This document shows, piece by piece, positions 1 to 33,918 of a stretch of DNA of 33,918 nucleotides (position 1 is its first letter; each line of letters begins with the position of its first letter). The DNA lies in IMG/VR virus record IMGVR_UViG_3300044522_000724, positions 1-33,918 of that record; one strand, given 5' to 3'. The translations under genes and the position numbers were made by a program. The DNA comes from a virus. The notes below the pieces were generated by a model. That model worked only from the letters and a program-made list of their open reading frames with translations. It was not told where the DNA came from and did not search any database.

Positions 1-142
1 CAAGCGTTCATGCGAAGAGCTATATGGTATGAGTTTTGAAGAAGCATACGCCGAAACAAATCGTCTCGAAAAACTAATCGAAGAAAAAGACTTGTGGGCT
101 ATGAACGCTATCGTTAAATATCATCAACATTTGTGGGCATGA
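1..142 (+). CDS. Hypothetical protein, C-terminal part
   Basis: An open frame runs in from the left edge (frame of base 2) and ends at TGA 140-142. The visible 46 residues are charged and helical (SFEEAYAETNRLEKLIEEK), like the coiled-coil proteins further downstream. Its stop overlaps the next start as ATGA. I do not recognise a family, and the start lies outside the window. Confidence 0.7.
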   Translation, partial: KRSCEELYGMSFEEAYAETNRLEKLIEEKDLWAMNAIVKYHQHLWA

Positions 143-351
143 ACGTAAAACAATTAATTGAAAAACTAAGCACTTACGATCCAGAAACGATGGTTATTGT
201 TTCTGGTTATGAGGGTGGAGTCAATGAAGCGAAATATGCAGCTGACGTTAAGATTAAACTTGATGTGTATACCGAATGGTATTATGGTAAGCATGAAGTG
301 ACTGACCGTGATGACGATCCGTTTGATTGTGAAGCAATTTATATTCATTAA
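139..351 (+). CDS. Small phage protein, 70 aa
   Basis: It begins MNVKQLIEKLSTYDPETMVIVSGYEGG, a pattern I recognise from small uncharacterised phage proteins (short helix, DP turn, V-V-SG-YEGG strand). The ATG at 139 overlaps the upstream TGA, so it is preferred over the GTG at 133 and suggests translational coupling. The C-terminal half is acidic (DRDDDPFDCEA). Function unknown. Confidence 0.75.
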   Translation: MNVKQLIEKLSTYDPETMVIVSGYEGGVNEAKYAADVKIKLDVYTEWYYGKHEVTDRDDDPFDCEAIYIH

Positions 352-354
352 ATT

Positions 355-810
355 ATGACAAACCGAGAAACTATTAAATTCCGAGTCTGGAATAAAAAAA
401 ATAAACGATGGTTAACTGCTGATGACAGCGGCACGCATTGTTGTAGCAACTGGGCGCTTGACATTTTTACTGGAAAAATCATAGACTATGTAAACTGCAA
501 CGGTGAGTACACTCCAACCGAAGAACCAAATCATTACTTTGATGGACTTACACACATCAATGAATCTCCTCTCGTCATTCAACAATACACTGGATTAAAA
601 GATAAGAACGCAGTTGACATTTACGAAGGAGATATTGTAAAAGCGACATCTGACCAATACGTAAATGAAAACTTTGTTGGTAAAGTGATTTTTGATGAAG
701 GGTGTTTTTTAACTTGGATTAATAAAAATGATATTCGAGGAATTTGGGGCGAGGATGATATTGAGGTAATCGGTAACATCTTTGAAACCCCCAAACTATT
801 AAAAGCATGA
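355..810 (+). CDS. YopX-family protein
   Basis: The 151 residues match the YopX architecture: an N-terminal KFRVWNKKNKRWL motif, a central IQQYTGLKDKNAVDIYEGDIV block, a GKVIFDEGCFLTW strand and a terminal IEVIGNIFETP. YopX proteins are common in phages and prophages, with no established biochemical role; the fold is a small beta-rich domain. It starts three bases after the previous stop and its own stop overlaps the next ATG, so it sits in one operon with its neighbours. Confidence 0.85.
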   Translation: MTNRETIKFRVWNKKNKRWLTADDSGTHCCSNWALDIFTGKIIDYVNCNGEYTPTEEPNHYFDGLTHINESPLVIQQYTGLKDKNAVDIYEGDIVKATSDQYVNENFVGKVIFDEGCFLTWINKNDIRGIWGEDDIEVIGNIFETPKLLKA

Positions 811-1082
811 GCATATTTGAAAAAGATAAAGAAAGAATGGGACTCCCGAAAGATGGGCAAAAAGTTACGTTTACTCAACCTTGCACACACGCATGGCATA
901 CCAATGTAATAACCGATCAAAAGTATCTTGCCATTGGACAGGAATATACCGTGCGTAAAACTCAACTTAATTCCTCTTCGACATATGTTTGGCTAGAAGA
1001 GATTGAGGCTTATGACGCTGAACGTGACATGCCATTTTTCAATATGTGGAGTTTTGATTGGGAAGGCAAAAAGGAACTCTAA
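807..1082 (+). CDS. Phage hypothetical protein, 91 aa
   Basis: Start 807 overlaps the YopX-like stop as ATGA. The protein is soluble and beta-rich, with a run ITDQKYLAIGQEYTVRKTQ followed by SSSTYVWLEEIEAYDAERDMPFFNMWSFDW. This resembles uncharacterised small phage proteins, perhaps SH3-like. No catalytic motif is visible. Confidence 0.7.
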   Translation: MSIFEKDKERMGLPKDGQKVTFTQPCTHAWHTNVITDQKYLAIGQEYTVRKTQLNSSSTYVWLEEIEAYDAERDMPFFNMWSFDWEGKKEL

Positions 1083-1088
1083 TATAAT
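1083..1088 (+). promoter_or_regulatory. -10-like element TATAAT before the 1094 gene
   Basis: The context is AAGGAACTC-TAA-TATAAT. The last T is 6 nt before ATG 1094. The same AAGGAAC-NNTRA-TATAAT block precedes the starts at 4187 and 5281. It resembles the AAAAACTA-N3-TATAAT promoter of the right half, with AAC at the same distance from the -10. Inferred promoter. Confidence 0.45.
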
Positions 1089-1093
1089 AAGTT

Positions 1094-1285
1094 ATGGACC
1101 TAAACACATCAACTATTATTGAGTTTAGAGATGAAAATGGCAAACTCAGTGAAGGGCATTTTGATGAAACATTGTATTATATTCAAAGGACTATATTAAG
1201 TTGGGTTGGGGGTGGATGTACAGAATTTACTGTAATTAAAAATGATCGCAATTATGATTTTCATTGGTTAAGCAATTACCAATAA
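1094..1285 (+). CDS. Hypothetical protein, 63 aa
   Basis: Unrecognised small soluble protein (MDLNTSTIIEFRDENGKLSEGHFDETL...), with a GGG turn and a C-terminal NYDFHWLSNYQ. There is no SD; the start follows the -10-like TATAAT by 6 nt. Confidence 0.6.
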   Translation: MDLNTSTIIEFRDENGKLSEGHFDETLYYIQRTILSWVGGGCTEFTVIKNDRNYDFHWLSNYQ

Positions 1286-1295
1286 TTAAATAATG

Positions 1296-1309
1296 AACTA
1301 TAATATAAT
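1296..1309 (+). promoter_or_regulatory. Putative promoter GAACTA-N3-TATAAT
   Basis: GAACTA, three bases (taa), then TATAAT at 1304-1309, ending 6 nt before ATG 1315. It fits the phage promoter pattern with a shortened A-tract. Confidence 0.45.
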
Positions 1310-1314
1310 AAGAC

Positions 1315-1515
1315 ATGAAAAAGCACACAAAACTTCCAACTGGAAAACTAACCCAGATTCATAACTATACACAGGAAGAACAACTTGTATTGCTTACTCA
1401 TATTTGTCATCAGATCTTTATTGCCAGAAATATTAGTATGAACCAAGAAGTAATCCTTGCTAATCTAAAGAAAATTGATACACTCTTTCAAACAGGACCA
1501 GAAGACGGTAATTAA
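1315..1515 (+). CDS. Hypothetical protein, 66 aa
   Basis: Small, mostly helical protein (EEQLVLLTHICHQIFIARNISMNQEVILANLKKIDTLF). No recognised family. Near-leaderless start behind a TATAAT element. Confidence 0.6.
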   Translation: MKKHTKLPTGKLTQIHNYTQEEQLVLLTHICHQIFIARNISMNQEVILANLKKIDTLFQTGPEDGN

Positions 1516-1518
1516 AAT

Positions 1519-2109
1519 ATGAGATCAAGCACAGAAACAATTATTGGAGCGATGAAGATTCTTTCACATGATATTTATTGCGAAGATGGTGTTGCTACAG
1601 CAGCAATCGCAGAAGCGGCAGATCGTCTTGAAGAGATCGCCGCTGAGAATAAAAAACTAAAAACTGAATTACAAGAAGCAAAAGATTATGCCGATAAGCT
1701 TGTAGAGCATAAGGATATGGTTTGTCTGCCAGCCGACCTAGCCAACCTTCGTGAAGCAAATGCTCGTTTCGCAATGGAAAATCATGAGCTTCAAGAAAAA
1801 GTCGATAAACTTGAACGTGAACGTGATGCATGGAAAGCCGCTCACGACAATCAAGTAAAACTAAAGCAAATCATTAGTGACCGCCCTGACTTGAAAGAGC
1901 GAGCTAAACGTGTAGCTGTGTTGATTGAAGAGCGTGATAGCTGGAGAGAAGCAGCATATGCGCTAGGCGAAGCTCTTCCTCCATCATGGGAAGAGTTGCA
2001 ACCACCAGTAGAACAGTTACGAAAATTCAAAGAGATGGTTGCGCTTCAAAACGAAAAGACCAAAAAGCTTCTTGACATTGCAGACAAACATAGTAAAATG
2101 TATCCATGA
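1519..2109 (+). CDS. Coiled-coil protein, 196 aa
   Basis: Residues 30-120 are a continuous heptad-rich helix (DRLEEIAAENKKLKTELQEAKDYADKL...ENHELQEKVDKLERERDAW). This predicts a parallel coiled coil with no catalytic motif. The last nine residues ADKHSKMYP recur exactly at the end of the protein at 2169-2831, and the DNA around both stops is nearly identical. The pair may descend from a duplication or share a C-terminal signal. Function unknown. Confidence 0.75.
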   Translation: MRSSTETIIGAMKILSHDIYCEDGVATAAIAEAADRLEEIAAENKKLKTELQEAKDYADKLVEHKDMVCLPADLANLREANARFAMENHELQEKVDKLERERDAWKAAHDNQVKLKQIISDRPDLKERAKRVAVLIEERDSWREAAYALGEALPPSWEELQPPVEQLRKFKEMVALQNEKTKKLLDIADKHSKMYP

Positions 2110-2165
2110 AACTTGGCGAAAATAAAAAAGCGGGACGAATTAAACGAACACGTAAGATACAATAA
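2106..2165 (+). CDS. Possible 19-aa basic peptide
   Basis: The ATG overlaps the previous stop (ATGA). It encodes a highly basic peptide MKLGENKKAGRIKRTRKIQ ending at TAA 2163-2165. The gene after the paralogous stop at 2831 also begins ATGAA-CTT, so this may be a truncated copy of that arrangement. Weakly supported. Confidence 0.3.
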   Translation: MKLGENKKAGRIKRTRKIQ

Positions 2166-2168
2166 CGT

Positions 2169-2831
2169 ATGACAAACGAAGAATACCTAAAAGAAATTAA
2201 CCGACTCGAATCTCGCTGTAGCAACCTTCAAGCAGTAGTTAATGGCGATGCCTATAATATCAAACGCCTATCAGAAGTAAACGAGCGGCTAGTTGACGCA
2301 TGTTCTATTTCGGAAATGGAATTGGAAACTCTACAAGGTGAGATTGAAATGACTTATAGGTATTATGCTGGCTTTGGAGCAAAGAAAGATCTTACAACAA
2401 CTGAAATGTTGAATCATATCTTGCGAACTGTACCAAACTATAAGCCAACAAAAGAAGAGCACGATTTGGAAGATATGAAGCGTCACTGTGATCATTACAT
2501 CAAAGCACTGGAAGAGATTACTAAAAAGAATCGTAAAGCAGAAACTTGCCGAATGATCGCTCTGAAAGCTCTAGGTGAATTGGATGATAGTGAGTATCAA
2601 CCAGAGTTATTGATCGAAGAAAATCTTAAATTGAGAATGCAAGTAGAAGATCTGGAAAGTAAGATTATTAAATATTCTATTGATAAGGTTTTTATTCCAT
2701 TAAAAGATTGCGATGGGAATCCTATAACACACTGCCAAGATTGTGGTGAGTATTGGGGTTATCATCATGAGGAATATTGCAAAGGAAAACTTCTTTACAC
2801 CGCAGATAAACACAGTAAAATGTATCCATGA
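2169..2831 (+). CDS. Coiled-coil protein with Cys/His cluster, 220 aa
   Basis: The N-terminal half is helical and charged. Near the C-terminus sits HCQDCGEYWGYHHEEYC (about residues 188-204), a C-x2-C...HH...C cluster that could bind zinc. It ends TADKHSKMYP, shared with the 1519-2109 protein. Function unknown; structural or DNA-associated roles are only guesses. Confidence 0.75.
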   Translation: MTNEEYLKEINRLESRCSNLQAVVNGDAYNIKRLSEVNERLVDACSISEMELETLQGEIEMTYRYYAGFGAKKDLTTTEMLNHILRTVPNYKPTKEEHDLEDMKRHCDHYIKALEEITKKNRKAETCRMIALKALGELDDSEYQPELLIEENLKLRMQVEDLESKIIKYSIDKVFIPLKDCDGNPITHCQDCGEYWGYHHEEYCKGKLLYTADKHSKMYP

Positions 2832-3028
2832 AGCTTACTGAATTCATCGCACAACTTCAAGCTGTTGCTAGTCAAATGGGATCACACCCCAAACTAGATG
2901 ACGCATTGAGTTTCTATATTGAGAGAGATGGTGAAATTATTGATCTTGAGATTGTAGAGATTGACTCCAAAAGAACAATGGGCTGTAATTGCTGGTATGG
3001 TGCAAGCATTGAACTGAAAGAAAAATAA
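2828..3028 (+). CDS. Small phage protein, 66 aa
   Basis: MKLTEFIAQLQAVASQMGSHPKLDDALSFYIERDG... has the same layout as the 139-351 protein: a short helix followed by an acidic beta segment. The possible relationship is weak. Start overlaps the upstream stop (ATGA). Function unknown. Confidence 0.7.
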   Translation: MKLTEFIAQLQAVASQMGSHPKLDDALSFYIERDGEIIDLEIVEIDSKRTMGCNCWYGASIELKEK

Positions 3029-3029
3029 C

Positions 3030-3170
3030 ATGAAATGGGAAGACTTTAAATATGAATTAAAGCAAGAATGGTTTTTTCACAAAAGAAATCCAGAAATGCT
3101 TATTTTGTTGTTGATTATAATTGGACTGTCAATATACTACATTCTTAAAGAAACGCTATGGAAAAATTAA
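3030..3170 (+). CDS. Small single-pass membrane protein, 46 aa
   Basis: An aromatic, charged N-terminus (MKWEDFKYELKQEWFFHKRNP) is followed by one hydrophobic helix (EMLILLLIIIGLSIYYIL) and a short KETLWKN tail. It starts 2 bases after the previous stop and overlaps the next gene by 13 bp. A host-membrane role is plausible but unproven. Confidence 0.65.
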   Translation: MKWEDFKYELKQEWFFHKRNPEMLILLLIIIGLSIYYILKETLWKN

Positions 3171-3460
3171 TTCACACAAGAGATGCTACTGATCTTGATC
3201 TAGACGAGATGAGTATTGATAAAGCGATTGAATATCTTCAATCGTTACAAGAAAAATATTCAAAGGATTGGACCGATCTACAAATCTATGAAGACTATTG
3301 TTATGAAGGTGGGTATAATCTTAAGCTTCGTGGTAAACGCTACGAAACTGACCAAGAATACGAAAATCGATTAAAGTATGATAAAGAACGTGCCGAGAAA
3401 CAAATTGCCAGAGATCATTCTGAATACCAGAGATTAAAAGCTTTGTTTGAAAAGCAATAA
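3158..3460 (+). CDS. Hypothetical protein, 100 aa
   Basis: Highly charged, largely helical. A central YEDYCYEGGYNLKLRGKRYETDQEYENRL segment has the look of uncharacterised phage proteins with a two-strand centre and a C-terminal helix. No catalytic motif. Overlaps the upstream membrane-peptide gene. Confidence 0.65.
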   Translation: MEKLIHTRDATDLDLDEMSIDKAIEYLQSLQEKYSKDWTDLQIYEDYCYEGGYNLKLRGKRYETDQEYENRLKYDKERAEKQIARDHSEYQRLKALFEKQ

Positions 3461-3464
3461 TAAT

Positions 3465-4172
3465 ATGAAAACTAAAACCGTAAAAGAACTAAAAGAAAAA
3501 ATCGAAGCAGAAGTCAAAGAAGATTATGACTTTGAGCAACATCTGTTTAAAAAGTATCCTAACCTTTTCTATACAGGGGAAGATGGAGAACTGCTGCCGC
3601 AGTTTCAAAGATGCTGGAATGATTGCCCTAAAGGATGGGAGACTATTGTAGATCATCTATTCGGCAGTATTGATAACTATATTAAAAATACTCAACGGAG
3701 TAAGATTAATCCCAAGAAAAAGATCAAAGCTTGGATCAATGAAAAAATGTGGAAGCCTATTAACTGGAAAGTCAACGCAATTTTTAATCCATACAAAGGC
3801 ACATTTGTGATTCGTAAGTTTGCTTCTCCGACACCAGAGCAAAGAGCAAAGATTGATGCAAAATTCTCAATGAAGGTTCGAAGACTTACATCGAAAATCG
3901 CTTGTTGGTTCATGCGCGACTTATACATTCATACCAAACCCGAGCAAGCAAAGATTGCCCAGTACAAAGAAAAGTTTGCAACTTTACGAATATACGTCGA
4001 TGGTGGAGACGATTATGTCGAAGGTATGATTCGTTTTGCTGAGTATCTTACCTCAAAGACATGTCAGCATACTGGTGAAGCAGGAGATCTTTACAAAAAG
4101 GGTGGGTGGTATGCGACACTATCACCTAAAAAGGCAAAACAATTGGGATTTTCTGCAACTAAGGAACAGTAA
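3465..4172 (+). CDS. Conserved phage hypothetical, 235 aa
   Basis: The ATG at 3465 (context aataatATGaaa) is chosen over the in-frame ATG at 3447, which lies inside the previous gene. The C-terminus carries CQHTGEAGDLYKKGGWYATLSPKKAKQLGF, a C-x2-TG...L..-GGW-TLS signature seen in unannotated phage and bacterial proteins. The middle is basic and may contact nucleic acid. Function unknown. Confidence 0.75.
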   Translation: MKTKTVKELKEKIEAEVKEDYDFEQHLFKKYPNLFYTGEDGELLPQFQRCWNDCPKGWETIVDHLFGSIDNYIKNTQRSKINPKKKIKAWINEKMWKPINWKVNAIFNPYKGTFVIRKFASPTPEQRAKIDAKFSMKVRRLTSKIACWFMRDLYIHTKPEQAKIAQYKEKFATLRIYVDGGDDYVEGMIRFAEYLTSKTCQHTGEAGDLYKKGGWYATLSPKKAKQLGFSATKEQ

Positions 4173-4178
4173 TATAAT
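4173..4178 (+). promoter_or_regulatory. -10-like TATAAT in AAGGAACAGTAATATAAT
   Basis: Second occurrence of the AAGGAAC-NNTRA-TATAAT block, overlapping the end of the upstream gene. ATG 4187 lies 9 nt after the hexamer. Confidence 0.4.
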
Positions 4179-4186
4179 AATATGTA

Positions 4187-4378
4187 ATGAGCTATTATGT
4201 AGAAAATGATAATGTGTTTTTTCCAAAACATGGCTTTGTTTTTCATTACAGCTTTGCAGAAGCATATAGGAATTATTCCACAATAGAAGCCCGAAGAAAG
4301 CTAAAAAAGCATTATACAAAATCACAACAAAACGACATCATTCACTATTTAAAAGAGCAAAAATACATTATAAGATGA
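4187..4378 (+). CDS. Hypothetical protein, 63 aa
   Basis: Small basic protein (SYYVENDNVFFPKHGFVFHYSFAEAYRNY...KLKKHYTKSQQNDIIHYLKEQKYIIR). Its TGA overlaps the ATG of the metallophosphoesterase. No recognised family. Confidence 0.55.
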   Translation: MSYYVENDNVFFPKHGFVFHYSFAEAYRNYSTIEARRKLKKHYTKSQQNDIIHYLKEQKYIIR

Positions 4379-5061
4379 GCAACCCAATTTACATTATCGG
4401 AGACATCCACGGCGCATTTAATCGCCTAATGAAAAAAGTTACTGACCTCGATTTACGTGACTGCACATTGATTTGTGTTGGTGACTTAGGTATGGGGTTT
4501 CACTATTCCCCAGAGGGTGAACGTGAAGGATGCGTTCGTGTGAATGAATTTTTTGAAGAGAGACATATTGTTTTTATGTCGATTCGGGGTAATCACGATG
4601 ATCCACTGTATTTCAATGGTTCTGAACGAATCGACCTGAGCCACTTTAAACTACTTCCCGATTATCATACTGAAACGATCAACGGAGAAAAGTTTTTGTT
4701 TGTTGGTGGCGCAGTAAGTATTGATCGAAAATGGCGTAAGGAAGGATTAAGCTATTGGAGTGATGAAGGTTTTGTTTTAAAACCAGAACTTGTCGAAAAG
4801 TGCGATGTTCTCATTACCCATTCTGCACCAAGTTGGATTGGACCCTTTGACAAAGAAGGTATTAGTGGTTGGTGCGAAAAAGATCCAACGCTTTGGGACT
4901 TATGCTATAAAGAGCGTATTGAACATAGCGAATTAATTAAACTTTGTCAGCCGTCAAAAGCATATCATGGACATTTTCATGAGAGTCATTGGGTTGACTT
5001 TGCTGAATGCTATTCTACAATTTTGGCGATTGAGGAAATAAAAGAGCACAGAAAAGCTTAA
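4375..5061 (+). CDS. Calcineurin-like metallophosphoesterase, 228 aa
   Basis: Metal-site motifs appear in the canonical order: GDIHG (residues 9-13), GDLGMG (about 36), GNHDD (about 71), an LITHSAP histidine and a C-terminal HGHFH. These define a binuclear-metal phosphoesterase, normally hydrolysing phosphomono- or diesters. Length fits the small single-domain phage members; the substrate cannot be told. A second, distinct member fused to an HTH is at 13794. Confidence 0.88.
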   Translation: MSNPIYIIGDIHGAFNRLMKKVTDLDLRDCTLICVGDLGMGFHYSPEGEREGCVRVNEFFEERHIVFMSIRGNHDDPLYFNGSERIDLSHFKLLPDYHTETINGEKFLFVGGAVSIDRKWRKEGLSYWSDEGFVLKPELVEKCDVLITHSAPSWIGPFDKEGISGWCEKDPTLWDLCYKERIEHSELIKLCQPSKAYHGHFHESHWVDFAECYSTILAIEEIKEHRKA

Positions 5062-5083
5062 AGTAACACTAATAAAAAAGAGA

Positions 5084-5269
5084 ATGAAATTTAAACAAGG
5101 AGATAATATTGTTCATGACCTGTATGGTTCAGGTATAGTTGTTTCTGATAGTACTATGATTTACGACAGGTTAACAAGCACCAATAAACTAGCATATATT
5201 ATTGAAACGCCTAATAAGTTTGCAGCGTTTGAAGAAGATTTAAAACTCAAAAACGTAAAGGAACACTGA
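5084..5269 (+). CDS. Small SH3-like protein, 61 aa
   Basis: The N-terminus KFKQGDNIVHDLYGSGIVV resembles the GD-V-H-YG-G-V strand pair of CarD/Tudor-like SH3 folds. The rest is short and unremarkable. A transcription-linked role would be speculation. Confidence 0.55.
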   Translation: MKFKQGDNIVHDLYGSGIVVSDSTMIYDRLTSTNKLAYIIETPNKFAAFEEDLKLKNVKEH

Positions 5270-5275
5270 TATAAT
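5270..5275 (+). promoter_or_regulatory. -10-like TATAAT in AAGGAACACTGATATAAT
   Basis: Third copy of the AAGGAAC block, ending 6 nt before ATG 5281. Predicts a near-leaderless transcript. Confidence 0.45.
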
Positions 5276-5280
5276 TAGGT

Positions 5281-5673
5281 ATGAACGCAGAAACAAGAAT
5301 CTACGATAAGATGAATCAAATTCGCTATAAAAAGGTCGGTCGAAAATATGTACAGGATAATGATCCTTGGGCCTACGAAGGATTGCGCGAAGGTTGGTGG
5401 CTTGTCAAGGTTGCTCCAGGAAGCACTTCGATTAGACAGCAAGTCTATCCATACAAAGCAGAAATTACTGCCGCTGCAAGAGACAAAGAAGACGAATTGA
5501 TTAAAATTATTCGTGAAGCAAGCGAAGCTCGACCATCAAAACGACCTATCACTCCCGAAGCTCTCGCTGACTGGCAGGCATTTATCGCTAAACATGGAGA
5601 GGAATTTAACACCCTTGAGTATCCATCTATTCAGGAGAACGCAGAGAAAATCATCGAGGCGCTATTAAAATGA
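5281..5673 (+). CDS. Conserved phage hypothetical, 130 aa
   Basis: The N-terminal half has a beta-rich YEGLREGWWLVKVAPGSTSIRQQVYP motif, the C-terminal half is helical (RDKEDELIKIIREASEARPSKRPITPEALADWQAF). This GWWLV-V-PGSTSIR pattern is familiar from uncharacterised phage proteins. Its stop overlaps the ATG at 5670. Confidence 0.75.
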   Translation: MNAETRIYDKMNQIRYKKVGRKYVQDNDPWAYEGLREGWWLVKVAPGSTSIRQQVYPYKAEITAAARDKEDELIKIIREASEARPSKRPITPEALADWQAFIAKHGEEFNTLEYPSIQENAEKIIEALLK

Positions 5674-5762
5674 TTGAATATATTCCTATCATCTGTATAG
5701 CCGTCGTAATGATCGTCGGCATATTGTGTGTTACATTTTTAGTCTACAAAGGTAAACTATGA
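5670..5762 (+). CDS. 30-aa membrane peptide
   Basis: MIEYIPIICIAVVMIVGILC is a single hydrophobic helix ending VYKGKL. The ATGA overlap with the upstream stop and the 4-bp overlap with the next gene support translation. Confidence 0.55.
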   Translation: MIEYIPIICIAVVMIVGILCVTFLVYKGKL

Positions 5763-5959
5763 AAGTAAATATGAAAGTAAATATGAAATACCGAATACAA
5801 GAAACAGTCAATGGTAATGGCGTCAGCACATTTAAGGTCCAAGAAAAAATTCTCTGGGTGTGGACGGAAAGCATGCAATGGCGCAGCAAAGACGAAGCGG
5901 AAAACTATATAAGATTCCTACAAACAAAGGAAGTAAAATATCATACTGTAGAACAATAA
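5759..5959 (+). CDS. Hypothetical protein, 66 aa, with triplicated start
   Basis: The gene opens with a 12-bp tandem repeat that yields three in-frame ATGs (5759, 5771, 5783; MKVNMKVNMKYRI). The core is a beta hairpin plus KDEAENYIRFLQ helix. No family recognised. The repeat multiplies the initiation region without changing frame. Confidence 0.6.
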   Translation: MKVNMKVNMKYRIQETVNGNGVSTFKVQEKILWVWTESMQWRSKDEAENYIRFLQTKEVKYHTVEQ

Positions 5960-5963
5960 CAAT

Positions 5964-6350
5964 ATGAAAAAATTATTCTTATTGTGTCTAACTGTTGCAT
6001 GTGTATCATGCAGTACAATGCCAACTAACCCTCAAAAATGGATGGAATGGGAAGGAGCCAATAATTGCGTTCCTACAGCCATTGCTTTTCGTGAAGGACT
6101 TAAAGATTCCAAATGTAAATGGAGTAAGGTTGTGGTTTATGGTTATATAGATCATGTTACTAACGAACCAAAGGGGCATGCGATTGTTGCTTTTATGTAT
6201 CCTATCGGGCAGAATCAACTTTGGACGTATGATAGCGTGGGTAGTTATCGTGTACGCGCATATATTAATGACCCCAAAGCCATTGCTCAATTGGGTGAAG
6301 CCCAGCGCGGACGTTATAACATTATATCTTATGCAGAATTTCTTGAATAA
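5964..6350 (+). CDS. Lipoprotein with possible papain-like triad, 128 aa
   Basis: MKKLFLLCLTVACVSCSTM is a lipoprotein signal peptide with candidate lipid-acceptor Cys13 or Cys16. The mature part has NNCVPTA (Cys35), GHAIVAF (His72) and WTYDSVG (Asp90), the order and spacing of a Cys-His-Asp cysteine-peptidase or transglutaminase-like fold. It would act at the cell envelope, for example in superinfection exclusion or wall remodelling, which is inference. Confidence 0.7.
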   Translation: MKKLFLLCLTVACVSCSTMPTNPQKWMEWEGANNCVPTAIAFREGLKDSKCKWSKVVVYGYIDHVTNEPKGHAIVAFMYPIGQNQLWTYDSVGSYRVRAYINDPKAIAQLGEAQRGRYNIISYAEFLE

Positions 6351-6351
6351 T

Positions 6352-6753
6352 ATGAAAGGTAAATTTTTTAAATGTGAGTGCGGTAGTGAAGGTCTATGGG
6401 TCGAGCATGATCATGGATTCGGCACAGAAATTTCATTGTTTAAAACCGATCCACAAAATCGCTCATTCAAAAATCGGCTGATTCTTGCGTGGGAATGTTT
6501 AAAAGGAAAACCATATACCGATATGGTATTACTAGATGATCAATCACTGGCTGATCTAGTAGACCAGCTAGTTGGCATTCAAAACAGTGACTATATAAAA
6601 GAAAACTATAAAGAAACAGTTTCTGCGGCGGCAGATAAACTGTGTGGCCTTAGTTGTGGAACTGCCGTCGATAGTATCATTGAATATGTCAAGCGACCAG
6701 ATTGTTCAAAAGAGCAATTAAATCGTTTGATTTCAGACCTTAATAAATTATAA
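6352..6753 (+). CDS. Small CxC protein, 133 aa
   Basis: Start at 6352 (aataatATGaaa); an upstream in-frame extension would lie inside the lipoprotein gene in another frame and is rejected. The N-terminus FKCECGSEGLWVEHDHGFGTEISLF is a zinc-ribbon-like half motif seen in phage proteins. The C-terminus is helical with CGLSCGTA. Function unknown. Confidence 0.7.
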   Translation: MKGKFFKCECGSEGLWVEHDHGFGTEISLFKTDPQNRSFKNRLILAWECLKGKPYTDMVLLDDQSLADLVDQLVGIQNSDYIKENYKETVSAAADKLCGLSCGTAVDSIIEYVKRPDCSKEQLNRLISDLNKL

Positions 6754-6754
6754 T

Positions 6755-6973
6755 ATGGAATTAATTAAAGATAAAAAAACTACAATCACCGTAAATGGTC
6801 ATAAGCATAATAGTTCATTGCAATTAACAATGAACTGGGACGCTGATATTGACGACTGGATCAATGCATTTAAGACTATTTTAATTCATCAAACATTTTG
6901 CGAAGATAGTGTTAAAGAATTATTTGAAGACCCATGGCTTGAATACGAGAATGCCATGAAACATAAAGAGTAA
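6755..6973 (+). CDS. Conserved small phage protein, 72 aa
   Basis: TITVNGHKHNSSLQLTMNWDADIDDWINAFKTILIHQTF is a pattern I recognise from several tailed phages: two strands, a WDAD acidic turn and a helix. No known function. It closes the first dense gene block; about 70 bp of AT-rich DNA follow. Confidence 0.7.
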   Translation: MELIKDKKTTITVNGHKHNSSLQLTMNWDADIDDWINAFKTILIHQTFCEDSVKELFEDPWLEYENAMKHKE

Positions 6974-7044
6974 AATTTAAAAATAAATCAAAATTAGTAG
7001 ATTTCTAAGATAGAAAGAATATTTATCATAACAAATAATAAATT

Positions 7045-7830
7045 ATGAAAATAATAACATCCTTAACTACAACTCCTTTTCGCATTAACCTCTTTTTACC
7101 AACTATACAGAGTATTCTAAACCAGACAATACCTATTGATAGTATTGAAATAAATATACCTTATATCTTTAAAAGAGACGACACTACGTATGAAATACCG
7201 GAATGGTTATCAGATTTAGAGCAAAGTAGTAAAGATACAAAATGTCAAATTAAAATTTTTAGAACAGAAGATTATGGAGCCGTCACAAAAGTGGCTCCTA
7301 CTTTAATTCGACATAAAGATAGCAAACATACATATGTATGGTCTTTAGATGATGACTTTATATACCCAGAAAATATGCTAGCTGTTTTATATAGGGAATA
7401 TAGTACTACCAATAATTACGTTTTGTCTCATAGTGGTGGTAAATGGCTTTATAGTGATATCTTTAAAGAATGTTATTCCTCTGATCGAACAGAAGGTTTT
7501 GTTGATTTTTCAGAAGGGTTTGCTTCTGTTCTATACCCAACTTGTATAGTTAAAGATGATTTTGAAAATTATATTGGCAAAACAGCTGAGAATCTAGATT
7601 GTAGAAACAGTGATGATGTAATAATATCAAACTATATTAAATTACACAATAATAAAATATATAACTGCTCCTATCCATATAGTGATAGCATGCGTTTGAT
7701 TAACAATGGATATCTACCTTACGGTTCTACACCAGATGCTCTTCATCAACAAGGAGGTGGTAATAGTGATCGTTATAAACGCGTTTTAAACTGGTTAAAA
7801 ACGCAGAACTTAAATGCATGGGCAAAGTGA
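7045..7830 (+). CDS. GT-A-fold glycosyltransferase, 261 aa
   Basis: The N-terminal MKIITSLTTTPFRINLFLPTI starts a nucleotide-sugar binding fold, and WSLDDDF (Asp102-104) is the DxD-type metal motif. The length suits a single catalytic domain. No membrane segment. It is followed at once by a sulfotransferase, so the two probably build a modified glycan on virion or host surface. The cassette is more AT-rich than the genes to its left and has its own spacers, suggesting later acquisition. Confidence 0.8.
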   Translation: MKIITSLTTTPFRINLFLPTIQSILNQTIPIDSIEINIPYIFKRDDTTYEIPEWLSDLEQSSKDTKCQIKIFRTEDYGAVTKVAPTLIRHKDSKHTYVWSLDDDFIYPENMLAVLYREYSTTNNYVLSHSGGKWLYSDIFKECYSSDRTEGFVDFSEGFASVLYPTCIVKDDFENYIGKTAENLDCRNSDDVIISNYIKLHNNKIYNCSYPYSDSMRLINNGYLPYGSTPDALHQQGGGNSDRYKRVLNWLKTQNLNAWAK

Positions 7831-7881
7831 CCTTTCATTCACTGCCTAATTAGTTGAAAATAATAAATACGTTTTAAAATT

Positions 7882-8670
7882 ATGAAAAAAATAATAATCA
7901 CAGGTGCTCCTCGTACAGGATCAACAGCGTTAAACGCATTATTAATGCAATCATCCAAGATACTTGTAATGAATGAATTGGCAATTTTTGACTACGAGCC
8001 AAATCATTATTATAACGTACATAGAGAAAAAATTAATAACGAACTTAATCAGAGATTTTTGAAGCATAAAAATTTATCTGAAAAAGATATAGATGATTTC
8101 TTTATTGGCAATTTTGAAAATAAAGGTAATCTTGAATTTTTTGGAGATAAGTTTCTGACATATTGTTATAACGAAGAATACTGTGATCATTTAGTTAAAA
8201 ATCATTCTGATGCATATTTTATTTTTACATATAGAAATCCATGCGCTACCATACACTCTAGAATAAAGAGATCTAAAATAGAAAAGGACGAAAAAGCAGA
8301 TTGGTATTTTACAAATTTAGAAGAAACTTCTAAAAGATTTATAACTCGTACCTCTAACTGGGTCACTCTTTTACATCCATATATTAAAAACAAATTTATT
8401 ATTGATTACGATCACTACATTAATAATGCTAACTTATTGATTAAAGACTTGAGTAGTTTTTTAAACACTGATATAAATATACAAGCTCCCGAAACACTCA
8501 TTGGTCATAATGAAATATTCGATAATGGCAAAAGAGGTCTTTATGAAAATTCTGATCCGCATGAATATAAAAACAATTTTTCAAGCGATGAGATTGCGTT
8601 TATTACCGAAAGAACAAAGCATATAGACCAGCGCGTAAAATCTTTAATTAAAAATCAGTCATTGGTATAA
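7882..8670 (+). CDS. PAPS-dependent sulfotransferase-like protein, 262 aa
   Basis: Residues 6-17 (ITGAPRTGSTAL) are the 5'-phosphosulfate-binding loop, and FIFTYRNPCATIHSR is the 3'-phosphate-binding segment of P-loop sulfotransferases. The rest matches the helical Sulfotransfer fold in length. It would move sulfate from PAPS to a sugar or peptide. Host-supplied PAPS is assumed. Adjacent to the glycosyltransferase. Confidence 0.8.
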   Translation: MKKIIITGAPRTGSTALNALLMQSSKILVMNELAIFDYEPNHYYNVHREKINNELNQRFLKHKNLSEKDIDDFFIGNFENKGNLEFFGDKFLTYCYNEEYCDHLVKNHSDAYFIFTYRNPCATIHSRIKRSKIEKDEKADWYFTNLEETSKRFITRTSNWVTLLHPYIKNKFIIDYDHYINNANLLIKDLSSFLNTDINIQAPETLIGHNEIFDNGKRGLYENSDPHEYKNNFSSDEIAFITERTKHIDQRVKSLIKNQSLV

Positions 8671-8715
8671 TAAACAAGAAATTTTGAGAATAGAAAATTA
8701 TTTAAAATAAAAAGT

Positions 8716-9327
8716 ATGAAAAAATATTCATTGAGACTCAGCGGACATGGAATGGAAAGTATTTTTATTCGTTTAAACGAAGACAGCTTCTCGTTTTGGT
8801 TCCAAAAACAAAAAGAAGAAGATTTTGAAATTGCAGAATATTTGTGCAGTCCAGAAGATTTTGAAGATATTCCAGAAGAATTTAATTTTCTAATTAAAGA
8901 CGGCGAAACTTGCGATTGGGATAATCATGAAGATATTTTTTGTCATCTTTATTCGCCAGATTTAGATTCTTGTCATATTGTAATTGAAGAAATGAAAGAT
9001 GATGGATCTTTCGAAGAAATTTTGTGTGAAAAATTTCAAGATTTTATCGAAAAACATGAAGATGTAATTGAATATCTATACTCCGAAGTGAAATATGAAG
9101 ATGTTCCTGAACAAGTCATGGAATGCAATTCATACGAGAAAGGAACTATTTTTGGTGATATCTTTGAAGCTGAAAGTTTTGATCCAAAATTATTGAAAAT
9201 TTTTGTGGTTGAAGGACCGAATGGTGTTGACTATTTTTCCGCTGCACACTATAATGGCCAAGAGCTAGACAATACCGAATATTGCACCAGAGGCAAGGGA
9301 ATGGTTGTCGAGGTTTGGGAGAAATAA
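8716..9327 (+). CDS. Strongly acidic protein, 203 aa
   Basis: Rich in Asp and Glu throughout (for example SPEDFEDIPEEFNFLIKDGE and EKFQDFIEKHEDVIEYLYSE), with few basic residues outside the N-terminus. No catalytic motif and no recognised family. Such acidity is seen in DNA-mimic anti-defence proteins; that is a hypothesis only. Confidence 0.7.
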   Translation: MKKYSLRLSGHGMESIFIRLNEDSFSFWFQKQKEEDFEIAEYLCSPEDFEDIPEEFNFLIKDGETCDWDNHEDIFCHLYSPDLDSCHIVIEEMKDDGSFEEILCEKFQDFIEKHEDVIEYLYSEVKYEDVPEQVMECNSYEKGTIFGDIFEAESFDPKLLKIFVVEGPNGVDYFSAAHYNGQELDNTEYCTRGKGMVVEVWEK

Positions 9328-9337
9328 ACAACTAATA

Positions 9338-9354
9338 AAAAACTAGAATACAAT
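9338..9354 (+). promoter_or_regulatory. Phage promoter AAAAACTA-gaa-TACAAT
   Basis: Clear match to the recurrent motif. The last base of the -10 is 7 nt before an ATG at 9361, which opens an 11-codon ORF (MMLNHAQYAIN) overlapping the macrodomain start at 9383. This block is nearly identical to 15994-16043. Confidence 0.65.
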
Positions 9355-9360
9355 TTCACC

Positions 9361-9396
9361 ATGATGTTAAATCACGCACAATATGCAATTAATTAA
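9361..9396 (+). CDS. Possible 11-aa leader peptide
   Basis: ATG-ATG-TTAAATCAC opens MMLNHAQYAIN and stops inside the macrodomain gene in another frame. The same bases begin the RadA-like gene (MLLNHEHVEF), so this is a copied gene start that no longer continues. It may serve as a leaderless leader peptide coupled to the gene at 9383. Confidence 0.3.
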   Translation: MMLNHAQYAIN

Positions 9397-9853
9397 TAAA
9401 AATATCTTCGACGGTGAATGGCATGGCATGGTTCATTGCTGTAATCTTTATCATACTTTCGGCGCAGGAATAGCCAAACAAATTAAAATCAAATATCCTG
9501 AAGCTTATAAAGCTGATTGTGAATCGACACATGGAGACAAACTCAAGTTAGGGTTTTTCACATATTCAGATGAAGAAGAGAATAAAACAATTTATAATCT
9601 CTATGGTCAGATTGGAATTGGCAATAATGGAAACCCATTAAAACGAAATTGTCAATACGATTTTATCCATGATGGAATCTGGAGGATTTGTGAATTTATT
9701 CTTGATTCCAAAGACGATAAGCCTTATTGTTTAGCTATACCACACGGTATGGGATGTGGACTTGCAGGAGGAGATTTTAAAATTGTATATGCTATTTTAG
9801 AAAGTATAGAATCTCATTTCGCAGACATTCACTTTGTTATTTATAAACTTTAA
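9383..9853 (+). CDS. Macrodomain protein, 156 aa
   Basis: Macrodomain landmarks are present: MVHCCNLYHTFGAGIAKQIKIKYPEAY (the ADP-ribose loop with the GAGIAK turn), IYNLYGQ and AIPHGMGCGLAGGDF. Such proteins bind or hydrolyse ADP-ribose, ADP-ribose-1''-phosphate or ADP-ribosylated targets. In a phage it could reverse ADP-ribosylation-based defence or process NAD metabolites (inference). It is a stand-alone domain of normal length. Confidence 0.88.
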   Translation: MQLINKNIFDGEWHGMVHCCNLYHTFGAGIAKQIKIKYPEAYKADCESTHGDKLKLGFFTYSDEEENKTIYNLYGQIGIGNNGNPLKRNCQYDFIHDGIWRICEFILDSKDDKPYCLAIPHGMGCGLAGGDFKIVYAILESIESHFADIHFVIYKL

Positions 9854-9857
9854 TAAT

Positions 9858-10034
9858 ATGCCAACACAATACTTGACACTAGACGAATTTATTTTTGAAC
9901 AACTTAAAATTCTGGAAGATTTCGAGGACCATTGGAGATCTAAAAATCTGGAAAACAAAGAAACTTATCCGCTGGAATTACTTTCGGGTGACTGGCTTGA
10001 ACAACTTTTAACTTATAGTAATCATGAATCCTGA
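9858..10034 (+). CDS. Hypothetical protein, 58 aa
   Basis: Start 9858 (taataatATGcca) is preferred; the in-frame ATG at 9834 lies in the macrodomain gene. Acidic helical protein MPTQYLTLDEFIFEQLKILEDFEDHW.... Unrecognised. Confidence 0.55.
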   Translation: MPTQYLTLDEFIFEQLKILEDFEDHWRSKNLENKETYPLELLSGDWLEQLLTYSNHES

Positions 10035-10161
10035 ACAACAGAGAATCGCCATCGCAGAATTCCCACCATCCAATAATTAATGGGGAATTAAAGGTTGGAC
10101 CGCTTTGACTGAAAAATACGCAGAAGACATTTTTAATAAACTAAATAACCAAAATGATTAA
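10024..10161 (+). pseudogene. Remnant of a MNPEQQRIAIAE-type phage gene
   Basis: MNPEQQRIAIAE is the characteristic start of a widespread small phage protein, but here it runs into FPPSNN and a TAA at 10078-10080. The same frame then stays open (WGIKGWTALTEKYAEDIF...) to TAA 10159-10161. An internal deletion or nonsense change has probably broken the gene. An 18-aa product could still be made. Confidence 0.5.
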
Positions 10162-10291
10162 TCTAAAACAAATGAAACAAGAAAAGTATACGTTTAAGGG
10201 TAAAACTTTTCTATGTGATTCGTGGACCATTGGGCAGCTTAATTTCGCCCTCAGTTTGAATGGCCGCGAAGAACGATACAAAAAGGTTTAA
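10154..10291 (+). CDS. Hypothetical protein, 45 aa
   Basis: Short basic protein (MINLKQMKQEKYTFKGKTFLCDSWTIGQLNFALSLNGREERYKKV); a second in-frame ATG lies at 10172. It overlaps the end of the degenerate gene. Unrecognised; translation is plausible, not certain. Confidence 0.4.
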   Translation: MINLKQMKQEKYTFKGKTFLCDSWTIGQLNFALSLNGREERYKKV

Positions 10292-10327
10292 TATTTTATA
10301 CACCTCAGAGCAAAAACAAATAAAAAT

Positions 10328-10678
10328 ATGAAAAAATTCGAAATCAACTTAGCAAACGTAAAAAGGAACGTCCTATTCGACTGCATCCTGATGGATAGTA
10401 AAGTCGCTCGCAAGTGTAAGTATAAAAAATTCTATACCAACAATCAGGAAGAACCTGAGAATTGGTATGAGGAATTTATTAAAGATATTCGTTCAGCAGT
10501 TAAACACTCATATAAAGGAGAAGATTTTTATATTTTTCATGGATATGTAGATGAGAAGTTTGATAATCCTGATTATGACTCAATTTGCTATATCTTTTTT
10601 AGGGATCGCGTGTATTCTTTTGATAACTACTATACAGATTGCCCAATTTTTGGATCAATTCTAGAAGGTTGTGAGTAA
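10328..10678 (+). CDS. Hypothetical protein, 116 aa
   Basis: Aromatic-rich soluble protein (FYIFHGYVDEKFDNPDYDSICYIFFRDRVYSFDNYYTDCP). No known motif. Starts after an A-rich stretch without SD. Confidence 0.65.
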   Translation: MKKFEINLANVKRNVLFDCILMDSKVARKCKYKKFYTNNQEEPENWYEEFIKDIRSAVKHSYKGEDFYIFHGYVDEKFDNPDYDSICYIFFRDRVYSFDNYYTDCPIFGSILEGCE

Positions 10679-10728
10679 TTATGTTTGATTTTTTACTTAC
10701 TTTTAAAATATAAGATAATTCAACTACT

Positions 10729-10974
10729 ATGAAAGCTATTATATATGTATTTGGTATCATTTTCTCCGTAATCGCCGCTCCATTTGCGGGACTAGCGATA
10801 GGTGGATACACGTTTTTCGTCTGTCTTTTTTCTTTCGTTCAGGGTTGTCATCGGGGAATGATGAAAAAATTATATGACAAAAACCCAGAAAACTTAGAAG
10901 AAGAGGAAACTGACTCTCAAGATATCTGGGAAAAGCACATTAAAAATATGGAAGATAAATCAAAGCTGAATTAA
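10729..10974 (+). CDS. Small membrane protein, 81 aa
   Basis: Residues 1-40 are hydrophobic (MKAIIYVFGIIFSVIAAPFAGLAIGGYTFFVCLFSFVQG), enough for one long or two short membrane helices. A charged, acidic cytoplasmic tail follows (NPENLEEEETDSQDIWEKHIKNMEDKSK). Function unknown. Confidence 0.65.
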   Translation: MKAIIYVFGIIFSVIAAPFAGLAIGGYTFFVCLFSFVQGCHRGMMKKLYDKNPENLEEEETDSQDIWEKHIKNMEDKSKLN

Positions 10975-11036
10975 AAGCACAAAAAAAGAGAAGGAATAAA
11001 TCGCTTCTTGAATTTTTCACTTACTTAACTTGCCGC

Positions 11037-11064
11037 TTGACTTTGATGATTGTGTGAGTACAAT
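11037..11064 (+). promoter_or_regulatory. Sigma70-like promoter TTGACT-16-TACAAT
   Basis: TTGACT at 11037-11042, a 16-nt spacer and TACAAT at 11059-11064. A second AACTA-N3-TACAAT overlaps the start codon at 11095. It would drive the 11095-13406 block. Confidence 0.5.
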
Positions 11065-11094
11065 ATTGGATATACTTTAAATAACTAATATACA

Positions 11095-11277
11095 ATGAAT
11101 GAAAAACAACTATATTGTAAATTATTAGACATAATGATTAGCAAATGTATTTTAGAAAAATGGCTTGACACGCCAAATAAAGAACTTCATAATAAAAGAC
11201 CAAGATATTTGATGTTAAGTGAAGATGGAAGGAAAATGATTTTGGAATTTATTATTAAACACGAATCTAAAAATTAA
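11095..11277 (+). CDS. Small protein resembling MbcA/ParS antitoxin C-terminus, 60 aa
   Basis: ILEKWLDTPNKELHNKRPRYLMLSEDGRKMILEFI matches the WL-P-N-L-P--L-G pattern of the MbcA/ParS (DUF2384) domain, which binds partner toxins. No HTH or toxin partner is adjacent. Assignment is tentative. Confidence 0.5.
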   Translation: MNEKQLYCKLLDIMISKCILEKWLDTPNKELHNKRPRYLMLSEDGRKMILEFIIKHESKN

Positions 11278-11278
11278 G

Positions 11279-11479
11279 ATGAACTATAAAATTTTAATTA
11301 TTATAATTACGACTTTAGTTAGTCAGGTTATTTCTTTCGTTGTTGGCTACAATACAGGAGTTGCACAAACTCATCGTGATGCTTATGAGAATGGTTTAAT
11401 GACTATACAGCATGTGGGAGATGCACGAATATATAGATGGCTTGAAACTCATAAAATAGGATACGATTATAATGATTGA
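11279..11479 (+). CDS. Single-pass membrane protein, 66 aa
   Basis: N-terminal hydrophobic helix (KILIIIITTLVSQVISFVVGY) followed by a soluble segment with HVGDARIYRWLETH. Starts 2 bases after the previous stop. Unrecognised. Confidence 0.6.
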   Translation: MNYKILIIIITTLVSQVISFVVGYNTGVAQTHRDAYENGLMTIQHVGDARIYRWLETHKIGYDYND

Positions 11480-11526
11480 AATATCAATACTTTTATATAT
11501 CTAATCATAGATAGTAATAATCAATA

Positions 11527-11543
11527 AAAAACTAAAATAACAT
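11527..11543 (+). promoter_or_regulatory. Variant promoter AAAAACTA-aaa-TAACAT
   Basis: The upstream box is perfect and the -10 degenerate. ATG 11550 is exactly 7 nt after the hexamer, as in the clear copies. Confidence 0.5.
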
Positions 11544-11549
11544 ACACAC

Positions 11550-11759
11550 ATGTCAAAACAAATCACATATTATCAAATCAATTACAACTGGTTTTTAGTT
11601 GTAATTGTAGGTATGCTTGGATACAAACTCAACAACGATAGCGTTGGTTGGGGCATAGTCGATGGTATTTTTTATCCTATTGCGATTATAAAATGGATCG
11701 CTTGTGAAGAACTAACATTAACTCTGATTAAAAATACATTCCCATTCTTTTTGAGATAA
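11550..11759 (+). CDS. Small membrane protein, 69 aa
   Basis: Two hydrophobic stretches (FLVVIVGMLGY and GIFYPIAIIKWIA) flank a polar loop, suggesting a small two-helix membrane protein. Probably a leaderless transcript. Unrecognised. Confidence 0.6.
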   Translation: MSKQITYYQINYNWFLVVIVGMLGYKLNNDSVGWGIVDGIFYPIAIIKWIACEELTLTLIKNTFPFFLR

Positions 11760-11762
11760 TTT

Positions 11763-12095
11763 ATGCAATACGAACAACTAAAAGAAAAGATTGTGCAATG
11801 GGGCAAAGATAGGAATATTTTTGAATTTTCCACATCAATCAAACAGCTTCATAAGACTCAAGAAGAATTGGATGAAACCATGAATGCTCTTGTGGCTTTT
11901 GCAGATGCAAAAACAGAAAAAGAAAAGCAGGAAGCAATGGCAGAGGTGATTGATGGTATTGGCGATATGGGAGTCACTCTTGTGATGCTTTGCCACAAAG
12001 TCGATGTTGATTTTGTGGAATGCCTTGCCAGCGCATACGATGTCATTAAGGATCGCAAGGGAGTTATGCGTGATGGTTTATTCTGTAAAAAATGA
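11763..12095 (+). CDS. MazG-like nucleotide pyrophosphohydrolase, 110 aa
   Basis: The all-alpha NTP-PPase core is visible: QEELDETMNAL (E-E-x-x-E metal ligands), then EVIDGIGDMGVTLVML (E-x-x-D ligands) and the closing AYDVIKDRKG. These enzymes hydrolyse (d)NTPs to monophosphates; in phages they may lower alarmones or recycle nucleotides. Its TGA overlaps the Mom-like start, placing it in a nucleotide and base-modification operon with Mom-like and ThyX. Confidence 0.85.
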   Translation: MQYEQLKEKIVQWGKDRNIFEFSTSIKQLHKTQEELDETMNALVAFADAKTEKEKQEAMAEVIDGIGDMGVTLVMLCHKVDVDFVECLASAYDVIKDRKGVMRDGLFCKK

Positions 12096-12781
12096 TGATT
12101 GTCAAAAGAATTGATAAATCTATAGCTGATTTAATCATATCAAACAAACACTACTCTAAGAGGCTTGGTATTTTTTGGGAAGGCTTTGGCCTTTTTAACG
12201 ATAACAAACTTATTGGAGTGTGTTGCTTCGGCCAACCATCAGCACCTATTCAAAAATATGCATTTAAAGATAGGAATTTTAGGCTTTATGAATTGACCAG
12301 ATTAGTTGTAGATAACGATGTAAAAAACGCCGCATCATTTTTGATTAGCCAATCTACTAAAATGCTTAAAGAGCGGTTCTGTGCTATTATAAGCTATGCA
12401 GATTCAGCGCATGGACACAGTGGTGTAGTTTATCAAGCGACAAACTGGTTGTATACTGGCTCTACAGTGTCTCATGACTGCCTTTATTTGGTTGATGGAG
12501 TGGCGACCCACCCAATGACCCTTAGAGATAAGCTAGGCATTACTAAGCCAGCAATTTGGGCGAAAGAAAATAATATACAAAAAATAAAGCCAATGCCAAA
12601 GCACAGATATTTCTTTTTTGTTGGTTCAAAAAAACAAAAGAAACAAATGAAAACTTCATTAAATTATGAAATCATTTCAGACTATCCTAAATCTGAAAAA
12701 AAATACTACAATAATGGAGAATTTCCTTGCTCTTTCTACGAAAATCAATACAATTTAAATAACAAATATTATGAAAGCTGA
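12092..12781 (+). CDS. Mom-like DNA modification protein, 229 aa
   Basis: The GNAT-like core shows the Mom family pattern: NKHYSKRLG near the N-terminus, LIGVCCFGQPS, YELTRLVVDN, IISYADSAHGHSGVVYQATNWLYTG. Mu Mom converts adenine to a carbamoylmethyl form that blocks host restriction. This homologue likely modifies phage DNA bases; its exact chemistry is unknown. It is overlapped by ThyX by 11 bp. Confidence 0.8.
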   Translation: MMIVKRIDKSIADLIISNKHYSKRLGIFWEGFGLFNDNKLIGVCCFGQPSAPIQKYAFKDRNFRLYELTRLVVDNDVKNAASFLISQSTKMLKERFCAIISYADSAHGHSGVVYQATNWLYTGSTVSHDCLYLVDGVATHPMTLRDKLGITKPAIWAKENNIQKIKPMPKHRYFFFVGSKKQKKQMKTSLNYEIISDYPKSEKKYYNNGEFPCSFYENQYNLNNKYYES

Positions 12782-13406
12782 ATTACTAAATTATTTTGGA
12801 AATGATCTTATGGTTGTAAACGCTGCCCGTGTTTCATTTGGAAAAAATAAAGATACATTGGATACAAAGGACGAAAAATTGATACAATACCTAGTGGATC
12901 ATAAACACACAGCACCTTTCAGACACCCTCAATTTCAATTTAGAATTGAATGTCCAATCTTTGTAGAACGTCAACTATTCAAACATCAAGTTGGTCTATC
13001 TGCAAATAGCATTAGTGGCAGATATGTGGATTTTTCTGATAATTATTTTCATGTTAAAGAACTTAGAAGACAATCATCTTCATCTAAACAAGGAAGCGAA
13101 GGATTATTAGATAGGTTAGATTTAATTGATCAGATGGATCATCATATTGCATTAGGTAAAAAATTATATAAAGAACTATGCGATGCTGGAGTAGCTAAAG
13201 AGCAAGCTAGAGTAATTCTTCCCCTTTGCTTAGAGACACAATTTATTTGGACTGGATCTTTATTGGCATATATCAATATGTGGAAATTAAGATTAAAGTC
13301 TGACACACAACAAGAGACTAGAGATATAGCTAAACAAATGCTTAATCTCGTTAAGGGCATTGAAGGTAATCCATTTGAACATACATTAAAAGCATTTAAT
13401 TATTAA
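12771..13406 (+). CDS. thyX: Flavin-dependent thymidylate synthase ThyX, 211 aa
   Basis: The protein makes dTMP from dUMP with methylenetetrahydrofolate and FAD. FVERQLFKHQVGLSANSISGRY aligns with the ThyX signature RHRxxSxNxxSxRY, and the C-terminal QARVILPLCLETQF...WKLRLKSDTQQETRDIA matches the substrate-binding segment. Oddities: the RHR triplet reads KHQ and the usual Glu after Asn is Ser. The length is normal. It is translationally coupled to the Mom-like gene. Confidence 0.9.
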   Translation: MKAELLNYFGNDLMVVNAARVSFGKNKDTLDTKDEKLIQYLVDHKHTAPFRHPQFQFRIECPIFVERQLFKHQVGLSANSISGRYVDFSDNYFHVKELRRQSSSSKQGSEGLLDRLDLIDQMDHHIALGKKLYKELCDAGVAKEQARVILPLCLETQFIWTGSLLAYINMWKLRLKSDTQQETRDIAKQMLNLVKGIEGNPFEHTLKAFNY

Positions 13407-13410
13407 AATT

Positions 13411-13494
13411 ATGCAAGTGTCATATTTAAAAGAAAAACCACCAATCAAAATAACAGTTGAGGGTGGTCCTATTCCACACAAGATAATTCATTGA
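13411..13494 (+). CDS. Possible 27-aa peptide
   Basis: ATG in an AT-rich context (taaaattATGcaa) opens MQVSYLKEKPPIKITVEGGPIP and runs to TGA 13492-13494. Nothing recognisable. The next 60 bases up to 13557 hold no clear gene. Confidence 0.3.
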   Translation: MQVSYLKEKPPIKITVEGGPIPHKIIH

Positions 13495-13557
13495 CATCAG
13501 TTAGCCCATCCGCTTCGTTGGAAGATTGAATTGATGTATTACCAATAAATAATTCAT

Positions 13558-13797
13558 ATGAACCATATTGAAAATGATTTTATAATAATTAGAAGAACAG
13601 ACGATAATACTTATGATGTTTTTTACAAAAGTAAAAGCGGAAAACTTGACTTCGTTTCAAATCACGATACATATGAAAAAGCTGTCGAAGACTTAAATCA
13701 GTCAGCTACCAAAGAATATATAAATAGTTGGGGTGCTAATTTAAAAAACAATTTCAAAGAATCATTTGAAGAATTTTATAACAAAAAACAAATATGA
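13558..13797 (+). CDS. Hypothetical protein, 79 aa
   Basis: Two N-terminal strands (DFIIIRRTDDNTYDVFYKSKSGKLDFVSNH) precede a helical C-terminus. Its TGA overlaps the start at 13794. Unrecognised. Confidence 0.65.
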   Translation: MNHIENDFIIIRRTDDNTYDVFYKSKSGKLDFVSNHDTYEKAVEDLNQSATKEYINSWGANLKNNFKESFEEFYNKKQI

Positions 13798-14903
13798 ATA
13801 TAAAACAACAAGTAGTTAAAGCTAAACAAGAAGGAATGTCATATAATGAGATTCAAAGGCATTATGGAATTCCTCGTTCAACAGCTTTTGACTGGGTTAA
13901 AGCTGATAATTCAGAATCAATCATCGAAGAAAATTTTGATATTTTAGCATCGCTTTGTGATAGTGGTGTAGAAGGACATGTAAATGAAAATCTTCAAAGA
14001 GAAAAACCATCAAGATTTAAAAAGACAGAAGATGAAGTATTTTCGTTTTTAGAACAATTAGCACCAATCAACGTAACTGTTCCTCAACCAACAACGTATC
14101 TCAAAGAATCTAATGATTATGCTATCGTTATTGGTGATATGCATTTTCCTAAACATTGTCCAAAAACTCTTGATATTTTCTTTGAAGTTGTAGCAGAACT
14201 CAAACCAAAGACAATTGTTCTTAATGGAGATACTCTAGATTTATTTGCAGTTTCAAGATATCCAAAAGATATTCGTCATCAATATTCTTTGCTTGATGAA
14301 CGTATCGCTTATCAATCTTTCTTAACAGAATTAATCAATCTTACTCCAGATGATTCTACAATTTATGAAGTTAACGCCAACCATAGTGGTAATGATGTTA
14401 ATGGTCGCTGGTGGCGCTATCTCTCCGATAGAATTGGTGAGCTTGGATGCTTGCCAGAAATTAGAGAAAAATTATCATATGAAGAGGTATTCTTAGGTCA
14501 TTTCAAAGATGATGTAAAACTTGTCGATTATGTCAACCTTACTGATGACTTTGTTATTATGCACGGTGATGTTGTTCGTAAGAATGGTGGCTACTCTGCA
14601 AGAGGAATGCTTGATAAATTTAACATCTCTCTGATGCATAACCATACACATAGATTTGGGGCTACAGCGCAAAGAATTCCAGGTATTGGTAAACGTCAAG
14701 ACACTCAAGTATATGCTTGGGAGAATGCATGTGCTTGTGACCTTAAACCTGTATATGCTTCTGCTCCTAACTGGCAAACTGGTTTTAGTATTGTAGGATT
14801 AGATGAACACAATGGATCTCAATTATATTCAGTAGAACAAGTCAGAGTTGATAACGGAATGGCTCATGTTTCTACTCTTGGAAAAACTATAGTTGCAAGT
14901 TAA
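13794..14903 (+). CDS. HTH-metallophosphoesterase fusion, 369 aa
   Basis: Residues 1-40 are a transposase/resolvase-type HTH (VKAKQEGMSYNEIQRHYGIPRSTAFDWVK). A linker is followed by a binuclear metallophosphoesterase: VIGDMHFPKH, LNGDTLDLF, NANHSG (in place of GNHD/E), FVIMHGD and HNHTHR. The HTH suggests a DNA substrate, as for SbcD-type nucleases. The final 60 residues are beta-rich. It differs from the short phosphoesterase at 4375. Confidence 0.85.
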   Translation: MNIKQQVVKAKQEGMSYNEIQRHYGIPRSTAFDWVKADNSESIIEENFDILASLCDSGVEGHVNENLQREKPSRFKKTEDEVFSFLEQLAPINVTVPQPTTYLKESNDYAIVIGDMHFPKHCPKTLDIFFEVVAELKPKTIVLNGDTLDLFAVSRYPKDIRHQYSLLDERIAYQSFLTELINLTPDDSTIYEVNANHSGNDVNGRWWRYLSDRIGELGCLPEIREKLSYEEVFLGHFKDDVKLVDYVNLTDDFVIMHGDVVRKNGGYSARGMLDKFNISLMHNHTHRFGATAQRIPGIGKRQDTQVYAWENACACDLKPVYASAPNWQTGFSIVGLDEHNGSQLYSVEQVRVDNGMAHVSTLGKTIVAS

Positions 14904-14911
14904 ATATTACA

Positions 14912-15796
14912 GTGGAAAGTTTTGATATTTTTTTTGAAAAAAGAGAAAAAAACCCTCTTAGAAAGCAGCAATTGAAAGATGCAAACACTCTTTCAAAGCA
15001 ATCCGTCTTTAAAAGAGAGCTTACTAAAAAAATTAATCAACCTAAAGTTCAAGATACTTATAAATTATTAAAATTAAGAGATCCAAAATTAGCTGATAAT
15101 TTTTTAAAACAAACTGAAGAAAAAATAAAAAACCGTATATTAAAACCCACGGTATCGAAAAAAAATTATATTAAATTTTTAATAAAAGGTAATGATAAAT
15201 TAAATCACCAAGGTATTGAAATCAATATCAAAAAAGATGAAAAATTTTTAAATACTCCAAGTATAATAAAAGTTATAAATCAACTAAAAGTTACAGTTCC
15301 TGAATTTTTAAAAATGGCTTATGGTATTTTACCATTAAAAAGACCAAAGATTGTTGTTACAAATATAAAAAACGAAAATATATCATATGATCCAAACGAT
15401 GATGTACCTGCTTATTATTCAAGAGGTGTGATTTATTTAGATTTTCATTATACTGACAGACCAGAGGTATTATTGCATGAATATGCTCACTTTATAGCTG
15501 ATTTAATTCCAAAACAATCATACCCAATTTTGTTAAAATCATATACAGATATGTTAGATGAATATTATAGAAGAATTAAAAAAAGAAAATCTTATAGATT
15601 ACAAGATAGTAAAAAAGAAAATTACAAAGTGGAAAGAGAAAAAATTTCTAGACTTATGAAATGGCCTTCTCAATATTCTGCAACTAATCCTGATGAATTT
15701 TTTGCAGAAATAATCACAAATTGGAAAAATGTTCCTAACAATGTAGCAACATATAAATTTAAGAGTATGGTCAAAAAAGTAATAACGAGAGTATGA
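14912..15796 (+). CDS. Gluzincin-type zinc metallopeptidase, 294 aa
   Basis: GTG start at 14912. VLLHEYAHFIAD carries HExxH (His189, Glu190, His193), and NPDEFFAEIITNW about 60 residues later supplies a downstream Glu ligand typical of gluzincins. Residues 1-130 are very basic and helical, perhaps a DNA or virion-binding part. No signal peptide. It could be a virion maturation protease or an injected protein; this is not shown. The gene is very A-rich. Confidence 0.75.
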   Translation: MESFDIFFEKREKNPLRKQQLKDANTLSKQSVFKRELTKKINQPKVQDTYKLLKLRDPKLADNFLKQTEEKIKNRILKPTVSKKNYIKFLIKGNDKLNHQGIEINIKKDEKFLNTPSIIKVINQLKVTVPEFLKMAYGILPLKRPKIVVTNIKNENISYDPNDDVPAYYSRGVIYLDFHYTDRPEVLLHEYAHFIADLIPKQSYPILLKSYTDMLDEYYRRIKKRKSYRLQDSKKENYKVEREKISRLMKWPSQYSATNPDEFFAEIITNWKNVPNNVATYKFKSMVKKVITRV

Positions 15797-15987
15797 GTAA
15801 AATAAAATACGAAGCAAAAATCAAAACTTATCATTTCATCATGAATGATGAAAATACTATTGAAGTCTGGAGTGAATACGATGGAGACCATCCCGAAAGT
15901 TACATTTATGTAAAAGAAGGTTCAATCAAAAATGAAAAAGATTTTCACTTAGAAATAAGCGATTGGTTTATCAAAAACCAAGTTTGA
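15793..15987 (+). CDS. Hypothetical protein, 64 aa
   Basis: Overlaps the peptidase stop (ATGA). Soluble alpha/beta protein KYEAKIKTYHFIMNDENTIEVWSEYDGDHPESYIYVKEG.... Unrecognised. Confidence 0.6.
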   Translation: MSKIKYEAKIKTYHFIMNDENTIEVWSEYDGDHPESYIYVKEGSIKNEKDFHLEISDWFIKNQV

Positions 15988-16000
15988 TAAAAAACTAATA

Positions 16001-16017
16001 AAAAACTAGAATACAAT
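16001..16017 (+). promoter_or_regulatory. Phage promoter AAAAACTA-gaa-TACAAT
   Basis: Perfect copy; the hexamer ends 7 nt before ATG 16024, predicting a leaderless RadA-like mRNA. The block 15994-16043 repeats 9331-9380 almost exactly. Confidence 0.65.
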
Positions 16018-16023
16018 TTTGCC

Positions 16024-16980
16024 ATGTTGTTAAATCACGAACATGTTGAATTCACTCGTATTGGGGATGTATCCATTCCAGATCACTATTTTAATAGAAT
16101 TAAAACTGGTGATGAAGAACTGGATGCTATCTTTGGTAACGGTATATTGCCAGGATCTACCATAACATTAATAGCTAATCCAGGAACTGGTAAGAGTGTG
16201 TTGTCTTTGATTCTTGCAGAAAAATTAACAACACAAGGATATAAAGTGGGATACACTTCTGGAGAAGAAGACATTCGACAAATTGCATACAATGCTAAAA
16301 GATTAAATGTTAAAAATCTACAAATTGCCACAATTACAAATGTAGAAGAAATTGTCAAACATATGACAAACATGGATCTATTGGTTATTGATAGTTTTCA
16401 ATGTCTAACTACAGAAAGTGATTTAAATTCAAGACAAAAAATTCAACATTTTGTAAACACGTTGGTCAAAAAAGCAAAGGTACACAACTGCGCGTTGCTT
16501 TTCATTGTTCAAATGACAACCAGTGGAGAACTAAAAGGCGGAACAACATTACCATATGCAGTTGATGTCAATATAAAAATTGAAAAAGATAAAGAACTTG
16601 GTAAAGATTACAGAATCATTGATGTTTATAAAAATAGATTCGGTCCTACTGCTCAATACAAAGCAATCATGGAATCAACGGGATATACTTTTCTAGGTAT
16701 GTATGAACCAGAAGAACAAGTAAAAAAACCCAAGGTTTCAAAATCTCAAGTTAGAAAAGAAACCATCATGAATATGGTAGAACCTCCTTTGATCACAGTA
16801 TCTCGTGTATCACAAGAACTTGACATTAGCAATCAAAATGCTACAACTCTATTGAGAGAGTTGGTTGATGAAAACAAATTATGTAAATATGGAAGAGGTT
16901 CAGATTCTGTGTGGAAAGTGAACACAGTTAAAGATGATATTTTCCTCAAGGAATTAATCAAAGAGTTAGAATTAAAATAA
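16024..16980 (+). CDS. RadA-like RecA-fold ATPase with winged-helix tail, 318 aa
   Basis: RecA-fold core: Walker A ANPGTGKS (residues 51-58), YTSGEED, Walker B LLVIDSF, and KNRFG, the motif that marks RadA/Sms proteins. The N-terminal zinc finger and the C-terminal Lon-like domain of bacterial RadA are missing. Residues about 235-300 form a winged helix (SRVSQELDISNQNATTLLRELVDE). Likely function is DNA branch migration or helicase-like recombination. The stop overlaps the next start (TAATG). Confidence 0.85.
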   Translation: MLLNHEHVEFTRIGDVSIPDHYFNRIKTGDEELDAIFGNGILPGSTITLIANPGTGKSVLSLILAEKLTTQGYKVGYTSGEEDIRQIAYNAKRLNVKNLQIATITNVEEIVKHMTNMDLLVIDSFQCLTTESDLNSRQKIQHFVNTLVKKAKVHNCALLFIVQMTTSGELKGGTTLPYAVDVNIKIEKDKELGKDYRIIDVYKNRFGPTAQYKAIMESTGYTFLGMYEPEEQVKKPKVSKSQVRKETIMNMVEPPLITVSRVSQELDISNQNATTLLRELVDENKLCKYGRGSDSVWKVNTVKDDIFLKELIKELELK

Positions 16981-17285
16981 TGGAAAAAGAAAAAACAGTT
17001 GAACTTCCTATATCAATAGTTGAAGAAAATTTAACAACATCAGAGTTGGGAACTGTCTTTGTTTTGATGGCATCACCTTATTTGAATTGGTCATCAAAAC
17101 AATTATGGCAAATGGACAAAACATTTTCAAAAGATTTATTAAGTTTACAAAAACAAGGAATAGTAATTCAAGATGACCAAGGAAACATTACAGTATCTTT
17201 CGGAATTCAAAGAGAACCTCAAGAATCTCTTAGAGAACAATCAAAATCTGAAGAATCTCATGGAAATCAATCAGAAGAAATCTAA
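16980..17285 (+). CDS. Hypothetical helix-turn-helix-like protein, 101 aa
   Basis: LTTSELGTVFVLMASPYLNWSSKQLWQMDKTFSKDLLSLQKQGIVIQDDQGNITVSF looks like a small winged-helix: three helices then a wing. A Ser/Gln/Glu-rich tail follows. Overlap with the RadA-like gene suggests a partner or loader role; inference. Confidence 0.6.
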   Translation: MEKEKTVELPISIVEENLTTSELGTVFVLMASPYLNWSSKQLWQMDKTFSKDLLSLQKQGIVIQDDQGNITVSFGIQREPQESLREQSKSEESHGNQSEEI

Positions 17286-17313
17286 ACTAATAAAAGTTAT
17301 ATTATTTTATATG

Positions 17314-17334
17314 TTCTTTAAAATTTTTAAAGAA
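17314..17334. repeat. 21-bp perfect palindrome, operator-like
   Basis: TTCTTTAAAA-T-TTTTAAAGAA lies in the 107-bp gap before the 17405 gene, 44 bp upstream of its promoter. All arms are A/T-rich, so DNA-binding protein recognition is more likely than a stable RNA hairpin. Confidence 0.45.
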
Positions 17335-17377
17335 AAATAACAAAATATAATAATTAAGTTGGTAAAATAGATTAATA

Positions 17378-17394
17378 AAAAACTAATATACAAT
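17378..17394 (+). promoter_or_regulatory. Phage promoter AAAAACTA-ata-TACAAT
   Basis: The -10 covers the ATG at 17393, so that codon cannot be in the transcript; this supports the downstream start 17405. Confidence 0.6.
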
Positions 17395-17404
17395 GAGATA
17401 CAAC

Positions 17405-17611
17405 ATGACCACAGAAGAATTAGACCAGCAATTTGAAATTACTCAACAAAACTTTAATCAGATTATGAACATGCCAGCAGATTGTTATGAATCTGTTGAA
17501 AAAAAACAAAAGCTATTGACAAATCTGAAAAAACAAATAAACTCTTTGGTGTGTGTGCTTGAGGTCGAACATTTTTTGGAAAATGGACCACGAGGACAAG
17601 ACCCAGAATAA
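17405..17611 (+). CDS. Hypothetical coiled-coil protein, 68 aa
   Basis: MTTEELDQQFEITQQNFNQIMN..., mostly helical, ending PRGQDPE. The upstream in-frame ATG (17393) overlaps the promoter -10, so 17405 is taken. Unrecognised. Confidence 0.6.
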   Translation: MTTEELDQQFEITQQNFNQIMNMPADCYESVEKKQKLLTNLKKQINSLVCVLEVEHFLENGPRGQDPE

Positions 17612-17643
17612 AAAAAACAAAAACAAAACAACAATATAAAATT

Positions 17644-17886
17644 ATGAATAACACTGAAACACAAGCAAGAGGAAAAAACAAACAATGGCTTCGCAATCGT
17701 AATCAAAGAAAGAACACTAAGATTTTTTCTGCTAAGTTCGTTCAAAATCCAGATGGCTCTTTTATGATGCTTGGAGGAGAGACTATGTTTCTTGAGCGTA
17801 AGAATCAACACTCTAATAATTGGGTCAATGTTGATACTCGTGACTTCGCTTGCGAGCTTAGAAACAATCGTTTGATCGCACTCTGA
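17644..17886 (+). CDS. Basic hypothetical protein, 80 aa
   Basis: The N-terminus is rich in Arg, Lys, Asn and Gln (ARGKNKQWLRNRNQRKNTKIFS), then a beta segment (FVQNPDGSFMMLGGETMFLERK). Nucleic-acid binding is plausible. It ends just before a strong terminator. Confidence 0.6.
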   Translation: MNNTETQARGKNKQWLRNRNQRKNTKIFSAKFVQNPDGSFMMLGGETMFLERKNQHSNNWVNVDTRDFACELRNNRLIAL

Positions 17887-17897
17887 TCATTACTGAA

Positions 17898-17935
17898 AAG
17901 TGGGTGTCTATATCATGTAGACACCCACTTTTTTT
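17898..17935 (+). terminator. Rho-independent terminator
   Basis: A 13-bp perfect stem (AAGTGGGTGTCTA / TAGACACCCACTT) with a 7-nt loop is followed by a T-run. It separates the 16-17.9 kb operon from the UvsE gene and its promoter. Confidence 0.9.
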
Positions 17936-17943
17936 CATTTATA

Positions 17944-17960
17944 AAAAACTAGTTTACAAT
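17944..17960 (+). promoter_or_regulatory. Phage promoter AAAAACTA-gtt-TACAAT
   Basis: Directly follows the terminator; the hexamer ends 7 nt before ATG 17967. The context terminator-promoter-ATG makes this the clearest evidence that the motif is a promoter. Confidence 0.7.
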
Positions 17961-17966
17961 AGTTGC

Positions 17967-18893
17967 ATGACCGCAACCCCAAAACTTGGACTTGTATGCA
18001 TCAGCGAATTGCTGAAAGATAAAGATAAAAAAACTGCATTCAAGACCATGACTCGTAAGCAGTTTCTTAGTATGCAACGACAAATTGCAATCAAAGAATT
18101 ATCATCTCGTATCCTACATAGTTCTAGAATTACAGCACAAGTTATCGTTCATTGTGCTTCAGTTGGTATATCACACTACCGGGTGTCTTCCAACTTGTTT
18201 CCTCTAATTACCGATGAAACACTCGGTCTAAATTATTCTGATCTTCCAGACTTCGATCAAATTAAAAATATGCTTATGCTTGCGGGTAATCATGCTCGTA
18301 AACTTAACATCACTATTTCTTCACACCCAGATCAATTCAATGTATTATCATCATACACCGATGCTGTTGTTGATAAATCTATTCGTGAACTCAATCATCA
18401 ATCATATGTTCTGGATCTAATGGGATGTTCCCAAGATCATAGCACTCCTATGTGTTTGCATGTAAGCAAGAACCCAAACTTTGATGTAGAGACGATTGAA
18501 GAATATTGTCAACGATTCATGACTAATCTGTCTCGTTGTGATGTCGGTGTTCAAAAACGATTAGTTGTTGAAAATGAAGACAATGGTTATTGGAATTCAA
18601 AAAATGTATTCAACATATTTGGTAGCTATTTACCTTGTGTTTTTGACAATCTACATGACACTATAAATCCATCTGCTCGTTGTTATATGAGTGATTTCAA
18701 AAGCACTTGGAAGTCTCACATTCCTGTGATGCATTGGAGTGAAGGTATCAATAACACAAAATCTCACACCGACTACGCTTCTCATGTACCGCACGTTATT
18801 TCAAACAATCTCGATTGTATTTGGGAAGTTGAACTCAAAGCAAAAGACAAGTCTATCGTAAAAATATTATCTGAAAATTTCAAATCATATTAA
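17967..18893 (+). CDS. uvsE: UV damage endonuclease UvsE/UvdE, 308 aa
   Basis: TIM-barrel UVDE signatures: LGLVCISE at the N-terminus, SHYRVSSNLFPL, ISSHPDQFNVLSS, VVENEDNGY, VFDNLHDTINP and HWSEGINNTKSHTDYASH. The enzyme nicks 5' of UV photoproducts, starting alternative excision repair. An upstream in-frame GTG at 17904 lies inside the terminator and is rejected. Full length for the family. Confidence 0.92.
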   Translation: MTATPKLGLVCISELLKDKDKKTAFKTMTRKQFLSMQRQIAIKELSSRILHSSRITAQVIVHCASVGISHYRVSSNLFPLITDETLGLNYSDLPDFDQIKNMLMLAGNHARKLNITISSHPDQFNVLSSYTDAVVDKSIRELNHQSYVLDLMGCSQDHSTPMCLHVSKNPNFDVETIEEYCQRFMTNLSRCDVGVQKRLVVENEDNGYWNSKNVFNIFGSYLPCVFDNLHDTINPSARCYMSDFKSTWKSHIPVMHWSEGINNTKSHTDYASHVPHVISNNLDCIWEVELKAKDKSIVKILSENFKSY

Positions 18894-18895
18894 TA

Positions 18896-18912
18896 AGAAA
18901 CTAGATTAAACT
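18896..18912 (+). promoter_or_regulatory. Variant promoter AGAAACTA-gat-TAAACT
   Basis: Diverged copy 24 bp upstream of the RIIA-like start. Weak -10; may be inactive or weak. Confidence 0.35.
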
Positions 18913-18935
18913 AGTGCCATCATCAAATACAAACT

Positions 18936-20822
18936 ATGAAAATCGGAATCACATCATCACCAACAGTTGCATCAGAAACTCTTGAAAAGAGTACGATGGG
19001 AATGTCTGCCAAAGGTATGGACATTGCCGCTTATTTCCTAAGAGATAAAATCTACAACGACAAAGTTTTAGCATGTGTTCGTGAATACATTTGCAATGCT
19101 GTTGACGAGCATAAAAAATATAAAATCGAACGTCCTATTGTTGTCTTTATTAATACAATCAAATCCACAAAGACTTGGAGTGTGCGAGATTATGCCAAAG
19201 GTTTAGACGAGCGAGGCATTCGTAATATCTTTGGAATGTATTTTGAAAGTACGAAAAACCACTCTAATGAATATACAGGAGGGTTTGGTATCGGTTCAAA
19301 ATCAGCTCATTCATATACTGATACATTTTATATCAATTCTCATCACAACGGAACTTGCAGTATGTATGTATGTGTTCTTGGTGGTGGTGATAAAGGAGTT
19401 CCAATTGGAGAGATTTTTAAAATCTCTGAAGAACCTTCTTTTGAAAGTGGTATTGAAATTTCATTTGATGTTACCGATGATTATAATAATTTCTTCAACA
19501 CAACCAAAACATTTGTTGAAAGTTTTGATAACAATTTCAAGATTGAATTTTATAAAGATGATGATCTGATTTGTACTCCAAATATGCCAATCAATTCTAT
19601 TGATCTTGAAGAATACAAAATGCATCAATATGTAAGACCAAATTTTGATTATTTTACAAATCAAATCAAACTTCGAATGGGCGGTGTTGTTTATAAAACT
19701 CTTAATTTTCCTTCATCTGGTTTTCATAATAACAAACAATATGTTGTCGATGTTCCAATTGGTAAATTAACGATCCCGATTTCTAGAGAAAACATCGAAG
19801 ACACTCCTAATAATAAGAAAGTTATCAATGAAATTTTAGTTCACATTCAAAATTTCAAAACTAAACAAATTGAAAAGCTTAAGCCTTTGCCTTTTGGTGA
19901 ATATGTACAAAGTTCAAAATCTGAAATGTTTTCAGATGACTGGTTTAATTATTCAATGTTTGAATATATTCCAGATACTTATACCGCTTTGAACTCTACG
20001 ATTTATTATGAAGTGACTTCTAGGTCTGATATTCAACGTGATAGCAATGATAAGCTTCCAATCTATAAGTTTCCAAACCTTAAAAGTTTAAAGAATTGGA
20101 AATTGAGACTTGCTAAATATTTGAAAAGTATTGGAGATTATAAGGGTTATGCATATACTATCAATGATCAGTCTTTTAATGTTGTCTCAGATAAAATCAA
20201 TACATCTGATATTGAAATCATTGATATCAAAAAAATGAAACTTCCAAAGCTTGATAAAAATACAAGTCTTAAAAAGTATAACATTTTCAAAGGTGGTGCT
20301 AAAATTGGCTCATTCACCAGTGAGGAGTTTGAAACATATGTAAATGAAATATTTGGAGATATTGATGATAATTGGCATGAAACAATTGAAGATCTTGCTC
20401 ATCTACAGTATCGAACTATAGCACATTGTGATGATTATTATTCTAGGCGTTCTGATGATTGCTTATATACAAACAGCAAAACACTTCTTAAAGAACTTCA
20501 TGAATTGGGTTGGCTTACTCCTTCATTAACCGAACATCAAAATGCTACAAATCGAATTCAAAAAATTAAAGATTTTAAAAAGAAACAAAGTTATGTTGAA
20601 TATGATCTAAAGTCAATTATTAGCTTTAGTAGTTATGCTTACAATCCAAGACTTATTAAATGTCTTAAAAAGAATCCACTTAAAATTGATAGGATTAAAA
20701 CTGTGGTTGCAAAAATAAAAGCCGAAGACACAACCAGAGGACGTATCTTAAATACCCTCAGTAAATTTGGATCAAATGTCCACAGAGAAGATCTGCGTAA
20801 GGTTCTACTCATAAAAAACTAA
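18936..20822 (+). CDS. rIIA: RIIA-like GHKL ATPase, 628 aa
   Basis: GHKL Bergerat motifs: VREYICNAVDEHKKY (N-box), VRDYAKGLDE (G1) and TGGFGIGSKSAHSYTDTFYINSHHNGT, which closely follows the T4 RIIA stretch GGFGLGSKSPFSYTDTF. In T4, RIIA with RIIB affects lysis inhibition and exclusion by lambda Rex, through the membrane; the molecular role is unsettled. The RIIB-like gene follows directly, as in T4. Confidence 0.85.
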   Translation: MKIGITSSPTVASETLEKSTMGMSAKGMDIAAYFLRDKIYNDKVLACVREYICNAVDEHKKYKIERPIVVFINTIKSTKTWSVRDYAKGLDERGIRNIFGMYFESTKNHSNEYTGGFGIGSKSAHSYTDTFYINSHHNGTCSMYVCVLGGGDKGVPIGEIFKISEEPSFESGIEISFDVTDDYNNFFNTTKTFVESFDNNFKIEFYKDDDLICTPNMPINSIDLEEYKMHQYVRPNFDYFTNQIKLRMGGVVYKTLNFPSSGFHNNKQYVVDVPIGKLTIPISRENIEDTPNNKKVINEILVHIQNFKTKQIEKLKPLPFGEYVQSSKSEMFSDDWFNYSMFEYIPDTYTALNSTIYYEVTSRSDIQRDSNDKLPIYKFPNLKSLKNWKLRLAKYLKSIGDYKGYAYTINDQSFNVVSDKINTSDIEIIDIKKMKLPKLDKNTSLKKYNIFKGGAKIGSFTSEEFETYVNEIFGDIDDNWHETIEDLAHLQYRTIAHCDDYYSRRSDDCLYTNSKTLLKELHELGWLTPSLTEHQNATNRIQKIKDFKKKQSYVEYDLKSIISFSSYAYNPRLIKCLKKNPLKIDRIKTVVAKIKAEDTTRGRILNTLSKFGSNVHREDLRKVLLIKN

Positions 20823-20830
20823 AATATAAT
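20814..20830 (+). promoter_or_regulatory. Phage promoter AAAAACTA-aaa-TATAAT
   Basis: Overlaps the last codons of the RIIA-like gene and gives the RIIB-like gene its own promoter; the leader would be about 32 nt, longer than usual here. Confidence 0.6.
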
Positions 20831-20868
20831 CTCCTTGACAAAACAAACATCTAAATTAATATAAACAT

Positions 20869-21867
20869 ATGACATACATCATCAACCAAACATCAATCAT
20901 CCTGTTTATCAACAATGAATCCATTCGTGTTGAAAAGACAGATCGTAGGTATCCAAAGATTATCAAATCTTTCACTCTTCCAAAAGAAGAACAAAAAGAT
21001 GCCGTCAATCATATTCTATATCCAATTGATTTCACTTTGGAATCTATTGATAAAGTAGAAGGATTTGAAATTCTTGAAGATCAAGTATATTACAATGGAG
21101 AAGCATTGCCTCTTGTATTGTCCCAAAAAGTTCAAAGCATTGTCAATGATGATCTTCCTCTTGAACATTTCAGCAAGTTTTGGAATAATCTTCAAGATAA
21201 TCCATCATCAACTTCTGTAAATGAACTCATGGAGTTTCTTGAATACAAAGAACTTCCAATTACAGAAGATGGACACTTCTTGGCATACAAAGGCGTATCA
21301 GAAGATTATTACAGTATTCACGGCAATCCTGATACTGTTGTAATCAAAGGTGAAGTTACATCCAGCGGTAAAATTCTCAACAAAATCGGTTCACAAATCG
21401 AAGTGAAACGCCGAAACGTTGATGACAATAGAAATCATCATTGTAGTTATGGTCTTCACGTTGGATCTCTTGATTATGCAGCGTCATTTGGTTCTCGTAT
21501 TGTCGTAGTAAAAATCAACCCAAAAGATGTTGTAAGCGTTCCATCTGATTATAATTGCCAAAAGTGCCGTGTATCAGCATACGAAGTTGTATCAGACTAT
21601 GAATATGAAATCACATCATCTGTAACAGATGAAGATGGTAATGATAATTTGGTTCCAAACTATGCAAAAGAACGCACAGCTTTTGTTGATAGAATTGATA
21701 ATTATCTTAACAAAAAGCGCAACGAAGGATGTGAAGAACTTACTGTAAAACAAATTCAAAATAGTTTTTCCCCAGAGTATCCATCAAAACAAGAAGTGTT
21801 GGACGCTCTTCAAGAACTCAACAAGTACTGGACTAATGAGGACAGTGTGTTGGTTGTTATTTTGTAA
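20869..21867 (+). CDS. rIIB: RIIB-like protein, 332 aa
   Basis: The central region matches T4 RIIB: FWNNLQDNPSSTSVNELMEFLEYKELPITEDGHFLAYKGV, then IEVKRRNVDDNRNHHCSYGLHVGSLDYAASFGSRIVVVKINPKDVVSVPSDYNCQKCRVSAYEVV. The N-terminal HTH of T4 RIIB is missing and about 70 extra residues lie at the C-terminus. Partner of the RIIA-like protein. Confidence 0.85.
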   Translation: MTYIINQTSIILFINNESIRVEKTDRRYPKIIKSFTLPKEEQKDAVNHILYPIDFTLESIDKVEGFEILEDQVYYNGEALPLVLSQKVQSIVNDDLPLEHFSKFWNNLQDNPSSTSVNELMEFLEYKELPITEDGHFLAYKGVSEDYYSIHGNPDTVVIKGEVTSSGKILNKIGSQIEVKRRNVDDNRNHHCSYGLHVGSLDYAASFGSRIVVVKINPKDVVSVPSDYNCQKCRVSAYEVVSDYEYEITSSVTDEDGNDNLVPNYAKERTAFVDRIDNYLNKKRNEGCEELTVKQIQNSFSPEYPSKQEVLDALQELNKYWTNEDSVLVVIL

Positions 21868-21879
21868 ATGATGATGACA

Positions 21880-21911
21880 GGGGTGGAGATTATGAAAATG
21901 ATCTCCACCCC
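21880..21911 (+). terminator. Strong hairpin after RIIB, no U-tract
   Basis: GGGGTGGAGAT and ATCTCCACCCC form a perfect 11-bp stem with a 10-nt loop between the RIIB stop and the next promoter. The following bases are not T-rich, so it may be an atypical terminator or an mRNA 3'-end stabiliser. Confidence 0.55.
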
Positions 21912-21922
21912 ACATACAAATA

Positions 21923-21939
21923 AAAAACTATATTATAAT
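21923..21939 (+). promoter_or_regulatory. Phage promoter AAAAACTA-tat-TATAAT
   Basis: Consensus -10; ends 7 nt before ATG 21946. Confidence 0.65.
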
Positions 21940-21945
21940 CAAGGT

Positions 21946-22269
21946 ATGCAAAAGATGATTAAAGAATACATCAGAGATGTTAAGTATAACCCGCGTGGTG
22001 TTGTTATAGCTGTAAAAGAAAACGATCAAGTTTATTATGGTTATTCTTTATGCAGTCCACATGACAATTATGACAAAGAAACAGCAATGAAAATTGCTCT
22101 TAATCGCGCATTGTCTGAAAAAGGATTCACTCTACCTAAAGTTCCTGCAACTCGTGAGCTAATCTTTGATAGGTTTCGTTCTGTCGAAGCTAGAGCTTTG
22201 AATTATTTCAAAGACGTTCCAAAAGAGAATGTAAGGATTGAATTTTCTGAAGAAGAAACAAGTGATTAA
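21946..22269 (+). CDS. Hypothetical protein, 107 aa
   Basis: Start 21946 follows the promoter by 7 nt; the longer frame from 21868 would run through the hairpin and promoter and is rejected. MQKMIKEYIRDVKYNPRGVVIAVKENDQVYYGYSLCSPHDNYDKETAMKIALNRAL suggests a small alpha/beta protein common in large phages. Function unknown. Confidence 0.7.
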   Translation: MQKMIKEYIRDVKYNPRGVVIAVKENDQVYYGYSLCSPHDNYDKETAMKIALNRALSEKGFTLPKVPATRELIFDRFRSVEARALNYFKDVPKENVRIEFSEEETSD

Positions 22270-22333
22270 GACAGTGTGGAACATTGGTTAAACAAGAATT
22301 TTAAAATTAAAGAAAACAGATATATTAAATTTT

Positions 22334-22615
22334 ATGAAAATGACAATAGAAAAAATAAATGATATCATCAAAGACATCTTAAATGAATATGATGATCTTC
22401 ATCCTCTAACTGAATTGGTAGAACATGATAATATTTCATACTTATCAATCCATTATTGGAACTCAGACTCTGATAAAATGAAAGGCTTTATTCTTAAAGA
22501 AAGAATTAAAAATCTTGTACAAGTATATGGTGAATGTGATTTGGTAAAAGAAACAAACGGAAATACATCTGCTACACATTTTGATGTTTATAAATTAGTT
22601 GTTAATGGCAATTAA
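22334..22615 (+). CDS. Hypothetical protein, 93 aa
   Basis: Alternating helix and strand (IEKINDIIKDILNEYDDLHPLTELVEHDNISYLSIHYW...). No recognised motif. Overlaps the deaminase start. Confidence 0.65.
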   Translation: MKMTIEKINDIIKDILNEYDDLHPLTELVEHDNISYLSIHYWNSDSDKMKGFILKERIKNLVQVYGECDLVKETNGNTSATHFDVYKLVVNGN

Positions 22616-23006
22616 TTTCAAAAGATTAGAAGAAATTACAAGAGCATTAAAACCTACAAAACAAACTGGTAAGTGTTTTCACACTACGTTTGCTTTCAAA
22701 GGAAATAAAATGCTCGCCATTGGATGTAACAATTACAACAAACTTCATCCTCATCATAAATTTGGTGTGTATGAACCAACAAAAGATTTTAATTCAAATT
22801 ATACAGCAGGTATTCATTCTGAAATTTCATGTTTACTTAAATTAGGTATTGAAGACTGTAACGATATAATTTTTGTTAATATTAGAATCGACAACAATGA
22901 TAATCCAGCAATTTCAAAACCTTGTGCTAATTGTGAATGTATCCTTGATCAAATAGGACACAGAAAGATTTGGTTCTTTAATGGAGAAAAATATATTAAT
23001 AAGTGA
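22605..23006 (+). CDS. Cytidine/dCMP deaminase-like protein, 133 aa
   Basis: The zinc site is visible as IHSEISCL (H-S-E in place of H-A-E) and KPCANCECIL (PCxxC). The fold and length fit the cytidine deaminase superfamily. Deamination of a cytosine nucleotide or nucleoside to the uracil form would feed ThyX. Substrate uncertain. The in-frame ATG at 22599 is less likely. Confidence 0.8.
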   Translation: MAINFKRLEEITRALKPTKQTGKCFHTTFAFKGNKMLAIGCNNYNKLHPHHKFGVYEPTKDFNSNYTAGIHSEISCLLKLGIEDCNDIIFVNIRIDNNDNPAISKPCANCECILDQIGHRKIWFFNGEKYINK

Positions 23007-23014
23007 ATATAACT

Positions 23015-23161
23015 ATGGATGCTTTAACATTTTATTTGAAAACCGTATGCATACTACACACTATCGGTTGTGTTTATTCAATTTATCATAAAAAGTGGAT
23101 TGAAATATTTTGGGGTATGCTTTTTACAATTTGGCCTTTATATATTTTGTGGCAAAATTAA
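23015..23161 (+). CDS. Small two-helix membrane protein, 48 aa
   Basis: MDALTFYLKTVCILHTIGCVYSIYHKKWIEIFWGMLFTIWPLYILWQN has two hydrophobic segments around a basic turn. It lies between the deaminase and the RNA island. Unrecognised. Confidence 0.6.
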   Translation: MDALTFYLKTVCILHTIGCVYSIYHKKWIEIFWGMLFTIWPLYILWQN

Positions 23162-23168
23162 ATTTAAT

Positions 23169-23196
23169 TTGACAAGCAAGATAAATATGATATGAT
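23169..23196 (+). promoter_or_regulatory. Consensus sigma70 promoter of the RNA island
   Basis: TTGACA (23169-23174), 16-nt spacer, TATGAT (23191-23196). This is the best -35/-10 pair in the window and is unlike the AAAAACTA promoters. It probably drives the tRNA/tmRNA transcript. Confidence 0.75.
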
Positions 23197-23200
23197 TCTT

Positions 23201-23274
23201 GCATCACTTCAATTGATTCAGTCGATTCGGTTAAAGTGATGGTTGATTCGAAAGCGAATCAATAATCAATGTTC
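23201..23274 (+). ncRNA. Structured leader of the tRNA/tmRNA transcript
   Basis: CATCACTT pairs with AAGTGATG about 25 nt later, and TTGATTCG-AAAG-CGAATCAA makes an 8-bp tetraloop hairpin. No T-run follows, so a processing or stabilising role is more likely than termination. Confidence 0.5.
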
Positions 23275-23299
23275 TTTGATATTTTTAAACATTTTTAAT

Positions 23300-23376
23300 A
23301 GCGGGTAGGACAAGATGGTTAGTCGAGTGTCTCATAAGCACTATTCTGGGGGATTCGAGCGCCCCACCTGCAACCA
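23300..23376 (+). tRNA. tRNA with CAU anticodon, initiator-like
   Basis: Cloverleaf: acceptor AGCGGGT/ACCTGCA, D-arm GAC...GTC, anticodon loop CTCATAA (CAT at 23333-23335), T-arm GGGGA-TTCGAGC-GCCCC, encoded CCA. It has A1-A72 (no Watson-Crick pair) and A11-T24, both hallmarks of bacterial initiator tRNA. The GGG/CCC anticodon-stem triplets of initiators are missing, so Met or Ile2 elongator identity is not excluded. Confidence 0.75.
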
Positions 23377-23384
23377 ATTTCAGT

Positions 23385-23765
23385 GGGCGCGTTCTGGTTT
23401 CGACTGTATGAATAAGCATTTAACTAGCATGTAGAGGTTGATCAGTTGGCCTCTTAAAAAGCTGATCAAAAAAATATAAACGGCAACAATATTGTTAACG
23501 CTGTGCGTAGTTTCGTTAATCGCAGTTTCGCCCCACAAGGCGAACTTGCTTTAGCGGCCTAAGCAAATACGCCAAGAGATAAACCTGCTCTGCTCTTGGA
23601 TACAAAACAGGTGATAAAACAGTTTGCATTCTGTCTAATGCGATGGTGGAGGATGAATCAATTCGTCCCTAAGAGTAGTTCACTTAATGAACTAAAATAT
23701 AAGCATGTTTGAAGGTTGATGTAAATTAATATAGGACAGGAGTTCGACTCTCCTCGCGTCCACCA
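23385..23765 (+). ncRNA. ssrA: Phage-encoded tmRNA
   Basis: The 5' GGGCGCG pairs with 3' CGCGTCC before ACCA, with a G3-U70 wobble, the alanine identity element. The D-like TTCTGGTTTCGACT start and the GACAGGAGTTCGACTCTCCTC T-arm are typical. An in-frame tag ORF runs from GGC 23482 to TAA 23560: 26 codons beginning GNNIVNAVRS and ending ELALAA. The product with SmpB would release stalled ribosomes and tag the peptide for proteolysis. CCA is encoded. Confidence 0.93.
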
Positions 23766-23769
23766 ATTT

Positions 23770-23869
23770 TAATACATAGTGTAATGGCAGCACACCCCAA
23801 GCAAAGGGTTTCTTATCCAATAGGATAGGCAAATATGCCGTAGTGACAGTTCGATTCTGTATGTATTAT
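23770..23869 (+). tRNA. Aberrant tRNA-Cys(GCA)-like RNA, copy 1
   Basis: Acceptor TAATACA/TGTATTA, T8 A9, D-arm GTG...CAC, loop AAGCAAA with GCA at 23801-23803, T-arm ending TTCGATT. U73 and GCA suggest cysteine identity. U33 is replaced by A, and the variable region is about 34 nt with two hairpins (TATCC-AATA-GGATA and GGCA-AATA-TGCC). CCA is not encoded (TTCA). Same 100-nt size as copy 2; covarying stems show the shape is selected. Confidence 0.6.
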
Positions 23870-23876
23870 TCATTTC

Positions 23877-23950
23877 GCGGGATTAGTTTAATGGTAAAAC
23901 ATTAGATTTCCAATCTGAATTCGAGAGTTCGATTCTCTCATCCCGCTCCA
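23877..23950 (+). tRNA. tRNA-Gly(UCC)
   Basis: GCGGGAT/ATCCCGC acceptor, T73, encoded CCA; anticodon stem-loop TTAGA-TTTCCAA-TCTGA; T-arm GAGAG-TTCGATT-CTCTC. Decodes GGA/GGG. Confidence 0.92.
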
Positions 23951-23957
23951 ATTTTAT

Positions 23958-24043
23958 GGGTAGGTATACCGTTAAGGAGACGGTTCAGACTGTAAATCTG
24001 ACGCTTCACGGCTCGCTGGGATCGTTCCCCAGACTGCCCACCA
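23958..24043 (+). tRNA. tRNA-Tyr(GUA)
   Basis: Loop CTGTAAA gives anticodon GTA. Class II body with a variable arm (GACGCTTCACGGCTCGC) and T-arm CTGGG-ATCGTTC-CCCAG; ends ACCA. Its 3' 37 nt are copied at 24820-24856. Confidence 0.88.
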
Positions 24044-24057
24044 TTTTTTATATAAGT

Positions 24058-24160
24058 AATTTGCAACCGAGCTCAAGAAGAGTGGTGATGCGCATAGGTG
24101 ATTAGGTTCACACCTTCGGGTTAATATGACAAGTATGCCTGCGTAAGCTCTTCATATATT
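24058..24160 (+). ncRNA. Structured spacer RNA between tRNAs
   Basis: GAAGAG near the start pairs with CTCTTC near the end. Inside, GCATA pairs with TATGC and AGGTG with CACCT. No tRNA can be drawn. Possibly another member of the structured RNAs downstream; weak support. Confidence 0.35.
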
Positions 24161-24162
24161 TT

Positions 24163-24262
24163 CAATGTATAGTGTAGTGGTAGCACGCCCCAAGCAAAGG
24201 GTTTCTTGTCCGATAGGATAGGCGACAACGCCGAGGCGATGGTTCGATTCCATCTACATTGT
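24163..24262 (+). tRNA. Aberrant tRNA-Cys(GCA)-like RNA, copy 2
   Basis: Acceptor CAATGTA/TACATTG, T8 A9, D-arm GTG-TAGTGGTAG-CAC, loop AAGCAAA (GCA at 24194-24196), T-arm GATGG-TTCGATT-CCATC, U73, TTCA tail. Variable region with hairpins TCC-GATA-GGA and GGCG-ACAA-CGCC. Arms differ from copy 1 by compensatory changes while the core around the anticodon is identical. Confidence 0.6.
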
Positions 24263-24271
24263 TCAATTTTC

Positions 24272-24345
24272 GCGGGATTTTTATAATGGTAATACGCCAT
24301 CCTTCCAAGTTGGAGTCATCAGTTCGATTCTGATATCCCGCACCA
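24272..24345 (+). tRNA. tRNA-Gly(UCC), second gene
   Basis: GCGGGAT/ATCCCGC acceptor, A73, encoded CCA; loop CTTCCAA gives TCC. Body differs from the copy at 23877, so it is not a recent duplicate. Confidence 0.88.
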
Positions 24346-24362
24346 ATCTAATAAATATAATA

Positions 24363-24785
24363 ATGAAGCACAGAGATCAAATTTTACTTAGTGAAGCATA
24401 CAGTAAAATTATAGAAAACATGCATGGTGATAACTGGCAAGAGACTAGCTGGGAAGATACAACAAGTGACGGTAAATTAGTTAAAGTCACTATTAGTGAT
24501 TTGTTTGCTTTTTCTAAGGATATGCCTATATCAGAAATAAATGTTGATAGTCTCAAGCCTTTAGCTCTTCACCAAACTAAAACTGATCCCGAAACATTAG
24601 TTAATATTCAAAAAGCTAATCTTGACTATCCAATTTTAATTTTAAATAAAAACAACGGAAAGCAGTCAATTTTAGATGGGCATCACAGACTTCAAAAAGC
24701 AATTACAAATAAAATAACTAAAATAAAAGCTAAAGTTTTAAATATTTCTGACATGCCAGAAGATTGGCAGTGGCTGTTTTCATAA
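24363..24785 (+). CDS. ParB/Srx-fold protein, 140 aa
   Basis: The C-terminal half has the ParB-nuclease core: LVNIQKANLDYPILILNKNNGKQSILDGHHRLQKAI, with the nucleotide-binding LDGHHR motif. The N-terminus is a short helical extension (LLSEAYSKIIENM). Stand-alone phage members of this fold are thought to bind or hydrolyse nucleotides or nick DNA. It sits alone inside the RNA island. Confidence 0.8.
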   Translation: MKHRDQILLSEAYSKIIENMHGDNWQETSWEDTTSDGKLVKVTISDLFAFSKDMPISEINVDSLKPLALHQTKTDPETLVNIQKANLDYPILILNKNNGKQSILDGHHRLQKAITNKITKIKAKVLNISDMPEDWQWLFS

Positions 24786-24819
24786 AACAGTTAATAATTT
24801 TCAATGGGGTGAAGCTTAG

Positions 24820-24854
24820 CGGCTCGCTGGGATCGTTCCCCAGACTGCCCACCA
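24820..24854 (+). pseudogene. 3' half of tRNA-Tyr, duplicated
   Basis: 37 bases (24820-24856) are identical to 24009-24045, covering the end of the variable arm, T-arm, acceptor 3' strand and CCA of tRNA-Tyr. No 5' half adjoins it. Probably a recombination scar; a permuted or split tRNA is less likely. Confidence 0.75.
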
Positions 24855-24859
24855 TTCTT

Positions 24860-24998
24860 TATTGTTAAAGCATCTTTGGTTTGATGCTGTCCATCGCAAA
24901 ACGGACTATGACAATACACCGAACGCTGATCACGTTCAAGTGTGTAATGTAAAATGCGCTTAAAGGCGCGTGAGGTGGTTCAATTCCACAAACAATAA
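24860..24998 (+). ncRNA. Large tRNA-like RNA
   Basis: TATTGTT/AACAATA acceptor-like stem, D-like arm GCATC-TTTGGTTT-GATGC, hairpin GTCC...GGAC containing TCGCAAA, long central region with GAACG-CTGATCA-CGTTC and GCGC-TTAAAG-GCGC, and a T-arm GTGG-TTCAATT-CCAC. A cloverleaf with a roughly 65-nt expanded variable region. No CCA. Function unknown. Confidence 0.45.
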
Positions 24999-25012
24999 AC
25001 ATTTTTGCAATG

Positions 25013-25098
25013 GAACTCGGTGAGTTGGGTATATGATAATTTTTTTCATATGCTAAATGCTTGAAATTCCGTGTGAGTTAATATCCATACATTGTAGA
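25013..25098 (+). ncRNA. Short structured segment
   Basis: CAATGGA at the start and TCCATACATTG at the end can pair; inside are AACTC-GGT-GAGTT and an ATATGA/TCATAT hairpin. No family recognised. It may belong to the following RNA. Confidence 0.3.
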
Positions 25099-25106
25099 TA
25101 CCAAAA

Positions 25107-25205
25107 AGCCATACGAAGGTTACGGGCTTCCTTCCCCTGCCACATTGGGGTCAAATGGCTAGTGCCAGTCCTGCATAACTCATGAGAGGGTAATCCTCTA
25201 TGGAC
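25107..25205 (+). ncRNA. Structured RNA A, 5' module
   Basis: Hairpin AGCCAT/ATGGCT with inner stems is followed by GTCC...GGAC enclosing AGAGG-GTAAT-CCTCT. The stretch AGTGCCAGTCCTGCATAAC (25161-25179) is repeated exactly at 26294-26312, and CTATGGACAAA also recurs. The loops differ while the stems are kept. Part of a two-copy RNA family. Confidence 0.55.
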
Positions 25206-25213
25206 AAATATTT

Positions 25214-25435
25214 AACATCGGCGTGGAAAGTAGACACGCAGGAAGAATGTTGTTGAAGAAAACAAGTAAGGCGATGCACCTAGAAAAAACTTGTGAGTAT
25301 AATATACAACTGACCGAAGAGAAGAGCCGTGCATGGCGAGTAAACAGAATGCAAACCGATTTTGAATTAAATCGAGAGGCATGTCCTGTTGATGAGACAT
25401 ACTTCATTTCTAATCAGAGTAACGCCTGATATGTT
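25214..25435 (+). ncRNA. Structured RNA A, 3' domain
   Basis: A 222-nt domain closed by AACAT/ATGTT and GGCGT/ACGCC. It directly follows the CTATGGACAAA motif, as domain B (26347-26518) does. A 68-codon ORF inside it has no phage-like features and is probably fortuitous. Confidence 0.45.
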
Positions 25436-25449
25436 AAATTCATTTTCAA

Positions 25450-25530
25450 TGGCTAGAGGGGATCTGGCAAGTTACTAGTATAACAGGATGCAATTCCTGA
25501 GATTCCACAAACACTCTAGCCACCTTTTTT
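25450..25530 (+). ncRNA. Long hairpin followed by T-run
   Basis: TGGCTAGAG pairs perfectly with CTCTAGCCA; inside, GGGATC pairs with GATTCC and AGGA-TGCAAT-TCCT forms a tip. ACC and six T follow. It may end the upstream RNA as an elaborate terminator. Confidence 0.5.
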
Positions 25531-25683
25531 ATCTGTCGAGAATATCTACACACAGCTGTGAAGACCTATGCTGGGAATCCGTCTGAGGTGCTGCACTTAC
25601 GGCACTACAAAGTGGCCCATCCGTGAACCAGCGAAGATGCTGCCTATGCGCGAGGGGCATAGGCGTTAAGGTCTGACAGATAA
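25529..25683 (+). ncRNA. Structured RNA of about 155 nt
   Basis: Closing stem TTATCTGTC/GACAGATAA (9 bp), then AGACCT/AGGTCT, GCTGG/CCAGC, a GTGC/GCAC hairpin and GCCTATGC-GCGAGGG-GCATAGGC. Nested perfect stems make this a convincing RNA. I do not recognise it as RNase P, SRP or a known riboswitch. Confidence 0.6.
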
Positions 25684-25708
25684 ACTAATTTTTCCACTTG
25701 CAAAGTAG

Positions 25709-25725
25709 CAAAACTATATTACAAT
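25709..25725 (+). promoter_or_regulatory. Variant promoter CAAAACTA-tat-TACAAT
   Basis: One mismatch in the A-tract; the hexamer ends 7 nt before ATG 25732. Confidence 0.5.
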
Positions 25726-25731
25726 AACATT

Positions 25732-25926
25732 ATGAAAACAACATACCCTTACATAAAATTTTATCTCAAAAGAACAGTTGATGATCTTAAATATGGCTTT
25801 TCGCGTGAAACGATTGGAGTATATTCTTCTGAACAAGAAGCTGAGGTTTCTTCTAACATTGAAAAAGATCCAAGGTTTTACAGGTGGATTGATCCACTTG
25901 ATCACGGATTAGAAATTATTCAATAA
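25732..25926 (+). CDS. Hypothetical protein, 64 aa
   Basis: MKTTYPYIKFYLKRTVDDLKYGFSRETIGVYSSEQEAEVSSNIEKDPRFYRW..., a small alpha/beta protein with its own promoter, inserted between two large structured RNAs. Unrecognised. Confidence 0.6.
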   Translation: MKTTYPYIKFYLKRTVDDLKYGFSRETIGVYSSEQEAEVSSNIEKDPRFYRWIDPLDHGLEIIQ

Positions 25927-25932
25927 ACATTT

Positions 25933-26520
25933 TTGCGGTCATTGAGGGATATTCGTCACTAAGACGTTTGTGCAAGGTAGTCAACATAAAACGCACGATT
26001 CAGAAATGGGTTAATGCAGTTGATAGAAATCGAGTCTTTCGAGGCGATTTTCGGTTGGGAACACATTGCACGATATAGCGACCTGAGCCGCAAAACCATT
26101 TCCAATTGCCTGACTGTCAGCGGCTATACCTGATAAAGTAGTGCGCAGCAGGTCAGGAATTGGTCAACTTTACGAGAGGGATCATACGGAGATCGCTAGG
26201 CCCATAGTCTAGAGAGGAGGTTAAATTCCTCCCCCTCGTAATTCGTATTCATACGCGATAAAGTATGACGTTGCTAGGAGCGGTTCCCTAGATAGTGCCA
26301 GTCCTGCATAACGCATTGAGAGTGCATACTCTATGGACAAACATTTTCTATCGCGGTTTTGATCGCCCGAAGTATTCAGAGAAAACAGACTGGAAAATGA
26401 GTGTAGCTACGCCGCGCGTGGTCAAACTCTCCAGCGAGTTAGTACTTGTAGAAAAGTGAAGAGGGATCAATGAAAAGTGAGAGTCTGCAAAATGACACCA
26501 CACCTCTTCAGCGATAGATT
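25933..26520 (+). ncRNA. Giant structured RNA B with embedded tRNA-like element
   Basis: About 590 nt with dense pairing: CGTC-ACTAA-GACG; GTGC/GCAC; AAATCG/CGATTT; a 12-bp stem CCAATT-CCTGAC (26102-26114, one bulge) with GTCAGG-AATTGG (26152-26163); AGCCGC (26086-26091) with GCGGCT (26120-26125), which would be a pseudoknot; CTAGG/CCTAG; the shared AGTGCCAGTCC module; a 3' domain closed by TCTATCGC/GCGATAGA (26347-26354, 26511-26518) holding GAAGAGG/CCTCTTC. Position beside tRNAs and an internal tRNA recall GOLLD-type phage RNAs; unverified. Confidence 0.6.
26172..26240 (+). tRNA. Degenerate tRNA-like element, CAU loop
   Basis: Acceptor ACGAGAG/CCCTCGT (one mismatch), D-arm GATC-ATACGGA-GATC, anticodon arm CTAGG-CCCATAG-TCTAG (CAT at 26203-26205), T-arm GGAGG-TTAAATT-CCTCC. 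C replaces U33, the T-loop lacks the usual C56, and no CCA is encoded. Probably a structural part of RNA B, not a decoding tRNA. Confidence 0.5.
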
Positions 26521-26569
26521 AGCTTTTATAGTAGATATCTCAAACAAAGAGATTAAAATAATGTATAAC

Positions 26570-26843
26570 TCCGACTTAGCTCAGCGGCAGAGCAGATGAC
26601 TGTTGTAATGGCAGCTTAAAGTAGAAATACTTTTTGAAAAACCGATCAAATTCGGGGAACGCTTTAAAATGCCAATCCCGAGCGAAGCCTTGAAAGAGGA
26701 ACGTGTAGAGACTTAACGGTCGGTGTCTTAACAGGTAATGCTGAAGATAATGAGAAAGTCCAGACCACAAACCGAAAGGGTAACTAAAGTTATAGTGGTA
26801 AGTAATCATCGGGTCCGTGGTTCGATCCCACGAGTCGGAGCCA
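26570..26843 (+). tRNA. tRNA-Asn(GUU) interrupted by a group I intron
   Basis: Exons 26570-26603 and 26803-26843 join to give TCCGACT/AGTCGGA, T8 A9, D-arm GCTC...GAGC, anticodon arm GATGA-CTGTTAA-TCATC, T-arm CGTGG-TTCGATC-CCACG, G73 and CCA. The joint lies between G34-side bases in the anticodon loop. Perfect restoration of the arm after removal supports splicing. Confidence 0.9.
26604..26802 (+). mobile_element. Group I intron (about 199 nt) in tRNA-Asn
   Basis: Exon 1 ends CTGU, which pairs with GCAG just inside the intron, with the U-G wobble at the splice site (P1). The intron ends in G (26802). GAGAAAGTCCAGACC near 26750 fits the R/S (P7) region. No ORF inside; a GIY-YIG gene lies 380 bp downstream. 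Compact, probably self-splicing. Confidence 0.82.
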
Positions 26844-26855
26844 ATTTTTAATAAC

Positions 26856-26942
26856 GCTGAAGTCGCATAGTGGTCGAGTGTACCAGATTTGTAATCTGGA
26901 TTGGAAACATCACCGTGGGTTCGAATCCCACCTTCAGCTCCA
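26856..26942 (+). tRNA. tRNA with UGU anticodon and long variable arm (Thr?)
   Basis: GCTGAAG/CTTCAGC acceptor, anticodon arm CCAGA-TTTGTAA-TCTGG (TGT, reads ACA), T-arm GTGGG-TTCGAAT-CCCAC, U73, encoded CCA. The variable arm of about 15 nt is a class II feature normally limited to Leu, Ser and Tyr. Amino-acid identity is therefore open. Confidence 0.82.
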
Positions 26943-26970
26943 TATTTTCTAACGTTTCTTAAAAAACCAG

Positions 26971-26998
26971 TTGCATATTAAAACTTTAATGATATAAT
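26971..26998 (+). promoter_or_regulatory. Promoter TTGCAT-16-TATAAT
   Basis: -35-like TTGCAT, 16-nt spacer, TATAAT; ends 7 nt before ATG 27005, so leaderless again although the AAAAACTA box is missing. Confidence 0.55.
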
Positions 26999-27004
26999 AA
27001 CTTT

Positions 27005-27130
27005 ATGAAAAATAAAACAACAAAGAAGAACAATAACATCAAAAGAAAAGGAATTCATGCCAAAACTAAAACATCTCGTTTAAAGAATTCAAAAAATTAT
27101 AAGAAGAAATACGCCAAGCAAGGAAGGTGA
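27005..27130 (+). CDS. Very basic 41-aa protein
   Basis: MKNKTTKKNNNIKRKGIHAK...SKNYKKKYAKQGR: nearly half Lys/Arg. The KRKGIHAK..SKNYKKKY-QGR pattern is reminiscent of small ribosome- or RNA-associated bacterial proteins, but I cannot assign it. It lies in the RNA island behind its own promoter, so RNA binding is a reasonable guess. About 90 AT-rich bases follow with no gene. Confidence 0.6.
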   Translation: MKNKTTKKNNNIKRKGIHAKTKTSRLKNSKNYKKKYAKQGR

Positions 27131-27223
27131 TTTTATCAAATAAAAATTAGCTTATAAAAAGCACATGTTTAAAATAAACAATCTCTATATTATTTTTTAT
27201 ATTTTTGTACTAAATAATATAGC

Positions 27224-27901
27224 ATGATTGTATATATGGTTACTAATAAAATTAATGGAAAACGGTATGTAGGATATACTACAAAAACTTTAGAAGAAAG
27301 AAAGAAAGCGCATTTATGTAAAGCAAATTCACCTTCTAATAAACATTATTTTTATCTTTTTAAACAAGCAATACGTAAGTATGGTATTGATAACTTTGAT
27401 TGGGAAGTTTTAGAAACTTGTAATTCAATTAAAGAGTGTTGCGATAAAGAAATTTATTATATAAATAAACACAATACTATTTCTCCTAATGGTTATAATC
27501 TAACAGAGGGTGGTAATGGTGGTATACCATCAGAAGAAACTAAATTAAAAATATCAAAATCTTTAAAAACATATTGGCATAATAATAAAAATTTAAATAA
27601 CATGGTAAAAGCTACAACAGAAAATAGGAGTGATTGGGCTAAAAAAAGTTGGCAGATAAAAAAACAAAAAGGATATGTCACACCATCTTATACACACAAA
27701 GAAGATTCTAAAAATAAAATGAGTTTAACAAAAAACGAACGCAATAAAATTAAATGGTTTAATGTGTATACTTTAGAAACATTGGAATTATCTTTGACAG
27801 ATATGTCTAAAAAAACAGGATTATCTATAGGTGTATTCAATCATTTAAAACAAGGAAGACAACTACAGACTAAATGTGGTTGGAAACTAGTAAAAAACTA
27901 G
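27224..27901 (+). CDS. GIY-YIG homing endonuclease with NUMOD3, 225 aa
   Basis: The N-terminus VYMVTNKINGKRYVGYTT is the GIY-YIG core (here VYM...YVG), with catalytic Arg in LEERKKAH and Glu in DKEIYYI. A NUMOD3 motif follows (GIPSEETKLKISKSLKTYW), and the C-terminus (WFNVYTLETLELSLTDMSKKTGLSIGVFNHLKQGRQ) is NUMOD1-like. It likely cleaves a tRNA or phage gene site and may mobilise the nearby tRNA-Asn intron. Very AT-rich. Confidence 0.88.
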   Translation: MIVYMVTNKINGKRYVGYTTKTLEERKKAHLCKANSPSNKHYFYLFKQAIRKYGIDNFDWEVLETCNSIKECCDKEIYYINKHNTISPNGYNLTEGGNGGIPSEETKLKISKSLKTYWHNNKNLNNMVKATTENRSDWAKKSWQIKKQKGYVTPSYTHKEDSKNKMSLTKNERNKIKWFNVYTLETLELSLTDMSKKTGLSIGVFNHLKQGRQLQTKCGWKLVKN

Positions 27902-27917
27902 CTTATCATATTTTAAA

Positions 27918-28550
27918 ATGATTAAGATCAACAAAGCATTAATTCCAAAGCAAGATTTTTATGTTGCTGTAAGTGGTGGTGTAGATTCAATTGCTTGTTT
28001 GCATTTGCTATCAAGACTATACAAAGATAAAGTATATGCTTGTCACTTTAATCATAACTTTCAACCAATCAATGCAAAGATGCAATCATCAGTTGAAAGA
28101 TTCTGTGATCAACACAACATCAAATTAACAGTTGCTAAAAGACAAAGCGATGATACAATCAAAAGCAACATTGAAGATGTTCTCAGAAAACAAAGACTTA
28201 AATTCTTTTCCAGTTTAAACAAAGATATAATCTTATGCCATCACTTAAACGATGCAGTTGAGTCATACTTGATGAACACACTAAAAGGTTGTCCAGAATA
28301 TATTCCTATTCCAATCATCACAAAGTTCCATGATAACAACTTCAACATAATTCGTCCCTTTCTGAAAACTAAGAAGAAAGACATAGAATCATATGTAATC
28401 AATAACAATCTATATGATTTTGTTGTTGAAGATCCTACGAATAATGATAATAAATACAGAAGAAATCTTATCAGAAATTCAATTCTTCCAAGTCTTGATA
28501 AATTTGGTTTGGAAAAGGTTGTTCTCAAAAAATTCTATTGCATTAGTTAA
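27918..28550 (+). CDS. tilS: TilS-like tRNA(Ile)-lysidine synthetase, 210 aa
   Basis: PP-loop SGGVDS (residues 19-24), CHFNHNF, LCHHLNDAVESYLMN, FNIIRPFL and VVEDPTNNDNKYRRNLIRNSILP are the TilS catalytic-domain landmarks. The enzyme joins lysine to C34 of tRNA-Ile(CAU) so that it reads AUA and is charged with Ile. The C-terminal tRNA-binding domains of cellular TilS are missing, so it is a minimal form. Three CAU tRNAs or tRNA-like elements lie in the same island. Confidence 0.85.
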   Translation: MIKINKALIPKQDFYVAVSGGVDSIACLHLLSRLYKDKVYACHFNHNFQPINAKMQSSVERFCDQHNIKLTVAKRQSDDTIKSNIEDVLRKQRLKFFSSLNKDIILCHHLNDAVESYLMNTLKGCPEYIPIPIITKFHDNNFNIIRPFLKTKKKDIESYVINNNLYDFVVEDPTNNDNKYRRNLIRNSILPSLDKFGLEKVVLKKFYCIS

Positions 28551-28565
28551 AAACTAGAATATAAT
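28549..28565 (+). promoter_or_regulatory. Phage promoter AAAAACTA-gaa-TATAAT
   Basis: Overlaps the TilS stop region; ATG 28575 follows the hexamer by 10 nt. Confidence 0.6.
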
Positions 28566-28574
28566 GATGGCACG

Positions 28575-28796
28575 ATGTTGACCTACAGCAAACGAATCAA
28601 AGATCCAAACAATAAAACATATATCAATGTTTCAAAGAATAACCAATCACATGGTCAGATTTGGACTTGGAAAAATACCAAAACAGATCAACACCCTTGG
28701 CATGGTAAAAAATTAAATGGAGAACATTTTTCTAGTTATGGAGACGGTGACAAATCTAAAGGATTGCATGATGTAATTGATTGGATGAATAGTTAA
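28575..28796 (+). CDS. Hypothetical protein, 73 aa
   Basis: Polar, Trp/His-rich protein (IWTWKNTKTDQHPWHGKKLNGEHFSSYGDGDKSKGLHDVIDWMNS). No family recognised. Confidence 0.6.
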   Translation: MLTYSKRIKDPNNKTYINVSKNNQSHGQIWTWKNTKTDQHPWHGKKLNGEHFSSYGDGDKSKGLHDVIDWMNS

Positions 28797-28803
28797 TAAC
28801 AAC

Positions 28804-28888
28804 GGCTCAGTGGTGAAATTGGTAAACACTGGAGACTTAAAATCTCCCGCAGCAATGCTTGTCGGTTCAAGTCCGACCTGAGCTACCA
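28804..28888 (+). tRNA. tRNA-Leu(UAA)
   Basis: GGCTCAG/CTGAGCT acceptor (G1-U72), D-loop AAATTGGTAAA, anticodon arm GGAGA-CTTAAAA-TCTCC (TAA), variable arm CGCAGCAATGCTT, T-arm GTCGG-TTCAAGT-CCGAC, ACCA. Reads TTA. Confidence 0.92.
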
Positions 28889-28922
28889 TCTATAATTTAA
28901 AATAAAAAATACTTTACTAATA

Positions 28923-28939
28923 AAAAACTAAGATATAAT
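28923..28939 (+). promoter_or_regulatory. Phage promoter AAAAACTA-aga-TATAAT
   Basis: Sits between the tRNA-Leu and the class II CAU tRNA; likely drives the latter and the 29082 gene. Confidence 0.6.
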
Positions 28940-28976
28940 CAAAGCAAGACCTGAGCATGTCTTTAAAAGGTTCAAT

Positions 28977-29069
28977 GCGGGAGTGACCGGAATTGGTTAA
29001 CGGCCCCGATTCATAATCGGGTATGGATATGAAAGTCCTTTGTGGGTTCGAGTCCCTCCTCCCGTACCA
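28977..29069 (+). tRNA. Class II tRNA with CAU anticodon
   Basis: GCGGGAG/CTCCCGT acceptor (G1-U72), D-arm ACCG...CGG, anticodon arm CCCGA-TTCATAA-TCGGG (CAT), about 20-nt variable arm (TATGGATATGAAAGTCCTTT), T-arm GTGGG-TTCGAGT-CCCTC, ACCA. A Met or Ile2 tRNA should have a short variable loop; this body is Leu/Ser-like. Possible TilS substrate (AUA decoding) or a Leu-type tRNA with a changed anticodon. Confidence 0.85.
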
Positions 29070-29081
29070 TCTTATATCAAG

Positions 29082-29405
29082 ATGAAACTCACGAAGAATA
29101 AAACAAATAACATTATGCTTGGTAAAGCCATCGACAACAAGAAAGAATACCGCCAACCATATCGCGGAAGCAAGAGGTTTGATCGCTCATGCCGCAATCA
29201 TGGCAGTTGTTCCTATTGCCAAGAAGGTCGCACCCACTTTGATAAGAAGGCTCGGCTACGTGTTGAAGGACAAGAAAACGAATGGTTTGGTTACTGGAAC
29301 CTTCCAGATCCTCATGATGCAAGCAGCGATGCATATGATACTCGTCTAACAGAGATTGGTATTGATCCTTGGGATTTTGAGACACGTAGAGAATTAGATG
29401 TATGA
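29082..29405 (+). CDS. Cys-rich conserved phage protein, 107 aa
   Basis: RQPYRGSKRFDRSCRNHGSCSYCQEGRTHFDKKAR has a C-x3-HG-x-C-x2-C cluster, a likely zinc knuckle known from uncharacterised phage and bacterial proteins. The C-terminus is acidic. ATG 29115 is an alternative start; reading further upstream would enter the tRNA. Confidence 0.7.
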   Translation: MKLTKNKTNNIMLGKAIDNKKEYRQPYRGSKRFDRSCRNHGSCSYCQEGRTHFDKKARLRVEGQENEWFGYWNLPDPHDASSDAYDTRLTEIGIDPWDFETRRELDV

Positions 29406-29454
29406 ATTAATATATGGACAAATAAGATAATACTTATTAGTATAGACATGTAGA

Positions 29455-29530
29455 GATAATTTTTGGAGCTGTATCGGAACTGACTTTAACTTCGAAAACT
29501 TCTAATAGAAGAACATCTTCAGCGATAGAA
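29455..29530 (+). ncRNA. Structured RNA fragment related to RNA B
   Basis: CTGTATCG pairs with CGATAG around an inner AACTTC..GAAG hairpin. It ends CTTCAGCGATAGA, 13 bases identical to the end of RNA B (26506-26518). No ORF. Part of the 289-nt gene-free stretch 29406-29694. Confidence 0.45.
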
Positions 29531-29538
29531 ACTCTTTC

Positions 29539-29576
29539 CTTGCCATCATTAAAAACTATGATATAATGATGGCAAG
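29539..29576. repeat. 12-bp inverted repeat enclosing a promoter
   Basis: CTTGCCATCATT (29539-29550) and AATGATGGCAAG (29565-29576) flank AAAAACTA-tga-TATAAT. As DNA it can be an operator; in read-through RNA it would be a 12-bp hairpin. Confidence 0.75.
29551..29567 (+). promoter_or_regulatory. Phage promoter AAAAACTA-tga-TATAAT
   Basis: Consensus match; transcription would begin at about 29574, at the foot of the large hairpin 29576-29648 and before tRNA-Arg. Confidence 0.6.
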
Positions 29577-29648
29577 TCAATGCTTTAACTATTACTAGGT
29601 AGCGATCATGCCTGATAAGTGATTATGCGCCTAGAATAGTTGATTGAC
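29576..29648 (+). ncRNA. Long stem-loop RNA
   Basis: GTCAAT/ATTGAC, AACTATT/AATAGTT and CTAGG/CCTAG stack into one long stem with an apical region containing GCCTGATAAG...GCGC. A similar CCTGATAAAG...GCGC lies in RNA B near 26129-26146. Promoter directly upstream. Function unknown; possibly a small regulatory RNA. Confidence 0.6.
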
Positions 29649-29694
29649 AAATAGAAAAGATAGATTAAAATATCTATAAGTCGTTAATAATAAT

Positions 29695-29771
29695 GGTCGT
29701 GTAGCTCAGTGGATTAGAGCAAGGGATTTCTACTCCCTAGGTCGGGGATTCGAATTCCTCCACGATCACCA
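29695..29771 (+). tRNA. tRNA-Arg(UCU)
   Basis: GGTCGTG/CACGATC acceptor, T8 A9, anticodon arm AGGGA-TTTCTAC-TCCCT (TCT), T-arm GGGGA-TTCGAAT-TCCTC, ACCA. Reads AGA/AGG. Confidence 0.93.
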
Positions 29772-29791
29772 ATTTTCCTGTGAATAATAAT

Positions 29792-29971
29792 ATGAAAATA
29801 AAAATCGTTGTTAAGAAACTTGTCGGTTACAATAGTTTTAAAACCATCGCTGCATTAAAAGGATTTTGGAATGATGCAAAACAAGAAGCGACTGTTCCAG
29901 AAGGCTATACAGTAGAAACCGATGGTGTGTTGTGGTCAATCAGACTTAATGATCAACAAGATCAAGGTTAG
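29792..29971 (+). CDS. Hypothetical protein, 59 aa
   Basis: MKIKIVVKKLVGYNSFKTIAALKGFWNDAKQEATVPEGYTVETDG..., small alpha/beta protein. ATG 29792 is preferred over GTG 29780. Unrecognised. Confidence 0.6.
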   Translation: MKIKIVVKKLVGYNSFKTIAALKGFWNDAKQEATVPEGYTVETDGVLWSIRLNDQQDQG

Positions 29972-29978
29972 AGTAATA

Positions 29979-29995
29979 AAAAACTAGTATATTAT
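29979..29995 (+). promoter_or_regulatory. Phage promoter AAAAACTA-gta-TATTAT
   Basis: Good upstream box, slightly altered -10. About 95 nt of leader precede the gene at 30092. Confidence 0.5.
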
Positions 29996-30091
29996 ATAGG
30001 AAGAAGATATTGACAGGCTTGTGTTTGTTGCTATCTTGAAATAGTCAAAGGTTGGAAATCTTAAAATAAACAACAATCAAACATTAAAAAT

Positions 30092-30265
30092 ATGGAAACA
30101 AACATTAAAAATATGGGCAAGCTTCAAAGAGAAGCGTTTGCATTTATCAGCAAGATTGATGGGTGGTATTCTTTTGATAAGAAAGCTAAACGTATCATCA
30201 TTGCTCTTGAAAAGCGAAACCTTGTTGATGTTGACATTCAAACAAATCAATATAGACTTCGATAA
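30092..30265 (+). CDS. Small HTH-like protein, 57 aa
   Basis: METNIKNMGKLQREAFAFISKIDGWYSFDKKAKRIIIALEKRNLVDVDIQTNQYRLR resembles a mini winged helix: three helices and a final strand pair. The initiation region is duplicated: a 17-bp unit (30079-30095 and 30100-30116, period 21) gives two in-frame ATGs, 30092 and 30113. An overlapping longer frame (30138-30323) is a shadow. Confidence 0.6.
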   Translation: METNIKNMGKLQREAFAFISKIDGWYSFDKKAKRIIIALEKRNLVDVDIQTNQYRLR

Positions 30266-30336
30266 TATAAAAATGTATGACATGAGCAGGTCATTAAAAG
30301 GCTCGATGATAAGAAAACACTGATATAGAATAAGAT

Positions 30337-30759
30337 ATGTCTACAAATAGTACAATTACATTAAGCGTTTCTGATGGTTATGATTCAATCTACTGCCACT
30401 GGGATGGACATCCTAAGCATGTAGGTAAAATGCTTTTCGATCATTACGATACAGAAAAGAAGGTTAAAGAGTTGATTGCTTTAGGTTCTATTAGTTCACT
30501 TGATAAGCATATCAAACCTGAAGAGGGTGTGAGTCATACCTTTGATAAGCCTGTTGATGGTGTCACAATTGCTTATCATCGTGACCGAGGTGAAGGTAGT
30601 GTGCCGAGTATCATGCGCCATGATGCACTGTATCAAGTGTATGAAGAAGGGGAAGAGTATAACTATATGTTTGAAAATGATGAGTGGTATCTTGTAACGA
30701 AGAAAGATGGTGAGATTAAACTGACCCTTTTATCTGATCTTATGCTAGCTGTGAATTGA
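30337..30759 (+). CDS. Conserved phage hypothetical, 140 aa
   Basis: STITLSVSDGYDSIYCHWDGHPKHVGKMLFDHYDTEKKVKELIALGSISSLDKHI is a signature I know from uncharacterised phage and plasmid proteins (YCHWDG-P-HVG). The C-terminus carries EYNYMFENDEWYLVTKKDG. Function unknown. Confidence 0.75.
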   Translation: MSTNSTITLSVSDGYDSIYCHWDGHPKHVGKMLFDHYDTEKKVKELIALGSISSLDKHIKPEEGVSHTFDKPVDGVTIAYHRDRGEGSVPSIMRHDALYQVYEEGEEYNYMFENDEWYLVTKKDGEIKLTLLSDLMLAVN

Positions 30760-30780
30760 AAAGTAAAATGCAATAAAATT

Positions 30781-30993
30781 ATGAATAAAGTAATAAGTAT
30801 ATCAGAAATTCTCACTAATTATGAAAAAACTCTTGATCCTTCTAAGAAGGTTGAAGTAGTGGTTGATAATCGTCGTATTGATTTTGCTTCAGATAATATG
30901 ACAACAGAAGAAGTACAAAAACAAATTGATTCTTTGACTACATTTTTACAATCCAAAGAAGGTCAGACGTTAATTCCTAAAATAAAAAACTAG
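30781..30993 (+). CDS. Hypothetical protein, 70 aa
   Basis: Helix-strand protein MNKVISISEILTNYEKTLDPSKKVEVVVDNRRIDFASDN.... No family recognised. The next promoter overlaps its end. Confidence 0.6.
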   Translation: MNKVISISEILTNYEKTLDPSKKVEVVVDNRRIDFASDNMTTEEVQKQIDSLTTFLQSKEGQTLIPKIKN

Positions 30994-31001
30994 AATACAA
31001 T
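30985..31001 (+). promoter_or_regulatory. Phage promoter AAAAACTA-gaa-TACAAT
   Basis: Hexamer ends 7 nt before ATG 31008. Confidence 0.65.
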
Positions 31002-31007
31002 AAACAC

Positions 31008-31324
31008 ATGCAAGAACAATACATTCACATTGACAAAAACAATAACAAGTTTTACTACAAAGACCGAGAGATGACTATTTTTCATCGTTTTAATGGACCA
31101 GCTGTTGAACATGCTGATGGATACAAAGAATGGTGGGTCAATGGTAAACGTCTGTCAGAAGGAGCCTTTGACACAGTGTATATGGATACAAAGAATGGTG
31201 GGTCAATGGTAAACGTCTGTCAGAAGGAGCCTTTGACACTCTTACCAAGCCAATTGAGTTGACGCTTGAAGACATTGCTGCTAAGTACGGTGTTGATGTA
31301 AGCAAAGTAAAGATCAAAAAGTAA
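31008..31324 (+). pseudogene. MORN-like small phage gene frameshifted by tandem duplication
   Basis: As it stands the frame ends at 31262 (84 aa). Bases 31117-31174 are repeated exactly at 31182-31239 (period 65), shifting the frame. Removing one copy restores a reading through FNGPAVEHADGYKEWWVNGKRLSEGAFDT into LTKPIELTLEDIAAKYGVDVSKVKIKK ending at 31324, a natural domain ending. The disruption looks recent because the copies are identical. Confidence 0.8.
31117..31239. repeat. Tandem duplication, 58 of 65 bp identical copies
   Basis: Copies 31117-31174 and 31182-31239 match base for base; only the 7-bp junction differs. Length change is not a multiple of three. Confidence 0.95.
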
Positions 31325-31339
31325 AAAATAGAATACAAT
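31323..31339 (+). promoter_or_regulatory. Variant promoter AAAAAATA-gaa-TACAAT
   Basis: C-to-A change in the box; hexamer ends 6 nt before ATG 31345. Confidence 0.5.
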
Positions 31340-31344
31340 AAATT

Positions 31345-31647
31345 ATGAATAAATTTATGCCATATATTCCAACCTTCGTCGAAATGGACGAAGAACCAGA
31401 TCCATTTTTATTTGAAACACAAGAAGAATTAGTCGATCATCCATACATTAAAAAGTTCTGTGAAGATATGGGAAGTTCCCATATCTTTTATAGATTAGAA
31501 ATAATGGTTCCTAATATCTTAATGGCTGTTTACGATGAAGGATCTTTTTGGTTAGTTATCGGAAGGTTAAAAAGTATTGATGGAATTGATCTTCCTAAAT
31601 TGATACTCACCAGCACTAAGACCGTGAGCGCGGGAACACTCTTATAA
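31345..31647 (+). CDS. Hypothetical protein, 100 aa
   Basis: Acidic N-terminus (PTFVEMDEEPDPFLFETQEELVDHPYIKKF) and a beta-rich middle (FYRLEIMVPNILMAVYDEGSFWLVIGRL). Unrecognised. A terminator-like hairpin lies within it at 31463-31487. Confidence 0.65.
   Translation: MNKFMPYIPTFVEMDEEPDPFLFETQEELVDHPYIKKFCEDMGSSHIFYRLEIMVPNILMAVYDEGSFWLVIGRLKSIDGIDLPKLILTSTKTVSAGTLL
31463..31487 (+). other. Intragenic terminator-like palindrome
   Basis: AAGATATGGG-AAGTT-CCCATATCTT followed by TTAT; arms extend to a 25-bp perfect palindrome. It sits inside the 31345 gene (codons for EDMGSSHIF). Could attenuate transcription or bind a dimeric protein. Confidence 0.55.
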
Positions 31648-31679
31648 TAATAGTGTGCAAGAACAATAATAATAAGATA

Positions 31680-32275
31680 TGAAACCGAATTTCATTTGGG
31701 AGAAAAAAAAATCGCTAGACAGTAATATCTGTAATGAAGTAATTCAAAGATTTGAAGATGATAACAGGAAAAAAGCAGGCAGCTTTAATATCGGAGATGT
31801 AAATCCTAATATCAAAGACTCTACCGATTTGTTTATTACAGATCTTAAAGATTGGAATGATATAGATGAAAAATTCAATGAGTCATTGCAAGTAGGTTTA
31901 TCTGAATATATTGATTACTTGTATAAAATTAATCCGAAACTTACACCTTTTGTAACAAGAGGTGTAATTGATTCGGGTTTTCAGATACAGAAAACAGTTG
32001 CAAATAGTGTGGGATATGTTTGGCATGACGATGATAACATTGTGCAAGGTATAATTAATCAGTCACCTTTAAGGCGATTAACCTTTATATGGTATCTCAA
32101 TGATGTCAGTGAAGGAGGAGAGACAGAGTTTGTTACAGGAGAAAAAATAACACCAGAAGTAGGTAAACTTATATTTTTTCCACCATTATGGACATTCTTA
32201 CATAGAGGTATTCCACCGAAAAGTAATACAAAATATATATGCACTGGATGGGTGTGTTGTAAAACGAGACCATAA
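31680..32275 (+). CDS. 2OG-Fe(II) dioxygenase (prolyl-hydroxylase type), 198 aa
   Basis: Fe ligands appear as YVWHDDDN (H-x-D) and FLHRG, with the FIWYLNDVSEGGETEF strand and the 2OG-binding KYICTGW Lys region. Length and order fit the P4H-like 2OG oxygenases common in large phages. Substrate may be protein, DNA base or small molecule. ATG lies at 31680. Confidence 0.87.
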
Positions 32276-32296
32276 TAGATACATCAACTATTAATA

Positions 32297-32304
32297 AAAA
32301 ACTA
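32297..32304 (+). promoter_or_regulatory. Orphan AAAAACTA box
   Basis: The upstream box is intact but no TAYAAT follows at 3 nt; a looser TACAAA lies at 32312. Probably decayed or weak promoter for the 32340 gene. Confidence 0.3.
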
Positions 32305-32339
32305 ATTCAAATACAAATTATAAAGACAAATGTAACTTT

Positions 32340-32525
32340 ATGATATTACAATTAAACCCAACAATACCAGTAACAACACCCAAAGGAAAAGGATATGCAC
32401 ATCTGGTAATTGATTATTCCCAAGAACATGACTTATACTGGGTTTGTTTTATAAACGATACAAAAGAGTGTTGGACTTTTCCAAATTCTAAAATAAAAAT
32501 AAACGATAATATATCAGTTCATTGA
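32340..32525 (+). CDS. Small phage protein, 61 aa
   Basis: TPKGKGYAHLVIDYSQEHDLYWVCFINDTKECWTFPNSKIKI is a pattern seen in small phage proteins (P-KGKG-A--IDY--E-D--W). Likely an SH3-like beta barrel. Function unknown. Confidence 0.65.
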   Translation: MILQLNPTIPVTTPKGKGYAHLVIDYSQEHDLYWVCFINDTKECWTFPNSKIKINDNISVH

Positions 32526-32663
32526 CATTGGTATCAATACAATAATGTCACTATTATAACTTTGTAAATATCACAACTTTGTTTATCTGATATAAAGATG
32601 TAAATTTGATATAACGCATAATGGGTAGTGAATAAGCATACACACAATAACAACAACACACAC

Positions 32664-32801
32664 ATGAAACAATCAAACAATAACCAAAAGCAACATCTAA
32701 AAGCCTGTTGCATCGCAGTGGATATCATCTTAAAACAATACAGAAATGGGGAATACGATCAACTCATAAACGAAATGAGAATCAAAAACAAACAAAAATA
32801 G
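32664..32801 (+). CDS. Hypothetical protein, 45 aa
   Basis: Basic helical protein MKQSNNNQKQHLKACCIAVDIILKQYRNGEYDQLINEMRIKNKQK. Start follows A/C-rich leader. Unrecognised. Confidence 0.5.
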   Translation: MKQSNNNQKQHLKACCIAVDIILKQYRNGEYDQLINEMRIKNKQK

Positions 32802-33140
32802 CGTATAAATGGTGTAAAAGTAGCGTATAAATACACCAAAATATACTAAAACAATATCAAAATACGCATAAAATGTATCGAAATACACACAGATACACAC
32901 AAGCACACACAGATACACGCACGATATATATCAACAAAATACGCCAGATAAACACAATATAATATATATCCAACGATCTGTATCCAAAAAAACAAAATCA
33001 TTGATAATCAATGAGTTACGGAATAAGACATGTAGCGTAGCGTAACTAATAATGATATAGCAAATTTTATCATTGATAAAAACAATAATAATTAAAAAAA
33101 AGAAAAAAGATAAACAAATAGTAGAAAGGATAAAGAGACT
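32802..33140. other. Non-coding A/C-rich region with palindromes
   Basis: No convincing gene. 32800-32990 is strongly strand-biased (A and C rich, few G) with repeated GCGTATAAAT and ACACACAGATACAC units. Then come a perfect 17-nt palindrome TCATTGAT-A-ATCAATGA (32998-33014), GTTACG/CGTAAC (33015-33020, 33041-33046) and AATGATA/TATCATT (33051-33057, 33068-33074), and an A-rich tail. It could be a replication origin or a regulatory hub. Confidence 0.5.
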
Positions 33141-33144
33141 AATA

Positions 33145-33161
33145 AAAAACTAGATTATAAT
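33145..33161 (+). promoter_or_regulatory. Phage promoter AAAAACTA-gat-TATAAT
   Basis: Perfect consensus with no immediate ATG; the next gene has its own copy 50 bp downstream, so promoters are in tandem. Confidence 0.6.
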
Positions 33162-33194
33162 CATAAGATATAAAAAAGATAGCAATCATCAATA

Positions 33195-33211
33195 AAAAAC
33201 TAGATTATATT
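33195..33211 (+). promoter_or_regulatory. Phage promoter AAAAACTA-gat-TATATT in inverted repeat
   Basis: Flanked by CATCAATA and TATTGATG, an 8-bp inverted repeat around the box. ATG 33221 follows by 10 nt. Confidence 0.6.
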
Positions 33212-33220
33212 GATGTTGTT

Positions 33221-33376
33221 ATGAAAAAGATAAAAAATATCACATTTGATTATTCTTTATTAGCATTAAGAAGATTGATACGGCATAAGATAGCACCGCC
33301 TACTACTTTCTTTGTTGATAGAAAAAAGAAGTATAAAAAAGATGCTTGCCGTATTCGTGAATATGCCGAGATGTAA
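33221..33376 (+). CDS. Basic hypothetical protein, 51 aa
   Basis: MKKIKNITFDYSLLALRRLIRHKIAPPTTFFVDRKKKYKKDACRIREYAEM: strongly basic, possibly nucleic-acid binding. Unrecognised. Confidence 0.55.
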   Translation: MKKIKNITFDYSLLALRRLIRHKIAPPTTFFVDRKKKYKKDACRIREYAEM

Positions 33377-33382
33377 TCAATA

Positions 33383-33399
33383 AAAAACTAGATTATATT
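33383..33399 (+). promoter_or_regulatory. Phage promoter AAAAACTA-gat-TATATT in inverted repeat
   Basis: ATCAATA and TATTGAT flank the box; the block is nearly identical to 33186-33216. ATG 33409 follows by 10 nt. Confidence 0.6.
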
Positions 33400-33408
33400 G
33401 ATGTCGCT

Positions 33409-33918
33409 ATGAAACTACTAACTACCGCGAATACAAAAATCAAGAAGGGTGAATCACTAGGATATTATTCAAGTGGAATTCATTTAGCACCAGCAAAATT
33501 GAGTGGGTTTAATACCTGCCAATACGCATCAATAGGTTGTGCTGCTGCTTGTCTTAATACCGCTGGCATGGGTATTTATTCAACTGTTCAACTTGCTCGT
33601 ATCAATAAAACCAAGTTCTTTTTCAATGATAAGCAAGATTTCCTGCTTAAATTGTATAAAGAGATTGAATCTGCTGTTAAAAAAGCAAAGAAAAATAATA
33701 TGATTCCTTGCTTTAGATTCAATCTTACAAGTGATATTCCTTGGGAAAATGTATTGCTTCAAGGTGAGAATATGATGCAATACTTTCCTGATGTTATGTT
33801 TTATGATTATACCAAGAATGTCAAGCGTATGATTGACTTTATCAATGGTAAATTTCCCGAGAATTATCATCTTACTTTCTCTCGTAGTGAAAGCAATGCC
33901 GCGCATACTGATCTCATT
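33409..33918 (+). CDS. GP88-family phage protein, N-terminal part
   Basis: The frame is open to the right edge (170 residues). NTKIKKGESLGYYSSGIHLAPAKLSGFNTC..SIGCAAACLNTAGMG, QLARINKTKFFFND, PCFRFNLTSDIPWE, FYDYTKN and YHLTFSRSESN are the hallmarks of mycobacteriophage gp88-type proteins. The conserved cysteines suggest a metal or Fe-S site. Molecular function is not established. Confidence 0.85.
   Translation, partial: MKLLTTANTKIKKGESLGYYSSGIHLAPAKLSGFNTCQYASIGCAAACLNTAGMGIYSTVQLARINKTKFFFNDKQDFLLKLYKEIESAVKKAKKNNMIPCFRFNLTSDIPWENVLLQGENMMQYFPDVMFYDYTKNVKRMIDFINGKFPENYHLTFSRSESNAAHTDLI

Follow-up and report, generated by a model that had tools for sequence, protein, structure and literature searches.

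tmRNA genes are known from bacteriophages as well as from bacteria. A 2025 tmRNA database holds 79 unique bacteriophage sequences (PMC11915505), and tmRNAs and SmpB are carried by some huge phages (PMC7162821). The mRNA-like region measured 48 to 126 nt across 274 surveyed tmRNAs, and one-chain cyanobacterial tmRNAs have two small tandem pseudoknots in the pseudoknot 4 region (PMC1168896). The 883 known bacterial intron-form tmRNAs have T-loop position 7 as their main known intron site (PMC11915505). Here, we describe a tmRNA gene in a 33,918-base IMG/VR virus record, the whole of which was analysed and is referred to as the window. This tmRNA is real and conserved, and it belongs to a phage tmRNA family that has been little described.

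Identification of the tmRNA gene

ARAGORN called one tmRNA in the window, at 23385-23765 on the plus strand, with the tag GNNIVNAVRSFVNRSFAPQGELALAA. The Rfam model RF00023 (gathering score 47) matched the same coordinates end to end (positions 1-374 of 374; 135.2 bits, E-value 4.9e-53). The acceptor stem, GGGCGCG/CGCGUCC, contains G3-U70 and is followed by the discriminator A and an encoded CCA, and the T-arm (AGGAG-UUCGACU-CUCCU) is intact. A preliminary description, made from the sequence alone, had proposed a full tmRNA with exactly these parts and a tag ending in ELALAA; both programs agree with it, the covariance search being a check that it had suggested. The gene has the one-piece order and is uninterrupted and intron-free. 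A permuted (two-piece) tmRNA was ruled out by this order and by the score of RF04321 (28 bits, gathering score 47). The features of the locus are as follows.

23301..23376, +: tRNA with a CAU anticodon just upstream of the tmRNA (sequence; sister loci L003-L009)
23385..23765, +: tmRNA gene, one-piece, no intron (ARAGORN, Rfam RF00023, covariation in relatives)
23385..23391, +: 5' strand of the acceptor stem, GGGCGCG, holding G3 of G3-U70 (sequence; covariation)
23417..23431, +: helix 2, 5' strand (Rfam, structure in relatives, covariation)
23434..23469, +: pseudoknot 1, GAGG/CCUC and UUGAUCAG/CUGAUCAA (covariation, relatives)
23482..23562, +: tag reading frame, from resume codon GGC to UAA (ARAGORN, tag comparison)
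23546..23566, +: helix 5, UUGCUU/AAGCAA, whose loop holds the stop codon; support in relatives is weak
23572..23612, +: pseudoknot 2, CCAAGAG/CUCUUGG and ACCUG/CAGGU (covariation, relatives)
23619..23641, +: pseudoknot 3, ACAG/CUGU and GCAUU/AAUGC (covariation, relatives)
23651..23693, +: pseudoknot 4 region, with the hairpin GGAUGA/UCGUCC followed by a small pseudoknot, AAG/CUU and AGUUCA/UGAACU (hand assignment in relatives)
23704..23721, +: helix 2, 3' strand (Rfam, structure in relatives, covariation)
23738..23765, +: T-arm, 3' acceptor strand CGCGUCC, discriminator A and encoded CCA (sequence, Rfam, covariation)

Conservation in related phages

Seventeen related loci were reached via the rIIB-like protein. 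Whole-record searches detected a tmRNA above the cut-off in 10 of 18 related records, and DNA patterns found more. Sister phages carry it at the same place in the tRNA cluster, with 82-88% DNA identity from 22334 to 23749.

We aligned eight distinct homologues (the window, L030, L031, L048, L052, L056, L058, and L049; alignment A3), with the intron described below removed from L030 and L031, and scored pairing against a structure of 78 pairs including pseudoknots. Standard pairs occupied 86.2% of the proposed pair cells. Changes on both sides were seen for 26 of the 78 pairs, compared to 2-7 with slid partners and 17 ± 2 after shuffling, and the covariation score was 0.298 versus 0.04-0.075 for slid partners. 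Taken together, the double changes and the share of standard pairs, set against these controls, exclude chance. Support was strong for the acceptor stem (double changes in four of its seven pairs), the T-arm and pseudoknots 1 and 2, good for pseudoknot 3 and weak for helix 5. G3-U70 was present in all seven aligned sequences with letters at these positions; the L052 stem, read directly, is GGGCCTA/TAGGTCC.

The second part of the pseudoknot 4 region was not resolved by the automatic alignment. By hand, a hairpin of the GGAU/GUCC kind could be assigned in seven of the eight homologues and the small pseudoknot in all eight, with a few mismatched pairs. Pseudoknot folding, which had been named beforehand as a point on which the identification could fail, is thus backed by covariation for pseudoknots 1-3 and by hand assignment for the pseudoknot 4 region. 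The D- and T-loops of L052 are degenerate, so that decay of the RNA may be under way in one relative at least.

Length and divergence of the tag

Tag length was 22 residues in L048, L052, L056, and L058, 23 in L049, 26 in the window and the intron-bearing sisters, and 29 in L179 and L192; the tags of Streptomyces phage Jay2Jay and Bacillus phage G have 11 and 13 residues. A more distant phage tmRNA was found at 1501-1823 of L029. ARAGORN gives it a tag of 25 residues, which may instead be 35 residues long and contain RSLTGT twice (ANLNVSVMTGALAGTSRSLTGTKTRSLTGTFALAA) if the aligned GCA is its resume codon. Given the range of 22-29 residues in related phages, the two shorter phage tags and the survey of 274 tmRNAs, a 26-residue tag, though long, is nothing exceptional, and its length is a trait of the family.

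The frame is open in all relatives: its start and ALAA-type end are kept, and the middle differs between them in both sequence and length. Compared to the nearest sister, the tag of the window has nine base differences (pN 0.12, pS 0.10), a number at which this is a weak test. The amino acid changes fall at residues 3, 10, 11, 12, and 15; over residues 16-26 the two tags are identical (FAPQGELALAA). Our reading of these sequences is that the tag is probably constrained at its start and end, with a free middle; nine changes give a selected middle no support. The preliminary description had pointed out an unusually long tag with a repeated RSF. The length does stand out against textbook tags but is normal for the phage family, and the repeat, present in the window, is missing from the nearest sister, where RSF..RSF reads RGI..RVF. 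A functional RSF repeat was therefore rejected. Net tag charge ranges from +1 to +7 in the phage family versus -2 for the E. coli tag.

Group I intron in the T-loop of sister tmRNAs

The tmRNA genes of seven sister contigs share the same 210-nt insert, located after ...GGAGTTCAACT and before CTCCTCGCGTCCACCA. The insert matches the group I intron model RF00028 with 43.2 bits (E-value 5.4e-10), slightly short of the model's gathering score, 50. It is preceded by U and ends in G, and its excision restores the T-arm. ARAGORN misses these tmRNAs because the T-loop is interrupted; the spliced RNA is read as a tmRNA with the tag GNRIVNAVRGIANRVFAPQGELALAA. By our own count along the sequence, the insertion site would correspond to T-loop position 7. 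In the literature searched, we found no report of a T-loop intron in a phage tmRNA, and we make no claim of a first case. With such introns present in phages, phages could be one route for their movement.

An open frame directly downstream of the intron-bearing tmRNA in L034 (approximately 2150-2731) looks like a putative homing endonuclease. The sister L033 is without this frame, and tRNA-Tyr follows its tmRNA at once.

Genome context and other RNAs

Genes around the tmRNA include those for rIIA-like, rIIB-like, Mom, ThyX, and UvdE proteins and a sulfotransferase. With rIIA/rIIB, Mom, and ThyX genes nearby in a virus record, the earlier claim that the tmRNA is phage-encoded holds. A terminase search for classification gave one match. 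The Mom-type DNA modification protein lies at 12092-12781 (Pfam E-value 1.4e-38; PHROG 1384). A small protein encoded at 9383-9853 weakly resembles DarG, the DNA ADP-ribosyl glycohydrolase antitoxin (NF048014, E-value 2.9e-6, well under the cut-off) and is possibly a counter-defence macrodomain.

Upstream of the RNA cluster, a promoter-like site was seen at 23169..23196 (+; TTGACA-16-TATGAT, TG before the second hexamer, 11/12). Promoter-like sites are no commoner in this region than in its shuffles, so the site is a lead only. The tRNA at 23301..23376 was missed by ARAGORN in the window and called as tRNA-Met in sister phages.

A further group I intron, 199 nt long (26604-26802), splits tRNA-Asn(GTT) at 26570-26843 inside the anticodon. 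It matches RF00028 with 68.6 bits (E-value 2.5e-17) and was missed by the whole-window Rfam scan; ARAGORN reads the tRNA only after intron removal. L179 has the same split arrangement at ~92% identity.

A tRNA-like RNA of ~100 nt is present in two copies in the window (23770-23869 and 24163-24262) and also in L034 (2818-2917). It has an acceptor stem as well as a D-arm and a T-arm, which are separated by three hairpins. The anticodon presented by its first loop, AAGCAAA, would be GCA (Cys), with A33 replacing U33, and U73 is seemingly present in 12 of 13 variants. A pattern search found this RNA in 18 viral contigs, its acceptor stem covaries, and blastn matched it to no named phage. Other phage tRNAs sharing its D-arm have ordinary interiors. 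A second enlarged tRNA-like kind was observed in L122, L128, L153, L165, and L098 (TCACCAGAATAGTG...TTCTGGT, interior GCTTAAAAATCGG...). Long non-coding stretches at 25930-26310 have 80-93% DNA identity in L179, L192, and L003, and one portion resembles a further tRNA-like element that lacks annotation.

A TilS-type tRNA-lysidine synthase domain is encoded at 27918-28550 (TIGR02432, 134.8 bits, above the cut-off), ~430 bases from a CAU-anticodon tRNA at 28977-29069. This is possibly a tRNA-Ile reading AUA, a codon used at 14.8 per 1000 in the ORFs counted.

Function and alternative explanations

The simplest reading is that of an ordinary phage tmRNA using host factors, and we consider it probable that this genuine tmRNA keeps trans-translation going in infection via host SmpB, AlaRS, and proteases. 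G3-U70 and the acceptor stem are kept, and host AlaRS would charge the RNA with alanine. Host SmpB and EF-Tu would then deliver it to ribosomes stalled on broken messages; the ribosome would move to the GGC resume codon, add Ala and the 26 residues and stop at UAA, yielding a product predicted to end in AGNNIVNAVRSFVNRSFAPQGELALAA. Judging from known degrons, the ...ELALAA end would direct the tagged peptide to ClpXP-type host proteases. The tag's middle would act as a loosely constrained spacer, its length inherited within the phage family. The plainest benefit would be that rescue is kept running while messages are broken during infection. A search for a phage SmpB (PF01668), which the preliminary description had suggested, gave no match in the window and ten related phage records; ten control bacteria gave matches. 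Every one of these phage records is a fragment, and an SmpB gene may be located beyond their ends.

The long tag may have a special role. The phage tmRNA could compete with that of the host and re-tag proteins, which host adaptors would miss or other proteases act upon, a redirection favouring the phage. Longer, net basic tags would lack adaptor sites of the E. coli type. However, the tag still ends in ...ELALAA or a similar sequence, and the middle, the expected place for a new signal, shows no amino acid constraint and does not keep the RSF repeat. Such redirection thus appears unlikely. The override or redirection of host trans-translation envisaged by the preliminary description gained no support, as the long tags are shared, their middle is unconstrained, the ELALAA end is ordinary and no SmpB was found. 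Doubtful to the same degree is a fuller version, in which a distinct phage lineage, without a close bacterial source in the samples searched and with long basic tags, degradable but unseen by host adaptors, would take over ribosome rescue and change what becomes of tagged proteins, the T-loops of the sisters having later been colonised by group I introns. Why phages carry tmRNA could be tested by swapping tags.

The RNA might alternatively act as a decoy inhibiting host tmRNA, for example by titrating SmpB, a role suggested for the tRNA-like-domain-only RNA of mycobacteriophage DS6A (PMC4131195, PMC11915505). By analogy with that precedent a decoy is conceivable but improbable, since the messenger domain is conserved: a decoy could do without a messenger part, the four pseudoknot regions, a resume codon, a stop and a degron-like end, and every one of these is kept. 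Least probable, in our view, is a functionless passive copy of a bacterial tmRNA, carried as cargo or left from an integration site. Integration commonly takes place at tmRNA genes, and no full tmRNA was obtained from most viral loci that contain the tmRNA 14-mer. The gene of the window, however, is full-length within a tRNA cluster and kept in sisters, with compensatory changes across divergent relatives, and a close bacterial copy is absent from the 694 sampled Bacteroidota and Pseudomonadota genomes.

Comparison with known tmRNAs

BLAST against 296 Bacteroidota and 398 Pseudomonadota genomes gave short pieces only, and a search of a genome collection with a conserved 20-base pattern gave seven matches, none a tmRNA. 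Among 50,697 named phages, no close DNA match was found beyond tRNAs.

One more family of uncultivated phages is added here to the known tmRNA carriers, and the comparative set separates the conserved parts of a phage tag (the start and the ALAA-type end) from the part that drifts (the middle). As in Bxz1-type mycobacteriophages, Bacillus phage G, and Jay2Jay, the tmRNA lies in a phage tRNA cluster; its tag of 26 residues is longer than the 11 and 13 of Jay2Jay and phage G. A possible resemblance to cyanobacterial tmRNAs lies in their NNIV-type tags. The hairpin and small pseudoknot in the pseudoknot 4 region of the window family resemble the tandem pk4a/pk4b of one-chain cyanobacterial tmRNAs (PMC1168896). 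Bacterial intron-form tmRNAs share their main known intron site with the seven sister contigs, but there the intron is phage-borne, and it is absent from the tmRNA of the window. With the bacterial one-piece tmRNA (RF00023), the tmRNA of the window shares the full-length match, the alanine identity pair, the tag frame, and pseudoknots 1-3; it differs in the make-up of its pseudoknot 4 region, in being phage-encoded and in its long tag.
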